Below are positions 1 to 64,000 of a DNA stretch of 64,000 nucleotides, one piece after another (the first letter of the stretch is position 1; every line of letters begins with the position of its first letter). Below the pieces are notes generated by a model, which was given only the letters and a program-made list of their open reading frames with translations, was not told the DNA's origin and did not search any database. The stretch spans positions 1-64,000 of the forward strand of contig JAURQH010000059.1 of the NCBI GenBank assembly GCA_030836185.1, read 5' to 3'. Made by a program: the position numbers and the translations under genes. The DNA comes from Planctomycetota bacterium (GTDB lineage: Bacteria; Planctomycetota; Planctomycetia; Planctomycetales; Planctomycetaceae).

Positions 1-1326
1 CCTGCCGACCTCCCCAAGGAAGCCGCCTCATTCGATTTACCAATTGCTTTGGGGATGTTGACCGCCAGCAGTCAATTGGAATCTGATCGATTCGACGATT
101 TCGCTGCTGTCGGAGAATTGGCACTGAACGGTTCTTTGAGACCGATCAAGGGAGCGCTCTCTATGGCTCTTGCTGCGCGTGATCAGGGGAAAACGGGGAT
201 TGTCGTCCCGGTCGCCAATGCCGAGGAGACCGCCGTGGTTGAAGGTCTTCAGGTGTTTGCCGTTGATAGTCTCGCCGAGGCGGTCGGTTTTTTTTCGGGA
301 CAGCTCGACATGACACCGGTCGATTTCAGTTGGGACACAGCAGTGACAAACCAAGGGGCTTATCAAATTGATTTTTCGGATGTGAAGGGGCAAGAACAAG
401 CCAAACGTGCGGTGACTGTGGCTGCGGCGGGAGCCCATCATTTATTGATGATTGGTTCTCCCGGCTCGGGTAAGACCTTACTGGCGTCTCGATTTGGTAC
501 GATTCTTCCTCCTTTATCGTCCGATGAAAGCCTCTCGACAACTCGTATTTACTCGGCGGTCGGTCGTCTCGATGATGGACAATCGTTGGTTCTTCAAAGG
601 CCGTTTCGTTCGCCTCATCATACCATTTCAGAAGCAGGCTTAGTGGGAGGCGGAAGCACTCCCGCACCGGGCGAAATTTCTTTGGCTCATAATGGTGTCC
701 TGTTTCTGGATGAACTCCCCGAATTCAATCGCAGAACACTGGAAGTGATGCGACAGCCGTTAGAAGAGAATTGTGTCACCATCAGCCGGGCGATTGGTTC
801 GGTGACTTTCCCCGCCCGCTTGATGTTGGTGGCTGCAATGAACCCATGCCCATGCGGGTATCGGGGAGATCCCAAACGAAACTGCAATTGCAATCCGATC
901 CAAGTTGAACGGTATGTCAGCAAAATATCGGGACCGCTCATTGATCGAATTGATATCCATATTGAAGTCCCACCGGTCCCGTTTCGCGAGCTGACAAATG
1001 CCAAAGAAGGAACCGATTCTGCCACGATGCGGGCAAGAGTTCTGGAAGCACGTGAGCGTCAAGCCCATCGCTTTCAGGAAGACCGTGATCAGTTGAACGG
1101 CAAGATGGCACCACGACAGATTCGTACGTTTTGCAAACTCGATTCAGAAGCTGAGTCGCTGCTGAAGACCGCGATGGAAACGATGGGGTTATCCGCACGT
1201 GCTCACGACAAAATACTCCGAGTGAGCCGAACGATTGCCGACCTCGATGGCAGCGACCAGATTTCAGCCATCCACCTCAGTGAAGCAATCAACTATCGCA
1301 CACTGGATCGTGCAGGTTGGGCGTGA
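1..1326 (+). CDS. comM: ComM/YifB-family Mg-chelatase-like AAA+ ATPase, 5' end missing
   Basis: The reading frame is open from base 1 (PADLPKEAASFDLPIALGML), so the start lies outside the window; 441 codons are visible. ComM/YifB proteins are about 500 residues, so roughly 65-70 residues are missing. The family consists of cytoplasmic hexameric AAA+ helicases, known for branch migration during natural transformation in some bacteria and kept in many others. Seen here: the end of the ChlI-like N-domain, Walker A GSPGSGKT (fragment residues 152-159), Walker B-like VLFLDELPEF, the family Cys cluster NPCPCGYRGDPKRNCNC, and a C-terminal lid with SARAHDKILRVSRTIADL. The gene ends at TGA 1324-1326. 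The next gene is 144 bp downstream with no clear hairpin between. The assignment is firm; a competence role in this organism is not shown. Confidence 0.93.
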   Translation, partial: PADLPKEAASFDLPIALGMLTASSQLESDRFDDFAAVGELALNGSLRPIKGALSMALAARDQGKTGIVVPVANAEETAVVEGLQVFAVDSLAEAVGFFSGQLDMTPVDFSWDTAVTNQGAYQIDFSDVKGQEQAKRAVTVAAAGAHHLLMIGSPGSGKTLLASRFGTILPPLSSDESLSTTRIYSAVGRLDDGQSLVLQRPFRSPHHTISEAGLVGGGSTPAPGEISLAHNGVLFLDELPEFNRRTLEVMRQPLEENCVTISRAIGSVTFPARLMLVAAMNPCPCGYRGDPKRNCNCNPIQVERYVSKISGPLIDRIDIHIEVPPVPFRELTNAKEGTDSATMRARVLEARERQAHRFQEDRDQLNGKMAPRQIRTFCKLDSEAESLLKTAMETMGLSARAHDKILRVSRTIADLDGSDQISAIHLSEAINYRTLDRAGWA

Positions 1327-1470
1327 GAACGAAAAATTTGAAAATCACTTTATCTGCACCATACCACTGATTTTTTTGAAGATTTTCCTATTGGTCCTGT
1401 GCAATGATAAACTGTCAAAAAACATACAGCTTGTATTGCTGACCTCCTCAACGTAGACAATGAGAACGCT

Positions 1471-3858
1471 TTGAACACCCACAAAATCTGTCCAATACGG
1501 CGTTCCCTGGTTGCGCTGGCGATCATTTCTCTCAATCTTTCTGTGTCTCTACATGCGGCTCCTGACGAGAAACCGACATCCTGGACTCTTGGCCCCACCG
1601 GAATGCGAGGCTGGGCAAGATTCGAGAAAATGTCGACTGCGAAAGCCCGCGAGATTCAGATTAGCGAAGTGGAACATAACTCTCCCGCTGACGGCGTGTT
1701 AGAGGTCGGAGATATCATTTTAGGGGTGGGGAGATCGACATTCGATGGCGATGCGCGGATTCAGTTTGCAAAAGCAATTACTGAAGCAGAACGACGCGAG
1801 AATCGTGGCGAACTCATACTGCTGGTGAGACGGAAGGGGCGTAATGATCGCGTCACGCTCAATTTGCAAGTCATGGGGAGTTATCGTGAAACCGCTCCAT
1901 TTGATTGTCCCAAGTCGCGGAGGATTCTCGAACAGGGTTGGGACAGGCTGGCCAAGCAAATGAAGAGTGCTCCCACCGATGGCCACATTATCACACGAGC
2001 CATCAATGCGTTAGCTTTGTTGTCGAGTGGCGAGAAGAAATATCATCCGTTACTCCGCGAGCAGGCAAAGATTCTCTCAACGTACAATCAGTCTTCAGGC
2101 GTACGGACTTGGCAATACGCTTACGTCAATCTTTATCTGGCGGAATACACTCTCGCGACCGGCGACAAGAGTTTTCTCGAAGAGGGGCTCCAACGGATGA
2201 CGAAGCTGATCGTCGACGGACAAAGCGCAGTGGGTTCTTGGGGACATGCGTTTGCCGATCCCCGCACAGACCGACTCATTGGCTACGGTATGATGAATGC
2301 CCCCGGTATCCCTTTAACTTATTCGCTGGTTTTAGCTCGTGAAGCCGGTGTGACTGTTCCCGGTCTTGATGAAGCGATCAACAAAAGTGCGATGCTTCTT
2401 CGCTTTTATGTCGGCAAAGGAGCCATCCCGTACGGCGATCATGCTCCCTGGATTCAAACACACGATGATAATGGGAAGAACGGAATGGCGGCAGTATTGT
2501 TCGACTTTCTGGAAGAAGCAGAAGCGGTTGAATATTTCTCACGAATGTCGGTCGCCTCTCACGGCGAAGAACGTGAAATGGGACACACAGGAAATTTCTT
2601 CAATTTGACTTGGGCGCTGCCAGGTGTGGCTCGTTCTGGACCAGATGCAACGGGAGCCTGGTTAGAAGAGTATGGTTGGTACTTCGATTTGGCACGACGC
2701 TGGGACGGAACGTTCCACTACCAAGGTCCACCTCAAGGGAAACGAGAGGTCTATGATCAATGGGATTGCACCGGCGCTTATCTTCTCGGCTTCAGTCAGT
2801 TTTCTCAGAACACCTACATCACAGGTCGTAAACTTAGCACTGCCCCACAAATCAGTCGAACCACTGCCGAGCAACTCATTGATGATGGTCGAGGGTGGTC
2901 AAATCTCGACCGTAACAGTTTCTACGATAACCTGAGTACCGAGCAATTGTTCGAGCGTTTGTCGAATTGGTCCCCCGTCGTGCGAGAACGAGCGGCGTTG
3001 GCTCTTGAACGACGAAAACAGGAAGATTTCACCGACGATCTGATTGCCCTACTCAACTCAGCCGATCTTTCCGCTCGCTACGGTGCCTGTCAGGCATTTC
3101 AGCTCCAACGTGGTCGAGCCGCCAAAGCTGTTCCTACGTTGCTCAAGGCATTCCGATCGGACGATCTCTGGTTGAGAATTCTTGCGGCGGAAGCTCTTGC
3201 CTCCATGGGAAATCAGGCAAACTCAGCAATCCCTGTGATGTTGAAGCGGTTGACCCAAAAACCATCGCCCGAAGACCCTCGCAATATGGAACAGAGATAT
3301 TTATCTATTGCCCTCTTTAACAAACGAGGTGGTTTATTGGGGCATTCGCTGGAAGGTATTGATCGCGAGATGCTGCTTGATGCGGTCCGTGCGGGACTCA
3401 CAAATCAGGATGGTCGAGCACGAGGATCCCTTTCGAGCGTTTATAAAAACCTTTCCTATGAAGACATCTCGCCATTGCTTCCTGCCATCAAGCAAGCCGT
3501 TGTCGAACCCGCACCCAGCGGCATCATGTTCGCGGATGGAATTCAAATGGCAGGCCTGGAACTCTTTGCTCAAAACCGGATCGAAGACGGAATCGAACTT
3601 TTGGTGGACTATGCTCGCAATCAAAAGAAGCACGGCAGCCAAAAGCGGATTGTCGATGTGATGAAGTGGCTCAAACAATACGGCGCACATGCTCAACGTG
3701 TCATTCCGCAACTGGAATCGATGGCGATTTATTTCGAGACCGGCGAAGAAGACTTTCCCAAGAGGGTGAGCTTAGAGAAAGCAAAAGTCGTTCGCGAGAC
3801 CATCATGGAAATTGAGAGACTCAAAAACGAACCCGAGTTGATGAAGCTGAATCTTTGA
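1471..3858 (+). CDS. Secreted DUF6288-like protein with PDZ domain and HEAT repeats
   Basis: A 795-residue exported protein of unknown function. It starts at TTG; residues 1-30 form a signal peptide (hydrophobic core LVALAIISLNLSVSLHA). Residues about 40-135 look like a PDZ domain (EVGDIILGVGRSTFDGDARI). A long central region (about 165-480) of helical character resembles an alpha-toroid with Trp/Gly-rich turns. Residues about 490-620 carry HEAT-like repeats (SARYGACQAFQLQRGRAAKA, LRILAAEALASMG). This architecture matches what I recall as DUF6288, common in Planctomycetota and Verrucomicrobiota. PDZ and HEAT modules usually bind peptides or proteins, so a periplasmic scaffold is possible. It stands alone between ComM and a convergent PEP-CTERM gene. 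The TTG start is accepted because it places the signal peptide at the N-terminus. Confidence 0.8.
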   Translation: MNTHKICPIRRSLVALAIISLNLSVSLHAAPDEKPTSWTLGPTGMRGWARFEKMSTAKAREIQISEVEHNSPADGVLEVGDIILGVGRSTFDGDARIQFAKAITEAERRENRGELILLVRRKGRNDRVTLNLQVMGSYRETAPFDCPKSRRILEQGWDRLAKQMKSAPTDGHIITRAINALALLSSGEKKYHPLLREQAKILSTYNQSSGVRTWQYAYVNLYLAEYTLATGDKSFLEEGLQRMTKLIVDGQSAVGSWGHAFADPRTDRLIGYGMMNAPGIPLTYSLVLAREAGVTVPGLDEAINKSAMLLRFYVGKGAIPYGDHAPWIQTHDDNGKNGMAAVLFDFLEEAEAVEYFSRMSVASHGEEREMGHTGNFFNLTWALPGVARSGPDATGAWLEEYGWYFDLARRWDGTFHYQGPPQGKREVYDQWDCTGAYLLGFSQFSQNTYITGRKLSTAPQISRTTAEQLIDDGRGWSNLDRNSFYDNLSTEQLFERLSNWSPVVRERAALALERRKQEDFTDDLIALLNSADLSARYGACQAFQLQRGRAAKAVPTLLKAFRSDDLWLRILAAEALASMGNQANSAIPVMLKRLTQKPSPEDPRNMEQRYLSIALFNKRGGLLGHSLEGIDREMLLDAVRAGLTNQDGRARGSLSSVYKNLSYEDISPLLPAIKQAVVEPAPSGIMFADGIQMAGLELFAQNRIEDGIELLVDYARNQKKHGSQKRIVDVMKWLKQYGAHAQRVIPQLESMAIYFETGEEDFPKRVSLEKAKVVRETIMEIERLKNEPELMKLNL

Positions 3859-4046
3859 AAACTCGAACTTAATAGGTGTCGTGGAGAACCAGCATTGGTT
3901 GTTGGTTGTCTTATCGATTCATACCCGCATGCGAAATCTGAAGGGAGTAGAAAAACACACTGGCTAAGGCTGACAGGATCGCCACACCACGACAGAAAAG
4001 AATGTTCATGAGGGGACACTTTCATTCGAATAGGAATACGCATCAA

Positions 4047-4763
4047 CTAATTCTGGACAGACCTCATCGCGCGGCGTCTCACGAGATATCCGGGAACGCA
4101 GCCAAGTAGGATCAAAACTGACGAAGGCTCAGGGATTGGTTCAACACCTGCATAAAAGTTATCAAACCCAAACCCCGGGCCTCCCGTTGCATCTCCTTGA
4201 TACGAGATTCGCATTCCTCCGATGTCGGTGAATCCACGAGAAAAACTGAATGGAGTGGCCAAGCCATCTCCTGTTCCCGGAGTCATTCGGTCGAGCATTT
4301 GTGAGTCGAGAACATTATTGTTGTTATCATAAATTTCAATCATCCACCGCTCCTCTGTGCCATCAGAGGGTCGGAATTCAATGTCGAATATTTCAGCAGA
4401 GACATAAGAAACTGGGTTGCTAAAACTGACGAGCAGATCCAGAGGGCGATTGTTTCGGATCGTGTCATCCACCAGGAAGAATGACCCATTCTGCTGACCG
4501 GGCAATAAAGAGTCATGGTAGATTGCACCCAGTCCACTGACGAAGCCAATGGTGGGGTCACCCACCTGCGCAATCACGGGGCGAGAGCCATCTGCCAATT
4601 GAAATTGGATTCCCTGTGTATTGAGAAATTGATTTTAGATCAATTGCCCCTGAGTCGGCGTTCCCATACCGGGGATTGTTTCAAAGTCGACAAATCCGGC
4701 TTGAACTACAGGCGAACAGATATTTGCGAACCATAGGATTTGAAGAGTGGTGAAAATACGCAT
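4047..4763 (-). pseudogene. PEP-CTERM exported protein gene interrupted by an in-frame TAA
   Basis: The natural start appears to be ATG at 4763, giving a signal peptide (MRIFTTLQILWFANICSPVV) followed by QAGFVDFETIPGMG. The same frame then reads a TAA at 4635-4637 (QGQLI-stop-NQFLNTQGIQF) and continues without shift as LADGSRPVIAQVGDPTIGF to a PEP-CTERM tail (PEPSSVLILLGCVPGYLVRRRAM). Family members I recall read 'ISNQF' or similar at this point, so the stop replaces one residue, most simply Ser TCA changed to TAA. Read through, it would be about 237 residues. The downstream part alone (TTG at 4598) would lack a signal peptide and could not be exported. Alternatives are a sequencing error or readthrough. 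It lies 54 bp downstream of another PEP-CTERM gene on the same strand. Confidence 0.8.
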
Positions 4764-4817
4764 GACGAATACCTTCTAAGAGGACTATATGAGAGGCTGT
4801 TAGTATTCTGAGTCGAA

Positions 4818-5576
4818 TCAGAAGTTGCGTTTTTTGCGAGTGAATATCCCCATCAATGTGAGACTGATCAGACAGATCGAGCCGGGTTCAGGAACTGCCG
4901 TGATCCGAAAAGCACTGGAACGACTTGTGGGTGAATAGACCCAGTTGGAAACATCATTGAACTTTCGATAGTTTCCCGAAAAGGGAAATTGTGTGGAGAC
5001 CCATTGCCAAGCCGGGGCATTACGAGAGGAACCGGTATCGGGATCCACATCGGCTACTTCCAACCAATAATCTGATCCTGGTGTCAACTCGAAACCAGCC
5101 CCCGTGAGATAGACATCGTATTGATTCACCCAAAATCCATTTTCTCCCGCATTGATGACTGCTGTCGGAGCAACAGCCAATATTGTTTGCTGAGAAGCAA
5201 TCGCTCCGGGTGGTTCTGGACCAAAGCCATCGTATTCATAAATTGTCACTTGAAAGTCTAATGGAGCAGACACAACCGGTGACGCGAGTGTTGTACCGGT
5301 GAATCCCCCCCAGAAGGTCAGTGCAATATCTGCCAAACCCGAAACTTCACTGGCGGGTGCCCAGGCAAATCGATTTGCGACTCGTTGCTTTGAAATCGAG
5401 GATGTCGTGATATCGGATTGGACCATCTCATAGAGCGTGTCTTCTTGCGAAGCAGGAGGAGCATTATGGACGACCCAGTCCGCCCGCACAGGAGAATTTA
5501 CGCCAATATCGAATACCAACAAAACCAGGCAGGTCACGATTGGGAGAGGAGTTCTATTAATCATGGAATTTCTCAC
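4818..5576 (-). CDS. PEP-CTERM sorting domain protein
   Basis: A 252-residue exported protein with N-terminal signal peptide (PLPIVTCLVLLVFDIGV) and a C-terminal sorting tail: PEP motif in AVPEPGSICLISL, a short hydrophobic helix and the basic end TRKKRNF. PEP-CTERM tails are recognised by exosortase and anchor or release proteins outside the cell; no exosortase gene is in this window. The mature part is beta-rich with no recognised catalytic motif. The GTG at 5576 shares bases with the TGA of the upstream kinase gene (GTGA overlap), suggesting translational coupling; ATG 5564 is an alternative start. Co-expression with the kinase and sigma factor is therefore likely. Function unknown. Confidence 0.8.
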   Translation of the reverse strand: MRNSMINRTPLPIVTCLVLLVFDIGVNSPVRADWVVHNAPPASQEDTLYEMVQSDITTSSISKQRVANRFAWAPASEVSGLADIALTFWGGFTGTTLASPVVSAPLDFQVTIYEYDGFGPEPPGAIASQQTILAVAPTAVINAGENGFWVNQYDVYLTGAGFELTPGSDYWLEVADVDPDTGSSRNAPAWQWVSTQFPFSGNYRKFNDVSNWVYSPTSRSSAFRITAVPEPGSICLISLTLMGIFTRKKRNF

Positions 5577-7972
5577 TGTTGATCGAAATGTTCCGCGTGC
5601 TGAAGTAAATCCTGTATTCGAATGACAATGAGATTGTCTCGGCTTCCGTGCTCAGAACTGAATTGCGCAACAATGTTCTCCCCATTGGGACTGATCCAGA
5701 GCAAACGTGATAAGCGCGCATCGTCTCCCCAGAGTTCATCCGTAAGCAGTTCGTTGAAATACCAGGTCTTTTGTTGTCGGCGTGAGTAGATCCAGCCTCC
5801 CCGTTTTCCCTCACCAATAATTGTGAGAGCATCGTTGGACATCGATACCGGTGATCCCTCCACGCCGAAAAAGTAATCCAAAGTGATTCCTTCAGGGTGA
5901 AGACTGGCGGTAAACCCTCCTCGCTCAGGATGAACACCAAGAACTCTCCGACCATCATTATTGATTTCGAGAAACTCGACATTGGGATCGAGCAGCAGAT
6001 CGGTGGCGATCTCGATGCGTTCTCCGGGATAGCGAAGACACCAAGGTCGTTTGACGAGTATGCCATTTAAATCTACCTCGACATTCCCGACCACGATTTG
6101 CCCATCGTGACTCTGATCACGCCAAACAAGCGAACGTGCTTGGGGAACCGGAGGAACGGAAGTCACTAGCTCCCCATCGCTTCGTTGAAAGCAAACCACC
6201 AGTTCTTTCGGAACTGCTTTCGGTTTACCAATGAATAAATTGAGATCAGATGTTAATTTTGCCGGGATGAACGATTCGCAATTGGGGACGAAAGTATCCG
6301 CCTCTTCTCCCAAACGATCTCGTATCACATAACAATGATTCAGGTATGACTTTCCGATGAGCAGATAGCGACCGTTCGGAGAGATATCGAGATAGCCCGC
6401 TTGGGTAGGGGTGTATGTAGAGTCCAGAATGCTCGTAACCTCATCGGGATGATCGTTTGGCGACCAAGTAAATCTGTACGAAGCTCCGGGTACGCGCCCT
6501 TCCACGCGCCCGATTACTACGACTTCATCGATGCCTCCAAATCGCATCGGTAGAATCTTTTCTCCCGGTTCCGCCGTCATTAAAACCGAGGCCCAATTTT
6601 CGACTTTTTCTGGAGTAAAGGAGGGCGTCAGAGCCTGAAGTTGTAACGAGTCAGGAACTGATGAATTGAATTGAGGCGATATTGCGAAAAAATACGTTCC
6701 GAGAACAGCCAGTAAGAGAATCACCGAAAGACTGATTCGTCGAAGAGTAGAGCGACGCCGCAATCTGATTGGATGTAACGTCTTGAAATCTATCGAGGGA
6801 CTTGATTCCAGAGACAACGAACCGAGACGTCCAAGATCAGCACCCCGAGAGTAAGAATCTAACTTTCCTGATAGTTCCTTGAACGATCCTAACCTCCCAT
6901 CAGGATCCCTATGAAGAAGCTGCTCAATTAACAGGATCAGATCTTTGGGAAGGCTATCGCGACTCTCAGAAGGTATATTAAGAAGCTGTGGGGTGTCTGT
7001 TTGTGTTCCGTGGAGTGGGTGAAATCGATGCCCGTGACGAAAGGGAGTTTCTCCAACCAGCAACTTATAAAACGTGACACCCAAGCTGTAGATATCGGCG
7101 CGATGATCGACAGTTCCCGAATCCAGCGCCTGCTCGGGTGCCATGTAATCGAGCGTCCCCATCACTTGACCGGTCCGGGTGAGTTCCTCCTCCAACTCAC
7201 CCGCGATATGGGCTAAGCCCATATCCATGATCTTAACTTCACCATCACGAGTCAGCATAATGTTTGACGGCTTGATATCCCGATGAATCAGTCCTTGATC
7301 ATGGATGTATTGCAGGGCTATTGCTGCTTGACGAATCATTTCACAGGCATCGGCCACGGCCAATGTGCCAGATTGTTTCAACAGCGTCGAAAGATTCACA
7401 CCGTGAACCAACTCCATCGCCAGGAAATGCACCTCACCCGCCTCACTCGCATCGAGTGCCTTTACAATACCAGGATGATTTAACTTTCCGACCGCACGCA
7501 TCTCTCGCTCGAAACGGGCAATCGACTTCGGATTCCGCATTCGCCAGGAAGGCAAGACCTTTAGCGCTACCTCTTGATTGAGCTTCTGGTGGCGGGCGCG
7601 ATAAACCGTTCCCATTCCCCCTTGTCCGATCGACTCTAGCAATTCATAGGCACCAATCATCTGACCGGGCGTAAACTCGCTTACGTACGGCTGCCGATCA
7701 GTTCGTTCTGTCAGCGCTTGATCGAGTGACACTAAAGCAATTCCGCGCACGGCTCGTTCGCATTCGGGTTCTCGTATGATTTCCAAGCCGCGACTCGGTT
7801 CGCCTTCCTGCAAAATACGAACATACCCATCCAACTCATCCATCAAATGATGAATCGTGGGCATCTGCCGACTACTGTCGAGACCGCGTTTGCGGAGTTC
7901 GTCCAGCTCAGAGAGGCCTTCGATAAGTTGGTCGTTTTCAGGAGGCATAAATTCGGGTTCGTCTTGATTCAT
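5573..7972 (-). CDS. Transmembrane Ser/Thr protein kinase with repeat-rich extracytoplasmic domain
   Basis: A Hanks-type kinase of about 799 residues from ATG 7972 (an in-frame GTG at 7993 would add seven). Numbered from the GTG, the kinase domain runs about 116-380: glycine loop GQGGMGTV, Lys145 in VALKVL, HRDIKPSN (Asp239), metal-binding motif DMG at 257 instead of DFG, and YMAPEQ. One membrane helix follows (about 419-438, SLSVILLLAVLGTYFFAI). The outer 370 residues contain repeated short units (SPNGRYLLIG, SHDGQIVVG, NNDGRRVLG, SNDALTIIG, SPNGENIVAQ) resembling HAF-type or beta-propeller repeats. An extracytoplasmic sensor is inferred. The PEP-CTERM gene overlaps its stop codon and an ECF sigma gene lies 224 bp upstream on the same strand. 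Sigma factor plus kinase pairing is common in planctomycetes. Confidence 0.9.
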   Translation of the reverse strand: MNQDEPEFMPPENDQLIEGLSELDELRKRGLDSSRQMPTIHHLMDELDGYVRILQEGEPSRGLEIIREPECERAVRGIALVSLDQALTERTDRQPYVSEFTPGQMIGAYELLESIGQGGMGTVYRARHQKLNQEVALKVLPSWRMRNPKSIARFEREMRAVGKLNHPGIVKALDASEAGEVHFLAMELVHGVNLSTLLKQSGTLAVADACEMIRQAAIALQYIHDQGLIHRDIKPSNIMLTRDGEVKIMDMGLAHIAGELEEELTRTGQVMGTLDYMAPEQALDSGTVDHRADIYSLGVTFYKLLVGETPFRHGHRFHPLHGTQTDTPQLLNIPSESRDSLPKDLILLIEQLLHRDPDGRLGSFKELSGKLDSYSRGADLGRLGSLSLESSPSIDFKTLHPIRLRRRSTLRRISLSVILLLAVLGTYFFAISPQFNSSVPDSLQLQALTPSFTPEKVENWASVLMTAEPGEKILPMRFGGIDEVVVIGRVEGRVPGASYRFTWSPNDHPDEVTSILDSTYTPTQAGYLDISPNGRYLLIGKSYLNHCYVIRDRLGEEADTFVPNCESFIPAKLTSDLNLFIGKPKAVPKELVVCFQRSDGELVTSVPPVPQARSLVWRDQSHDGQIVVGNVEVDLNGILVKRPWCLRYPGERIEIATDLLLDPNVEFLEINNDGRRVLGVHPERGGFTASLHPEGITLDYFFGVEGSPVSMSNDALTIIGEGKRGGWIYSRRQQKTWYFNELLTDELWGDDARLSRLLWISPNGENIVAQFSSEHGSRDNLIVIRIQDLLQHAEHFDQQ

Positions 7973-8196
7973 GATCGTTCCCAAAGCAAACACACGTCTG
8001 CTCTTGGAAAGAGAGGGAATGTTTAATTCCAGTCACTCTCACCAAGAACGAAACAGCGTTGGTCGAAAATTGGAAATGGGGCAACATTTCGTCACAAGCA
8101 GGACGAATCAGAGTTCTCAGAAGGAAAACTCACAAGAGGGATAACACTGCACCGCAGGAGCGACAAGAATTAGACAAACCACATGAGCTTAAAGAC

Positions 8197-8781
8197 TTAC
8201 AGCCTTTCGAGTTCTTCTTTCAATCGTTTGAGAACGCGAAACTTGGCGTGTCTCACAGAAGATTCTGTAATTCCGAGAGATACTGCAATAGATGCCGCCG
8301 ACTCGTTCTCAATGGCCATTCGCCAGAATGCGGACCAGGTACTCTCCTGAAAATCGTCCCGAATCATTTCCAAAGCACGATGTACCAACAATTGCTCACT
8401 CTCATCTGCTTGATGAAGCTGTGAGGACGAATCTTTCAATGGGTCGGGGAGCTGATCGAAGAGAAGTTGAGCATCACTTCCACCTCGCGCTTCGGGCAGA
8501 TGTGCTTCCTTTCGCCAACGATCACGAAACACATTTTTGGTCACAATCAACAGCCAACCCCGAAAGTTACCAGAGCTGTAACCATCAATTCGTTTCCATA
8601 AAGTATGGAAGACATCCTGAGCCAAATCAGAGGCATCATCAGGATTGAGGCCGAATTGTCGTCCCCAGTAATAAACCAGAGGTCCGTAGAGATTGGCAAA
8701 TCGTTTCCACGCAATGGGATCCTGCAATTGAACCCGTTCGATCAGAGCCGATGACGTGGATAATGTGTCTTGAACTGTCAT
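8197..8781 (-). CDS. ECF-type RNA polymerase sigma factor
   Basis: A 194-residue sigma-70 family protein with only regions 2 and 4. Region 2 covers about residues 22-95 (DDASDLAQDVFHTLWKRID, FRGWLLIVTKNVFRDRWRK), where the core-binding and -10-recognition helices lie. Region 4 covers about 135-190, with a helix-turn-helix SAASIAVSLGITESSVRHAK. It directs RNA polymerase to a specific promoter set. No anti-sigma factor is adjacent; the next gene downstream on the same strand is the transmembrane kinase, which probably supplies the signal. An 11-bp inverted repeat lies 56 bp upstream of the start codon. Class assignment within the planctomycete ECF groups would need a profile search. Confidence 0.92.
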   Translation of the reverse strand: MTVQDTLSTSSALIERVQLQDPIAWKRFANLYGPLVYYWGRQFGLNPDDASDLAQDVFHTLWKRIDGYSSGNFRGWLLIVTKNVFRDRWRKEAHLPEARGGSDAQLLFDQLPDPLKDSSSQLHQADESEQLLVHRALEMIRDDFQESTWSAFWRMAIENESAASIAVSLGITESSVRHAKFRVLKRLKEELERL

Positions 8782-8836
8782 CGATAATCCTCAGACCGAG
8801 TATTCTATCACTTCCTGAAACATACCTGCTTAGATA

Positions 8837-8871
8837 ACCCGTCACAACATTGAATTCTTATTGTGGCGGGT
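8837..8871 (-). promoter_or_regulatory. Inverted repeat upstream of the sigma-factor gene (candidate operator or hairpin)
   Basis: On the plus strand ACCCGTCACAA (8837-8847) and TTGTGGCGGGT (8861-8871) are inverted copies with one mismatch, separated by 13 bases. On the gene's strand the proximal arm reads TTGTGACGGGT and lies 56 bases before the sigma ATG. The spacing would suit a dimeric regulator, or the proximal arm could be part of the sigma factor's own promoter. Seen directly; the function is inference. Confidence 0.45.
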
Positions 8872-8936
8872 CTCATCAATCATAAGGTTTCAATCGCCTG
8901 AAAGACTGAGGGCCAACAAATCGCTCATCCGCGCAT

Positions 8937-8969
8937 AAAAAAACAGGGGCCGGCATAATGCCGACCCCC
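8937..8969 (-). terminator. Rho-independent terminator of the DUF11 gene
   Basis: On the minus strand GGGGTCGGCA and TGCCGGCCCC (8946-8969) form a GC-rich stem with a tiny loop and one mismatch, followed by TG and a run of seven T. It sits 36 bases after the stop codon of the DUF11-repeat gene, as expected for an intrinsic terminator. Confidence 0.88.
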
Positions 8970-9004
8970 ATTCTCTCGGGTCTGATTGTCGAACGACCTT
9001 ACGA

Positions 9005-10915
9005 TCATTCGCCGTAGTACTTGGTCATTTCCTCAAAGATCAGCGGCTCTTGAATCGAGTCACTGGTGAGGCGGGCTCGGAACCGGTGATTTCCGGCGGT
9101 CGAGCCTTTGACCTGAATCTGATAAGTCACTTCCTGATTCGGTTTCAAGTTCTGAACCGAGCGGAAGAAGACGATTCCTTTTTCCACCACATGATCCGAT
9201 GGACCTTTGGCAGAAACAAATTTCACACCTTCTGGCAGTTCAAATGCAACACCGACATTCCCGGCTGCAATCGATCCACCGTTCTTGACACGAATCTCAT
9301 AAGCGTTATCAGCACCGACTTCGACAGGATCGTCGAGGTCAACAATTTCGAGTGACAGTGCAGCCGTTCCTTCAACTCGTGTATCGAGTTCAGTAATCGC
9401 CTGTGCTCCCTGTTCGGAAACTACGGCCACTTCGTGAGTGAAGTTTCCGAAGTTGACGGCAGCCAATTCGATAGAAATTTCCTGCTTCTCACCCGGTTTC
9501 ATTTCACCGAGGAACCAGTCAATGACGCGAGACTTGCTGTCGTACTTCCCGTTGTTACCCGCTTTGACAAATTCAAAGCCGTTCGGAAGTCGGTGACGAA
9601 GACGTACATTTTCAGAGACTGCCGTACCGTCATTTTCAACGTGCAAGGTGTAAACCCCTTGACGACCTTTGTATCGCAGTCCCGGCCCATCAAGTTTCAA
9701 CGCCAAGCTTGGAGCCGCCACCATCAGGTTGACAGTTTCCTGTTTTCTCAAGCTGTTAGAGGATTCTGCGGCGAGTTTGATTTTTTGATCGCCACCTTCG
9801 ATGGCAGCCAGAGCCAATCGCACTTCGCGAACTTCACCTTCTTCGAGCGATCCAATTTCCAGCAGAAGTCGTTCACCGCGTGGGTGTTTGAGTCCTTGAG
9901 GAATCAGAGCTTCGAGCGAAACATCGCGAGCAGTACCCGTCCCCACGTTCGTGATTTTAATCACATGAGCAACCGGCTCACCAATCAGTACTTTTTCCGG
10001 CCCCTCAACGGTGACGCCGATAATGGGTTCTGCCACCACAAATTTACCAGCAGTTTGTCCTGTGAACCGAACTTTTGTCGAGAGTTCGATTTCACCGCGA
10101 CGGCTGGGGATCAATTTGACAGAAAGTTTCTGTTGAGCACCCGGATCGAGTGAGCTCAGTTTCCAGGTCACACGATCATCTGCAGAGTTTGGTTTCGGAC
10201 GAGCCGCAGTGAGTCGGACTGTCTGAGGGAAGAATGCATCGACTTCAATCTCTTCCACTGTGACATCGCCGTTGTTTTTGACGACCAAGTCAAACGCACA
10301 TTCCTCACCCACCATGATCTCCCCTTGCGGCTTCCATTCGACGGAAACATTGGGGTTTTGGGCAGTTGCCTGTGGAGTGGCTAAGGGATTTTGTGACGCA
10401 AGATCCAATTTTTCAATTGTCTGAGTCGCTTTGATCTGAATGATGTTTTCATCCCTCTTGGCTCCCTTACGAGAGTAAGCGGCGTGTATCACGTTTCCGC
10501 CCGAAGGATTGGCAACATCATCTTTCTTCTCAACTTCGTGAACAGCCGGCTTGGCGTCCAGTTCGTGAGAAGCTTGAATGATGAGGCTTTTTTGCGGCTG
10601 AGCAAACACACTTTTCACTTCTGATGACCGCGTAAATTTCTCAACGGGTGGACCAGGTGTGTGATTTTTCTCCGCTGTTTTCTTTTCCACAGTAGGAGTC
10701 GGAGCCACCGATTTCTCAGAGACCTCTTCGACTTTCGTGCGATTCCCCGGAGCCAATGGATGATCGGCAGGGATCTTTTCTGATCCCTCGGAAGACTCAA
10801 GTGCCGCTTTTCTCAATCGTTCATAAGTTGAACTGGCAGGTTGAGCCGTCAGTATTGAGGTGGAAACACACAACGCGGTTCCCGTCACCAAAATTTTTTT
10901 CCAGCAGATCATCAT
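9005..10915 (-). CDS. Exported DUF11/CARDB repeat protein
   Basis: A 636-residue protein beginning MMICWKKILVTGTALCVSTS, a signal peptide ending near LTAQPA. Residues about 35-185 are a low-complexity, charged linker. From about 190 to the end come four immunoglobulin-like units of about 105 residues each, each starting with a phrase such as 'vGEecaFDLVVKNNGDV' and containing 'ARDVSLEALIPQGLKH' type strands: DUF11 repeats, typical of large planctomycete envelope proteins. The start is fixed by a strong ribosome site, GGAAGGAG five bases before ATG 10915. It is monocistronic with its own terminator. Role: probably cell-surface or periplasmic structure or adhesion (inference). Confidence 0.85.
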   Translation of the reverse strand: MMICWKKILVTGTALCVSTSILTAQPASSTYERLRKAALESSEGSEKIPADHPLAPGNRTKVEEVSEKSVAPTPTVEKKTAEKNHTPGPPVEKFTRSSEVKSVFAQPQKSLIIQASHELDAKPAVHEVEKKDDVANPSGGNVIHAAYSRKGAKRDENIIQIKATQTIEKLDLASQNPLATPQATAQNPNVSVEWKPQGEIMVGEECAFDLVVKNNGDVTVEEIEVDAFFPQTVRLTAARPKPNSADDRVTWKLSSLDPGAQQKLSVKLIPSRRGEIELSTKVRFTGQTAGKFVVAEPIIGVTVEGPEKVLIGEPVAHVIKITNVGTGTARDVSLEALIPQGLKHPRGERLLLEIGSLEEGEVREVRLALAAIEGGDQKIKLAAESSNSLRKQETVNLMVAAPSLALKLDGPGLRYKGRQGVYTLHVENDGTAVSENVRLRHRLPNGFEFVKAGNNGKYDSKSRVIDWFLGEMKPGEKQEISIELAAVNFGNFTHEVAVVSEQGAQAITELDTRVEGTAALSLEIVDLDDPVEVGADNAYEIRVKNGGSIAAGNVGVAFELPEGVKFVSAKGPSDHVVEKGIVFFRSVQNLKPNQEVTYQIQVKGSTAGNHRFRARLTSDSIQEPLIFEEMTKYYGE

Positions 10916-11193
10916 GATCGCTCCTTCCCGAGAGGTTGGATCAGTCGATGGCTAATACCGTGTATCAATTGTCTATTGCTGATAGGGTATATTCGTTAAA
11001 AATGAGTTCCCGCCTCTGCGCGAAGTGGGCTCTTTCGTTTATTCGGTTATTCTGACTCGGCAACATCACCCGATTTGGTAAGATTTTCCGATTTTGACGG
11101 TTTTAAGTGAAGCGATCAGACTCAGACACCCTCCCCTTAAAAACGTATCTCGATACATAACAATGGCTTACGAAACACTTCAAGGAAAAAGAC

Positions 11194-12888
11194 ATGTCCG
11201 GTCAGGTGGCTCCATTTTATGAATATGATGGTGGTCAAGGCTCCGAATATGCCCGCCCTGCCCGTCATCCAAATCAAAGCCGATCAGTCCAACTCGCCAA
11301 GCATGGCATGGTCGCCACCAGTCATCCCCTCGCAGCACAAACTGGTTTAGACATTCTGAAATCGGGTGGAAATGCAGCCGATGCGGCGGTCGCGGCTTCC
11401 GCCATGATGGGTCTGGTGGAACCGATGAGCTGCGGCATCGGTGGTGACCTGTTCGTGATCTATTGGGACAACCAAACCAGGAAACTCACCGGATTGAACG
11501 CCAGTGGTCGTTCACCTCAAGGATTAACTCGCGAAGTTTTTCATTCGCAGAACATGTCACAGATACCCATCGATGGGCCATTATCGTGGTCGGTTCCCGG
11601 ATGTGTTGATGGTTGGTCGGAACTGCTGAATAGGCATGGGACACAGTCGCTGATTGAACTGCTCACACCCTCGATTCAAACCGCCAAAGAAGGGTTCCCG
11701 GTTCCAGAAGTCATTGCCGGCTATTGGTCTTCTGCCACGAATGCACTCTCAAACTGGAAAGGTTCAGCAGAAACATTTCTGCCCGGTGGAGGATCTCCCG
11801 CTGAAGGAACACTTTTCCGCAATCTCGAACTGGCCGAAAGCTATCAACAGATTGCCGAGCAAGGAAAAGACGCCTTCTATCGTGGAGCCATCGCTGAAAA
11901 AATGATTGTCTGCAATGACGAAGTCGGCGGCTATCTTTCACACGACGATCTTGCTTCCCACACATCGGAATGGATCGATCCCGTCTCGACCAATTACCGT
12001 GGCTACGATGTCTGGGAGTTACCACCGAATGGTCAAGGCATCGCCGTGCTGGAGATGCTCAACATCATCGAACAACATGATGTCTCAGCGATGGGACCAA
12101 AATCAGTCGACTGGATTCATCTTTTCACAGAAGCCAAAAAGCTGGCCTTCGCCGACCGGGCCAGTTTCTATGCCGACATGAGTATGGCCGACGTTCCCGT
12201 CGAACAATTGATCTCCAAAGAATATGCCAAACGTCAAAACCAACGAGTCAACATGCAGCAGGCGGCAACCAATGTCGATCCCGGCGATCCATTGCTCTCA
12301 CACGGAGATACCATTTATCTGACCGTCGTCGATCAAAACCGTAATTGTTGTTCTCTCATTCAATCCAACTTTCATGGCTTCGGATCGAAGATCGCCCCAC
12401 CAGGAACCGGCTTCGTCATGCAGAACCGGGGAGCATTGTTTTCTCTCGATGAGAATCATCCGAACTCTCTCGAACCGGGCAAACGCCCCTTCCACACCAT
12501 CATTCCCGCGATGGTTACGAAGGATAACAAGCCGTGGTTTTGCTTCGGCGTGATGGGCGGAGATATGCAACCGCAGGGACATACTCAAGTGCTGGTCAAC
12601 ATGATCGACTTCGACATGAATGTACAGATGGCGGGCGACCTCGCTCGTGTTTCGCATATCGGTTCACCGACTCCCACCGGTCTTCCCGAAGCCAGTGGTG
12701 GAGGAGAGATATTGGTTGAAGCGGGTATTGACGACGAAACGATTGAGCAACTCGAACAACGCGGGCATCAGGTCAAACGTGCCGTTGGTGCGTTTGGCGG
12801 CTATCAGGGAATTCTGATTGATCCCGAGACCAATGTTTTACACGGTGCCACGGAATCGCGCAAAGATGGAGCCGTCGTCGGGTATTGA
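11194..12888 (+). CDS. Gamma-glutamyltransferase family (Ntn-hydrolase)
   Basis: A 564-residue protein of the GGT fold: NAADAAVAASAMMGLVEPMSCG near the start and GIGGDLFVIYWD after it, as in YwrD/GGT-like proteins. The self-processing nucleophile is probably Thr373 in HGDTIYLTVVD, aligned with the TTHxSVVD of classical GGT. The C-terminal glycine-rich pocket is FGVMGGDMQPQGHTQVLVN. There is no signal peptide, unlike classical periplasmic GGT, so a cytoplasmic role on gamma-glutamyl compounds is likely. RBS CAAGGA precedes the ATG. Substrate (glutathione, gamma-glutamyl peptides or other amides) cannot be read from sequence. Followed by a stem-loop at 12891-12919. Confidence 0.9.
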   Translation: MSGQVAPFYEYDGGQGSEYARPARHPNQSRSVQLAKHGMVATSHPLAAQTGLDILKSGGNAADAAVAASAMMGLVEPMSCGIGGDLFVIYWDNQTRKLTGLNASGRSPQGLTREVFHSQNMSQIPIDGPLSWSVPGCVDGWSELLNRHGTQSLIELLTPSIQTAKEGFPVPEVIAGYWSSATNALSNWKGSAETFLPGGGSPAEGTLFRNLELAESYQQIAEQGKDAFYRGAIAEKMIVCNDEVGGYLSHDDLASHTSEWIDPVSTNYRGYDVWELPPNGQGIAVLEMLNIIEQHDVSAMGPKSVDWIHLFTEAKKLAFADRASFYADMSMADVPVEQLISKEYAKRQNQRVNMQQAATNVDPGDPLLSHGDTIYLTVVDQNRNCCSLIQSNFHGFGSKIAPPGTGFVMQNRGALFSLDENHPNSLEPGKRPFHTIIPAMVTKDNKPWFCFGVMGGDMQPQGHTQVLVNMIDFDMNVQMAGDLARVSHIGSPTPTGLPEASGGGEILVEAGIDDETIEQLEQRGHQVKRAVGAFGGYQGILIDPETNVLHGATESRKDGAVVGY

Positions 12889-12890
12889 AC

Positions 12891-12919
12891 CTGGGGAATA
12901 GCTGAGTCGCCTTCCCCAG
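12891..12919 (+). terminator. Stem-loop after the GGT-family gene
   Basis: CTGGGGAA (12891-12898) pairs perfectly with TTCCCCAG (12912-12919), two bases after the stop codon. There is no real T-run (AATTTAAC follows), so it may be a weak terminator or an mRNA 3' end stabiliser. Confidence 0.45.
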
Positions 12920-12991
12920 AATTTAACACTCATCTGCTATCTTCTACGATCAAACAACCGGTTTTCAGTGTCGTAGAGAAGTGAGCCCACG

Positions 12992-14314
12992 TTGCAGCAC
13001 GACGAAACTTCCAATCAGAACAGCAGAAATCAAATGCTGATCGCCGCAGCGGCGGCATTCTGTACGTATTTCTGCATGTACGCGTTTCGAAAACCGTTTA
13101 CGGCAGCGACTTACGAAGGTCAGGAAGTGTTCGGGTTGGGACTGAAAACTGTGCTGGTTGTCTCGCAATTGGTCGGCTACATGTTGTCAAAATTTATTGG
13201 CATCAAGGTCGTCTCCGAAATGCCGGCGAAATATCGAGCTGGCGGAATTCTCGGTTTGATTCTCTTGGCAGAGCTAGCGTTGGTTGGTTTTGCCTTTGTG
13301 CCAACTCAATTCAAGTTCTTGATGCTGTTTCTGAACGGCTTACCACTCGGCATGGTATTCGGTTTGGTGCTGGCTTATCTGGAAGGACGCAAACACACCG
13401 AAGCCCTTTCGGCGACACTCTGTGCCAGCTTCATCATTTCTTCGGGAGTGGTGAAATCGGTGGGGCGATGGTTGATCGTCGATTTCGGCGTCAGTGAATT
13501 TTCGATGCCGATGATTGCAGGATCGATCTTCCTGCTGCCGTTATTGATTTCTGTCTGGTTCCTCCAAAAAAACCCTCCTCCCGACACGAGCGACCAAAAA
13601 TTACGGAATGAACGAACCACGATGAATGGCCAAGCGCGCTTGAAATTTTTCAAAGCGTATTGGCCAGGATTATCTCTCTTTGTTTTTGTCTATGTTGCGT
13701 TGACCGTGATCCGCACGATTCGGGATGACTTTGGAGTTGAAATTTGGCGAGATATGGGAGTCGAAGGGGAGCCGAGCATTTTTGCTCGTTCAGAAACGGT
13801 TGTGGCCATATGTGTGACAGCACTGAATGCTTTGGCGATATTGATTACTCACAATCTCGCAGCAATCAGAGCGACCATTACCTTGTTGTGCGTCTCTTTT
13901 GGAGTGGTCATCGCATCGGCCATTCTCCAGGCGAATGGTGCACTGCCACCGTTTGTATTTATGGTGATGTGCGGTGTGGGGCTATACATTCCTTACGTGG
14001 CTTTTCACACCACCCTGTTCGAGCGTTTGATCGCGGCCTCCAAGCATCCGGGAAATCTCGGCTTTTTGATGTATCTCGCCGACGCGATGGGATATCTCGG
14101 CTACGCCTGTGTTATGGTGTTTCGTTCTTCGATGCAAGACCCAACGAACTTTCTGCCGTTCTTCCGTGGATCGTTACTACTGGTCTCCACCGCCTCCATC
14201 GTGGCGTTAATCGTCTCGATGATTTACTTTCAGAACGTCCTCAGAAAAGAAGATGCCGAACTTCTGCAACAAGGCGACCAGCAACCGGTCGAAGAATTGG
14301 CTCCCGCCGATTAA
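12992..14314 (+). CDS. DUF5690-family MFS-like transporter of the phosphonate operon
   Basis: A 440-residue polytopic membrane protein with about 12 hydrophobic segments (for example AAAAFCTYFCMYAFRKPFTA, LGLILLAELALVGFAFV) and a short soluble C-terminus. The opening motif with TYFCMYAFRKPFTA matches DUF5690, a major-facilitator branch I recall beside phosphonatase genes in Bacteroidetes and planctomycetes. It is first in a four-gene operon: the next gene starts nine bases after its stop. Uptake of an organophosphonate or export of a product is inferred from position only. The start is TTG at 12992, preceded by GAGAAGTGAG; ATG 13034 is an alternative that would still keep the first helix. Confidence 0.82.
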   Translation: MQHDETSNQNSRNQMLIAAAAAFCTYFCMYAFRKPFTAATYEGQEVFGLGLKTVLVVSQLVGYMLSKFIGIKVVSEMPAKYRAGGILGLILLAELALVGFAFVPTQFKFLMLFLNGLPLGMVFGLVLAYLEGRKHTEALSATLCASFIISSGVVKSVGRWLIVDFGVSEFSMPMIAGSIFLLPLLISVWFLQKNPPPDTSDQKLRNERTTMNGQARLKFFKAYWPGLSLFVFVYVALTVIRTIRDDFGVEIWRDMGVEGEPSIFARSETVVAICVTALNALAILITHNLAAIRATITLLCVSFGVVIASAILQANGALPPFVFMVMCGVGLYIPYVAFHTTLFERLIAASKHPGNLGFLMYLADAMGYLGYACVMVFRSSMQDPTNFLPFFRGSLLLVSTASIVALIVSMIYFQNVLRKEDAELLQQGDQQPVEELAPAD

Positions 14315-14323
14315 ACTTTCATC

Positions 14324-15451
14324 ATGACATCTGTGACCACCAACCATTCTTCAATCTGTTGGGCCGCCGTCTTCACGGGCGCTGATCAACCACTCCAACT
14401 GCGTGAGTTTCCCAAACCAATCGCTCAAGCTGGTGAAGCACTCGTGCGGATTGAATGTTGCACCATTTGCGGCAGCGATCTGCATACCATCACCGGCAAG
14501 CGGAAAGAACCAACTCCCGCCATCCTGGGGCACGAAATATTGGGAGTCGTCGAAGAAGTCGGAAAGCCTCCTCTCACCGATATCAGTGGCGTTTCGCTGT
14601 CCGTCGGTGATCGCGTCACTTGGTCAGTCGCCGTTTCCTGCGGAAGCTGTAAATTGTGCCAAACTGGTTATCCACAAAAATGTAAGACGCTGTCCAAGTA
14701 TGGGCATGAACTGGCAGAAGGACGTACTGCACTCAGCGGAGGACTGGCCCAGTTCATTCTGCTGAAAGCGGGTAGTGCTGTGATGAAGGTTTCGCCATCA
14801 CTCCCCGCAGAAGTCATTTGTCCTGTCAACTGCGCCACGGCAACTATCGCAGCCGCGTATCGAGTGACCGGAGACATCGATGGTAAAAACGTGCTGATTT
14901 TCGGAGCCGGGATGCTGGGGCTGTCGGCTGCCGCTTTGGCAACATCTTCGGGTGCGGCATCGGTGACCGTTTGCGACATCAATCAGGAACGTCTGAAAAC
15001 GGCCCAGCAGTTTGGAGCCGACCATACCGTCGAAGCTCACGCAGACATCACGATTCTCAAACAACGTCTCTTCGAATCAGCCAACCTCGAACAATTCGAT
15101 ATTATTCTCGAACTCTTGGGTGCCCCCGCCGCGATTTCAGCAACTGCGCCATTGGCGGCGATCGGAGCACACATTGTCCTGGTCGGATCGGTCATGCCAG
15201 TGGGATTGATCGGATTCGATCCCGAACAAATCGTGCGTCGCTGGATTTCCATTCACGGCGTGCACAACTATGCTCCCGAAGATTTACAGACGGCGGTCGC
15301 GTTTCTGGAACAGCATCATACCGCGTACCCCTTTGCACAACTCGTGGAACGCAGCTTCTCGCTGGATACAATCAACGAAGCAGTCGAGTATGCAGTCGAA
15401 CACCGACCTGTGCGCATTGCCGTTAAGCCAATTGCAGGATCGCAACCATGA
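14324..15451 (+). CDS. Zinc-binding alcohol dehydrogenase, phosphonate-catabolism type (TIGR03366/HpnZ-like)
   Basis: A 375-residue medium-chain dehydrogenase. Catalytic zinc ligands are Cys49 (CTICGSDLH) and the GHE motif at His70-Glu71; structural zinc ligands are Cys106, Cys109, Cys112 and Cys120 (CGSCKLCQTGYPQKC). The NAD(P)-binding Rossmann motif is FGAGMLGLSAA. It resembles the family annotated as phosphonate catabolism associated alcohol dehydrogenase, always seen near phnX-type genes. It might oxidise a hydroxylated phosphonate or an aldehyde product; the substrate is not known to me. It overlaps the next gene by four bases (ATGA), showing translational coupling. Confidence 0.88.
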   Translation: MTSVTTNHSSICWAAVFTGADQPLQLREFPKPIAQAGEALVRIECCTICGSDLHTITGKRKEPTPAILGHEILGVVEEVGKPPLTDISGVSLSVGDRVTWSVAVSCGSCKLCQTGYPQKCKTLSKYGHELAEGRTALSGGLAQFILLKAGSAVMKVSPSLPAEVICPVNCATATIAAAYRVTGDIDGKNVLIFGAGMLGLSAAALATSSGAASVTVCDINQERLKTAQQFGADHTVEAHADITILKQRLFESANLEQFDIILELLGAPAAISATAPLAAIGAHIVLVGSVMPVGLIGFDPEQIVRRWISIHGVHNYAPEDLQTAVAFLEQHHTAYPFAQLVERSFSLDTINEAVEYAVEHRPVRIAVKPIAGSQP

Positions 15452-16578
15452 CAACTCATTATGATGTGGCCATCATCGGTGGAGGAATTGTTGGCTTGGC
15501 GAATGCCTGGATGGCGGCGCGCAGAAATCTGAAAGTCGTTCTATTCGAAAGGACGTCGGTCGCTCAAGGAGCATCCGTCCGTAATTTTGGGATGATCTGG
15601 CCCGTCGGACAGCTTGCCGGAGAAACGCTCACGATGGCGATGCGGTCACGTGATTTATGGCTGGAGTTGAATGCAGCAGGCGCGGTCGAACTCGAAGAGT
15701 GTGGCTCCTTACACGTGGCTCATCAGACCGATGAGTTGGCCGTGCTGGAAGAGTTCTGCAACTTAGGCTCCTATGAGGTCTCAATGCACACACCGGCAGA
15801 GACATTACAAAAGTCATCACTCGTCAATCCAGAGGGGTTGCTGGGAGCGATGTGGAGTCCCACCGAATTGCGTGTTGATCCACGAACGGCCAGCGCAAAC
15901 ATTGCCAAATGGTTGGCAGAGAGTCAGGACGTGGACACTCAGTTTAACACACCGATTGTCGGCATCGACAAAAAGACAATGACAGCCGCCGATGGTCGAC
16001 AATGGTCGGCAGACAAAATCGTGATCTGTAGTGGCAGTGATTTGCAGACATTGTACCCTGATCTCTTACAACAATCTGGATTGAAGCTCTGCAAATTGCA
16101 AATGCTGAAATCAATTGCTCAGAAGGAAACGATCCCGAACTCACCCCACATCGCCAGCGGCCTCACCCTGCGGCATTACAGCTCTTTTCGCGAATGCCCT
16201 TCACTGCAAACCCTCAAAGCAAGGATTGCCGAACAAACACCCGAACTCGACCAATACGGAATTCATGTGATGGCGTCTCAGTTTTCGAACGGCGAAATCA
16301 TCCTGGGAGATTCGCATGAATACGGCGACGACATCACGCCGTTTGACTCGCTCGAAATCGATGACTTACTCCTGCGAGAGTTACGCAAAGTCATTTGTCT
16401 GGAGGATTGGACAATCATCGAACGCTGGCACGGGATCTATGCCAAACATTCTGACTTACCCGTCTATCAAGCGTCCCCTGAACCGGGCGTGTTTGTGATG
16501 GTCGGACCGGGAGGCGCAGGGATGACGATGTCTTTCGGACTGGCAGATCACGCCTGGAACACCACTTTAGGAAATTGA
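15448..16578 (+). CDS. FAD-dependent oxidoreductase, phosphonate type (TIGR03364/HpnW-like)
   Basis: A 376-residue flavoprotein of the D-amino-acid oxidase/glycine oxidase fold. N-terminal dinucleotide motif GGGIVGLANAW at residues 11-21, ASVRNFGMIWPVGQ (family signature), and a C-terminal FAD motif GPGGAGMTMSFGLADHAWN. TIGR03364 members cluster with phnX; published biochemistry that I recall shows related enzymes (PbfC/PbfD type) oxidise N-methyl-2-aminoethylphosphonate, and some also 2-aminoethylphosphonate, directly to phosphonoacetaldehyde. This operon has no PhnW transaminase, so this enzyme probably supplies PhnX with substrate. It begins inside the previous stop codon and ends three bases before phnX. 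Confidence 0.9.
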   Translation: MTTHYDVAIIGGGIVGLANAWMAARRNLKVVLFERTSVAQGASVRNFGMIWPVGQLAGETLTMAMRSRDLWLELNAAGAVELEECGSLHVAHQTDELAVLEEFCNLGSYEVSMHTPAETLQKSSLVNPEGLLGAMWSPTELRVDPRTASANIAKWLAESQDVDTQFNTPIVGIDKKTMTAADGRQWSADKIVICSGSDLQTLYPDLLQQSGLKLCKLQMLKSIAQKETIPNSPHIASGLTLRHYSSFRECPSLQTLKARIAEQTPELDQYGIHVMASQFSNGEIILGDSHEYGDDITPFDSLEIDDLLLRELRKVICLEDWTIIERWHGIYAKHSDLPVYQASPEPGVFVMVGPGGAGMTMSFGLADHAWNTTLGN

Positions 16579-16581
16579 ATC

Positions 16582-17415
16582 ATGAATCAACCTTGCCAAC
16601 ATTTGAAAGCCATCGTTTTTGATTGGGCCGGCACCACCGTCGATCACGGTTGCTGCGCACCGGCGATTGTCTTTCAAAAGATTTTTACAGACCGCGGTGT
16701 TGAAGTGACAGCCGCACAAGCGCGCGAGCCGATGGGTAAAGCGAAACGAGACCACATTGCCACGGTCGCCGCGATCCCTTCTGTTGCGGCGGCTTGGGAA
16801 GCCAAGTTTGGCAAGCCGTGCAGTGAAAAAGATATCGACGATCTCTACAGCAAGTTTCTGCCCTTGCAGCAACAGATCCTCAACGACTATTCCGAGCTAA
16901 TTCCCGGCGTAGTCAACGCCGTCAATCAATGTCGCGAATGGGGACTCAAGATTGGCTCTACCACCGGCTACACTCAGGAACTGATGGAAGTCGTCACTCC
17001 GGCAGCCGCGAAACAGGGTTACGAGCCCGATTGCCTCTTCTGTGCTGGCGATACGGCACAAGGTCGCCCTGCACCCTATCTCCTCCATGCGTGTGCCGAG
17101 CAAATGGGAGTCTGGCCGATGTGGTCGATTGTGAAAGTCGATGACACTCCCGTCGGCATCGAAGCGGGACGCAATGCGGGTTGCTGGACAGTCGGCATCA
17201 CGCGCACCGGAAATTGTGTCGGTCTGACCTTGGAAGAAACTGAGAAGATGCCCGCCGAGACACTGAAAGCACTCTGCAACAGCGCAGCCGAGAAATTAAA
17301 TGCTGCCGGTGCTCACTTCATCCTAGAAACGGTCGCCGATCTTCCACCATTGATTCAGGAAATCGAACAACGCATGGCCGTTGGTGAGTTGCCGGTTTCA
17401 TTTACTCGGTCATGA
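16582..17415 (+). CDS. phnX: Phosphonoacetaldehyde hydrolase (phosphonatase)
   Basis: A 277-residue HAD-superfamily enzyme that cleaves the C-P bond of phosphonoacetaldehyde to acetaldehyde and phosphate. Motif 1 FDWAGTTVDHG has nucleophile Asp14. Lys55 in MGKAKRDH occupies the position of the Schiff-base lysine in Bacillus PhnX (MGLLKIDH). Motif 2 is KIGSTTGYT, and motif 3/4 includes KVDDTPVGIEAGRNAG (family usual VGDT; here VDDT). Length matches the family (about 265-280). RBS AGGA lies in the end of the preceding gene. Last gene of the operon; its stop abuts the stop of a convergent gene. Confidence 0.95.
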   Translation: MNQPCQHLKAIVFDWAGTTVDHGCCAPAIVFQKIFTDRGVEVTAAQAREPMGKAKRDHIATVAAIPSVAAAWEAKFGKPCSEKDIDDLYSKFLPLQQQILNDYSELIPGVVNAVNQCREWGLKIGSTTGYTQELMEVVTPAAAKQGYEPDCLFCAGDTAQGRPAPYLLHACAEQMGVWPMWSIVKVDDTPVGIEAGRNAGCWTVGITRTGNCVGLTLEETEKMPAETLKALCNSAAEKLNAAGAHFILETVADLPPLIQEIEQRMAVGELPVSFTRS

Positions 17416-17416
17416 T

Positions 17417-17932
17417 TTACCCACCATTGTGTGCCATCAACACCAGCTTGTTGATAATCTTCACCACCTTGTGTGCATGACCCTGCTCGACTTTGACTCC
17501 TTCAATCACACTACGCTTGAACGCGATTGCCGCCAAATCGGCTGAATGCGAAGTCACCGAAATCATCAATGATTTATGCAGAAAGTAATAGATGATGGGA
17601 ATCAATCCCAACCCGAAAACCGGCAGTAACGGAATACCAATCACGAAGTAGATGAAGGGTTTGAAAAATCCCGATGCCGTATTACTGACCGAACTCATCG
17701 GAATCATCATTGTGGTGCTACCACTCAAGTTGGATGTTTGAAACAGGATATGATCTCGATAAACCTCGAAGATTGTTGTGGAATCGATTCCAATCAGCGA
17801 AAGGAAGAAATCGACGAGCCCCGATTTACGACCCACGATGCGAACATACTTTCCATCCTCTGGTGTGGTGGAATACCAGAACTCTTTGGTTGCCAGAGCG
17901 GAAGGGCCAAGAATCGCGGCGATCGAGTGCAT
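17417..17932 (-). CDS. Unknown small membrane protein
   Basis: A 171-residue protein I do not recognise. Residues 1-85 look soluble with beta strands (YVRIVGRKSGLVDFFLSLIG, TIFEVYRDHILFQTSN), followed by two hydrophobic helices (about 92-127, with PFIYFVIGIPLLPVFGLGLI) and a soluble basic C-terminus ending KVVKIINKLVLMAHNGG. The pattern resembles small PH-like or bPH2-like membrane proteins but this is weak. It is convergent with phnX, stop codons one base apart, so it is not part of that operon. No good ribosome site was seen before the ATG. Confidence 0.65.
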   Translation of the reverse strand: MHSIAAILGPSALATKEFWYSTTPEDGKYVRIVGRKSGLVDFFLSLIGIDSTTIFEVYRDHILFQTSNLSGSTTMMIPMSSVSNTASGFFKPFIYFVIGIPLLPVFGLGLIPIIYYFLHKSLMISVTSHSADLAAIAFKRSVIEGVKVEQGHAHKVVKIINKLVLMAHNGG

Positions 17933-18085
17933 GTCAGAAGCTCGCTTGCTAGAAGAATGAATCCGGGATTGGACAACTCATCAAGTCACGATATCCAGTA
18001 AAATCCAGACAATAACATAATCAGTGTCCACCGGTGCTTCAAGCATTTTTTCGTAAGAAATTACCTGAATCGACACCCCTCAGAA

Positions 18086-19159
18086 TTATGATTCTGTCAA
18101 TGGGGTCAAGGTTTGCTGCTCGTGTTTCAGACGAAGCTGCCCGCACGCCGCATCGATGTCGGCCCCTTTTCGTTTCCTCACGGTGGCCAGCACACCAAAC
18201 TGTTCGAGAATCGACACGAACTCGTTTGTCCGCGGAGAAGTCGGTTCGACAAAATCGAGACCTTCGACTTCATTCATGGGAATCAAATTGACGTGAGAAA
18301 TACGATTCTTCAGCAAATGGCCTAACTGGCGAGCATGCTCGGGAGCATCGTTGACTCCTGAAAGTAATACATATTCGTAAGTGACACGTCGCCCCGAGAT
18401 TGCGAAGTATTCATCGGCGGCAGAGAGAATCGCATCGATGCCGATGTTGTCATTCACGGGGACGAGTTTGTTGCGAAGTTCGTCGTTCGGAGCGTGCAAT
18501 GAGACAGCCAGGTTGAATGCTTTGTCGAGTTTAGCCAGTTCCCGAATCTTTTCGGGCAGGCCGACGGTCGAGACGGTGATGCGTCGGGCTCCTAATCCCA
18601 TGCCCCCTTTTTCATTGAGCGTCTGCAAAACAGGAATGAGATTACCAAGATTCGCGAGTGGTTCTCCGATTCCCATCACGACGACGTTCGTAATGCGTTC
18701 CTGCGGATCGGTCATCAGACGATCAAGCCTGAGAACCTGTTCGAGGATCTCTCCCTTTGTGAGATTCCTTTTGAGTCCTTCCAATCCACTCGCGCAAAAG
18801 ACACATCCCATCGCACAGCCTACCTGCGTGCTGATGCAAATCGTGCGACGTTTTGTCTCCCGCATCAACACACATTCGACCACTTGTTTATCGGGTAAGG
18901 TCAGGAGCAGTTTTTCGGTTCGGTCGCTGGCGACGTTATGAGCAATGACCTCGGCCCGAAACAGATCAAACTCGGCTTTCAGCTTTTCGCGTAAAGCGGC
19001 GGGGACATCGTGGCAATCGTCGAATGATTCAACACGCTTACCAAAAACCCATTTACGAATCTGCGTGGCCCGATACTTTCCTTCACCATGCTGTTCGCAC
19101 CAAGCGGAAAGTTCGGAGCTCGAAAGATCGAGAAAATGTTGTTTGACAATTTCGCTCAT
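18086..19159 (-). CDS. rlmN: 23S rRNA (A2503)/tRNA (A37) methyltransferase RlmN
   Basis: A 357-residue radical SAM enzyme that methylates C2 of A2503 in 23S rRNA and of A37 in some tRNAs. The Fe-S cluster motif CAMGCVFC gives Cys115, Cys119 and Cys122; the C-terminal catalytic Cys339 lies in [12 protein letters not shown], and motif GEPLANLGN is present. The N-terminal accessory domain with [14 protein letters not shown] is complete. The start ATG overlaps the TGA of the upstream transaldolase gene by four bases (ATGA), so the two are co-transcribed and coupled. Confidence 0.97.
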
Positions 19160-20214
19160 GAACCAGCGAGTTCTTTCCGTTTGTCGCCGATCAATGCCAG
19201 CAATCCTTTTTGAGGATCGGCAAACTTTTGCAGTCCTTCTTGCATCAATACTTCTTCCAGCTTTGCGAAGTCGACTTTCTCATCAATTTCGTCCAAAATC
19301 TCTGTTGCAGGAAATTGATCAACTTGTCGAGTGTACGTGGCTCCCTCTAACTGCTGGATCGCTTCGTTCGTTGAAGGAGGATTGGTTTGAATGTCGGCTC
19401 CTGCCAGTGAACCGACGTATTTGTCTTTCGGGTCTTCCGGTTTCTTTGTTCCCGTTGAGGCAAAAATCAATTCCTGATTCAGAGGACAGTTTTTATCGGC
19501 CCAGAAGTCTTTGTTGAGTTTCCAGATTCGCTTGGCGTTCACAATCCCCACTTCTCCTTGAGCGGCATCCGAGAGTTCGCTTACTTTTTGATCAGTGTAG
19601 ACATCAATCCGACTGACGAAAATTGAATAGACCGACTTGAACTCATTCAGCGAACCACGACGTTGCGCTCCGCGCCAAACGGCATCACGGGCTTCGATGT
19701 ATTGTCGCTCGGAGAAGATCAATGTGACGTTGACAGTCACTCCCGCCGCCACCAATTCTTCCAGACACGCCAAACCACCGGGAGTAGCGGGGACTTTGAT
19801 CATCCGATTGGAATGCCCTTCCGCCCATTGCTTGCCGAGTTCGATATATCGAGCCGCCTTCTCTTCGACAGACAGCGAACAGTCGGTATCTTCGAGAAGT
19901 GGATCGAGTTCAAAACTGACATAGCCATCATTGCCGTTGGTTTCCGAATGAACGTCGGCAAAGACGAGTTGTGCATCGCGAACGAGTTGGTCGGTCATCT
20001 GCCAAGCGATCTGTTCGTCATCGAGACCTTTTCCCAATAGCTCGCGAATGGTTTCATCGAATCGCCCCGACTTGATCAAATCCGAAATAATGATCGGATT
20101 GGAAGTAGCGCCCGTGGCACCGAGAGCACGATTGGAACGGACCAGTTCCGGGTCGACAGAATCGAGCCAAAGTTTGGTTCCGGTTGCGATGAGTGATTCG
20201 AGTGGCGAGGTCAT
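19156..20214 (-). CDS. tal: Transaldolase
   Basis: A 352-residue transaldolase of the pentose phosphate pathway, which transfers a dihydroxyacetone unit between sugar phosphates. Evidence: [11 protein letters not shown] at the N-terminus, [14 protein letters not shown], Schiff-base Lys140 in [23 protein letters not shown], and the C-terminal [20 protein letters not shown] typical of the longer (TalA/TalB- or Tal-Pgi-like) forms. Length fits a single-domain enzyme. RBS AAAGGGA precedes the ATG. It forms a two-gene overlapping unit with rlmN. Confidence 0.95.
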
Positions 20215-20428
20215 CGGGAATCCCTTTTCTGAAGGAGGGTTGGGCGATCATTCCTGACTCTTGCAAAGCTTTAGACAATTGCCGAGATCTGGAACTTTCG
20301 GCCTCATAATCTGTTTTGTTGTATCCATCATAAGCATTTGCAGCGGAAATCACACCCTGAGCACTATTCCCCAAGGAAATGGCGCGATAGGCTGATCTGA
20401 TCAGAATTCAGGAATTTGGAGTGTCGTA

Positions 20429-21418
20429 ATGACGGGCGGATCGCAACATTGTCTGGTGACGGGAGGGGCTGGCTTCATTGGAAGTCACCTGACCGAAGAA
20501 CTTCTCACAGCCGGGCATCGAGTCACTATTCTGGATGATCTCTCGACGGGCCATGAAGACAATCTGGCTGCGGTTCGTGATCATGAAAAACTGACCGTCC
20601 GCAAAGGGTCCATCACCGATCCCGTTCTGCTTATGGAAGTGATGCGCGACGTTGATACGGTTTATCATCTCGCGGCAGCCGTCGGCGTGAAACTCGTTGC
20701 CGACGACCCCGTCCGCACCATCGAGACAAACATCTATCCAACCGAGACGTTATTACGTCACGCGGCTCAACAAAACATCCGGGTGTTCCTGGCGTCCACA
20801 AGTGAGGTGTATGGCAAGAACCCGAAAGACCAGTGGACCGAAGAAGAAGATCTCGTCCTCGGCCCCACTTCCAAACCGCGATGGGCTTATGGATGTTCGA
20901 AAGCCATCGATGAGTTCCTGGCACTCGCCTATTATCGCAAGTTTCAAACTCCCATCGTCATCGGACGTTTCTTTAACGTGGTTGGCCCTCGACAAGTCGG
21001 GCATTACGGCATGGTCATCCCTCGATTTGTCGACCGGGCACTCGCGAACGAAACGCTGACCGTCTATGACGATGGTCAACAGGTTCGCTGTTTCGCCCAT
21101 GTCGATGATGTCGTGCAAGCCGTCATCAAACTGACCAACGATGACACCGCCGCCGGCGAAGTTTTCAACATCGGCAGTGATACACCTGTGACGATTAAAG
21201 CCTTGGCAGAACAAGTCATCGCACTCACAGGATCAGACTCAAAGATCCAACTGGAACCGTATCACACAGAATACGGCTCAGATTTCGAAGATGTTCGTCG
21301 CCGAGTTCCCGATTTGACCAAATTGCAGTCACAATTGGGGGGGAAGCCTTCCCGAACTTTAGAGCAAATCTTACAGGATGTGATTGCTGAAAAACGTCGG
21401 CGTCTTGAAAACCGTTGA
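20429..21418 (+). CDS. NAD-dependent nucleotide-sugar epimerase/dehydratase (extended SDR)
   Basis: A 329-residue extended short-chain dehydrogenase. N-terminal GGAGFIGSH (residues 11-19), STSEVYGKN, catalytic YxxxK as YGCSK, and [11 protein letters not shown]. The family interconverts or dehydrates NDP-sugars in the cytoplasm, for example UDP-glucuronate decarboxylase, GDP-mannose 4,6-dehydratase or GalE-like enzymes; the exact reaction is not determined by these motifs. A membrane glycosyltransferase-like gene follows 84 bp downstream on the same strand, which suggests surface polysaccharide or glycan work. Confidence 0.9.
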
Positions 21419-21502
21419 GCGATCTATGTTATGATGACGGAAACTGTCATCCCGTGAAGTTGCCAAGTTTCTGATTTCCAAAATCGTGAATTCAGGCCGA
21501 CT

Positions 21503-23305
21503 ATGTCGAATGCCATTACGTCATCCCGATTAACAAATATGTACCAGGACGCGAGCCGTCCGAACGACCTGTTTCCGGTCTTCGAACGGACCTCCAGCTT
21601 TCAACCTTGGATCTTCGTGCTGGCAGTGATGCCCACACTATTCGCGTTGCAGCATTCCATCTTGAGTGAAACTGATTCCGAATGGGTGCTGCGAAGTCTC
21701 GATCTATTACGCGCAGAGTCGGTGGAAGGGATGGTCTCGCCGGGTGGCCGCGATTCCCTCACCACAATCCAGTCACAACCTCCGATGGGAACATGGCTGG
21801 CAGCTATTCTCGAAAATTTTCTTCCCGGCCACGGCGCGTACGAGGCGATGATTGTTTCCTGGTTGGGAACAGCGTTGCTCGTCGCGGGATGCTATTGGCT
21901 GGTGAGTGATTTGATTGATGGCCGTGTGGCCATGTGGGCCGTGTTGATCGCCTCGGGACAAACGATCATCCTGGGTCAAGCACAAACCGTCGTCCCCACG
22001 TCGCTCATTATTTTGTTTGGTCTCCTCTCTGTGCGCGCTTTCGATCGTCATTTGCTCCGTGAACGATCCGTCATCACATGGCCCATTCTCGGAGGTGGTT
22101 TATCGCTCGGGTTCTGCCTCATGCTGGGAGGACCGGCAGTCTTATTATTCGCCGGTCTTCAACTCCTTCAATGCCTGATCGCAATCTGGTTCGACCGCTC
22201 CTCGGATGAATCAACCGTTACTTTTGTCGAACCACAACGGCGACTCATGGCACTTATCCTCTTATGGGTAACCTGCTTCGCGTCGGCAGGATGGTGGCCT
22301 TTGATGATGTCTTCTGCTTATGGAATCGACTTCTGGAAAAACTGGTTCTATGGTCTTCCAACAGCTTTAAGCCCCATCAATTCATTCACTCCCGGCTGGG
22401 CATTCCTTGATGCACTCGGCCCCATGATTGGGTTAGCCATCTACGGAATGTTAAGCCTGCTGAGACGATCACTCTCACACCAGGCTCGCGGAGAGCGTGC
22501 CATTCTGCTTTGGTTTCTCGTGGGGCTTATCAGTTGGATGGGAGGGCAAGTTCTCTGGGGATCTCACTCATTGTTCACACAATGCGGACTGGTCCTCCTG
22601 GTTCTCAGCCTTATTATCGCGACCTCGATGGCCTTCAATGAGATCACGACCGGAAAACTCAAAGTAACGTGGGCAACAATCTGGACGTTACTCCCAATGC
22701 TGGTACTCTACACACGACCATTTCAGTCTGCTGAAGAATTTCTGCCGCTGATTTTCTCTTCAAACGGGGTGGTGTTACTCATGTTTCTGGTTTTGTTAGC
22801 GTTCTGCCTACTCGACGGGCGAGACTTCTCGCCCCGCAGGTGGCCGCGACTGTTTGCCGCCATGTTCCTGATGACCTTTACGCTGGCCCATTATCAAACC
22901 AGCATCGCCTCTCCGTCACCGTTGCTTCAAGATCGCGGCTCCGAACAATTACGTGCTGAAGAATTAACACGCTTGCAACGGCTCCTGGATGAAATTCCGG
23001 GGGGAATTCAGGAAGTGATTATCGTGAGTCCGCGTAAGGAAACGGCTCGCCTTCGCTTACAACTTGTCCTCGAATACCCGAAGCGGAATGTCGTGACCCT
23101 CAAAGACTGGAAGGAGCTGATGTCTCGGCTCTCAGGTTCTCCCGACAAACCAACGACGCTGGTTCTCGAATGGCGAGACCAAAACGCACGCGAACGTAAT
23201 CAACTTTCCGAAACATGGATCCGCCGCTATCTCGGTCGCCCCCAAAAATTGGGAGGCACCGATCTCCGACTCTCCGTCTTCTTCCCCAAATCGGTCCCGC
23301 TCTGA
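21503..23305 (+). CDS. Polytopic membrane glycosyltransferase-like protein (ArnT/GT39 type)
   Basis: A 600-residue protein with about 12 membrane helices (for example MIVSWLGTALLVAGCYWLV and AILLWFLVGLISWMGGQVLW) and a soluble C-terminal domain of about 130 residues. The first outer loop after helix 1 has ETDSEWVLRSLDLLR, resembling the acidic first-loop motif of GT-C enzymes that use lipid-linked sugar donors. It follows the nucleotide-sugar epimerase and ends eleven bases before the stop of a convergent SDR gene. Transfer of a sugar to lipid or protein on the outer side of the inner membrane is inferred. Confidence 0.72.
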   Translation: MSNAITSSRLTNMYQDASRPNDLFPVFERTSSFQPWIFVLAVMPTLFALQHSILSETDSEWVLRSLDLLRAESVEGMVSPGGRDSLTTIQSQPPMGTWLAAILENFLPGHGAYEAMIVSWLGTALLVAGCYWLVSDLIDGRVAMWAVLIASGQTIILGQAQTVVPTSLIILFGLLSVRAFDRHLLRERSVITWPILGGGLSLGFCLMLGGPAVLLFAGLQLLQCLIAIWFDRSSDESTVTFVEPQRRLMALILLWVTCFASAGWWPLMMSSAYGIDFWKNWFYGLPTALSPINSFTPGWAFLDALGPMIGLAIYGMLSLLRRSLSHQARGERAILLWFLVGLISWMGGQVLWGSHSLFTQCGLVLLVLSLIIATSMAFNEITTGKLKVTWATIWTLLPMLVLYTRPFQSAEEFLPLIFSSNGVVLLMFLVLLAFCLLDGRDFSPRRWPRLFAAMFLMTFTLAHYQTSIASPSPLLQDRGSEQLRAEELTRLQRLLDEIPGGIQEVIIVSPRKETARLRLQLVLEYPKRNVVTLKDWKELMSRLSGSPDKPTTLVLEWRDQNARERNQLSETWIRRYLGRPQKLGGTDLRLSVFFPKSVPL

Positions 23306-23315
23306 GCCACCAATA

Positions 23316-24092
23316 TCACCAGTGCATGACGAATCCACCATCGACATTGATGGTTTGACCGGTAATCTGCGCTGCTTTGTCGGACGAAAGAAACAAGATT
23401 GTATTGGCAATGTCTTCGGGGGTCTGCCAACGCCCCAGAGGAATGACGGTCTTCACCTTTTCGCCAGCCCACTCTTCGTAGCTGCGTTTGTCACACTCAG
23501 GCTGCAAATCGTTCCAAGCTTGCCAGACCGATTGATTGAGTGGCGTCTGAATCATACCGGGGCAAACTGTGTTGACTCGCACTCCGTGTGGTGCCAAATC
23601 CTTCGCTAAACATTGAGCGAAGTTGATATTGGCGGCTTTGGCGGCCGAATACGGTGGATCGGTTTGTGAACCAATTTGACCGGCCACTGAGGCAATGAAG
23701 ACCATTGTCCCGGACGATTGTTGTCGCATCACGGGACCGACGACATGTGCCACGTGTGTCATCCCCATGATGTTGACCTCCAACACACGGGGCCAATCTT
23801 CGGGGCTCAAGTTATCAAACGGAAACCCAAACTTCCCCGAACCAATGGCAGCGGCATGCACCAAATGATCAATCGTGCCGGTGTGAGCCAACGTCTTGGT
23901 CATCGCCTCACCCACATCTTCGGCAGAGGTAATATCGACACGGTGAAATTCTCCGAACTCCTCTGCGGGAGGATTCAGATCCCAAAGATGAACTCGCGCA
24001 CCTTCGGCAAGAAATTGTTTTGCCGTGGCACGACCAATGCCACTCGCTCCACCCGTCACCACCACCACTCGGTTTGCAAGATTCAAATCCAT
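23316..24092 (-). CDS. SDR-family NAD(P)-dependent oxidoreductase
   Basis: A 258-residue classical short-chain dehydrogenase. TGGASGIGRATAK cofactor motif near residues 12-24, DRNA-like NIMGMTHVAHVV, SVAGQIGSQ (Ser), and YSAAKAANINFAQC (Tyr/Lys). C-terminal end LSSDKAAQITGQTINVDGGF is typical of FabG-like enzymes. The frame is open upstream to 24164, but ATG 24092 is chosen because it puts the Rossmann motif at the usual place and has an AAAGGTGG site before it. It lies 84 bp downstream of frr on the same strand. Substrate unknown. Confidence 0.9.
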   Translation of the reverse strand: MDLNLANRVVVVTGGASGIGRATAKQFLAEGARVHLWDLNPPAEEFGEFHRVDITSAEDVGEAMTKTLAHTGTIDHLVHAAAIGSGKFGFPFDNLSPEDWPRVLEVNIMGMTHVAHVVGPVMRQQSSGTMVFIASVAGQIGSQTDPPYSAAKAANINFAQCLAKDLAPHGVRVNTVCPGMIQTPLNQSVWQAWNDLQPECDKRSYEEWAGEKVKTVIPLGRWQTPEDIANTILFLSSDKAAQITGQTINVDGGFVMHW

Positions 24093-24176
24093 GAACACGC
24101 CACCTTTTTCAGCGCAGAAAAAAGACCGCTCGAACCGATTTGTCTCAGCACAAGCGGTCGTCATTCTTCAAACAAA

Positions 24177-24737
24177 TTATTCTTCCATTACTTCTTTCTC
24201 TTTGGCGTCTGACATCTCATTCACTTTACCTTCAGACTTTTTTGTCAGTTCCTGAATGTCGTCTTTATATTTCTTGGAGTCATCTTCCGAAATTGTTTTC
24301 TCTTTCTCGGCTCCATCGATATGCTTGTTCGCATCGCGGCGGATGTTACGAATTGCCACGCGTGCTTCTTCCGCCAGTTCTTTCACCCGTGAAACCAACT
24401 GAGTACGACGTTCGGTCGAGAGAGGCGGAATGTTCAATCGAATCAGACGACCATCATTGTTTGGTGAGAGACCAATATTGCTCGCCACAATTGCTTTGGC
24501 GATGTCTCCCGCGACTCCCTGATCAAACGGCTTGATCACAATTTGCTGCGGTTCGGGAACACTGATCGTGGCCACCTGCTTCAACGGTGTCGGCGAGCCG
24601 TAATAATCAACCCGGATCGAATCGACCAGCCCGGGAGTCGCTCGACCCGTCCGCAGACCGGTGAGGCCGTTATGAAATGTCTCGACGGCTTTTTCCATCC
24701 GCTCCTGGGTGTCTATGATAATTTCATCAGGTTCCAT
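24177..24737 (-). CDS. frr: Ribosome recycling factor
   Basis: A 186-residue RRF, which with EF-G and IF3 splits ribosomes after termination. Signatures: GLRTGRATPGLVDSIRVDYYGS, PLKQVATISVPEPQQ, IRLNIPPLSTERR and the conserved helix ISEDDSKKYKDDIQELT near the C-terminus. Length matches the family (about 185). In many bacteria frr follows pyrH; here it is separate from pyrH/tsf/rpsB, beside an SDR gene and divergent from a LolC/E-type permease gene, with a 285-bp shared upstream region. Confidence 0.97.
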   Translation of the reverse strand: MEPDEIIIDTQERMEKAVETFHNGLTGLRTGRATPGLVDSIRVDYYGSPTPLKQVATISVPEPQQIVIKPFDQGVAGDIAKAIVASNIGLSPNNDGRLIRLNIPPLSTERRTQLVSRVKELAEEARVAIRNIRRDANKHIDGAEKEKTISEDDSKKYKDDIQELTKKSEGKVNEMSDAKEKEVMEE

Positions 24738-25022
24738 AACCGTATCCTTATTCGTGGTGAGAAGTTACTGTCTTTCCCAACTGTTCTCTGGCGATGTGTG
24801 ATCGCCTTCTCCTCTGGCTCTAGGGTAGCGTCTGGAGAGCCGGGATCCAAGCATTTGTCGAGTCGGTTTTCTGGTCTCGATTTGCTCTATACCGTTTCCT
24901 TGCCCTTTGTTACGATTCTGGCCGTCCCCGGTCTGCTTATTGATGCAGGTTCGTCGCCGAGAGTATCGCGAGATTGCGGGGGAAATTATGGACAAACATC
25001 TCCGCCAAAGGATTGGCCCCCG

Positions 25023-26585
25023 ATGTATAAATATTTGCTTGCCACTCGCTACCTCCGCACTCGGTTCATCGCGCTCGCCAGTATCATCAGCGTGATGCTC
25101 GGTGTCGCCACCATGATTGTCGTGAATTCGGTCATGGCGGGCTTCAGTGTCGAGATGAAAGATCGCCTACACGGCGTTCTTGCCGATGTCATCATTAGCA
25201 CAGCCAGTATGAACGGCGTCGCCGATGCCCACCGCTGGATGGACATGATCGAAAACATCGGTGGAGATCAGGTGGAAGGGATGACAACATCGGTCGAAGT
25301 GTATGGCATGATGACTTTCAAATATGCCAACGAGCCGATCACACGACCGATCACGTTGGTGGGAATTGAGCCAAGAGGAAAAGCCAGTGTTGGGCCTCTC
25401 AAAGAATATCTCGGCAGTTATCAAGATGGTCTTCGCGACCCCAACAGCGACCCGAATTGGGAACTGACTGACGAAGCGAAAGAATATCGTGAGAACTGGG
25501 TCTTCCGTGGATCGTGGGAAGAGACAGCCGAACCCAATTGGCCCGAGTTTGAAGAAACTTCAGAGTCAACCACTACGACAGAACAAACCGACTCAGAAAC
25601 ACCCAACTTTGCCGAGGGGACTTCACCCGCCGTCACACCACCGGGCAACGAAATTGAAAATCCGTTTCTGGTCGAAGATGCGAAACAACAAACAGAGACG
25701 GACCCAACCGCTCCCCACAAGGGTCGTGCCTACATTGGCCACGGTTTGATCAGCTATCAGATGACCGATCCGAAAACCGGAGAAGTGGTTGATCGACTGA
25801 TGGTTCGCCCCGGCGACGACATTCAACTTTCGACTGTGAACACAGCGATGCCTCCAGGGCCTGTCAGCTTGGGAGTCACCGTCGTTGATATCCTGAAAAC
25901 GGGTATGAGCGAGTATGACTCGAACCTCGTGTATTGCAATCTCGACTATCTGCAAGACGTACGAGGCATGGTGCATCCCGGTACGAATGTGCGTGACTTC
26001 ACGACCATACAAATCAAACTCAAAGACTATTCTCAAGCAGGCGAATTGGTCAAAAAACTGAAAGCCGCCTTTCCTCCCGACATGTTCATTGTTCAAACCT
26101 GGGAGGACAAACAAGGACCATTGCTGGCTGCCGTCGAAATGGAATCAGCCATCCTCAATGTGTTATTGTTCCTGATCATCGCAGTCGCCGGCTTCGGAAT
26201 TCTGGCCATCTTTTTCATGATCGTTGTCGAGAAAACTCGCGACATCGGCATCATGAAAGCACTCGGAGCCAGCGCTTCGGGCATCATGAGCATTTTTCTT
26301 TCTTACGGCCTCGCACTGGGAATTGTCGGTAGCGGAGTCGGTGTTGCACTCGGGTTATTATTTGTCAGCTACATCAACGAAATCGAGACAGGATTGTCCT
26401 GGATCACAGGACGGCCCGTCTTTAACGAAGACATTTATTACTTCAGCGAGATCCCCACCATGGTCAGCCCATGGATGGTCTTTTGGGTAGCGTTGGGAGC
26501 AACCACCATTGCAGTGCTCGCCAGTATCCTGCCCGCTCGCCGAGCGGCCAAGTTGCATCCGGTGCAATCACTCCGCTACGAGTAA
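25023..26585 (+). CDS. LolC/LolE-like lipoprotein-releasing ABC permease with an acidic insert
   Basis: A 520-residue inner-membrane permease of the FtsX/MacB type. One N-terminal helix (FIALASIISVMLGVATMIVV), a large periplasmic domain (about 45-370), then three helices (VLLFLIIAVAGFGILAIFF; LSYGLALGIVGSGVGVALGL; PWMVFWVALGATTIAVLA) and the end ARRAAKLHPVQSLRYE, typical of LolC/E. Residues about 165-230 are a Ser/Thr/Glu/Pro-rich low-complexity insert not usual in LolC/E. The frame is open to 24543, but ATG 25023 fits the family N-terminus. Paired with LolD 53 bp downstream; only one permease gene is present, so a homodimer is possible. Confidence 0.88.
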   Translation: MYKYLLATRYLRTRFIALASIISVMLGVATMIVVNSVMAGFSVEMKDRLHGVLADVIISTASMNGVADAHRWMDMIENIGGDQVEGMTTSVEVYGMMTFKYANEPITRPITLVGIEPRGKASVGPLKEYLGSYQDGLRDPNSDPNWELTDEAKEYRENWVFRGSWEETAEPNWPEFEETSESTTTTEQTDSETPNFAEGTSPAVTPPGNEIENPFLVEDAKQQTETDPTAPHKGRAYIGHGLISYQMTDPKTGEVVDRLMVRPGDDIQLSTVNTAMPPGPVSLGVTVVDILKTGMSEYDSNLVYCNLDYLQDVRGMVHPGTNVRDFTTIQIKLKDYSQAGELVKKLKAAFPPDMFIVQTWEDKQGPLLAAVEMESAILNVLLFLIIAVAGFGILAIFFMIVVEKTRDIGIMKALGASASGIMSIFLSYGLALGIVGSGVGVALGLLFVSYINEIETGLSWITGRPVFNEDIYYFSEIPTMVSPWMVFWVALGATTIAVLASILPARRAAKLHPVQSLRYE

Positions 26586-26638
26586 GATAACGGACGCTTC
26601 CCCAACTCCAATTTTCCATGTAGACCGGCGTATTCATC

Positions 26639-27367
26639 ATGACTGAGATCATACCCATGCCGACACCACAGATATCCGCAGTTTCTATCCAGAAATCGTA
26701 TCGCAAAGGCGAGCTGAAAGTTCCCGTCCTGAAAGGCGTCAACGCGACGGCTAACAAAGGGGAATTCCTTTCGATTATTGGACAATCGGGATCAGGGAAA
26801 AGTACCCTGTTGCACCTGATGGGGCTGCTTGACTCTCCCGATGTTGGCGAAGTGCGACTCGAAGGTCAGCGCGTCGATAACCTGCCTTCCAAAACACGTG
26901 ATGAACTGCGCAACCGCGTGTTCGGATTTATCTTTCAGTTCTATCATCTGTTGCCCGAGTTAACGCTCCAGGAAAATGTGTTGACCCCATTAATGATTCG
27001 GCATCCCATTTGGACGTATTGGCCGCGTCGCAAACATTATCGGGAAATGGCACTGGAAATCATCGATCAAGTGGGCCTCTCACACCGGCTGAAACATCGC
27101 CCTTCCGAGCTCTCCGGCGGAGAAATGCAGCGTGCGGCCATCGCCAGAGCGCTCATTGCTCAACCAGAAATCCTCCTCGCCGATGAACCGACCGGAAACC
27201 TCGACAGCGAAACAGGTGGCGAGATCATGGACTTATTACACCGCTTGAACGAGGAACAGCAACTGACTATTATCATGGTCACTCACGACGAGTCTGTTGC
27301 AGCCTCGGCTCATCGCACAATCCGTCTGGCGCAAGGCCAGATGGAACAAGTCGAAAACGCCGCCTGA
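26639..27367 (+). CDS. lolD: LolD-like lipoprotein-releasing ABC ATPase
   Basis: A 242-residue ABC ATP-binding protein. Walker A GQSGSGKST (residues 48-56), Q-loop region FQFYHLLPELT, signature LSGGEMQRAAIARAL, Walker B ILLADEPTGNLD and H-loop MVTHD: the MacB/LolD subfamily, which powers release of lipoproteins from the inner membrane with a LolC/E permease. It follows the permease gene in the same orientation. ATG 26639 or 26657 could be the start. A strong terminator follows at 27410-27448, closing a two-gene operon. Confidence 0.93.
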   Translation: MTEIIPMPTPQISAVSIQKSYRKGELKVPVLKGVNATANKGEFLSIIGQSGSGKSTLLHLMGLLDSPDVGEVRLEGQRVDNLPSKTRDELRNRVFGFIFQFYHLLPELTLQENVLTPLMIRHPIWTYWPRRKHYREMALEIIDQVGLSHRLKHRPSELSGGEMQRAAIARALIAQPEILLADEPTGNLDSETGGEIMDLLHRLNEEQQLTIIMVTHDESVAASAHRTIRLAQGQMEQVENAA

Positions 27368-27409
27368 ACCTGCTTCACTCCCCGAGTGTCGGCACCCCGA
27401 AGAATCTGA

Positions 27410-27448
27410 CAGAAGCTCAATCGCGACCTGCGACAGCTTCTGTTTTTT
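27410..27448 (+). terminator. Rho-independent terminator of the lolC/E-lolD operon
   Basis: CAGAAGCT (27410-27417) pairs with AGCTTCTG (27435-27442), with an inner TCGC/GCGA extension, followed by six T (27443-27448). It lies 43 bases after the lolD stop and before ilvE. Confidence 0.93.
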
Positions 27449-27506
27449 CATCTCTGCCGAATGTGTCACACCCTCTTCGTACAGTGTTTTCAGGTGGAAT
27501 CCGATC

Positions 27507-28376
27507 ATGTCTCGTCAGGTTTATCTCAACGGCCAACTGGTCCCTCAAGAACAAGCGATGGTCTCGGTTTTTGATCACGGACTCTTGTATGGCGACGGCG
27601 TGTTTGAAGGCATTCGTGTCTACTATGACAAAGTTTTTCTGCTCGAGGAACATATTGATCGGCTGTACGAATCGGCCCGAGCCATTCGGTTGGAAATCCC
27701 GATCTCGCCGGAAGAAATGACCAAAGCCGTTGCCGATACTGTCAAAGCGAACCAGATCGAGAGCGGATATGTGCGTTTGGTGATCACACGCGGCGCGGGA
27801 GCACTAGGGCTCGATATCCGTAAAACCAGTAACCCGCAAGTCATCATCATTGCCGACACAATTACTCTGTACCCGCAAGAAATCTATGACAACGGCTTGC
27901 CGTTGATCACCGCCAGTACAATCCGAAATCACCCTTCTGCTCTCAGCCCACGAATCAAATCACTCAACTACCTGAATAACATCATGGCGAAAGTGGAAGC
28001 CACTGATGGTGGGACCATTGAAGCCTTGATGCTCAACCACAAAGGCGAAGTCGCTGAGTGTACCGGAGATAATATTTTCATCATCAAACGGGGCGTTCTG
28101 ATGACGCCTCCCAATGATGCCGGTATTCTTGAAGGAGTCACTCGCTACGCAGTAATGCGTTTAGCAGAAGAAGCGGGAATGGAAGTTCGCGAAGTGGCCA
28201 TGACGAAACACGATATTTATGTGGCCGACGAATGCTTTCTGACAGGAACCGCCGCTGAGGTGATTGCCGTGATCAGTCTCGACGGTCGTCAAATCGGCGA
28301 CGGCAAACCGGGGCCGATCACCCAGAAATTGCTGGGGCTGTTCCGCGAGTTGACGAAACAAGGGACATTTGACTGA
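27507..28376 (+). CDS. ilvE: Branched-chain amino acid aminotransferase (fold-type IV PLP enzyme)
   Basis: A 289-residue class IV aminotransferase. FDHGLLYGDGVFEGIRVY near the N-terminus, PLP lysine at Lys151 in SPRIKSLNYLNNIMAK, VAECTGDNIFIIK and the C-terminal FLTGTAAEVIAVISLDGR. This matches the archaeal/Aquifex-type IlvE that makes leucine, isoleucine and valine from 2-oxo acids; D-amino acid aminotransferase or aminodeoxychorismate lyase are less likely. ATG 27507 is chosen over upstream in-frame starts because family proteins begin here and a terminator lies upstream. Monocistronic. Confidence 0.9.
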   Translation: MSRQVYLNGQLVPQEQAMVSVFDHGLLYGDGVFEGIRVYYDKVFLLEEHIDRLYESARAIRLEIPISPEEMTKAVADTVKANQIESGYVRLVITRGAGALGLDIRKTSNPQVIIIADTITLYPQEIYDNGLPLITASTIRNHPSALSPRIKSLNYLNNIMAKVEATDGGTIEALMLNHKGEVAECTGDNIFIIKRGVLMTPPNDAGILEGVTRYAVMRLAEEAGMEVREVAMTKHDIYVADECFLTGTAAEVIAVISLDGRQIGDGKPGPITQKLLGLFRELTKQGTFD

Positions 28377-28397
28377 TTAAAGCCCTCGGCTAACCAC

Positions 28398-30002
28398 TCA
28401 TTTGGTAGCCGAGATACGTCCACGCAGAAAAGATTGGTCGAGCTTTTCCAGCACGGTGTCTGCCAACACCTGATAACCATCTTCGTCGTAATGACCGAGG
28501 CTCTCGAACGGAAACAGTTGAAGTGGATCTGAAGAGTTCTCGAAGGCCCGGTTGATATCAAGCTCGACGATCCCCAATTCGTCGACCATTGTCATGACGT
28601 CTGCATGACGCTTTTCAAGAAGATCTAAACGAGCCGGATCCAAATTCTGAGAATAGCGTTCTTGTGACGGGAGATAAACAAACATCAGTTCTGCTCCCGA
28701 CTGGCGAACTTCTTCTTTCGCCGTTTTCAGGATCTGCTTCAGACGCAATATGCTTTCAGCGGAATTTTCCTGTCCATTACTACTCGCACTGCTCACCAAA
28801 CTCTCTTTGAATCGGGAACGCACGCGAGTTAATGTCATAGCATTGTACGCTTTCTTGTACCACGGAATTTCGATGCTATTCAGATAGGTTTCAAACACCC
28901 CTTCCATCACCTCGGCAACATCATCCTGCGACTCCAGAAGGCCGACACGATATTCAGGATCCAGATACCTTGCCAAAGGCTGAAAATTGATTTCTCTTTC
29001 AAGATCACTCAGATCATTTCCCTCATAGAACCACCACAAAACGACCTTTGGCTTCATTGGCAAAGCATATTCTCGCAAGGCCGCCAACGAGGCAAGAGGT
29101 CCATTCCCCCCGCTACCAAACGAAAGAGTTTGAGGATACGCCTCGCGAATTTTTGAGACCGCGTTATCGTCACTACAGACACATGCCCCCTGCGCAAACG
29201 AATCCCCTAACACCACCACGTCAAGCTGACTGGCCTCATAAACCTCGGCAGGATTATGAAACCCGAGGGGATCACTTTGATAAACGAGGTACTGTCCCGT
29301 TTCATTACAGAAAACGGTTTCTCGATTGGGAAGCCCTCCCAAGGGAACGATTGTTGTAGCATCTGCCTTATCACCAAATTTTGCGACCGCGAACTGTTGG
29401 GCAACAAAGTGGTATGGATGAATTGCAGGAACAATATCTCTTCCGGCTGCTCGCTCATCACAAATAAATTCTTCGCGAGACCGCACGTCATATTCCGAAT
29501 GACGTGCTTTCAGCAAGGCATCCTGAAAGACAGGAATCGTCATCTCTGTCATGAGCAGACAAGAGAGACACGAATACCCGGCCAAGGCCACCTGAGCGCG
29601 AAGCCTGGGCCGTAAAAGACTGACTCCCAGATAACCGCACAGCCCGATGACCCAGACTCCGTAGTAACCAAGTGTCATACCGGGCTGCTCAAAGAGGTCG
29701 GGAAACCGAATCGACGAATCGAAGATCATAAATAAAGCAAACAGAGCCGGGAGCAGCCAAAGAAGGAAATGCTTCAAACTAAGCTCAAAGCGTTTTTTCC
29801 AACAAACAAGACCGAAGAGCAAACAGACCGCCTGTGCAGTGGCAATCAGAAGTTGAGGATGAATCGAGTCAACCCGGCCGTCAGCCGCAACCAGAAATCC
29901 AATGAACCATTGGTTTCCCAAGATCGATGCGAACAGCGCGATCACAGCCAATGACTGAAACCACCGTGTATTCGATTGGCTTGAAAGTTGTTTTGGAGAC
30001 AT
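28398..30002 (-). CDS. Membrane-anchored SGNH/GDSL hydrolase
   Basis: A 534-residue protein. The first 180 residues carry about five hydrophobic helices (AVIALFASILGNQWFIGFLV; FLLWLLPALFALFMIF; YYGVWVIGLCGYLGVSLL). The rest is an SGNH hydrolase domain: block I VVLGDSFAQGACV (nucleophile Ser about 268), block II-like SFGSGGNGPLA, block III-like YEGNDLSD and the catalytic end GHYDEDGYQVLADTV. Such proteins modify exported glycans, often as esterases or acyltransferase partners. The C-terminus is convergent with ilvE (21 bp apart). Substrate unknown. Confidence 0.8.
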   Translation of the reverse strand: MSPKQLSSQSNTRWFQSLAVIALFASILGNQWFIGFLVAADGRVDSIHPQLLIATAQAVCLLFGLVCWKKRFELSLKHFLLWLLPALFALFMIFDSSIRFPDLFEQPGMTLGYYGVWVIGLCGYLGVSLLRPRLRAQVALAGYSCLSCLLMTEMTIPVFQDALLKARHSEYDVRSREEFICDERAAGRDIVPAIHPYHFVAQQFAVAKFGDKADATTIVPLGGLPNRETVFCNETGQYLVYQSDPLGFHNPAEVYEASQLDVVVLGDSFAQGACVCSDDNAVSKIREAYPQTLSFGSGGNGPLASLAALREYALPMKPKVVLWWFYEGNDLSDLEREINFQPLARYLDPEYRVGLLESQDDVAEVMEGVFETYLNSIEIPWYKKAYNAMTLTRVRSRFKESLVSSASSNGQENSAESILRLKQILKTAKEEVRQSGAELMFVYLPSQERYSQNLDPARLDLLEKRHADVMTMVDELGIVELDINRAFENSSDPLQLFPFESLGHYDEDGYQVLADTVLEKLDQSFLRGRISATK

Positions 30003-30381
30003 TGCGTTTGAAAATGAGGGGAATTTTCAATAACAACACTCAGACACACACGTAGTCTTCCTGAACTGGCAAAACGCCGTCTGATTCAGTAAACACTGAG
30101 GGGAATGAGTGTTACTTTTCTCAACGATGTTCCAATATCACAACGTGAACAACCATGTGCGATACAAAAATGCAAGATTTTCGTCACAATCGGCATAAAG
30201 TACCAACGCCTCAGTTGCCGTCCTGAGGGAAAACCCGACGACAAAAAGACGTATCCATAATATATGATAGCAGTTATGGAATTTCTGATGATTCCAGAAG
30301 CTGAGATTTGGGCAGAAGAATTCGACCGTCGTTGTGGTAAACAATCATCACTCACGACATAACCGGAAGTCGCACCCAGTC
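30003..30381. other. Intergenic region, no supported gene
   Basis: These 379 bases lie upstream of the SGNH-hydrolase gene and downstream of the DUF1501 gene, both on the minus strand. A 32-codon plus-strand ORF (ATG 30265 to TAA 30363; MIAVMEFLMIPEAEIWAEEF at its start) has no ribosome site and no known relative to me. Promoter of the SGNH gene must lie here; no clear -10/-35 pair was seen. Confidence 0.5.
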
Positions 30382-31773
30382 TTAGCTGACGATGGAATCA
30401 ATCACTTTGCCCCGAGACAACGGAATCGGCCTACCTTCCGTATCATGCACGATGGTTTCGGGTGAGATCCCCAAGCAATGCAAGACTGTCGCAATGTAAT
30501 CGGCTGGACGCACAAGATCTTCCACAACCTGCCCCGCCTGCTTGTCGGTTTTACCAATCACCGTTCCCCCTTTAATGCCTCCACCCGCGAGCGCAATGGA
30601 AAACGCACTCCCCCAGTGATCGCGCCCTGCGCGGGCATTAATTTTCGGCGTATGACCGAATTCCCCCACCCAGGCGACGAGAGTCTCATCCAGCATGCCC
30701 CGCTGTTCAAGATCTTCAATCAGAGCCGAGAACGAGCGATCCATGATCGGCATCAACCAACCTTCAAGAGATTCGTTATGTTTCTTGTGAGTGTCCCAAC
30801 CGCCGTTGTTTTCTTTCCCTTCAATCCCTTGCCAGTTGACATGCACGAGCGTCGAACCGGCTTCAATCAACCGACGAGCGAGCAAAACAGATTGTCCAAA
30901 CTTCGTTCGCCCGTAGCGATCCCGAACTTTGTCCGACTCTTTGGAAAGATCGAACGCCTGACGAGCACCCTGCCCGGCTAATAGCTCAATCGCTTGAGAT
31001 GTCCGCAGATCATACTTGGCTGTCGAGGCATGCTCGTCGAGTTTATTCAAATGCTGATCAACTTGTTCCAACAGCCCCAATCGTCGGTCGAGTCGAACTT
31101 GAGTCACTTCTTCTGGTAACGAGAGTGCAGGAATCTGGAACTTTTCTTCGGATGGGTCACAGGTCAACAACCACGGATCATACTGCTGACCAAGAATTCC
31201 CGCCCCTTGTCCGGGCCAGGTTTTCTCACCAACATTGGCGATGTGCTTTGGCAATGTAATCGACGAAGGCAAGCCTTGCTGGTTTTGTACCTGTGTCCGA
31301 ATCATCGCGTCCAGTGATGGCCAATCATTCGGTGCGCCGGGAAGCGCATTCTCGCGAGAGAGCGGAATGTGAGGCACGCCGGTCAACATCTGGTACCCAC
31401 TCGATGAATGGGCATTGTCTCCTGTGGACATTGACCGAATGACCGCCATGTGATGCGTCAGTCGAGAGGTCATCGGCATCAAACCGCCGATGTTCAAGCC
31501 GGGCGTCGAAGTGGGAATCACTCCAAAGGGTGTCCGGGCAGAATCAGGACCATCAGGCTTGGGATCCCAGGTATCATGCTGAGGGACGCCCCCCGTCAGC
31601 CAGAACAAAATGACATTCTTCGCTTTCGCGGTCGGGTTCTCATTCGCTGCGGCTCTCCGACCCAACAATTGAGGCAGCGACAGCCCCCCCAACCCCAAAC
31701 TCCCAATGCGCAACATCGTCCGCCGGGAAACCCCGTCGCAAAGCGGCAATCCATCATCGAGCAGGTTTAACAC
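30382..31773 (-). CDS. DUF1501 domain-containing protein
   Basis: A 463-residue protein with a Tat-like N-terminus (GVSRRTMLRIGSLGLGGLSL) and the DUF1501 body: VILFWLTGGVPQHDTWDPKP, MPMTSRLTHHMAVIRSMSTG, VHVNWQG, GEFGHTPKINARAGRDHW and the C-terminal GRPIPLSRGKVID. DUF1501 proteins belong to the alkaline-phosphatase/sulfatase-like fold and are very abundant in planctomycetes; their activity is not established to my knowledge. It is not next to a DUF1549 gene here. The GTG start at 31773 has GAGG six bases upstream and directly precedes the twin-arginine segment. Confidence 0.9.
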   Translation of the reverse strand: MLNLLDDGLPLCDGVSRRTMLRIGSLGLGGLSLPQLLGRRAAANENPTAKAKNVILFWLTGGVPQHDTWDPKPDGPDSARTPFGVIPTSTPGLNIGGLMPMTSRLTHHMAVIRSMSTGDNAHSSSGYQMLTGVPHIPLSRENALPGAPNDWPSLDAMIRTQVQNQQGLPSSITLPKHIANVGEKTWPGQGAGILGQQYDPWLLTCDPSEEKFQIPALSLPEEVTQVRLDRRLGLLEQVDQHLNKLDEHASTAKYDLRTSQAIELLAGQGARQAFDLSKESDKVRDRYGRTKFGQSVLLARRLIEAGSTLVHVNWQGIEGKENNGGWDTHKKHNESLEGWLMPIMDRSFSALIEDLEQRGMLDETLVAWVGEFGHTPKINARAGRDHWGSAFSIALAGGGIKGGTVIGKTDKQAGQVVEDLVRPADYIATVLHCLGISPETIVHDTEGRPIPLSRGKVIDSIVS

Positions 31774-31868
31774 ACATCACCTCGTCCGGGCGGCTTCAGA
31801 AACGATTAAATTCAATGCTCAAAACATAACACATCGACAAGCGTTGATAAATCATTTATCGGCAGAAA

Positions 31869-33731
31869 TTACGGCAGCAGCCGCTCCAATTGCCCCGCCG
31901 CGACATCAAAGTACCAGATTTCCCGGTCGGGAAACGCTGTTCGCAATTCCTTGAGACGTTCGGCATCGGGTCGGCCATCATCAGATCGCCCGCGTAGAAT
32001 TTGTCCCTCCCAACTCGGATCATTCTGAATATAGTCGATGTGCAAGTCGGCTTCGTCGTGATGGATCAGAATCAATGCCTTCCTCTCTCCAATCTGCTGC
32101 TCCACCGAGTTGTCGAAGTTCGCAAATTTCTGTCGAGAGAAGGCCATCATCTGGGCTTCATTTTTGAGACGCGCGACGGGCCACCATTCTCCAGCCGAGA
32201 CGTACATCGTCAACATCGGAGCCGCCAGCATCGCCAGCCACCAATACTTGAGCATCGGACGACCGCTCTTTTGAGAAATCTCCCAGACCACTCGCGTGAC
32301 CTCTCCTAACAGCAGAAACCAGATCAGACAACTTTCAAAGACGTAATGCCAATCCTGAATTCCGGTAAACCAATAAGGCATGTGTGCCAGATGAATCGAA
32401 AGTAACGAGGCAAGAATGATTCCCCAACGATTTCTGGTTTCTATCGTTAGTACTAGGACAATCAATCCCGCCATCGTCAACGGCACGATCCCCCACGTCC
32501 ATTTCAAACTGGCGACAAGTCGTGTCACCACTTTTGTCTGCGCCTCTTTCGGCGTCAGGTTCTCGGCCCAGTTATCGTAATTGGCATAAACTTCTTTCTG
32601 ACGTTGGCCGCTACCTCGTTCGACGTTATTGAACCCGTAAGCATGCTGGGGTGTATAGACCTCCTGAAACTGCGAATAAGGAAACTTGGTCGCGCTGCCG
32701 GTGATCGCCTTGTTGATCGGCAGTAGGGTCAGCAAGCCCAAGAGAACAGGCAAACCCACCGCCAAATTCAATCCGAAGACCGTCTTGCGTGAAGGGGCCG
32801 TTTCATCGTGAACCCAGCGTACCGGACGAATCAAGTTCACCAGCAAGACAATTCCCATCGGCAAGGCAAACCCCGCCGCCGCCATCGGTCGGGAGAGCAT
32901 CGCAAAGATCAAACCAACACCGGCAAGCACGCCGGCAGAGAGAGACTTTGTTCTCCACATCAATAAATAGAAGTAGAGAAACGACGACAGCCCCAACAAC
33001 GTCGGATGATGGGCCAGTAACAGGTTGCTGAACAGCGCCAACGCAGGCGACAACGCACAGAACAGGCCGACAAATAGACCTGTCTTGTATCCCCCCAACT
33101 CTTTGCCGGCCAGAAAAATGAAGATCGTCGTCAACGCGCCGCAGAGCCAATGTCCCCAATACGGATTGCCAGCCTGAATCGCCGGAGCGATCACCAAACC
33201 GGTCGCCGGAACATATCGACTGGCAAACTGGGATTCGTTCACCACATGAAACTGTGAGAACAATTCGGGATGAGTTGGATGAACGGGATAAGAAACACGA
33301 CCATCGAGATACGTTTCCGCTTGCAATAAATAACTGTATTCATCGTGGTACGCAGGAGGCAATTCGCCAAAGGTCTTGCCGTGAACATCCAGGCTCGCCA
33401 CATGATGGCTCATGAATAGCGACAAGCCACTCAACACAATGGCCGTGATAATCATTTTCAATCGGGACGGCGGCGCACACGGAATCAATTTTTCGCGTCC
33501 CGGCCATAACCACGCCATCGGCAACAACAAGAACAAAATCAAAGGCAAGGTACTATCGTAATGCAAGTTGAACAGCAGGCTCCCCCACTCTCCCGTCTCC
33601 ATCGCCAAATCGATACGCGGCCATTCGAGCAACAACGCCACCGCCCAGCTCCCCAACAGCGCAAGCAGCAACCCCGCGTTCAATGCGCGACTGCAAGGCG
33701 AGCAGGATTGTGGAGATGGGTCACTCATCAA
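31869..33731 (-). CDS. Polytopic membrane glycosyltransferase-like protein (GT39/ArnT type)
   Basis: A 620-residue protein with about 11-12 hydrophobic helices (AGLLLALLGSWAVALLLEW; LPLILFLLLPMAWLW; AGVLAGVGLIFAMLSRP). The first outer loop has PPAYHDEYSYLLQAETYLDG, resembling the acidic motif of GT-C enzymes, followed by SRYVPATGLVIAPA. A soluble C-terminal part of about 110 residues ends in WYFDVAAGQLERLLP. It precedes the DUF1501 gene on the same strand (95 bp). Glycan transfer at the membrane is inferred. Confidence 0.75.
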   Translation of the reverse strand: MMSDPSPQSCSPCSRALNAGLLLALLGSWAVALLLEWPRIDLAMETGEWGSLLFNLHYDSTLPLILFLLLPMAWLWPGREKLIPCAPPSRLKMIITAIVLSGLSLFMSHHVASLDVHGKTFGELPPAYHDEYSYLLQAETYLDGRVSYPVHPTHPELFSQFHVVNESQFASRYVPATGLVIAPAIQAGNPYWGHWLCGALTTIFIFLAGKELGGYKTGLFVGLFCALSPALALFSNLLLAHHPTLLGLSSFLYFYLLMWRTKSLSAGVLAGVGLIFAMLSRPMAAAGFALPMGIVLLVNLIRPVRWVHDETAPSRKTVFGLNLAVGLPVLLGLLTLLPINKAITGSATKFPYSQFQEVYTPQHAYGFNNVERGSGQRQKEVYANYDNWAENLTPKEAQTKVVTRLVASLKWTWGIVPLTMAGLIVLVLTIETRNRWGIILASLLSIHLAHMPYWFTGIQDWHYVFESCLIWFLLLGEVTRVVWEISQKSGRPMLKYWWLAMLAAPMLTMYVSAGEWWPVARLKNEAQMMAFSRQKFANFDNSVEQQIGERKALILIHHDEADLHIDYIQNDPSWEGQILRGRSDDGRPDAERLKELRTAFPDREIWYFDVAAGQLERLLP

Positions 33732-33830
33732 ATTTTAGGGTCCGCTGTGCGGAGCGTTGTAAAGATTAGGAATGCAGGAAATCAGGAAGAGAAGAAAAAA
33801 TGTTTTGGTCCGAAAATCTAGTGAGAATAG

Positions 33831-33959
33831 CAGGTCAGACTGTGCCTGACATTCAAAATGCTTGAGTCTCGTTTGGAATTGTTGGAACAAATTCAACGAA
33901 GAAATTGCTCATCAAATCAAGCATCAACCAGTCTCTGGAATTCTGCCAGCCTGACCTAC
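33831..33959. repeat. Inverted pair of a palindromic intergenic repeat (family A)
   Basis: One copy (33831-33850, CAGGTCAGACTGTGCCTGAC) contains arms GTCAG and CTGAC. A partial inverted copy (33946-33959, GCCAGCCTGACCTAC) lies about 100 bases on. The 343-base gap between the glycosyltransferase-like gene and the esterase gene (33732-34074) holds nothing else that I recognise. The same family occurs at 38834-38992. Confidence 0.7.
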
Positions 33960-34074
33960 GGTTTCGCAGAAAAGAAGTATATCCCAATTCCCCTCTTGAG
34001 TCGCTATCTGGTTCAGGGTCCAATAATGTGACACACCACTCACACCTACTTCGTACGTTCTTTTGAGGCCAACC

Positions 34075-35001
34075 ATGAACTCATTTCGTCTGATTTACTT
34101 CCTTTCTCCACTGATGTGTCTACTCATGGCGGTTCTCGCCGCAGACGCTCAAGAGAAAAAACAAACCAAAAAGAAACCCGCACCCTTCAAATGGGTCAAT
34201 CAACTCAAGCAGACCAAGGTGCCGGGCCTCAAACATGCGACGTTCATGTCTCCCTCTCTCAAAACAGATGTTGGCTACTGCATATATCTGCCAAAAAGTT
34301 ACGACGCCAAATCTACGAACAAGTTTCCCGTCGTCTATTACTTGCACGGCGGACGCCCCGGTTCGGAGACGAAATCAGTCAAGCTCGTCGATTACATTCA
34401 CAAAGCACAAAGCAAGGGTGTGATCCCGCCCACGATTTATGTCTTCGTCAACGGCGGTCCGGTCAGTCATTACAACATGCCCGACGACCCTAAAGCTCAA
34501 GGAGCCAGTGTCTTCATTGAAGAATTGATTCCTCACGTTGATAAAACCTACCACACCATTGCCGATCGCTCGGGACGTGCTTTAGAAGGGTTCTCTCAAG
34601 GAGGACGTGGAACCGCACGGCTGATGTTTAGGCATCCCGACCTGTTCTGCTCGGCGGCCCCCGGTGGAGGTGGACATGCCACCGAAAAACGAATTTCGGA
34701 AGAAGACGGCTTCGAGAATCCCAAGCTCCGATTTGCAATAGGTGACAACACTTGGGATCTCGCCCGCCAATACGCGAAAGATCCGAAACCTGCTTTGCGC
34801 ATTCTGGTCTACGTCGGCAACAATGGATTCAATTACGAGAACAATCTGGAATGGATGCAACACCTGAAATCGCTCAGCATCCCGTTCGATCACATCATCA
34901 TCGACGATGCCCCACATTCCGCCACGATCATCTATCAAAAACGGGGCGACGAAATCATGAAGTTCCACGCCGAGAGTTTCCGCTTGGCACAAGGGAAGTA
35001 A
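34075..35001 (+). CDS. Exported esterase (esterase D-like alpha/beta hydrolase)
   Basis: A 308-residue alpha/beta hydrolase with signal peptide (IYFLSPLMCLLMAVLAADAQ) and a Lys-rich linker. Oxyanion strand VVYYLHGGRPG, nucleophile elbow GFSQGG in ALEGFSQGGRG, acid and His expected in LVYVGNNGFNYENN and DDAPHSATI. It resembles the putative-esterase (feruloyl esterase/Ag85-like) group that removes acyl groups from polysaccharides. GAGG six bases before ATG 34075 fixes the start over the in-frame TTG at 34063. It ends four bases before a small gene on the same strand. Confidence 0.85.
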   Translation: MNSFRLIYFLSPLMCLLMAVLAADAQEKKQTKKKPAPFKWVNQLKQTKVPGLKHATFMSPSLKTDVGYCIYLPKSYDAKSTNKFPVVYYLHGGRPGSETKSVKLVDYIHKAQSKGVIPPTIYVFVNGGPVSHYNMPDDPKAQGASVFIEELIPHVDKTYHTIADRSGRALEGFSQGGRGTARLMFRHPDLFCSAAPGGGGHATEKRISEEDGFENPKLRFAIGDNTWDLARQYAKDPKPALRILVYVGNNGFNYENNLEWMQHLKSLSIPFDHIIIDDAPHSATIIYQKRGDEIMKFHAESFRLAQGK

Positions 35002-35005
35002 TGTC

Positions 35006-35566
35006 ATGAAATATGATGATGCTTCCTGGCATTACGATTCGACACCGGAATTTGAAGATGACGAACGCTGGGCGGTCGCGGCTGCTCATATTGGCGTCTA
35101 CTTGAAATGGTGTCTCCTCCAGGGATGGGCGGGCGAACTGCATACCGAAGACGAAGCTGACCAAAACATGGTGGAGCAGGTCATCTCGGGAAACATGACA
35201 GGAGCCGAGTTCCTGATTCAACAATGCGATTGCCAATTCACCAACGAAGAATTGAACGATGAAGGCAACGCATTTACGAGTTATTACTTTGCCGATCATT
35301 ACCCGGAAGATTTGGAATCGGTGGCTCGTGAGCAGATTTTGAGTGCTCCTGAATCCGAGTACGACTTTGACGCCTTGCGTGAAATATTTGATCGGCAATA
35401 TGGAGAATGGCTGGCAGAGAATCCACTCGTTGCGCCTCCTCGTGTCTCTCCCGCTGAGGTCAGTCCCTCACCAGCCGAGACGCAATCAACCTCCGATCAT
35501 CCTACATTCAACGAGGCCCAAACCGAGAATGCGCAAAAAGACAAACCGTGGTGGAAAGTGTGGTAA
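35006..35566 (+). CDS. Small cytoplasmic protein, DUF7832-like
   Basis: A 186-residue acidic protein without signal peptide or membrane helix. It begins MKYDDASWHYDS and has AAAHIGVYLKWCLLQGWAG, the pattern I recall for DUF7832 proteins (KYDDASWH...HIGMFLAW...). These have no known function; some are found as immunity-like or standalone proteins. Residues about 145-186 are a Pro/Ser/Glu-rich tail ending KPWWKVW. Its ATG is four bases after the esterase stop, so the two are co-transcribed. Confidence 0.75.
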   Translation: MKYDDASWHYDSTPEFEDDERWAVAAAHIGVYLKWCLLQGWAGELHTEDEADQNMVEQVISGNMTGAEFLIQQCDCQFTNEELNDEGNAFTSYYFADHYPEDLESVAREQILSAPESEYDFDALREIFDRQYGEWLAENPLVAPPRVSPAEVSPSPAETQSTSDHPTFNEAQTENAQKDKPWWKVW

Positions 35567-35645
35567 GTAGACACCGCAATTTGAGCTACTTTCGCAAGAA
35601 AATCGAAATTTTCTATGGAAAAACAGGACCGCATCTGTTCTCCCT

Positions 35646-36947
35646 TTATTCAATATTCAGCGAATCAACCAGAGCTTGTGCTTCCTGCTCGATATCGAGT
35701 GGGAGGTAGGTTTGGAAGAATTTCATTTTTGATTTCAAAACACGGACTTTGGTGGAAGAATCGTTGACGCCTTCTGTTTCTAATTCTTCTTGGGACTTTG
35801 ATAATTTCTTGCTGAGAAGTTCGAGCTTCTTGTCTTGTTTGACCAGTTTTCCGGTCGCTTGTTGATATTCGTTGATCAAAGCCTGTCGAGCTTGCAACAG
35901 TTGTGTCCCTGCTGCGGTCACTGCCTGAAGGCTGGCAACCGTCTCTCGATATTCAGCCTGATACTGATTGTATTTGAATGCCAATCGATTGCGTTCTCGA
36001 TTGACGGTCACTAAATCAATAAATTGTCCTTGAGGAGGGTTTTGTAGCGAGAATTCCAAGGCGGTCTGTTCTTTCTGGACCAGTTCGATTGATCGATCTA
36101 ACGAAAGACGTTTGTTATCGAGGAATGTGTAATCACGCTGTGCAGAGCCAATCTGCCGAGAGAACTCGATGAGCTCTTTGTCGAGTTTTTCACGCCACTC
36201 TTCTGCCGTGAGCTTGAGTTGTTCGCGTGTTTCGTCTGTCTTCTCAGATCGTTCGGCAAGTTCTTTGGCTGTTTCTTCGGCGACTTTTTGTTGTTCGACT
36301 TGATGTGCTTCATCGAGCGAGGCGAGAGTTTCATTGAGTTCTTGACGTTGATCTAACACGTGTTTCGTTCCGGCTTCCCAATACAAACGTAGACGGACAG
36401 GAAATGAGGTTTGGACCTCATCTTCCAGTTGCTTGGTTTGTTGGGTCATTTCTTCGGTCGTGTATTGATAGCGGAGAGATGTCAGCATCGATCCAATCCA
36501 GCGAGCATTTCGAGCAGGTTGATTGGATGCCGACCATCTCTGCCGGGTATCGGCCGTCATCAGAGCATACTCAGAAAGTTGTTTGATTCCCGTTTCGAAC
36601 TGACGACGCGCGAATCGATGCCAAATCGAAGTTTGCCAAGCAGGAGCATACGCTTCTGCTCGATTCTCTCGAAGCGTATCTAAGACTTTCATACCTTCAT
36701 CGAACTGGTTGCGATGCAGCAGAACCAATGCGAACGCATAATCCACAACGGGGCCATCCGAGGTATTTTGCTGAAGTTGATAATAAGCTTTTCGAGTCTC
36801 TTTCAGAGACACTTTTCGACGGTCGAAACCTTGATCGAAAAACGACTTCAATGCAGAGGCATTCGGAGAAAGCTGTGGTTCCACAGCGGGCGCTGCGACA
36901 AGAAAATCTGTCGCAAAGCTCAAAAACAGGGCGGTCAGAAGAATCAT
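35646..36947 (-). CDS. Exported TPR-like and coiled-coil protein
   Basis: A 433-residue protein with signal peptide (ILLTALFLSFATDFLVAAPA). Residues about 40-180 look like TPR helices (DYAFALVLLHRNQFDEGMKV). Residues about 185-400 are strongly charged heptad-like helix (KVAEETAKELAERSEKTDE; KLTAEEWREKLDKELIEF), a long coiled coil. No catalytic motif was seen; function unknown. A periplasmic structural role is possible. It is convergent with the DUF7832-like gene and divergent from a sulfatase gene. Confidence 0.75.
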   Translation of the reverse strand: MILLTALFLSFATDFLVAAPAVEPQLSPNASALKSFFDQGFDRRKVSLKETRKAYYQLQQNTSDGPVVDYAFALVLLHRNQFDEGMKVLDTLRENRAEAYAPAWQTSIWHRFARRQFETGIKQLSEYALMTADTRQRWSASNQPARNARWIGSMLTSLRYQYTTEEMTQQTKQLEDEVQTSFPVRLRLYWEAGTKHVLDQRQELNETLASLDEAHQVEQQKVAEETAKELAERSEKTDETREQLKLTAEEWREKLDKELIEFSRQIGSAQRDYTFLDNKRLSLDRSIELVQKEQTALEFSLQNPPQGQFIDLVTVNRERNRLAFKYNQYQAEYRETVASLQAVTAAGTQLLQARQALINEYQQATGKLVKQDKKLELLSKKLSKSQEELETEGVNDSSTKVRVLKSKMKFFQTYLPLDIEQEAQALVDSLNIE

Positions 36948-37232
36948 TCAAATTTTCAAGATTGATAAGGGGGACTATATAGAAGATTGTTCCCGCCAGA
37001 ATCCAATCTTCAAATGCTACACGCTTTCCCCAGAATAGGAGAACGCCAGTATGAATGAATTGGTAAAAGATTGGGAGATCAGAATTGATCCCCGATGAAT
37101 GGTTTAATTTTAGCTTTGGTTGACGCGCGAAGTCAAATTTATTTTGGGATCGTCGATCAATGCTTGCGAAACCAGACTCGATCCTCAAAACTGTCTGAAC
37201 GAGAATCTCTTACAAACACGGACTCATATCTT

Positions 37233-38819
37233 ATGAAACGCTCACTGATACTGATGCTGACCCTTTTTTCGTTGATTTCAATGGCAGACTTTGTCTTTGC
37301 GGCAGAGCAGAAATCTCAACCCAACATTGTCTTTATTCTCGCCGATGATCTTGGCTGGCGTGATCTCTCAAACGAAGGCTCCACATATTACGAGTCCCCT
37401 CACATCGACAGTCTTGTCGAAGACGGCATGAAGTTCACCCGCGGTTATGCCACCTGTCAGGTTTGCAGCCCTTCGCGTGCCAGTATTCTCACCGGTAAAT
37501 ACCCGACCAAGCACGGCATCACCACCTGGATTGGTGACCGGGCGGGAGAAGCATGGGGAAAAACAAATCGGCACGACTCACACCTGCCCCCCGAGTACGA
37601 CCGCAATTTGCGGGCTTCTGAACTGACGCTCGCCGAAGTTTTGAAAGAGGCTGGCTACACAACATTCTTTGCCGGCAAGTGGCACTTGGGAACGAAAGGA
37701 TCCTGGCCGACCGATCATGGATTCGAAATCAACAAAGGGGGTTGGGATGTCGGTTCGCCCAATGGTGGTTTCTTTGCACCTTGGAACAATCCCAATTTGA
37801 AGTCGGGACCGGATGGAGAATCATTGACCTTACGACTGGGGCAAGAGACGGCCAACTTCATCGAAGACCACAAAGACAAACCGTTCCTCGCATATCTTTC
37901 CTTCTACACGGTCCATGGCCCAATCCAGACCACTCCCGACTTGTGGAAGAAGTACCGTGAGAAAGCCGTCGCGAACGGAACACCCGAATCACGATTCCTG
38001 TGGGATCGACGATTGGGCGTTCGTCAGGTGCAGGATTGTCCCATCTATGCAGGCATGATTGAAACCATGGACGATGCGGTCGGTATGGTCCTCGATAAGT
38101 TGGACGAACTTGGTCTCGCCGAAAACACCATCGTCTGCTTCACATCAGACAATGGCGGCGTCTCGTCTGGCGATGCGTTTTCTACGAGCAACTTGCCGTT
38201 ACGCGGAGGCAAAGGCCGTCAGTGGGAGGGCGGGATTCGCGAACCGTTCTACATCAAGGCTCCCGGCGTGACAAAGCCCGGATCGATCAGCGATGTGCCG
38301 GTGACGGGAGCAGATTGGTATCCGACTCTGCTTGATCTGGCTGGTGTCAAAGTGCCGAAAGCGCAAGACATTGACGGCGTATCACTCGTGCCGATTTTGA
38401 AAGGAGATAAAATCGCCGACCGTCCGCTCTTCTGGCATTACCCTCATTACGGCAATCAGGGAGGCGAGCCTTCTTCGATCATGACACAAAACGACTGGAA
38501 GTTAATCTATTACCACGAAGATGGTCGTTTTGAGTTATACAATCTCGCCGATGATGAAGTGGAGCAGCACGATGTCGCCGAGTCTCATCCTGAAAAAGTC
38601 GAATCGATGCGGCTGACTTTGAATCAATGGTTGATCTTCACGGGGGCTACTTTTCCCGAGGCCGATCCGAACTTTAATGCGGAAAAACGCCGTGAGCGTT
38701 GGAACAGTCTGATGACGGGTGGCATGGACCGCTTGGAAAAACAGCACGCCAATTTCCTCAAGCCAGACTTTCAGCCGAACAAAGACTGGTGGGGCAGCGC
38801 ACCAGTTACAAAGGATTGA
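37233..38819 (+). CDS. Type I sulfatase (arylsulfatase A-like), exported
   Basis: A 528-residue sulfatase with signal peptide (LILMLTLFSLISMADFVFAA). Metal ligands Asp38-Asp39 in ILADDLGWRD; the formylglycine precursor Cys78 in CSPSRASILTGK, where an activating FGE enzyme converts Cys; KWHLG and FTSDNGG motifs follow. It hydrolyses a sulfate ester, probably on a marine polysaccharide; such genes are very numerous in planctomycetes. No FGE gene is in the window. ATG 37233 is chosen over the in-frame 37095 because the signal peptide begins here. Confidence 0.95.
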   Translation: MKRSLILMLTLFSLISMADFVFAAEQKSQPNIVFILADDLGWRDLSNEGSTYYESPHIDSLVEDGMKFTRGYATCQVCSPSRASILTGKYPTKHGITTWIGDRAGEAWGKTNRHDSHLPPEYDRNLRASELTLAEVLKEAGYTTFFAGKWHLGTKGSWPTDHGFEINKGGWDVGSPNGGFFAPWNNPNLKSGPDGESLTLRLGQETANFIEDHKDKPFLAYLSFYTVHGPIQTTPDLWKKYREKAVANGTPESRFLWDRRLGVRQVQDCPIYAGMIETMDDAVGMVLDKLDELGLAENTIVCFTSDNGGVSSGDAFSTSNLPLRGGKGRQWEGGIREPFYIKAPGVTKPGSISDVPVTGADWYPTLLDLAGVKVPKAQDIDGVSLVPILKGDKIADRPLFWHYPHYGNQGGEPSSIMTQNDWKLIYYHEDGRFELYNLADDEVEQHDVAESHPEKVESMRLTLNQWLIFTGATFPEADPNFNAEKRRERWNSLMTGGMDRLEKQHANFLKPDFQPNKDWWGSAPVTKD

Positions 38820-38833
38820 ATTGGCCTATATGT

Positions 38834-38992
38834 AGTAGGTCAGACTGTACCTGACAAGATTTCAGAAAGCGTTCAAGTTAATCACCTATGATCGAGCGTG
38901 GTGGGAAGTGTTGATGAAAACTGTTTTGCCGATTGCACAAGTCGCCGAAAAGGACCTCAACCTTATTTGATGTCAGGCACAACCTGACCTAC
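38834..38992. repeat. Inverted pair of a palindromic intergenic repeat (family A)
   Basis: GTAGGTCAGACTGTACCTGA (from 38834) and its inverted relative TGTCAGGCACAACCTGACCT (38971-38990, followed by AC) flank about 115 bases. Same family as at 33831-33959. Nothing else is seen between the sulfatase gene and the terminator at 39019. Confidence 0.8.
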
Positions 38993-39018
38993 AATTTCCC
39001 ATCTCAAACAACGCGCAT

Positions 39019-39056
39019 AAAACAACCGCCCGGTGGGGACAATCACCGGACGGTTG
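39019..39056 (-). terminator. Rho-independent terminator of the His/Gly/Tyr-rich mini-gene
   Basis: On the minus strand CAACCGTCCGGTG pairs with CACCGGGCGGTTG (one mismatch, eight-base loop), followed by TTTTATG. It lies 30 bases after the second stop of the broken mini-gene, so this transcription unit once was, or is, complete to this point. Confidence 0.9.
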
Positions 39057-39085
39057 CAGGGACGCTCTCATTATTAGGGTTCTGC

Positions 39086-39379
39086 TTATCGGCCAGTCCT
39101 CCAGCCAAAGTAATGACGACCGTTGGAGTAGCCGTAGTTGAAACCGCGACGATGACCGTAACCATAGTAGTTCGATCGGTAGTTGTAGCGGTTGTGGCCC
39201 CAATTTCCTTGATAACGATGACCATGATTGAAATCTCCACGTTAGTTGTTGTGATGGCCGTGGTTTCCGCCACGATGTCCACCGTGATTACCACGATGAT
39301 TGCCGGCATCGGCAACTCCGGTCATGGCGAGGCAAGCGGCGAATGTCAGGGCGACAAGTGCTTTGGTTGTGTTTTTCAT
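39086..39379 (-). pseudogene. Secreted His/Gly/Tyr-rich mini-protein gene split by an in-frame TAA
   Basis: ATG 39379 opens MKNTTKALVALTFAACLAMT, a signal peptide, then the repeat-like GNHRGNHGGHRGGNHGHHNN. TAA at 39242-39244 follows, giving only 45 residues. The same frame continues without shift for 51 codons (RGDFNHGHRYQGNWGHNRYN, YRSNYYGYGHRRGFNYGYSN) to TAA 39086-39088, with the same unusual composition, so the stop replaces one residue, most simply Tyr TAC changed to TAA (HNNYRGDF). The second part has no start of its own. AGAAG lies upstream of the ATG and a strong terminator downstream. Similar His/Gly-rich secreted proteins may bind metals. A sequencing error is possible; a functional 45-residue product cannot be excluded. 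Confidence 0.75.
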
Positions 39380-39591
39380 CGTTCTTCTCTTTTCATAAAA
39401 GTGGGTGAGTGTTGTTGAACACTCTCCCCAGCGAGAGAACGACAGAACTGTTACAGGACTTCTGAGAAAAAGCTCTGAATCAGATCAAAGTGCATGGAAA
39501 ACACGGAGAATACGGCTGATATTGTCTTGTTAAGAGGCCACGAAAAACACGAAGAGGCACGAAAAACGAATTCACTCTAAACAACATTTTC
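39380..39591. repeat. Gap with a dispersed 'CACGAAAAACACGAAG' type repeat
   Basis: Between the mini-gene and the M50 protease gene, around 39486-39570, are the near-repeats ACACGGAGAATACGG, CCACGAAAAACACGAAGAGG and CACGAAAAACG. Such strings recur between genes in many bacterial genomes. The mini-gene's promoter should lie here. Confidence 0.4.
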
Positions 39592-40158
39592 TCACCCGCG
39601 GTTGCCGAAGAGAAAACCGCAGGTGACGAGCAGAACCGCAAACGCGGTTACGCTAACCGCGAGTTTCCAGCTCACCTCATCCGCATTCTTCCCCCAGCCG
39701 AACTTTGGCCCCAAGCCGTCCCAGAAATAAAATCCCAGCGAACAAGCAGTGAGACCGAACAACCATAACGCCCAGATCGGCGTCTCGTGGATCAGCATCT
39801 CTCGGCAGTCGCCAATCTTCTCGAACGAGCCATATCCGATATAGGCTCCATTAGCGATCAAACAATATCCGGCAAAGAACTTAATGAGAAACGCAGAACG
39901 CCAGCGAAACAAACAGGCCCACACGATGACCGGCAACAAAGAACCCACAATCGGTCCCGCCCAGACCACAATCAACGGCGATGGATTGGGTGAAACATCG
40001 GTTCTCGAGATGACCAACGGATGCCAAACGACTTGTTCGACGACTCCTCCCGTCATCCAGGCTCCTACGACGTGTCCGAGTTCATGGACGAGCATCATTC
40101 CCAGCCAACAGATGGGAAGCATTGAAACAGCGATAAGAACGGCTGGCTTGCGATTCAT
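39592..40158 (-). CDS. Small M50-type membrane metalloprotease-like protein
   Basis: A 188-residue protein with about five membrane helices. The zinc motif HELGH (His25, Glu26, His29) lies in the first helix region MMLVHELGHVVGAWM, as in site-2 proteases and M50B. A second family trait is VVWAGPIVGSLLPVIVW. The third zinc ligand may be Asp in FYFWDGLGP but this is not certain. It is minimal for the family. Site-2 type enzymes cleave membrane-embedded substrates such as anti-sigma factors; no such partner is adjacent. The ATG overlaps the stop of the upstream hydrolase gene by four bases (ATGA). Confidence 0.78.
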   Translation of the reverse strand: MNRKPAVLIAVSMLPICWLGMMLVHELGHVVGAWMTGGVVEQVVWHPLVISRTDVSPNPSPLIVVWAGPIVGSLLPVIVWACLFRWRSAFLIKFFAGYCLIANGAYIGYGSFEKIGDCREMLIHETPIWALWLFGLTACSLGFYFWDGLGPKFGWGKNADEVSWKLAVSVTAFAVLLVTCGFLFGNRG

Positions 40159-41087
40159 CGTTGCGGACGTGGTTCGTTCATCAATGTTTCATCTTCGATT
40201 TCATCATCGACACCACGAAGGTGGATGTTGAAAAACGTCTGAATCACTTCATCGAGTTTACGATTGCGGAAGCCGCCATGGCCGCCGTCTTGCATTGTGA
40301 TTAAATTCGCCGAGACACCGACCGCCTGCAATTGTTTCTGGAACTTGGTCGATTGTTCAAACGGAACCAATGGATCGTTCGTGCCATGAATGATCAGGAA
40401 CGGAGCATCGTCTTTGGTGACGTGTGTGATGGGCGAGGCGGAGCGAGCGACATCTTTCGTTTCCTGAACGGGTCCGCCCAACAGCTTGGCTTCCGGAGAA
40501 TTGGGAGCGTCGTGATCGAGGCCCGGCGACTTGCCCATCGTGAGCATTTCGGTCGGACCAAAGAAATCGACGACACACGTCACACGTGATGATTGGTCGT
40601 CGTTGTCTCCCAGATCGCCTTCTAACTCTTTGACCTCGCCACTCGTCCCCAACATGGCAACGAGATGTCCGCCCGCGGAGGTTCCCATGATGCCGATACG
40701 TTCGGGGTCGAGATTGTATTTGTCGGCGTTCGCACGAACCCAACGGATGGCGGCTTTGCAATCGTGAATTTGTGATGGCCAATGGACTTCATCGGTGAGC
40801 CGATACCCAACTGAGACACCCGCATAATGGCCGCTTCTTAAATACGTCGTCAGCCAGCGGCGACCACCGGCTTTGTCGCCATTACGCCAACCACCGCCGT
40901 GGATGAAGACAATGACAGGGCGAGGTTTTTCGCTCTTTGCGGTGGGCAGGTAGAGATTGAGAGTCTGCCGTGAGTTGTCAGTTCCCGCGTAAGGCACGTC
41001 GAACTTGGTTTCAAAGTCTTGTGCAGAGAGGGAGAGGGGGAATAGTAAAACGACCAGCAGAACAATCAATGAGTTATTTTGGGGCAT
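40155..41087 (-). CDS. Exported alpha/beta hydrolase (BD-FAE/carboxylesterase-like)
   Basis: A 310-residue hydrolase with signal peptide (LIVLLVVLLFPLSLSAQ). Oxyanion motif HGGG (residues 63-66) in FIHGGGWRNGDKAG, nucleophile Ser137 in GTSAGGHL, acid in HGTNDPLVPFEQS and catalytic His in MQDGGHGGFRN. This arrangement matches the hormone-sensitive-lipase/BD-FAE group that de-esterifies small or glycan-bound acyl esters. It is coupled to the downstream M50 gene by a four-base overlap. Substrate unknown. Confidence 0.88.
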   Translation of the reverse strand: MPQNNSLIVLLVVLLFPLSLSAQDFETKFDVPYAGTDNSRQTLNLYLPTAKSEKPRPVIVFIHGGGWRNGDKAGGRRWLTTYLRSGHYAGVSVGYRLTDEVHWPSQIHDCKAAIRWVRANADKYNLDPERIGIMGTSAGGHLVAMLGTSGEVKELEGDLGDNDDQSSRVTCVVDFFGPTEMLTMGKSPGLDHDAPNSPEAKLLGGPVQETKDVARSASPITHVTKDDAPFLIIHGTNDPLVPFEQSTKFQKQLQAVGVSANLITMQDGGHGGFRNRKLDEVIQTFFNIHLRGVDDEIEDETLMNEPRPQR

Positions 41088-41163
41088 GTTCTTTTCCTGA
41101 GAAGTATGCGATGCGTGAATTCCATGAGACTCGCAAATGATGTCGGGAGCAATAGGAAAGTTT

Positions 41164-42207
41164 TTACGTCACCGCACCCTGGCAACTCGAACCGGCACCC
41201 GCCGTGCAGCCGAAACAATGTCGGGCCGTGACAATTTCGCGGCCTGCCAATTGGTCGGCAGTGAAGTCGCGAATGTGTCGCGGCTGACCGTCTGTGAGCG
41301 GCAGGTCGAGCATTTGATTGAAGTCACAATCAAACAGGTGTCCGCGATAATCGACTGACAAAGTATTCCGGCACATCACACCGTCAACAGTTGCCGGATT
41401 AAATGCGTTAGCCAGTTTCGTGAGATACTCTTCGAACTTCTCCTGCCGAATTAAGCCTTCAAGATATCGGCTGATGGGCATATTGGTGACGGTATAGAGT
41501 CGAGTGAATTCGATGTTGAACCGGCTGCGCAATTGCTCGCGGTACGCGTCTTCGAGTTGTCGTTGATCGGGAGGGAGTCCCGTGCCGACCGGATTGTAGA
41601 CGAGTGACAGTTCGAGGTGACTTTCTTTTTGCCCGTAGCCGAGGCTGTTCAGTTTCTGCAAGGCGGCAATCGATTTCTGAAATACGCCGTCACCACGTTG
41701 AGCATCGGTGTTTTCTTCCAGATAACAGGGAAGAGAGGCAACGACTTCGACTCTCTGATCGGCCAAGAATTGGGCCGTCTCTTCGTAGCCGTTGACCATG
41801 AGGATCGTCAGATTGCAGCGGTCAATGACCTGCCGGTCCAGCTTGCGGACTTCAGTCACAAACCAGCGAAAGTTCGGATTCATCTCGGGAGCACCGCCCG
41901 TGATGTCGACCGTTTCGATGTCACTGTTGGCAATGGCGGCGAGGCAATCTTCAAACGTCTCGCGTGACATGTTTTCTTCGTGCCGGTCAGGGCCAGCATC
42001 AACGTGACAATGACTGCATGTCTGATTACACAGCTTGCCGACATTGATTTGAAGAATCGTGACCTTTTCAGCAGTCAGAACGGGCAACTGATGGTTGCCG
42101 ATGGTTTCCGCAAAGCCGGGAACGTGATCGGCGCGGTTGAGAACATCCACTTGTTTCGCCGGGTCGGCGAGTTCGTGTCCCTGTCGGAGAAGTGAGAGTT
42201 GGGTCAT
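41164..42207 (-). CDS. arsS: Arsenosugar biosynthesis radical SAM protein ArsS
   Basis: A 347-residue radical SAM protein. Cluster ligands Cys60, Cys64 and Cys67 in CNQTCSHCHVDAGP; conserved ETVDITGGAPEMNP; GYGQKESHLELSLVYNP; C-terminal Cys-rich HCFGCTAGAGSSCQG. This matches TIGR04167-type proteins now annotated ArsS, which add a 5'-deoxyadenosyl group to dimethylarsenite on the way to arsenosugars. ArsM lies upstream on the same strand with a hairpin-forming element in the 101-bp gap, and two associated glycosyltransferase genes are divergent from ArsM. Confidence 0.92.
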   Translation of the reverse strand: MTQLSLLRQGHELADPAKQVDVLNRADHVPGFAETIGNHQLPVLTAEKVTILQINVGKLCNQTCSHCHVDAGPDRHEENMSRETFEDCLAAIANSDIETVDITGGAPEMNPNFRWFVTEVRKLDRQVIDRCNLTILMVNGYEETAQFLADQRVEVVASLPCYLEENTDAQRGDGVFQKSIAALQKLNSLGYGQKESHLELSLVYNPVGTGLPPDQRQLEDAYREQLRSRFNIEFTRLYTVTNMPISRYLEGLIRQEKFEEYLTKLANAFNPATVDGVMCRNTLSVDYRGHLFDCDFNQMLDLPLTDGQPRHIRDFTADQLAGREIVTARHCFGCTAGAGSSCQGAVT

Positions 42208-42232
42208 GGGTCATTTGGAATGTTGTGGTGAC

Positions 42233-42296
42233 ACCTCCTCATCCGGCCTTCGGCCACCTTCTCCTCCTCTGGAGGAGAGGGACGGGGTGAGGAGGT
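42233..42296. repeat. REP-like palindromic element between arsM and arsS
   Basis: ACCTCCTCA (42233-42241) pairs with TGAGGAGGT (42288-42296) and inner hairpins (GGCC-TTC-GGCC; CTCCTC-TG-GAGGAG) lie between. The motif 'CATCCGGCCTTCGGCCACCT' is a common REP-type intergenic sequence. It could modulate arsS expression relative to arsM. Confidence 0.75.
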
Positions 42297-42308
42297 CTTA
42301 TGTAGCAA

Positions 42309-43493
42309 TCAACAACAATCGCCGCCGGGAGTACAGCAATCTTCAGAGGGTGCAATGGTCAATTGGTAGTCGCGGCCTTTTGATTCTTGAGGATCTCGGA
42401 CTAAGTTTCGTCGGCAATCCATCTCTACGGCATCTGCTAGAGGGATGTTCGTGTAAGGTGCCACTGGTTCAAACAGTCCCGCATACGGGCCTTCTTGTAA
42501 CAGCTTGAAGGTCTTATCGCAGACCGCCGTTCGTTCGCCCCGTTTGTAGATATGGCCATCGTCATCTTTAACATGACTGAACGGGCCTTTGTAGATGACA
42601 GCTTGCTTACGTTCGAGACATGGGCCTTGCTTGCCTTTCCAGGCAACAATAGTCACCGAACGAAATTCGATTCCTTGCACCGTTTGCCAAGGTTCTGATT
42701 CTCGTTTGACGAGTTCGATGCCGTGAAAGCCGGCCTCTTCAAACGCTTGTAGAAATTGGTCTTCGCGGAAGGCTCCCGAGATGCAGCCCGACCACAATGT
42801 CGGGTCGGCTTGTAGATGCTCGGGGACATCTTCGTCGCAAACAATGTCGCTGATGGCGGCACGGCCTCCCTTTTTCAGGACTCGAAAGACTTCCTCGATC
42901 ATTTGCGTGCGGTCTTGAGGTCGCACCAGATTCAAGACGCAATTGGAAACCACACAATCGACCGAGTCATCGGCAATCATGGGCGACTCGTTGCGGAGAC
43001 GGTCTTCAAGCTGTCGCAGATTCAACCAGTCGTTGTGATTGGCGACTGGATTTTGTTCGAGAGATTTGGAGAGTTGGTCGAGATCGAGCTTGAGATCCTG
43101 AATCAATCCACGATGAAATTCGACATTCTGATAGCCGACCTTCTCTCCGATTTCCTGCTGATACTTGCGAGCGAGTCCTAACATTTCGTCGTTACAGTCA
43201 ACGCCGATAACACGGCCTTCTTCGCCGACAATTTGAGAGGCAATGTAACAGATCTTACCACCACCCGATCCGAGATCGAGAACCGTATCGCCCGGTTTCA
43301 CGAAGGCGGAGGGATCGCCGCAGCCGTAATCGCGTTCGAGAATTTCTTCCGGCAAGATCTTGAGGTATTGGGGATCGTAAGTCACCGGGCAACAAAGTTC
43401 GGCTTCGACAGCCTGCGCGGCATCGGCGTATCGGTTGTAGACAGATTCTTCCGCTTCGGGTGTGTTCTCTTCGGTAGGCGACTTTAAATCCAT
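42309..43493 (-). CDS. arsM: Arsenite S-adenosylmethyltransferase ArsM, arsenosugar type
   Basis: A 394-residue SAM methyltransferase that methylates arsenite to mono- and dimethyl forms. N-terminal EAELCCPVTYDPQYL, SAM motif VLDLGSGGGKICYIAS, conserved VVSNCVLNLVRPQDR as in ArsM, and Cys residues suited to As(III) binding (CC near the N-terminus, WSGCIS in the middle). A C-terminal extension of about 100 residues ends in EDCCTPGGDCC. The frame is open to 43736, but ATG 43493 begins the family-like part; residues before it have no support. It is divergent (127 bp) from the glycosyltransferase genes and upstream of arsS. Confidence 0.92.
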   Translation of the reverse strand: MDLKSPTEENTPEAEESVYNRYADAAQAVEAELCCPVTYDPQYLKILPEEILERDYGCGDPSAFVKPGDTVLDLGSGGGKICYIASQIVGEEGRVIGVDCNDEMLGLARKYQQEIGEKVGYQNVEFHRGLIQDLKLDLDQLSKSLEQNPVANHNDWLNLRQLEDRLRNESPMIADDSVDCVVSNCVLNLVRPQDRTQMIEEVFRVLKKGGRAAISDIVCDEDVPEHLQADPTLWSGCISGAFREDQFLQAFEEAGFHGIELVKRESEPWQTVQGIEFRSVTIVAWKGKQGPCLERKQAVIYKGPFSHVKDDDGHIYKRGERTAVCDKTFKLLQEGPYAGLFEPVAPYTNIPLADAVEMDCRRNLVRDPQESKGRDYQLTIAPSEDCCTPGGDCC

Positions 43494-43620
43494 GAATCCA
43501 CTTTCTCTGAAGTCCCGGTATCGATTTGATCTCGGCAAATGGTATTGTAAACCACTGAAGCAGACTGTGAAACACCTTACAGTTTGTTGCCAGTTTTGAA
43601 GCTTATTATCGTCCACGATC

Positions 43621-44334
43621 ATGACCTGTACACTCAGTATAATCATTCCCGTTGCCAAAGAGGATTCCGCTTGGCGAGAGTTGTTACGGGAGCTGGTCCC
43701 CTTACGGGATGAAGCAGAAATTGTGATCGCCGCCACAGGATATCAACCTGCTGATTGGAGTTCATTGCAAGCCTCGTGGGGATTTGAATCGCTCGACTCT
43801 CCTGTGAGATGGTTGAAGTGTCCTGTGGGAAGAGCTTCCCAAATGAACGAAGCGGCTCGTCAGGCGACGGGGAACTTTTTGTGGTTTCTGCATGCTGATA
43901 GCACTTTCGGTGAGGAGGCACTCTCTGCACTGATGAGATCTTTGAATCGGTTTCCCGATGACCTCCACTACTTTGATTTGAACTTCCAATCGGACGGCCC
44001 TCTGTTGCTGCGATTGAATGCGTGGGGTGTCTGGATACGTTCGCATTGGTTCAAGATGCCGTTCGGCGATCAAGGGATGACCGTTTCGGCAGAGAACTTT
44101 CGCGCGCTTCGAGGGTTCGACGATTCGCTTCCTTATGGGGAAGACCATCACTTCGTCTGGCGTGCCCGGATTGCCGGCTTGAAGTTACGACCCATCGGAA
44201 CATCGATCTCCACCAGTGCGAGAAAGTATCGTGAACGAGGTTGGCTTACGACGACTTGCCGACATGTCTGGTTGACTTGGCGACAGGCGCTGCCGTTATG
44301 GTGTCAATTATGGAAACGGCGGTTGTTCGGATGA
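43621..44334 (+). CDS. TIGR04283-type arsenosugar-cluster glycosyltransferase (GT2)
   Basis: A 237-residue GT-A fold protein. LSIIIPVAKEDSAW at the N-terminus, RASQMNEAARQATGNFLWFL then HADS (nucleotide-metal motif), FGDQGMTV and GEDHHFVWRAR. TIGR04283 proteins accompany arsS in arsenosugar clusters; transfer of a sugar during arsenosugar assembly is inferred. It starts 127 bp from divergent arsM and its TGA overlaps the next ATG (ATGA). Confidence 0.88.
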   Translation: MTCTLSIIIPVAKEDSAWRELLRELVPLRDEAEIVIAATGYQPADWSSLQASWGFESLDSPVRWLKCPVGRASQMNEAARQATGNFLWFLHADSTFGEEALSALMRSLNRFPDDLHYFDLNFQSDGPLLLRLNAWGVWIRSHWFKMPFGDQGMTVSAENFRALRGFDDSLPYGEDHHFVWRARIAGLKLRPIGTSISTSARKYRERGWLTTTCRHVWLTWRQALPLWCQLWKRRLFG

Positions 44335-45026
44335 CTTGTGAAAAAATCGCAATCGCGGTCTTTGTGAAAACGCCCGGCGTAAGTCCTCTCAAAACACGAT
44401 TGGCGGCACAGATTGGAACCGAGCAAGCCGAGACATTTCATCAACTGGCGACCCGGTGCATCGAGCAAACCTTGCAGACCTTACAAGCCCAGCTTTCGTT
44501 GCAGCAGATTGACTTGACGCCTTTCTGGTCAGTAGCTGAAGCAGACGCATTTGATCATCCGTTGTGGTCCGCTTTTCCCAAGATTGGTCAAGGGGCGGGC
44601 GACTTGGGTAAGCGATTGCATCATGTTTACTCTCGGTTACTCGACAATCATGATGCCGTTTTTTTGATGGGGGCCGACTCTCCGCAAATCGAGATTGATT
44701 ATATGCAAACAGCCATCAACACCTTGAGCATGTCCGAGTCGTCGTCGTTTGTGATGGGGCCGGCCAATGATGGAGGATTTGTTTTGTTCGGTGGTCGAGA
44801 ACCCATTCCACTGAGAATTTGGAACGCGGTTCCCTACAGCGAAAATGAGACCGGAAAACAATTAGTGAGAGAGTTGCAGACAATGGGACAGACGACTTTG
44901 TTGCGAGAGCGAGTCGATGTTGATCTGCTTGAAGATCTGGAATTGTTGCTGCCCGATTTGGAAAAGAACATCGCAGGCTCTGCCCGGCAAGAATTAAAGA
45001 AGTGGATCCAGAACCTCTCCACTTAA
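44331..45026 (+). CDS. TIGR04282-type arsenosugar-cluster glycosyl/nucleotidyltransferase
   Basis: A 231-residue CofC-like protein. AVFVKTPGVSPLKTRLA, GADSPQI, MGPANDGGFVLFGGR and VPYSENETGKQLVRE are typical of TIGR04282 (DUF2064). It pairs with the TIGR04283 gene in many arsenosugar clusters. ATG 44331 overlaps the preceding TGA; in-frame upstream ATGs at 44298 and 44310 exist but would overlap further. Exact donor sugar or nucleotide not known. Confidence 0.87.
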   Translation: MTCEKIAIAVFVKTPGVSPLKTRLAAQIGTEQAETFHQLATRCIEQTLQTLQAQLSLQQIDLTPFWSVAEADAFDHPLWSAFPKIGQGAGDLGKRLHHVYSRLLDNHDAVFLMGADSPQIEIDYMQTAINTLSMSESSSFVMGPANDGGFVLFGGREPIPLRIWNAVPYSENETGKQLVRELQTMGQTTLLRERVDVDLLEDLELLLPDLEKNIAGSARQELKKWIQNLST

Positions 45027-45044
45027 CAGGTTGTTCGTCGCGCA

Positions 45045-45076
45045 TGAAAAAACCGCTCCGCCGAAGTGGAACGGTT
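45045..45076 (-). terminator. Rho-independent terminator of the Cys-rich gene
   Basis: On the minus strand AACCGTTCC pairs with GGAGCGGTT (one mismatch, eight-base loop) followed by T-rich TTTTTTCATG. It lies about 40 bases after the stop of the Cys-rich gene and may also serve the converging glycosyltransferase operon. Confidence 0.82.
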
Positions 45077-45117
45077 CCTGACTCCTTCCTCACAGATTGA
45101 AAATCAATCCGAGAGAA

Positions 45118-45453
45118 TTATTTTGCTTTTTTGGGTTTAGGAGCTTTTTTCTTGTCAGCCGGAGGTGCGGGAGGAGCATCGGTTGCTTTCGGTGCGCCTT
45201 TCATTGGCTTGGCTGAACTGGCTGCTGGTGCTGCTGCCGACCCAGGTGAACAACAGCTTGGCTTGGGTGAACAGCAAGTCGGTGCAGGAGCACATTTGAC
45301 AGGTGCGCACTTGACTGGAGCACATTCCACTTTTTCCACTTTGCAGCAGGTGGTCTTTTTCTTTCCACATCCGAAAAAGCCAGCATCGGCACTATTCATT
45401 GCGCCAAAAACAAAGGTCACTGCCAACAAAGAACCTAAAATTCGAATCTTCAT
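45118..45453 (-). CDS. Secreted Cys/Ala/Pro/Lys-rich small protein
   Basis: A 111-residue protein with signal peptide MKIRILGSLLAVTFVFGAMN. The mature part has GFFGCGKKKTTCCKVEKVEC, the repeat CAPVKCAPVKCAPAP, CCSPKPSCCSPG, then an Ala/Pro/Lys-rich tail ending KKKAPKPKKAK. Ten or more Cys in about 45 residues could bind metal or form disulfides. Such small Cys-rich exported proteins are frequent in planctomycetes; function unknown. AAGGAG lies nine bases before ATG 45453, so the in-frame upstream start at 45501 is rejected. Its position beside the arsenosugar genes may be chance. Confidence 0.82.
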   Translation of the reverse strand: MKIRILGSLLAVTFVFGAMNSADAGFFGCGKKKTTCCKVEKVECAPVKCAPVKCAPAPTCCSPKPSCCSPGSAAAPAASSAKPMKGAPKATDAPPAPPADKKKAPKPKKAK

Positions 45454-45714
45454 GTTTCTCTCCTTGAATACTCTCGTCTGGCAAAGCCGTGTCGAATTCA
45501 TTCGTCAGGCCGGGTGCCAATCTCAGTTGTTTCACTTGCCTCTTCAGGACTTCCTGTTCCTAATAAGGTCAGTACATACCATTGACGATAAAATACGAGT
45601 TTTGGGAAGTCAAACAGGTCTGGGGCAGTTTTAACGATTGTTCTCGAAATGAGTGCAAGAACAGGCCTCTTCCTGCGACTTCATTAAACTGCTGATAAGA
45701 AAAGACTTTCAGAG

Positions 45715-46614
45715 ATGAATCCCATACATCCACCGCATCGAAAGGATCACACTTCTGCAAATTTCTCGACACGAACCTGGAAAATTGGGTCACGCACTCT
45801 CTCTCTGAACGGCGAAGCACGGTTGATGGGGATTGTGAATGTCACGCCGGACAGCTTCTCTGATGGTGGCCATTTTCTGGAGTCGGCGCATGCCGTTGAT
45901 CATGCACTGAAGCTTGAAGCCGACGGGGCCGAGTTCCTTGATATTGGGGGAGAATCAACCCGACCGGGAGCAGAACCGGTCAGCGTGAAGGATGAATTGA
46001 AACGTGTTCTTCCGGTGATTCAAGGGTTACGAGAACAGACTGAGGCCTTGATTTCGATTGATACCACGAAGTCCGAAGTGGCTCGGGAAGCACTTTCCGC
46101 AGGAGTCGACATCGTCAACGATATCTCCGGGCTGACGTTTGATCCCGGGATGCTCAAAGTCTGTGCAGAAAGTGATTGCGGCGTCATTGCCATGCATATC
46201 AAAGGGACACCGCAGACGATGCAGGATGATCCCAGTTACGAACATGTCGTCAATGAAGTCAGCAATTTTCTCGTGGAGAGGCTCTCCGCTTTAAGATCTG
46301 CCGGAATTGTCGAGGAACGTATCATGCTCGATCCGGGCATTGGGTTTGGAAAATCAGCAGCGCACAACCTGGAATTAATGCAGAATCTTGCTGAAATTCG
46401 TGGTTTGGGTCGACCACTTTTGATTGGACATTCTCGTAAGCGATTTTTGCAGAAAATCCTCGGTCGGGACGTTGAGGAGCGGATGGCGGGGACGGTGGGA
46501 GTTTCCATTGCTCTTCGCATGTTGGGAGCCGATTTGCTTCGTGTCCACGATGTTCGTGCGGTCAAGGATGCTTTGATGGCTTGTGAAACACTGATGGAGT
46601 GGGAAACGGGCTGA
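45715..46614 (+). CDS. folP: Dihydropteroate synthase
   Basis: A 299-residue folate-pathway enzyme that condenses p-aminobenzoate with dihydropterin pyrophosphate. Signatures: LMGIVNVTPDSFSDGGHF, GAEFLDIGGESTRPGAEPV, ISIDTTKSEVAREAL, MLDPGIGFGKSAAHNLELM and LIGHSRKRFL. The N-terminal 20 residues before WKIGSRTLSLNGEA are longer than usual; a later start is possible but no better site was seen. Followed by ribonuclease D 85 bp later on the same strand. Confidence 0.96.
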   Translation: MNPIHPPHRKDHTSANFSTRTWKIGSRTLSLNGEARLMGIVNVTPDSFSDGGHFLESAHAVDHALKLEADGAEFLDIGGESTRPGAEPVSVKDELKRVLPVIQGLREQTEALISIDTTKSEVAREALSAGVDIVNDISGLTFDPGMLKVCAESDCGVIAMHIKGTPQTMQDDPSYEHVVNEVSNFLVERLSALRSAGIVEERIMLDPGIGFGKSAAHNLELMQNLAEIRGLGRPLLIGHSRKRFLQKILGRDVEERMAGTVGVSIALRMLGADLLRVHDVRAVKDALMACETLMEWETG

Positions 46615-46699
46615 AAATTCGTTGCCAGTCAGGTGGGGCATTCTTCTCTTGAAACTTGCAATTTCTTCATAAACTGGGAGGATACATCCTCTGAAATCC

Positions 46700-47944
46700 G
46701 TGTCTAAGGAATTCGAGCGGATTTATTCCCATATGATCAGCGCCAGTTTGGATTTGATGTCTGAGACTCTTATCGACAATCAGCAAGATTTCGAATCTCT
46801 CTGCGCAGAGATTCGCGAAGCCGGATTAGTCGCTTTTGACACCGAATTCGTTGCCGAGCATTCTTACAATCCCGAACTGTGCCTCATGCAGTTTGCCACT
46901 CGGGATCGCTGTGTGGCTGTTGACCCGTTTGAGATGGAAAATCTCAATCCGTGGTGGGAGATCATGGCGGATGAAGAGATCAAAGTGGTCGTGCACGGTG
47001 GTCAGGCCGAGATCCGCTTTTGTTTGATCGAAGGAAATTTGAAGCCGGCCAATCTTTATGATACTCAGATCTCCGAAGCATTCCGGTCGCGCAGCTATCC
47101 TCTATCCTACGTGAATCTGGTGCAACGGGTGTTGAAGATTCGACCTTCAGGAAAAGAAACTCGCACCAACTGGAAACGACGTCCGCTCCTTCCGAATCAG
47201 GCGAAGTATGCGTTGGAAGATGTTGTCCACATGTTGCCCATTTATGACGACCAAACAAAATCACTCGTCGGACGTGGCCGATTGAAATGGGCGGTTAGTG
47301 AAATTCAACAGATGATTGATGACATCACCGCCGATCTGGAAAGTCCCGGCTGGTTGAAGCTCTCTGGATTGCATCGGCTGCAACCGAAAGAATTGGTGGT
47401 GGCTCGCGAATTATTTAATTGGCGAGAAGATGAAGCCGAATCCCGTGATCGTCCTCCTCGTTCGGTGCTGCGTGATGATTTGATTTTGGAACTCGCCAGA
47501 CGTCGTCCAAAAAATTCGACCGAACTGCTCGCGACACGAGACATGGAACGAGATCGCTATCGTCGGCACATCGATGATCTCGTCGAAGTTGTTGCTCGAG
47601 CACGAGAGATCCCCAAGGCAGATTTGCCCCAAAAAATTCGTACAGACAGGCAGGACAATAGTCAGGACGATCATGTCATTGGCAAATTACTCAGCTTGGC
47701 ACTGGCGAATCGTTGTTCGGAGTTAAACATCGCCATGTCGATCATCGCCACCAGCAGCGACTTGAGAGAGTTTGTGAGATGGTCGCTCAATGGACGACCA
47801 GCCGATGAGAACCCTTCGCTCAGTCAAGGTTGGCGCAGCGAAGTCTGCGGTCAGTTGTTGACCGATATGATCGACGGAAAAATCGCCTTGCGTGTTGCCG
47901 ATCCGAAATCTGATCACCCGCTGATCTTTGAATACGACGATTAG
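46700..47944 (+). CDS. rnd: Ribonuclease D
   Basis: A 3'-5' exoribonuclease of about 400 residues, involved in tRNA 3' processing. DEDD motifs: AFDTEFVAEHSYNPELCLMQ (Asp47, Glu49 from GTG 46700), VVHGGQAEIRF for the second Asp position (here Gly-Gln-Ala-Glu instead of the usual H-D), TQISEAF and YALEDVVHMLPIY. HRDC-like helices follow (about residues 225-300). The start is uncertain: GTG 46700, ATG 46733 and ATG 46757 are all possible and none has a strong ribosome site. The substitution in the second motif deserves care but the overall match is clear. Confidence 0.88.
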   Translation: MSKEFERIYSHMISASLDLMSETLIDNQQDFESLCAEIREAGLVAFDTEFVAEHSYNPELCLMQFATRDRCVAVDPFEMENLNPWWEIMADEEIKVVVHGGQAEIRFCLIEGNLKPANLYDTQISEAFRSRSYPLSYVNLVQRVLKIRPSGKETRTNWKRRPLLPNQAKYALEDVVHMLPIYDDQTKSLVGRGRLKWAVSEIQQMIDDITADLESPGWLKLSGLHRLQPKELVVARELFNWREDEAESRDRPPRSVLRDDLILELARRRPKNSTELLATRDMERDRYRRHIDDLVEVVARAREIPKADLPQKIRTDRQDNSQDDHVIGKLLSLALANRCSELNIAMSIIATSSDLREFVRWSLNGRPADENPSLSQGWRSEVCGQLLTDMIDGKIALRVADPKSDHPLIFEYDD

Positions 47945-48061
47945 TCGCGTTCGAATGTGAATCTTTTCAAGCACCTCGCAAGCGCGAGTGGTTTCTCTAT
48001 CAGACTGCGATGATTGTCAAATCACAGGGCCGAACTCAGGAAACATGCGAGCAAAAATTTC

Positions 48062-48084
48062 GTAGGCTGGGACAAGTCCCAGCA
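48062..48084. repeat. Palindromic intergenic repeat (family B)
   Basis: GTAGGCTGGGACAAGTCCCA contains CTGGGAC and GTCCCAG with a two-base loop. A second copy lies at 59978-59998. The gap between rnd and the UxaA-family gene also has the palindrome-like CTCGCAAGCGCGAG near 47975. Confidence 0.8.
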
Positions 48085-48171
48085 TTTCGCAAGATCACGA
48101 GCGTTGCAGCACACTCACCTCACCGCTACTCTCAAGTGGCCGTTATTTACTGAATTCTGAAAGCCGCACCT

Positions 48172-49731
48172 ATGAGTCTTTCTCTGGAGTCACCGTTTCT
48201 CTTCTTGCACGATCAGGATGATGTGGCCGTTGCTCGATTTCAGATCGAGGAAGGGGTTCAGTTTCAGGTTCCCGGTTCCAATGAATTAGTCACCACGCGC
48301 GAGGCGATTGAGTTTGGTCATAAGGTCGCCGTCCGAAAGATCGGGAGCGGTTCGCCGGTCCGAAAATTTGGTCAAATTATCGGCTTTGCGACGGCCGAGA
48401 TCGAAGCAGGCAGTTGGGTGCATATGCACAATCTCGGTATGGGAGAACTTTCACAAACCTACGAGATGGGCGTCGACCTTCCACCAGATCCCGATCCCAT
48501 TTCCGGTCGAACTTTTCAAGGCATCGTACGACCGGATGGGCGTGTCGCCACTCGCAATTATGTCGGCATCATCAGCACCGTGAATTGCTCGGCCACGGCG
48601 TCGAAGTATGTGGCCGATGCGATCAACGCGGAGCTGCTGGCCGATTATCCCAATATCGATGGTGTTGTCGCGTTGACCCATAAAGGAGGTTGCGCCTTCG
48701 AGTTCGCGGGAGACGATCATCAACAACTTGCCCGTACAATGGGTGGCTTTGCCCGTCATCCGAATATTGGTGCTTATCTTGTCATTGGACTTGGCTGCGA
48801 AGCCTCACAGCCTTCGTATCTTGTGGAAGAGCATGGCTTGGTGCAGCTTGATATTGGGCAACCGAAAGACGAGAAGCTGCCCGTGATGATGAATATTCAG
48901 GAGCAGGGAGGCGTTGCAAAGACGGTCGATTATGCCATCGGTGTCCTGAAAGAGTTACTCCCTCAAGCCAACGACGTGACACGAACTGCGGTCCCAGTCT
49001 CGGAGATCATTCTGGGGACGGAATGTGGTGGTTCCGACGGAAACAGTGGCGTCACGGCTAACCCGGCAGTCGGATACACCAGCGATCTTTTAGTCGCGAT
49101 GGGAGCCACATCCATTTTGGCAGAAGTTCCCGAGATGTTTGGTGCCGAGCATATGCTTGTCAGGCGTGCGGTTTCCGAACAGGTTGGCAAAAAACTGATT
49201 GAACGGATTCATTGGTGGGAAGATTATGCCCGCATGTTTGGTGTGCAAATCGATAACAATCCCTCTGTCGGTAATAAAAAGGGCGGGTTGACGACCATCT
49301 ATGAGAAGTCACTGGGAGCCGTCGCCAAAGGAGGCACAACGGCTTTGCGGGCCGTGTATGAATACGCAGAGAAGGTCACGGAAAAAGGGTTTGTCATCAT
49401 GGACACTCCGGGATTCGATCCGGCCTCCGTCACGGGCATGATTGCCGGCGGGGCCAACATGATTGTTTTCACAACCGGTCGAGGAAGTTGCTTCGGCTGC
49501 AAGCCGGTCCCGACCATCAAAATCGCCACCAACACGCCCATGTACAATAAGATGCAAGACGACATGGATATCAACGCCGGTCGCATACTCGACGGGGCGA
49601 CTGTGGAAGAGGTTGGTGAAGAGATTCTGGAGAAAATCATTTCTGTCGCCGGCGGAGAGAAAACAAAGAGCGAAGCTCAAGGCATTGGTGATGAAGAGTT
49701 CTGCCCGTGGGTCTCTGGCCCGGTGTTGTGA
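48172..49731 (+). CDS. uxaA: Altronate dehydratase (UxaA/GarD family), full length
   Basis: A 519-residue enzyme with an N-terminal SAF domain (LFLHDQDDVAVARFQIEEGV to about residue 95) and the large C-terminal iron-dependent dehydratase domain: YVGIISTVNCSATASKYVAD, LTHKGGCAF, LGLGCEASQ-like GLGCEASQPSYLV, GTECGGSDGNSGVTANP, PEMFGAEHML, GRGSCFGCKPVPTIK and the C-terminal FCPWVSGPVL. It dehydrates altronate (or galactarate) to 2-keto-3-deoxy sugar acids. No other uronate gene is nearby, so the substrate within the family is not fixed. Monocistronic. Confidence 0.92.
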   Translation: MSLSLESPFLFLHDQDDVAVARFQIEEGVQFQVPGSNELVTTREAIEFGHKVAVRKIGSGSPVRKFGQIIGFATAEIEAGSWVHMHNLGMGELSQTYEMGVDLPPDPDPISGRTFQGIVRPDGRVATRNYVGIISTVNCSATASKYVADAINAELLADYPNIDGVVALTHKGGCAFEFAGDDHQQLARTMGGFARHPNIGAYLVIGLGCEASQPSYLVEEHGLVQLDIGQPKDEKLPVMMNIQEQGGVAKTVDYAIGVLKELLPQANDVTRTAVPVSEIILGTECGGSDGNSGVTANPAVGYTSDLLVAMGATSILAEVPEMFGAEHMLVRRAVSEQVGKKLIERIHWWEDYARMFGVQIDNNPSVGNKKGGLTTIYEKSLGAVAKGGTTALRAVYEYAEKVTEKGFVIMDTPGFDPASVTGMIAGGANMIVFTTGRGSCFGCKPVPTIKIATNTPMYNKMQDDMDINAGRILDGATVEEVGEEILEKIISVAGGEKTKSEAQGIGDEEFCPWVSGPVL

Positions 49732-50098
49732 CCTCTCTGCAATCAATCCGTGAGTCTTTGTGACTAAGCCAACTCATTTAACGAGCAAACGAGGTAGCCC
49801 AGTCTTCTCATTTTGACAGGTCGCCATGATGACTTTGCGACCGGCAGAAATTGCCGGCGAGAGATTTATCTGCTGAAATGCTCGATGAATCTGCTGTTTC
49901 AGGGTCTTTATTGTCCATCAAGTAGCCCCTGAAGAACCGGCATGACCGCGGAAATCAGAAAAAGTGGTAGTTCTGTCATAATCGTTATAGTTTGACATCC
50001 GCTCGTTCCGATAAGTGAGAGCAGAGCCGTAATCTCTTCCGTCAACTGGAGGGGTGACTCGGTGGTATCGCAACTCACTGGATGTCAAGGATGATCCG
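49732..50098. other. Intergenic region with a diverged palindromic repeat and hairpins
   Basis: AACTCATTTAACGAGCAAAC (49771-49790, followed by GAGGTAGCCC) is a diverged copy of the palindrome at 60061-60096. Downstream are hairpins GTCGC...GCGAC and CCGGCA-GAAAT-TGCCGG (about 49830-49860), which could be a terminator or small RNA but have no T-run. Promoter of the next gene should lie near 49990 (TTGACA present); no convincing -10 was paired. Confidence 0.5.
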
Positions 50099-51736
50099 AT
50101 GCGGACACATCAATGTTTGACTTTGTTCTTGTGTGGAGTCTTCTTGCTTGGAGGCATGAAGGCTTACGCTCAAACACCCGGAACCGGTTATGCAAATTTC
50201 AACTCTCATGCTCCGATAAATCCGGCGGGTGTTCCCGCAGGCTTTAATCCCTATCCGGCAGTCTCACCATTCGAGCATGCCATGTCCTCGACTTATAACG
50301 AGCGGGGCATCTGGTTGAATGAAACCAGCAACGAAATGCAAAATCGTGGGTACTTTCGCCTGGAATCAATCGTGGCCCGATTCAAAGGCCCGAGTTCTGA
50401 TCCGATCGGTTTCGAGGGGTCAGTCGTCAACTCGTTTTTTGATGGAGCTGCTGCCATTGAAAATAACGACTCTGGTGCTGGTCGTCTTGACACAGGTGAC
50501 ACACCACTCCCTTTTGGCGATGGAAAAGGCTTCTACGGGGATGCTGATTCTGGATTGATCGATGCCAGTCACGGTGTCGGAATCCAGGGCGTCTGGGGAA
50601 TTGAACGCTCGGACGGAATCAGTCTGGAATTGTCTGGGTTGTGGATCGGGCAAGATTGGGAAGGGTCAGCCACCGGGTACAAAATTCAACGATATGGAAA
50701 TAAGGATGATTTGTTTCCATCGGTGATCTACGAGCAAGACTTTGTTCCGAGTCACATCAGTCAAAGAATTAACTTTGAATCAGGCCCCGATGGCCTGTTG
50801 GGCCTGGATGTTGTCGATCTCGATAATATTACACCTCGAAACAACGGAATCGGATTAGATGATGGGTCGATTTTAGGAACTCGCCAAAGATTCGACTCGT
50901 TCTTGCTGAAGCGAATGAGGTCAGAACTTTATGGGGCTCAAGTCAACTTGATTAACACTCCGTCACGTCAGTTTGGCCCGTTTACCGTTCGACCTATGTT
51001 CGGCATCAAATATCTGCAACCAACAGAAGAGTTTTCAGTGGAAGGACACGATAGTGGTCTCGATTATGAACTGGCTGACTCTGAAGATACTGTGATACCG
51101 GGAGGGATTGACGATATCGAGCAAATAGTGCGTGCTCCCTATCGTGCTTATATCGATAGTAGTGCTGAAACACATCTAGGTGGACCGGAAATGGGTTGGC
51201 GTTATGCTGCAGGTGGCGACCATTTTCGCTTGGAAGGAGAAACCAAGTTTGGGGTCATGGGTGCTCGTGAAAAGACGGAACTCTGGACGAAAGGACTCGG
51301 TCAGCCGTTTCTGTTTGATCAAAACGAGACTCTTCAAGTGGCTGGGTCAGCAGGTGTTGTGGGTAACTTCAATCCCTTCTACGATCCTGAGCTGGAAACC
51401 AGCGATACCGAATCAACAAGCTATGTGACACCAACTTTCCAACAATCATTCAATACCAAGTCAAAGCCTTTTGCTTATATCCCCGTAGTCAGAGATATCG
51501 GACTCTTCCGCGAAGCCAACTTTTCTGCCGGATGGACATTCCTGTTAATCGGACAATTGCAACGTCCCAACGAATCAATAATCTATCAGTCAGGAAATGG
51601 TGCGATCACACCAGGAATTGATGAGATTGCTTATCTTACTCAGGGTGGCGATCCTACGCTTACTCCAGAAATCAAGAAAGACCGCTCGCTCTACTTCGTC
51701 AACTACTTCAACTTCGGTGTTGAGTGGGAATATTGA
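50099..51736 (+). CDS. Putative outer-membrane beta-barrel protein (BBP7-like)
   Basis: A 545-residue exported protein with signal peptide (LTLFLCGVFLLGGMKAYAQ). The mature part is beta-rich with alternating pattern, Gly/Asn/Asp-rich turns and aromatic residues, and ends FVNYFNFGVEWEY, the aromatic C-terminus usual for outer-membrane barrels. It resembles the planctomycete BBP7-type barrel proteins I recall, but the match is weak. AAGGA before ATG 50099 and the signal peptide fix the start; the in-frame GTG at 50054 would bury it. A strong terminator follows. Confidence 0.65.
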   Translation: MRTHQCLTLFLCGVFLLGGMKAYAQTPGTGYANFNSHAPINPAGVPAGFNPYPAVSPFEHAMSSTYNERGIWLNETSNEMQNRGYFRLESIVARFKGPSSDPIGFEGSVVNSFFDGAAAIENNDSGAGRLDTGDTPLPFGDGKGFYGDADSGLIDASHGVGIQGVWGIERSDGISLELSGLWIGQDWEGSATGYKIQRYGNKDDLFPSVIYEQDFVPSHISQRINFESGPDGLLGLDVVDLDNITPRNNGIGLDDGSILGTRQRFDSFLLKRMRSELYGAQVNLINTPSRQFGPFTVRPMFGIKYLQPTEEFSVEGHDSGLDYELADSEDTVIPGGIDDIEQIVRAPYRAYIDSSAETHLGGPEMGWRYAAGGDHFRLEGETKFGVMGAREKTELWTKGLGQPFLFDQNETLQVAGSAGVVGNFNPFYDPELETSDTESTSYVTPTFQQSFNTKSKPFAYIPVVRDIGLFREANFSAGWTFLLIGQLQRPNESIIYQSGNGAITPGIDEIAYLTQGGDPTLTPEIKKDRSLYFVNYFNFGVEWEY

Positions 51737-51785
51737 TCACAAGCTGATAACTCCAGCATCGGAATTCGTTCCGATGGCGATACCG

Positions 51786-51813
51786 CCCGGCAGGTTGTTC
51801 CTGCCGGGTTTTT
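51786..51813 (+). terminator. Rho-independent terminator of the outer-membrane protein gene
   Basis: CCCGGCAGG (51786-51794) pairs perfectly with CCTGCCGGG (51800-51808), five-base loop, followed by TTTTT. It also separates the convergent PhoD gene. Confidence 0.95.
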
Positions 51814-51823
51814 CGCTGCGCGG

Positions 51824-53707
51824 TCACTTTTTCTGTGAGACAGGTGGCGGTGACAAATCGAGTTGTGAAACCGCTTCTGCATAAACCAATTTCCCGGTGT
51901 AGCCATCGTAAAAGCTGACGATCACTTGAGGCTCGTCATACGCCACAAACTGGTAGCCGCTTCCTTCAGGTTTGGCGGTCTTCATGACGTTGTTGACAGA
52001 AACGACCGAATAGTAGGTGCTTCGCAATCGGTCGTATTTGACGTTATCGGGAAACCCAGCCACCCATTTGATCTGTACCGGGCGACCCTGACTCTTCCAG
52101 TTCCCCCCGAAAGGCATTCGACCTGCTGTTCCAATGGGATGTGCGGTTGACCCCATCGGTCCGACCATGAATTCCCAGATATTGTCCGTCACGCGGACCG
52201 ACATCGAATTGTGGACATCTCCCGAAAAGAAGAGGATTGGTTTATCGATCTCGTCGAGGGCTTCCAGCACCTGTTCTCGCTCATGAACAAACGACGCCAT
52301 GCCGTCTCCCTTGGGATCAGCCCCTCTTTCAGGAGCCACATGATAGGCTGAGTGATAGATCAGCCAAGGGTCGGGAGTGATGATGAACAGGAACTCGGCC
52401 TCACTCTCTCGCGCAGTTTTCAACAGCCATTGTTTTTGCGTCTCTCCTAGTGCATAGATTTTCGGGTCGTGGACGTTCTTCAAGTTGGTTTTGGAGCGTT
52501 CGCCTCGCGTATCGACCATCAAGATATGACAATTGCCGACCTTCCAGTCCCGATAGTGATGGGTGCCGATGGAGTATGCCGCGTTCTCATCCGCTTTCAG
52601 AGGAGGGGCAATTTTCAAAGTGTTCTTGTCAACAATTTCGATCACCTCATACACGCCGGCATTCTTGGGGGCTTTGGGGGCCGCTTGCCTCAAGGCTCCT
52701 CCCGGATAGGGGCCGATATGCAGTGTGCTGATCTGCGAAAGTTGCAGTTGCGAAAAATCAGCGTCAGGATCATGAAGAAGATCACTTCCTTTTTCCATCT
52801 TCGCAGAACCAAATTGAATCGGTGCATTTGGTGCGATTTGAGGATTGGCCCAGCCAACGTAATCGGTCCATGCTTTCAGTCCATAGTCTCGAATTAAATA
52901 TTTGCCGGCTTTGAGTCCCGGTTGTCCGCTGCCGTGAATGTCCCAGCCGAGTTCGTGATCGTCATAAGTGAAAATTGTGGGGACGGATCGCGTCATGCGA
53001 GCGAAAGAACGTCCTCGTTTCCAATAAAGTCGATAGTTGTACCATAAACCGTCGAGCGTGCCGTCTCGGTCTTCTTCATAGATCGTGTCTCCATTCATCA
53101 GATGAAACTGAACGTCTTCTCCATGATGCTTGAGCAAGGTGTCGAACGCTGGTGGAGAACCATATTGTCCCCCCGAGCGAACGGGATCTTGCGAGGCACA
53201 GCACCCAATGGAAAAACAGATATTGAAACGGCCTTCTGAATTGTGTGGTTCATCCCGATAGACAGTGGAGTCGGGAAGAGTTCGGAAACGGGGCCAATCA
53301 TCGTGAAAGTCGATCCGGGTATCGGCCAATCGTCCGTCGATCTCTATGGCATAGAAGTAGAGAGTCGCCGGTTTCAATTTGGTCAATGTGACTGTACCAG
53401 TGCAGTCATTCTCGGCGACCGTTTTTCCTGTGACTCCCGGTGACTTGGAATGAATGGGAAGCTGCGTCGAATAGCGAACGGTAAACTCGGCTGGTTCTTG
53501 TGTTCGAATCCAGACAGTCATCGAGTCGGAACCGGGTTGGCCGAGCATCGGGCCATGAGTCAGTCCGAGAGTTTCGGCAGGAGTCACATGATTGGCAATC
53601 GGGTCGGGCCAGAGTCTCTGTTGTGCCAAAAGAGACGTTGACGGAATGACCATCAGGAGAAAAATCGTTGTCAGAAACCGGTGGCGGTGGAGCGGAATAT
53701 TCATCAA
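51824..53707 (-). CDS. phoD: PhoD-like alkaline phosphatase/phosphodiesterase, exported
   Basis: A 627-residue metallophosphatase with signal peptide (FLTTIFLLMVIPSTSLLAQ). N-terminal fibronectin-like PhoD_N domain (SDSMTVWIRTQEPAEFTV; KPATLYFYAIEIDGR), then CSIGCCAS-like SIGCCASQDP, MNGDTIYEEDRDGTLDG, FTYDDHELGWDIHGSG and the C-terminal FFSGDVHNSMSV with metal ligands. PhoD enzymes release phosphate from monoesters and diesters outside the cell, often under phosphate limitation; no Pho box was identified. A phosphonate operon is in the same window but 35 kb away. Gene symbol by family. Confidence 0.88.
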   Translation of the reverse strand: MMNIPLHRHRFLTTIFLLMVIPSTSLLAQQRLWPDPIANHVTPAETLGLTHGPMLGQPGSDSMTVWIRTQEPAEFTVRYSTQLPIHSKSPGVTGKTVAENDCTGTVTLTKLKPATLYFYAIEIDGRLADTRIDFHDDWPRFRTLPDSTVYRDEPHNSEGRFNICFSIGCCASQDPVRSGGQYGSPPAFDTLLKHHGEDVQFHLMNGDTIYEEDRDGTLDGLWYNYRLYWKRGRSFARMTRSVPTIFTYDDHELGWDIHGSGQPGLKAGKYLIRDYGLKAWTDYVGWANPQIAPNAPIQFGSAKMEKGSDLLHDPDADFSQLQLSQISTLHIGPYPGGALRQAAPKAPKNAGVYEVIEIVDKNTLKIAPPLKADENAAYSIGTHHYRDWKVGNCHILMVDTRGERSKTNLKNVHDPKIYALGETQKQWLLKTARESEAEFLFIITPDPWLIYHSAYHVAPERGADPKGDGMASFVHEREQVLEALDEIDKPILFFSGDVHNSMSVRVTDNIWEFMVGPMGSTAHPIGTAGRMPFGGNWKSQGRPVQIKWVAGFPDNVKYDRLRSTYYSVVSVNNVMKTAKPEGSGYQFVAYDEPQVIVSFYDGYTGKLVYAEAVSQLDLSPPPVSQKK

Positions 53708-54026
53708 TCGATCTCGTTGTGTGTATGAAAGAGGAGCAGTGAATCTGCTGAAACAGCTACGCTATCCGCTCAAACAGGCATCAATCAACGAAGATCTTCG
53801 AGAAATCGACTTCATTAGGCGTCAGGAGCGTGTGCGCATCGTCTCTGACAAAATCCTGAGGGTGTTGCCTGTTTTTTACATGACATTGTTTTCTATGTGA
53901 CATTGTGACGTACGGACGATATGATGGCTGCGTTGCCCGTCTCTTTCTTCTAATGCCACAATCTGCGGCAAGAGCTTCAGGTAACGCCCTTGAAACCTGA
54001 CTGAAGATTCCCTGGAGAAGTGATCG
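53708..54026. other. Divergent upstream region of phoD and the DUF1549 gene
   Basis: These 319 bases separate two divergent genes and must hold both promoters. A tandem-like TGACATTG (about 53880-53905: ATGACATTGTTTTCTATGTG then ACATTGTGACG) is the only structure I see. No Pho-box-like direct repeat of the CTGTCAT type was found by eye. Confidence 0.45.
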
Positions 54027-56015
54027 ATGAATCGACCCGTTTCAATATTTTTTCGCGGTACGCTATGTGCCTTCATGCTGTTCTTGGCCCTCAATTTGTG
54101 GTCAGTGAATTCCGCCGAGGCTCAGAAAAGAAAACCAAAGAAGCCAACCTCGAAACTTCCTGTGGAAGCGGAACCTGTCAAACGGGATTCCCCGACAAAA
54201 GTTGAGTCAGAGAGTTTGACTCAAGTGCGTGCCTCGGCTGCCAAGATTGATGCACTCGTCGCCAAGAATTACAAAAAATTCGATGTGACGCCGAATCCTG
54301 TCACAACTGATGAACAGTTTTTACGTCGATTGTATCTTGATGCAAATGGTTCGATTCCCAATCTGCGGGAAACAAAAACTTTCCTGAACAGTACCAGCTC
54401 GACCAAGCGAGAACGCTTGATTGATTTTCTTCTCGGTCGTGAAGGTTACGTGGCGCATCAGTACAACTATTGGGCCGACTTATTGAGGCCCATTGATCGT
54501 GAAGGGCGTTTGCGTTTGATCCCTTACCAGACTTGGATCAAACAATCATTGCGAGAGAACAAGCCCTTCGATGAGTTTGTCACCGAACTTTTGACCGCGG
54601 AAGGAAAAGTTTGGGAGAACCCGGCAGTCGGGTATTACCTCACAGATGACGGCATGCCGTTAGATAACATGAACAACACAATCCAGTTGTTCTTGGGAAC
54701 CCGTATTGGTTGTGCGCAATGTCACGACCATCCGTTTGATAAGTGGACTCAGAAAGAGTTCTATCAGATTGCCTCATTCACCGGCCAAATGGTGACACGC
54801 ACGACGGGCGAAGAAGGTAAAGCTTTCGGCAAGATGCAGAAAGAGTTTCGCTCGGCGACTGAGGCCAACTCCGATAAAGTGAAAATGGAGGGAGCCGAAG
54901 CTCGTTATGGTGTCGTTCAAAATCTGATTGTTGCCAACCGTTATAATGTGAGCGAAGTTTCCTGGAAGCAGCTCAAACTCCCCAAAACTTACGCGTATGA
55001 CGACGCAAAGCCGGAATCGGTCGTTCAGCCGAAAACATTGTTTGGCGAAGCTTTGACTGTCAAACCGGGCGAATCCCGTCGTGAAGTATTCGCGCGTTGG
55101 GTCACTTCACCGAAGAATCCCCGGTTTGCCAAAACGATTGCCAATCGTCTCTGGAAACAATTGATGGGAGTGGGGCAGATTGAACCTGTTGACGACATGT
55201 TGGATGGGACGGTTGCCGAGAACCCGGAATTGATGGCGTTTCTCGAATCAGAAATGATTCGCGTGGAATTCGACATGAAAGAATTTCTGCGGATTGTGAT
55301 GAACACCAAGACCTATCAGCGACAAGCCTCTTCCAAGGAGTGGGATCCCGCCGTACCGTATCATTTCCCGGGTCCGACTCTTCGTCGGATGTCAGCCGAA
55401 CAGGCTTGGGATTCGCTGTTAACATTAGCGATTCCAGATCCAGACGCTTACAGCAAAGATCCTTCTCGTGAATATGAGGCTCTGATCAATGTTAATTTCT
55501 CTAAGGAGAAGCCTGCCGAAGTTCTCAAGAAGGCGATTGAGTTCGATAAGAAAATTGCGGGTGGAAAAGCTCGTACAGACAAACAGCGACCTTACAGTTA
55601 TGTCCCCAATAGAGACACCTATCAGGGGAGTTATGTGAGAATGCTACTTGCTCGGGCGTATGAACTTCCTTCACCACTCCCTCCTGGACACTTCCTGCGT
55701 CAGTTTGGGCAATCTGACCGCGAGTTAATCGGAGCCGCATCAACAGATGGATCCATTCCACAAATTCTTACGATGCTCAATGGGCCCTCGACGCACATGA
55801 TGCTTGAACCGGGATCCGAAATTTATGAAAACGTGATTCGCGAACGGAGCGAACTGGATCGTATTGACGTGATGTTCCTCAGTATCCTGAATCGTCAACC
55901 CTCCAACGAAGAGAAGCAGCTTGCTCGCAAAGAAATCAAGCGAGCCGGTAATGCCGGGTACGGCAACGTCATCTGGGCGCTCGTCAACACTCGCGAATTT
56001 CTGTTCGTTCAATAA
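54027..56015 (+). CDS. DUF1549/DUF1553 domain protein
   Basis: A 662-residue exported protein with signal peptide (GTLCAFMLFLALNLWSVNS) and a Lys/Pro-rich linker. DUF1549 (about 75-275): TDEQFLRRLYLDANGSIP and CAQCHDHPFDKW with Cys229, Cys232 and His233, a CxxCH that may bind heme. DUF1553 (about 330-650): FGEALTVKPGESRREVFARW, ANRLWKQLMGVG, LNRQPSNEEKQLARKE. No separate cytochrome (PSCyt) N-domain is present. Usually paired with DUF1501, as here; role unproven. GGAG lies upstream of the ATG. Confidence 0.92.
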   Translation: MNRPVSIFFRGTLCAFMLFLALNLWSVNSAEAQKRKPKKPTSKLPVEAEPVKRDSPTKVESESLTQVRASAAKIDALVAKNYKKFDVTPNPVTTDEQFLRRLYLDANGSIPNLRETKTFLNSTSSTKRERLIDFLLGREGYVAHQYNYWADLLRPIDREGRLRLIPYQTWIKQSLRENKPFDEFVTELLTAEGKVWENPAVGYYLTDDGMPLDNMNNTIQLFLGTRIGCAQCHDHPFDKWTQKEFYQIASFTGQMVTRTTGEEGKAFGKMQKEFRSATEANSDKVKMEGAEARYGVVQNLIVANRYNVSEVSWKQLKLPKTYAYDDAKPESVVQPKTLFGEALTVKPGESRREVFARWVTSPKNPRFAKTIANRLWKQLMGVGQIEPVDDMLDGTVAENPELMAFLESEMIRVEFDMKEFLRIVMNTKTYQRQASSKEWDPAVPYHFPGPTLRRMSAEQAWDSLLTLAIPDPDAYSKDPSREYEALINVNFSKEKPAEVLKKAIEFDKKIAGGKARTDKQRPYSYVPNRDTYQGSYVRMLLARAYELPSPLPPGHFLRQFGQSDRELIGAASTDGSIPQILTMLNGPSTHMMLEPGSEIYENVIRERSELDRIDVMFLSILNRQPSNEEKQLARKEIKRAGNAGYGNVIWALVNTREFLFVQ

Positions 56016-56078
56016 AACTTCGGAGTGAGTTTTCGCAGGCAAACAATTCCTTCTGTTATTCCAGAATAAGTCACTGAC

Positions 56079-57386
56079 ATGAAACAACTCTTTGATCAAT
56101 TCGACGATCCAACACGCCGATCATTTATGTCTTACGCGGCCAAATCCTTGCTGGGCGTTTCCATAATGCCCGCTTTGGGAGGAATCGCTTTGGGGGCCGA
56201 TGAAAAGAAGCCTGCCAAAAAATATCCCGGTGGAGGTACCGCCAAAAATGTGATTTATCTCTACATGGAAGGAGCAATGAGTCACCTGGATACCTTCGAC
56301 ATCAAACCGAAGTCACAAGGGTCGGGGACAACACAGGCTGTCAGCACGGCTGTTCCCGGAATTCAGATCGGTGAACATTTCAAGTCATTGCCGGCACTCA
56401 TGAAGGATGTGGCCTTGATTCGCTCGATGTACACCGCGACCGGGGCACATCGTCCCGGTCGATATTTGATGCGAACCAGTTACGAAGAAATCGCTTCGAC
56501 TCGCCACCCTTCACTGGGGCCGTGGGCTCAATCTTTCTTTGGCAAACGAAATAAGACGTTGCCAGATAGCGTGGTCATCTCTGGTGGCTCTCAGCATCCT
56601 TCTGCCGGTTTTATGGAGACACGATTTTCTCCGCTTCCGATTGCCAACGCGGCAGAAGGTCTACAGAACGCTACCTCTCCCAAATATCTTCAAGATCGTG
56701 ATTTCAATACGCGGATGAATTTGATCGATTCGTTCGATGCCAAATTCCGCAAGAAGTACGACCATAAAGAAGTTCGCGCATATACCGACTTCTACAAAGA
56801 AACCGTCGCACTTCTTAAAAGCTCTGATCTGGAGACATTTGACATCACCAAAGAGCCTGAAGACGTGCGGAAGGCCTATGGCGATCACAAGTTTGGGCAG
56901 GGAGCTTTGTTGGCTCGTCGCTTGATTCAAAACAATGTTCGTTTTGTGGAAGTTGTTTCAGGTGGGTGGGACGACCACAACAATATTTACGATGACGACA
57001 AGTTGCCTCAACGTGTGAATCAACTCGATCAAACGCTGTCGGCTCTCATTAAAGACCTGAAGTCGAACGGCTTGTTCGACGAGACATTGATTGTCCTGGC
57101 AACAGAGTTCGGACGCACGCCGCGCATCAGTGATCGTGCCGGTCGCGATCATCATCCCGCATCGTTCTCGTGTGCCTTGGCAGGTGCAGGGATCAAAGGT
57201 GGGCAAGTCATCGGGAAAACAGACGATCAAGGTGGCACAGTCGATGAAGATGGCGTCATGCCTGCCGATTTCAACGCGACTATCGCTCACAAAATGGGGA
57301 TCAATCTCGCTGCCGAAATTTATTCACCATCAGGCCGTCCTTTCAAAGTCGCCCACGATGGCGAAGTGATCGAAAAGCTGGTCTGA
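56079..57386 (+). CDS. DUF1501 domain-containing protein
   Basis: A 435-residue protein with a Tat-type N-terminus (DPTRRSFMSYAAKSLLGVSI). Body: NVIYLYMEGAMSHLDTFDIK, VALIRSMYTATGAHRPGRYL, LLARRLIQNNVRFVEVVSGG, TEFGRTPRISDRAGRDHHP and the ending GRPFKVAHDGEVIEKLV. It follows the DUF1549/DUF1553 gene by 63 bp, the standard pairing, so the two probably act together, perhaps exported through Tat and Sec respectively. Confidence 0.93.
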   Translation: MKQLFDQFDDPTRRSFMSYAAKSLLGVSIMPALGGIALGADEKKPAKKYPGGGTAKNVIYLYMEGAMSHLDTFDIKPKSQGSGTTQAVSTAVPGIQIGEHFKSLPALMKDVALIRSMYTATGAHRPGRYLMRTSYEEIASTRHPSLGPWAQSFFGKRNKTLPDSVVISGGSQHPSAGFMETRFSPLPIANAAEGLQNATSPKYLQDRDFNTRMNLIDSFDAKFRKKYDHKEVRAYTDFYKETVALLKSSDLETFDITKEPEDVRKAYGDHKFGQGALLARRLIQNNVRFVEVVSGGWDDHNNIYDDDKLPQRVNQLDQTLSALIKDLKSNGLFDETLIVLATEFGRTPRISDRAGRDHHPASFSCALAGAGIKGGQVIGKTDDQGGTVDEDGVMPADFNATIAHKMGINLAAEIYSPSGRPFKVAHDGEVIEKLV

Positions 57387-57543
57387 TTTTATGAGTATTT
57401 AAGAACTGAATCTTCCCGGTTGATTCGTCGTCTAGTGCGCGGTCTAATGGAAAACCGCGAGGCTAATACGGGATGATTGCATTCTCTGAGCAGCCAAACA
57501 CACACGCACTGTATTTCACACACATTCCTAAGAGTATCTCATC

Positions 57544-59145
57544 ATGTATTCTGTCATCCGTCAGTGGCTCATCGTCGCTGTTGTTTTTGTGGCTTTATCG
57601 TCCTCGTCGTTTGCCGCCAAACGGCCCAACATTCTCTTCATTTTCACCGACGATCATGCACCGCATTCGATTGGTGCTTACGAAGGATGGTTGCAGTCAG
57701 TCAATCCGACTCCCAATATCGACAAGCTTGCCAAGCAGGGAATGCTCTTTGAGAACAGTTTTTGTACGAATTCGATATGTGGTCCCAGTCGCGCGGTGAT
57801 CCTCACCGGAAAACATTCTCATAAAAACGGGTTCATGAACAACGGCAATAAATTTGACGGGGATCAGCAGACGTTCCCGAAGTTGTTGCAAAAAGCCGGG
57901 TATCAAACTGCGTTCTACGGAAAGTGGCATCTCAAAAGTCAGCCACAAGGGTTCAACGACTGGAAAGTGCTTCCCGGGCAAGGACTCTATTATAACCCCG
58001 ACTTCCAAACCTCGCAGGGGAAAGTTCGCGTCGAGGGATACTGCACAGACATCGTGACCGATATGGCCATCGATTGGCTCAAAGAACGCGACGACGACAA
58101 GCCATTCATGTTGATGTGTCAGCACAAAGCTCCTCACCGAAACTGGATGCCGGCTCTGCGACATTTACATCTTTACGATGATGTGAATATTCCCGAACCG
58201 GCCACCTTGTTCGACGACTACAAAGACAACGCCTTCCCCGCTCGCGCGCAGGAACTCGAAATCGACCGACACATGGATCTCAATTACGACCTGTTTGTCG
58301 ATTTGACTCCCCAGTTTTCTCAACCCGCCTCACAAGCCCGGCAAGATCGCTCGGCCTGGATGAATATGAAACGGATGTCTGCCGAGCAAATAAAAACTTG
58401 GCGTGATGCTTACGGCCCCAAAGACGCCGAGTTTCACAAGAAGAAACTGACCGGCAAAGATTTGGTCCGTTGGAAGTACCAGCGCTACGCAAAAAACTAT
58501 CTGCGATGTGTCAAAGGTGTTGACGAAAATGTGGGTCGTTTGATGAAAACTCTCGAAGAACAAGGGCTCGATGAAAACACCATCGTGATTTATTCGTCCG
58601 ACCAAGGATTCTATATCGGCGATCACGGCTGGTACGACAAACGCTGGATGTACGAAGAGTCGTTGAAAATGCCTTTCATCGTGAAGTGGCCCGGCGTCAC
58701 TCCACCCGCTTCACGTAACAAGATGATGATCCAGAACCTCGACTATGCCGAGACCTTTCTCGATATCGCCGGTGCCGACATTCCTGCCGACATGCAAGGC
58801 CGATCACTCGTGCCATTGCTCAAAGGTTCAACGCCGAAAGATTGGCGAGAGAGCATCTACTATCACTATTACGAATACCCCAGCGTGCATATGGTCCCCC
58901 GACAGTACGGCATTCGTACTGATCGTTTCAAGCTGATGAAGTTCTACCAGTTCGGCGAAGAATGGGAGTTCTACGATCTCGCCAAAGACCCTGATGAACT
59001 GACGAACCAGTACGGTAACGCAGAGTATGCCCAAACAATTTCCAACTTGAAGCAACAGCTCAAAGGACTACAGGAAAAATACGAAGACGATAGCGATATT
59101 TCTGCGAAGCCGAAGGAATGGCAAGACAAATACCGCATCGAATAG
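57544..59145 (+). CDS. Type I sulfatase, exported
   Basis: A 533-residue sulfatase with signal peptide ([19 protein letters not shown]). Metal ligands Asp36-Asp37 in IFTDDHAPH; formylglycine precursor Cys79 in [23 protein letters not shown] and a C-terminal [11 protein letters not shown] that is typical of arylsulfatase/iduronate-2-sulfatase-like members. It follows the DUF1549/DUF1501 pair by 157 bp and may share its transcript, though a small stem (57438-57459) lies between. Confidence 0.95.
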
Positions 59146-59199
59146 CGGTCGGACAATAGGACAAAACATTCTCCTCCCCTCAAGTTGAAAGTTTGTTGA

Positions 59200-59391
59200 A
59201 TGCTGAAAAGTCTCGGCAGTACTCTGTTTATCTTCGGTCTCGGCTCGATTCTGCTCAACTTGATCCATGTTGAGTTCCTGCTTTTAATGTGGGTCGATCT
59301 TTGGGGCCCGGAAATCGGTTGGGCAATTCGTATTGGAATGATCGTCGTCGGCGCACTCTTATGGTTCTTCGCTCCTGCCGCCGATGAATGA
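59200..59391 (+). CDS. Small two-helix membrane protein
   Basis: A 63-residue protein with two hydrophobic helices (TLFIFGLGSILLNLIHVEF and IGWAIRIGMIVVGALLWFF) and a short acidic end. The pattern of a helix hairpin around WVDLWGPE is plausible for a real small membrane protein. It begins 54 bases after the sulfatase stop on the same strand, with GAAAG as weak ribosome site. Function unknown. Confidence 0.65.
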   Translation: MLKSLGSTLFIFGLGSILLNLIHVEFLLLMWVDLWGPEIGWAIRIGMIVVGALLWFFAPAADE

Positions 59392-59583
59392 TGATCAGAT
59401 CGAAATCAACATTTGGGTTCTTAAGTAGGTGTCTGTCCAAGAGCCAACATAGTTGCTGAATCTGAATGTGTGCCTGCAACATGAAAGTTACGCAAGGAAT
59501 CGTGGTTACTTTTACTTGAGGCGCCAGCGAACAAAAATGTCCACCGAGCAAAGTGAGAAAACAACGGCAACTACGCTCGAACT

Positions 59584-59615
59584 CTGGGGCTCATTTCGTT
59601 CGTCCCCAGCCACAC
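59584..59615. repeat. Palindromic repeat family D, copy 1
   Basis: CTGGGGCTCATTTCGTTCGT then CCCCAGCCACAC; arms CTGGGG (59584-59589) and CCCCAG (59604-59609). Related to the copy at 60153-60186. Confidence 0.7.
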
Positions 59616-59680
59616 ATCTTGTCATTTCTCCGCGAAATCCGCGAACTCTGCGGTGAATGAAATTTGGTTCCCTCTCATCT

Positions 59681-59703
59681 CACTGGCGGGCAAGCCGCCA
59701 GTG
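59681..59703. repeat. Perfect nine-base palindrome, CACTGGCGG/CCGCCAGTG
   Basis: Arms CACTGGCGG (59681-59689) and CCGCCAGTG (59695-59703) with loop GCAAG. A common intergenic palindrome type in planctomycete genomes as far as I recall. Confidence 0.8.
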
Positions 59704-59840
59704 CCACCCAAGAAGAGAATGAACCCTTTGCGTTTGTTTGCTCTTCGAGGCTTTGCGTCAAATTTATGATCTCTCAAACTGATCTTGCAATTTCATTCGT
59801 ACCAGAGTTAGCGTTCGTGGTTCGTTGAATATTTTGAGCC

Positions 59841-59856
59841 GCCGGCGCAAGCCGGC
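59841..59856. repeat. GC-rich palindrome with GCAA loop
   Basis: GCCGGC (59841-59846), loop GCAA, GCCGGC (59851-59856). Shares the GCAA(G) loop with the palindrome at 59681, suggesting related origin. Confidence 0.65.
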
Positions 59857-59977
59857 AAGGGAATGCGAAGATAATTCAGCGTCCCCTGCGTGCTCGCGCA
59901 CGCGGCTCAAGACAGTCGAAATCGATCTTTGGCAATTAGAACGTCATCACAACCCGCCGATGGTCCAGTTTTACTTC

Positions 59978-59998
59978 GTAGGCTGGGACAAGTCCCAG
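59978..59998. repeat. Palindromic repeat family B, copy 2
   Basis: GTAGGCTGGGACAAGTCCCA then G; arms CTGGGAC and GTCCCAG. Near-identical to 48062-48084. Confidence 0.8.
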
Positions 59999-60060
59999 AA
60001 AAAATGCGGGAGTGAGGATCATGTAAGCAATCTTGTTTAAGTCTTCGCCTCTTGTAGCTA

Positions 60061-60096
60061 CGCCATCCCGTTTGACGAGCAAACGGGGCTACCCGG
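60061..60096. repeat. Palindromic repeat family C
   Basis: Arms CCCGTTTG (60067-60074) and CAAACGGG (60080-60087) around ACGAG, followed by GCTACCCGG. A diverged relative lies at 49771-49800 (ACGAG loop and TAGCCC flank kept). Confidence 0.75.
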
Positions 60097-60152
60097 TGTG
60101 AATTACTTGGGTGGCTGTGGATGACCATCAGGTCACCCACAGAATCAGAAAT

Positions 60153-60186
60153 CTGGGGGCTCACTGCGTTCGCCCCCCAACCACAC
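60153..60186. repeat. Palindromic repeat family D, copy 2
   Basis: CTGGGGGCTCACTGCGTTCG then CCCCCCAACCACAC; G-run and C-run pair. Matches 59584-59615 in arms, loop (GCTCAYTKCGTTCG) and ACCACAC/GCCACAC flank. Confidence 0.7.
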
Positions 60187-60340
60187 CTGTGAATCAACCA
60201 GTCGCGTGTTCAACAATGACGACCACTGCAACGTGAGAAAGAGAGCGGTCTTGCGTGACGTGGAAAATGCGCACCGACATTGGGGTACTTTTTCACTCCC
60301 CACACGTTTTGTCACAAACCGAACGAAGCCAACTACTTGC

Positions 60341-60440
60341 TCAAGATTCGGGAAGATTCGGAATCAAGATTTGGGAAGATTTGATTTCAAGATTCGGAAA
60401 TGGCACCCCCCCAAATCATCGAATCTTCAAATCTTGAATC
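60341..60440. repeat. Imperfect 'AAGATTYGG' direct and inverted repeats
   Basis: Strings TCAAGATTCGGGAAGATTCG, AATCAAGATTTGGGAAGATT and TTCAAGATTCGG follow one another, then inverted forms (CGAATCTTCAAATCTTGAAT). Unit length is irregular, so it is not a CRISPR array. Could fold into a long hairpin. Confidence 0.65.
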
Positions 60441-60666
60441 GGCGGTTGAGTGTTCGGGAAATCAGGAGCGTTTTGCTGCTCTTCAAATACCACAAACTAC
60501 GGGAGAAAACCTGTGTTGCCTGAATGACGAACTCGCAGTTCTGATCGCCTTAAAGTTGCCTAATTTGATTGTTTTCAGAGATCTCCAACTTTCTGCGTGA
60601 CAAAGTGACCGCAATAACGCCTGATGAAAGAGACCTTCTCTCCCACTTTCAGTAGGCGTGTCGACA

Positions 60667-63258
60667 ATGGAATTTTTGATCTTCCTCAGTTTTGTCATCG
60701 TTGTGATCACATTACTCCTGATTCTCCAGATCCAAAAAGCGTTAAGTGACTTTCGTTCTGATTGGCAGACCAATGACTTGATCACTCAGAAGAAACTGAA
60801 GTATTTACATGAGGAGATTGAAACGACTCGGACCCATAACAAAACAGGAACGCAGGATGTCGGTTCCACATCAGATTCTGTCTCAACAGGCTCGCCCGAC
60901 AAAAAGCCAGATACGCTTGCTGAAGTCATCGATTCGCTGGAGGAGAAAAAGAAACAATCTTTAGACGAACAACAACCGCTGGAACCCATCTTTGAAGACG
61001 AGGACAAGACCGATAAATTCAAGAAGAAAGTAGAGCTTGCAGCGGCAGGTTCTCTGCCCTCTCATCGTCCCAGTGTTGTGCAACCAGTTAAGTCGATTCC
61101 GAAGTCCATCTCTCGTCTGGAAATGAATTCTGCACCTTATGAACCAAGCAAATTCGAACAAGCCGCTGCCGATGTGCTGGGACGAATTTGGAACTGGATT
61201 ATTGTTGGCGAAGAACATCGCCCGACGAATGTCTCGATGGAATTTGCCATTGCCAGCCAATGGCTGTTACGTTTGGGAGTTCTGTTACTTGTCGTGGGTG
61301 TCGGCTTCTTCTTGAACTACTCCATCGAAAACGACTTGATCAGTCCGGCAGCGCGTGTCGCCTTGGCAACGATTGCCGGTTTGGGGGTCTTGATCGGCGG
61401 AGTCCGTTTAGCAAATGGAAAGTATCGGCTTCTCGGATATGGATTGATGGGGACCGGCATCTCGACCTTATACTTTGCCGCCTTCGCTTCGACCAACTTT
61501 TACGAGCTTGTGACACCCAATGCCGCCTTCGCCTGGATGGGACTAATCACGGTTCTCGCGGGTGGAATCTCCATCCGATTCGATGCCAAGTTGGTCGCCG
61601 TGTTGGGAGTGCTCGGTGGGTATGGCACGCCGTTGATGATTTCCACTGCGTCGGCAACTTACATCGGGTTGTTCGGGTATTTCCTCATTCTGGGGATTGG
61701 TGTGTTGTGGATGTGCAGCTATAAGCAATGGCCGTTACTGCATTATCTGTCTCTCATCTGTAATTACAGTCTCGTCGGTTATGCGCTACGAAATTACGAC
61801 CCTGCGATTCACTTCTGGGAAGTGATGCCTTTCCTGATTGGTTTCTTTGTCATCTATTCAACGATGGTTTTTCTATACAATTTACGATCTCACCAAAAAT
61901 CTAATCTGCTCGATGTGATTATGCTGTTCTTAAACGCGGGGATTTACTACGGATTCAGTTACAATTTGATCGACAGTAGTTTCGATCACAAATGGATTGC
62001 CGCGGTCACTTTAGGACTCTCTGCGTTCTACACGTTGCATGTCTGGTTCTGTCTGGCGAAGAAGGTTCTCGATCGCGAACTGATGATCAGTTTTCTCGGC
62101 TTGGCGTCGTTGTTTTTGACCATCACGTTTCCGCTATTACTCTCTTCTGAATGGATCACAGTCAGTTGGGCGATTCAGGCATTGGTGTTGTTGTGGATGG
62201 CTGACAAAATTGATAGCCGTTTTCTGCGACAGTCATCTTATGTGTTATACACGATTGTCATGTTCCGCTTTGCTATGCTCGATCTGCCATTTCATTTCGG
62301 AAAGGGAACGATTGACGCCGATCTGTCTCTTAACGTCTATCTTTGGGGCATGCTGGAACGTCTCATCGCATTCGGCGTTCCCATCGCCTCGTTGGGAGGA
62401 GCTTGGTACTTGTTGAAGTCATTCCCTGCTGGAGAGGACTCGGAGACTCCTGAAAATGATGTTCCCGAAGTTCTGCCCCGTAATGGCGTGATGCGAGTCT
62501 TTCTCGCAGCGGTTTTGGGAACCTTGTTGATTTACCTCCATCTGGAGATCAATGCGACGGTCGGGTTCCTGTTCTCACCGTTCCGATTGCCATCACTGAC
62601 CTGGTTATGGATCGCGGCTTGTGGCGCACTCTTGTGGGACTATCGTCGCACTTCAAGTCAAACATCACTCATGCTGCTAGGACTCGGCGTGACGTCCGTG
62701 TTGTTCAAATTACTCGCTTGGGACATGCCTTCGTGGGAACTGCACCAGTTTCTATATGAAGGCGCGTATTCATTTTTTGATGCCAGTATGCGATTACTGG
62801 ACTTCGGCGTAGTCTTTCTGTTCCTCTTCTTTGCTTATAGCATTTTGGGAGGAAACGATGATGAAGTGAAACTTGGTAAAGTTCTCGGTATCTCGGCGAT
62901 CATTTCCGTGTTCCTTTCGACAAGCCTGGAGCTCAACACGTTCCTCAATCACTTCATTCCCGGCTTGCGAGCCGGTGGCATCACGATTCTCTGGACGGCC
63001 TATGCCTTGACGATGATTCTGGTGGGGATTCGCAAGAACTTGAAGATCACCCGTTATCTGGGGCTTAGTTTGTTTGCAGTGGTCGCGTGGAAAATCTTCT
63101 TCGACGATTTGGCGACTCTCGATCAAATCTATCGTATTGTTGCCTTCATCGTGCTTGGTATCATGGTGTTGGCGGGTTCGTTTGCGTATCTAAAGTTCCA
63201 GGATCGATTCGCCATCGAGGATGAATCACCAACACACACAGATGAGAAGGTGTCATGA
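60667..63258 (+). CDS. DUF2339 polytopic membrane protein
   Basis: An 863-residue membrane protein. One N-terminal helix ([18 protein letters not shown]), a charged linker to about residue 175 ([20 protein letters not shown]), then about 20 or more hydrophobic helices, beginning [20 protein letters not shown], the DUF2339 signature, followed by [11 protein letters not shown] and [19 protein letters not shown]. Function unknown; proposed links to envelope or polysaccharide processes are not proven. ATG 60667 (or GTG 60658). Its TGA overlaps the ATG of the next gene, the usual DUF3999 partner. Confidence 0.92.
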
Positions 63259-64000
63259 AACATTCCATCCTGACTTCTTTAGTCGTTGTTGGTCTAGGTG
63301 TGCAAACAGCATTCTGTACATTGCCACCAATTTGGAAGAAACCCATTTCTCTGGAATTCGAAGACGGAGCGACCGATGTTCTTGTCGCCGTTGCGCTTGA
63401 TGCAGAGGTCTATCGTAATCTTTTCGGGAATATTGCCTCGCTCCGAGTTCTCAACTCGCGTGGACGTGATGTTTCTTTTCAACTGAGGTTAGAACCCGCT
63501 ACTCGAACGCAAACTCTTGAAAGAAGTTGGAGAGCCAGGAATGTGGATCTCGATGTTTCCGACGAGCAATTCGCTGTTGAGATCGCATTAAAAGAATATT
63601 CTGCCCCGCCGACAAAAATTGAAGTCCGCACACCTCTCAAGAATTTTGAGCAAAGAGTGCGCGTCATCGGTATTGGCAAAGACAATGAGAGACTGCTGGT
63701 CGATGATGTGATTTTCGACTATTCGCAATATATGGATGTTCGTCGAACGATTGTGACAATCCCCGAAACCAGTTTTCGAAAGTTTCGCTTGGTGATTGAA
63801 AACCCAACCAGCGAGCAGAAGTCTCAACTAATACAGTTGACGCGGGAATTACGAGGAGACGAAGAGAATTCGCGCTTGGAACATTTTGTGATCGAACGTC
63901 GACCCTTTCGCATTGACGAACTCTGGTTGATTGCGAACGAAGAAAAACAGGCCCCTACTCGACTGCTTGTAAGAGAGTGGTACATCGAAGTGACTCAGAC
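63255..64000 (+). CDS. DUF3999-like exported protein, 3' end missing
   Basis: ATG 63255 overlaps the DUF2339 stop (ATGA). The frame stays open to the window edge, 248 full codons. It begins [20 protein letters not shown], a signal peptide, followed by [20 protein letters not shown] and [20 protein letters not shown], which fits DUF3999, a family regularly encoded next to DUF2339. The visible part is beta-rich and probably periplasmic; a C-terminal membrane helix is expected beyond the edge. The pair probably forms one envelope complex. Confidence 0.85.

Follow-up and report, generated by a model that had tools for sequence, protein, structure and literature searches.

A sigma factor, a transmembrane kinase and PEP-CTERM genes in a row: a rare local variant in a planctomycete genus

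In the window, the 64,000-nucleotide stretch of a Planctomycetota contig analyzed here, a PEP-CTERM gene lies directly behind an ECF sigma factor gene and a Ser/Thr kinase gene. This raises the question of whether the exported protein belongs to the sigma-kinase pair, and whether such sets form a general module of signalling and export, as the preliminary description had proposed. The three minus-strand genes of that description were found at the positions it gives, and the sigma, kinase and pep genes of the locus all run in the same direction.

Genes of the locus

The sigma factor (194 amino acids; 8781-8197, minus strand) matched Sigma70_r2 with an E value of 4.8e-14 (Pfam) and sigma70-ECF with 56.9 bits, against a cut-off of 42.9 (NCBIfam). 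Its gene adjoins a Ser/Thr kinase gene, the arrangement of STPK-paired ECF sigma factors, and in standing beside a transmembrane kinase gene it resembles the ECF43 pairs EcfP/PknT and EcfK/PknS. The host is shared with the kinase-paired groups ECF59, ECF61, ECF62 and ECF217, which have planctomycete examples. The sigma-2.2 motif reads DASD (D49-A50-S51-D52) instead of the canonical DAED, and this replacement of the Glu is another likeness to ECF43 and the kinase-paired groups. In an alignment of 66 sigma factors, the Glu was missing in 63, with Ser at that place in the window protein; Asp49 and Asp52 are both retained, unlike in ECF43. According to the available text of three papers (PMC13147305, PMC8999054, PMC8103513), EcfP and EcfK are phosphorylated at the third position of this motif, and by analogy Ser51 is a candidate phosphosite. 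The third position was Ala in 39 of the 66 sequences, among them the sigma factor of the second set described below, indicating that Ser is not a conserved phosphosite there. The EcfK T51A variant is still functional and a linker Thr counts for more, as the accessible part of PMC13147305 has it.

The kinase gene (5573-7993, minus strand; 806 amino acids as listed) encodes a transmembrane Hanks-type Ser/Thr kinase. Its catalytic domain (PF00069, E 2.5e-55; residues 116-369, positions 6887-7648) is accompanied by the motifs ALKVL, HRDIKPSN and DMG, and hydropathy gave a single membrane helix (residues 419-437, positions 6683-6739). An ATG 21 bases inside the listed start (MNQDEPEF) is the likelier start codon, judging from the sister species' frame, which agrees from there. 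The outer domain (about 369 residues, 5576-6682) belongs to no known family. No match to it was found in Pfam, NCBIfam or PDB sequences at E values up to 10, and no strong relative among 396 other genomes of the class. It had been called repeat-rich, a label that found no support: direct DNA repeats of at least 15 bases were absent and none of these databases gave a match. A proposed similarity to the outer domain of the kinase on C43, a contig that stops some 200 bases behind this kinase, was not significant (phmmer E about 1), nor did a sequence search give a significant match to PEP-CTERM proteins. Single-sequence structure modelling returned mostly beta strands at low confidence (mean pLDDT 42), which proves nothing and is too poor a basis for comparing folds.

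The PEP-CTERM gene pep1 (4818-5576, minus strand) encodes 252 amino acids and carries its motif at 4830-4898 (PF07589, 22.9 bits; cut-off 20.7); its body is related to DUF7901-like PEP-CTERM proteins. An N-terminal hydrophobic stretch was found by hydropathy, giving the layout of a signal peptide plus PEP-CTERM; the C-terminal stretch stayed below the helix threshold used. A structure model of the body from the single sequence was too poor for a fold search (mean pLDDT 43.6). The overlap of the pep1 GTG with the kinase TGA, put forward previously, is present in the sequence as four bases, but pep1 may instead begin at an ATG that lies 12 bases inside the frame, likewise opens a signal-peptide-like stretch and would leave an 8-base gap. 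After 54 bases follows pep2 (4763-4047, minus strand), a second PEP-CTERM frame, which is broken, as first reported; a single in-frame TAA interrupts it (codon 43). Its motif stayed under both cut-offs, with 11.6 bits in Pfam (cut-off 20.7) and 12.3 in NCBIfam (cut-off 16).

Between the sigma and kinase genes, a block of 56 bases (8100-8155, minus strand) is identical to the sister species (G002), whereas the whole aligned stretch is 81% identical. Its core occurred only in the window locus and the G002 orthologue among 339 loci searched, and the block is a possible regulatory element. A short inverted repeat can be read in it by eye. Promoter- and terminator-like sites showed no excess over shuffles. 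The ECF-type promoter pattern AAC-N14-18-CGT was absent upstream of the sigma, kinase and pep genes of the window locus (contig C35) and upstream of the sigma and kinase genes on C79; one such pattern was found upstream of the C43 sigma gene.

A related set on contig C79

The order of sigma factor, kinase and PEP-CTERM gene, seen in the window, was found once more in this genome, on contig C79. This related set comprises a sigma gene, the gene of a 641-amino-acid kinase and three tandem PEP-CTERM genes, all open, with gaps of 19, 40 and 36 bases from the kinase to pep1, pep1 to pep2 and pep2 to pep3. The sigma factors of the two sets are 39% identical and the kinases 56% over residues 90-435, while the window pep1 matched the C79 pep2 with a phmmer E value of 9e-19 (Z = 1000). 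The two sets may stem from one duplication. The genome has eight PF07589 matches over the cut-off, of which four lie directly behind these two kinases, and 31 PF00069 matches; the placement of PEP-CTERM genes behind kinases of this kind is more than chance.

The outer domain of the C79 kinase is homologous to the PEP-CTERM proteins. It was found by a profile of only the four PEP-CTERM proteins (E 1.7e-9), and its nearest relative is pep3 of its own operon, which, with the tail trimmed, retrieved it from 136 kinase outer parts with an E value of 4e-15. This domain, common to the sensor and the exported proteins of one operon, argues for a real link between them. The C79 pep3 also exceeded the Pfam cut-off for DUF7901 (PF25470; 25.0 bits against 24). 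The window pep1 and the C79 sensor are related to this pep3, and the Pfam model itself matched neither of them, nor the C79 pep1 or pep2. That these kinases generally borrow exported domains was considered and rejected: when the 136 outer parts were compared with 119 PEP-CTERM frames, the C79 kinase alone gave a match at E values up to 0.01.

A comparable likeness is described for SigI/RsgI of Clostridium thermocellum. There, according to the accessible portion of PMC4711584, RsgI outer domains bind polysaccharides and resemble an exported enzyme that the sigma factor may control, RsgI6 and Xyn10D being 57% identical. A sensor homologous to the exported proteins of its operon was found in the C79 kinase only and not in the window kinase. 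The systems differ in that RsgI is an anti-sigma factor and not a kinase, and in that the ligands and targets of SigI/RsgI are known, whereas those proposed here are hypothetical.

Distribution among relatives and exosortase content

Adjacency in relatives was defined as a distance within 800 bp, which replaced counting of the next open reading frame because spurious frames can fall between genes. A kinase lay within this distance of 48 of 60 and 47 of 52 related sigma genes. Elsewhere, a PEP-CTERM frame was within 800 bp at only 2 of the 48 and 1 of the 47 sigma-kinase pairs. Conversely, a random draw of 40 PEP-CTERM genes from relatives included none with a kinase, or a sigma factor detectable by the profile used, within 800 bp; four of these loci gave no recognised PEP-CTERM frame, which leaves the count untouched, as it uses the listed match positions. 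Homologous kinases are thus rarely beside PEP-CTERM genes, the outcome set beforehand as speaking against a general module, and that proposal was largely given up. The association is a rare local variant and not a widespread system.

The PEP-CTERM genes might stand behind the kinase by history, left by one duplication, with the exosortase lost and the genes decaying, and have no functional coupling to it. This is quite possible, if doubtful. Besides the rarity of the adjacency and the failure to find an exosortase, it is favored by the break in pep2 and by a related gene on C7 that has two stops in this genome and an open syntenic frame in the sister species. G002 retains the sigma gene but no intact kinase at the locus, its homology to the window ending inside the kinase gene. 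Judged from these reading frames, decay has reached part of the window copy, and the interrupted pep2 together with the kinase loss in the sister species shows that conservation of the set is not strict. No exosortase was found in this genome (G000) with the PF09721, TIGR02602 and TIGR04178 models, or in the congener G002 (97% complete) with the latter two, and the label of exosortase substrate given to pep1 is unsupported. Against passenger genes stand the window kinase and pep1, both of which are open, and the C79 set, which is fully open, with three tandem PEP-CTERM genes and a sensor of the same domain family.

An ordinary exosortase system that processes pep1 normally, its enzyme being absent from the assembly or of a type that the models do not recognise, would be compatible with the other explanations and is unlikely. 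The assembly is in 107 contigs and 97.94% complete, PEP-CTERM motifs score over the cut-off, and of 21 genomes searched, 14 bear an exosortase, every one of them with PEP-CTERM matches. However, the enzyme is absent from both G000 and G002 by TIGR02602 and TIGR04178, whereas the congener G001 has one at 145 bits. The 20 kb around the G001 gene gave no DNA match in G000 or G002 at E values up to 1e-10, except for 88 bases at the end. A weak match on C45 (14.4 bits to TIGR04178) was discarded; it lies in a PAP2-like frame, presumably a PAP2 phosphatase.

Possible role of the operon

The explanation we tentatively favor, which falls somewhat short of probable, is a genus-level sigma-kinase operon that bears its own surface-protein outputs, with an RsgI-like sensor in one copy and with such genes decaying in the lineage. 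By analogy with EcfP/PknT and EcfK/PknS, the kinase would read something outside the inner membrane and phosphorylate the sigma factor. The sigma factor so charged would bind RNA polymerase and raise its own operon, and the exported PEP-CTERM protein would be its output. In the C79 set, the sensor is a diverged relative of an exported protein, and one extracellular target would then be recognised by sensor and outputs alike, in the manner of SigI/RsgI of cellulose degraders. As no exosortase was found, any function left to the PEP-CTERM segment would be that of a simple membrane anchor. We counted against this explanation the rarity of the association elsewhere, the single related sensor, the different type of the window outer domain, the frequent Ala at the third motif position and the functional EcfK T51A variant, the charged Asp kept in the window sigma factor, the lack of the promoter pattern at both loci, the sub-threshold C terminus of pep1 and the possible origin of both sets in one duplication.

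It is very unlikely that the exported protein feeds back on the kinase by serving its outer domain as ligand, co-receptor or decoy; the domain common to the C79 sensor and its operon's PEP-CTERM proteins would suit this, and the near-overlap of the window kinase and pep1 genes could keep the two products in proportion, but the window outer domain is an orphan and has no sequence relation to pep1.

Known systems resemble the favored operon in part. PEP-CTERM genes are not mentioned in the operons of EcfP/PknT and EcfK/PknS in the available text of the three papers (PMC13147305, PMC8999054, PMC8103513). PrsK/PrsR/PrsT of Proteobacteria likewise connects PEP-CTERM genes with a membrane-bound kinase and a transcriptional switch. 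It differs in using a histidine kinase and a response regulator with sigma-54; its targets share an upstream motif and usually have exopolysaccharide genes nearby, and the genome encodes EpsH, as far as the available portions of PMC1569441 and PMC9850573 go. In the window, the kinase matches PF00069 and the switch is an ECF sigma factor.

A bolder and rather improbable form of the favored explanation is a kinase-based counterpart of RsgI. Here, the kinase would have acquired its sensor by duplication of an exported PEP-CTERM protein of the operon, and the cell would measure the target of its surface protein with the very domain that it exports. The lineage would have lost the exosortase but retained its PEP-CTERM proteins, whose PEP-CTERM segment would simply tether them to the membrane beside the kinase.

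We know of no signal of a planctomycete sigma-kinase pair, although kinases of this sort are numerous in planctomycete genomes (31 PF00069 matches here). Since the C79 sensor is related to a protein that its own operon exports, a concrete ligand can be proposed for it, namely, whatever that exported protein binds. The genus also departs from the usual pairing of PEP-CTERM proteins with exosortase, and what becomes of such proteins when the enzyme is lacking can be tested in it.

Gene organization behind the sigma factor

The three minus-strand genes of the preliminary description were present in the window: an ECF sigma factor (8781-8197), a kinase with a PF00069 domain (7993-5573) and a PEP-CTERM gene, pep1 (5576-4818). 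The second, broken PEP-CTERM gene downstream was also confirmed (pep2, 4763-4047, minus strand), with a single in-frame TAA. The overlap of a pep1 GTG with the kinase TGA exists, but this GTG is only one of two possible pep1 starts. By hydropathy the kinase has a single membrane helix, and about 370 aa of it lie outside. This outer part had been described as repeat-rich; direct repeats were absent from it. Neither a family nor a PDB relative was found for it, and a search against 397 genomes of the class returned the outer part itself and three matches with E values of 0.004 to 0.007.

Between the sigma and kinase genes, 56 bases (8100-8155) containing an inverted repeat are identical in the window and the sister species (G002). 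The stretch around them is 81% identical overall, and the longest identical run between the two species, 74 bases, is in the coding part of the kinase gene (7890-7817). Just upstream of the sigma gene, a long GC-rich palindrome (about 8937-8969) followed by a T run on the minus strand was seen by eye and is conserved in the sister species. Its appearance is that of a terminator ending the gene before the sigma, although the terminator scan did not list it. A protein of repeated DUF11/CARDB domains is encoded upstream of the sigma gene (9005-10915), which it adjoins in the sister species too. Another window neighbour, at 1471-3858, encodes a DUF6288 protein with PDZ and HEAT repeats.

Paralogous sets and a domain common to kinase and PEP-CTERM proteins

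The genome (G000; 5.16 Mb, 107 contigs, 97.94% complete), in which the window is contig C35, encodes two close paralogues of the window kinase, on contigs C43 and C79, with 50% and 56% identity, respectively, over the matched parts. On C79, three PEP-CTERM genes (pep1 to pep3) follow a sigma gene and the gene of a 641-aa kinase in a single direction, with gaps from the kinase on of 19, 40 and 36 bases. Window pep1 and the C79 PEP-CTERM proteins are related, C79 pep2 giving the best match (phmmer E 9e-19, Z=1000). C43 carries a sigma and a kinase gene and ends about 200 bases past the kinase. By eye, the opposite strand there (L032, 1-201) resembles the terminal part of a transposase, apparently of IS5 type; such an element would account for the contig stopping at this point.

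PF07589 had 10 matches in G000 at E up to 1. Eight were over the cut-off, and four of these come after the window and C79 kinases. The C56 match, in a frame of 52 aa, is possibly not a genuine gene, and no sigma-kinase pair lay alongside the matches on C92, C74 and C49 in the stretches read. The chance of at least two of 6 or 7 PEP-CTERM loci lying directly behind a kinase was about 0.001, and that of one further such locus, given the window, 0.03 to 0.04; these are rough estimates from 31 kinases and an assumed 4500 genes, and they assume independence between loci, an assumption that paralogous operons violate. The C49 frame (L039, 5702-7009; 435 aa) oddly combines a match to the FtsH N-terminal part, over residues 32-198, with a PEP-CTERM motif at its end.

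The outer domain of the C79 kinase matched C79 pep3 (phmmer E 7e-15, Z=1000; E 4e-15 among 136 kinase outer parts). As the PEP-CTERM tail had been cut off for the second of these comparisons, the match is independent of it. A profile from the four PEP-CTERM proteins alone also picked up this outer domain (E 1.7e-9), and C79 pep3 reached the Pfam family DUF7901. When 119 PEP-CTERM frames were compared with the 136 outer parts, from the loci collected by then, all three matches that reached E 0.01 were to the C79 kinase. A domain profile that included the C79 kinase (A3) gave 41 matches in 30 of the 397 genomes; the loci containing 39 of these matches (all but those in G410 and G390) yielded no other kinase carrying the domain.

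Rarity of the gene arrangement

Sigma-kinase pairing is already known. The open-licence literature searched contained nothing on PEP-CTERM together with a planctomycete kinase and sigma factor, or with a Hanks-type kinase. As far as these searches go, PEP-CTERM genes in a sigma-kinase operon and the common sensor domain are undescribed, but rare.

The first survey set comprised the best 60 sigma matches listed, excluding the window, C79, C43 and the G002 orthologues of window and C43. PEP-CTERM frames were recognised by our own motif rule, within 800 bp. A kinase was found within 800 bp of the sigma in 48 of the 60 loci, downstream in the same direction in 30. Only 2 of these 48 pairs had a PEP-CTERM frame within 800 bp, 97 bases after the kinase in L143 and divergent from the sigma in L174; 13 of the 48 loci have less than 800 bp left after the kinase, so that a gene lying behind it could have escaped notice. 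The second set of 52 loci (two from G002, one labelled Verrucomicrobiales, the rest mostly from planctomycetes), which may overlap the first, had a kinase in 47, and a PEP-CTERM gene in 1 of the 47, with the locus end cutting 8. In this case, L302, a pair of PEP-CTERM frames runs divergently from the sigma. Near misses, with the PEP-CTERM frame farther off, were L161 (about 1.05 kb past a kinase-sigma pair, on its downstream side) and L168 (2.7 kb after the kinase) in the first set and L308 (2.3 kb after the kinase) in the second.

For the control, 112 PEP-CTERM matches were pooled. Of the 104 outside the window's genome 95 were used (four with frames below 100 aa, four below the cut-off and G002:C231:13710 were left out), and 40 from 15 genomes were drawn randomly. 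No kinase, and no sigma by our own profile, was found within 800 bp of any of the 40, the profile being built from this subgroup and possibly missing distant ECF sigmas; a kinase was within 2 kb in 2. At least one of the 55 undrawn matches adjoins a sigma-kinase pair (G005:C1:3290190, in L174). The coupling proposed in the preliminary description was not borne out as a general arrangement by the neighbourhood survey.

Further cases were found by starting from the PEP-CTERM domain and, being selected, give no rate. G100, of another family of the class (L079), has sigma, kinase and PEP-CTERM genes in one direction; one frame intervenes between kinase and PEP-CTERM gene in G084 (L080); in G052 (L073) the PEP-CTERM gene is divergent from the kinase; and in G169 (L218, L202) the gene divergent from the sigma-kinase pair encodes a related protein whose tail is PEP-CTERM-like.

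Exosortase, gene turnover and the proposed mechanism

The PEP-CTERM protein had been called an exosortase substrate. No exosortase was found in G000 by PF09721 or in G000 and the same-genus G002 by TIGR02602. TIGR04178 gave none in G002 and just one match in G000, of 14.4 bits, whose frame looks like a PAP2 phosphatase. TIGR02602 was positive in 14 of 21 relatives, including the congener G001 (145 bits), and the 20 kb around the G001 exosortase had no DNA match beyond 88 bases in G000 or G002. In the same 21 genomes, PEP-CTERM matches (E up to 0.01) numbered 8 in G000, 4 in G001 and 4 in G002, 0 in the five other exosortase-free genomes and 1 to 18 in the 14 exosortase-bearing ones. G000 and G002, having PEP-CTERM matches without exosortase, are therefore the only two genomes of this sample that depart from the co-occurrence.

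The G002 orthologue of the window sigma is open and 90% identical. Homology to the window ends inside the kinase gene, at window position 7242, and the C43 orthologue ends at about the same kinase position; in both G002 kinases (L031, 2906; L034, 6778) homology breaks off near the HRD motif, with other genes beyond. A DUF7901-like family gene on C7 of G000 (L217, about 8914-9565) has two stops, and its syntenic frame in G002 (C71; L216, 7781-8524) is open and lacks the PEP-CTERM tail. These kinase breaks, the C7 stops and the pep2 stop show turnover of sigma-kinase/PEP-CTERM-related genes within the genus.

In ECF43, the adjoining kinase is reported to phosphorylate the sigma at the third sigma-2.2 position (EcfP STTA, EcfK QATE; PMC8999054, PMC13147305), and a review places Ser in ECF59 and old ECF60 (PMC8103513). 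The window sigma has Ser51 at this position (DASD). Among 66 aligned sigmas, which lack L149 of the 60 loci because it had no sigma frame, the position held Ala in 39, Ser in 7 and Glu in 3. Glutamate loss is thus general among them, and Ser at the third position is not. Three sigmas are probably members of other groups: those of L079 and L080, which score far below the rest, and that of L074, with its canonical-looking AAED. In both species, one more sigma of the window's kind carries the DASD motif and lacks a kinase inside 800 bp (L126 on G002 C16, L127 on G000 C70). Against Ser51 as the phosphosite, EcfK T51A is reported as functional and a linker Thr as having greater weight (PMC13147305).

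By homology, the kinase would phosphorylate the window sigma, and the gene order suggests that the PEP-CTERM protein may be the output of the pair. On the strength of C79 and by analogy with SigI/RsgI, in which the outer sensor domain resembles an exported protein (PMC4711584), the C79 kinase, with an outer domain related to exported proteins of its operon, may sense the same extracellular target as they do.
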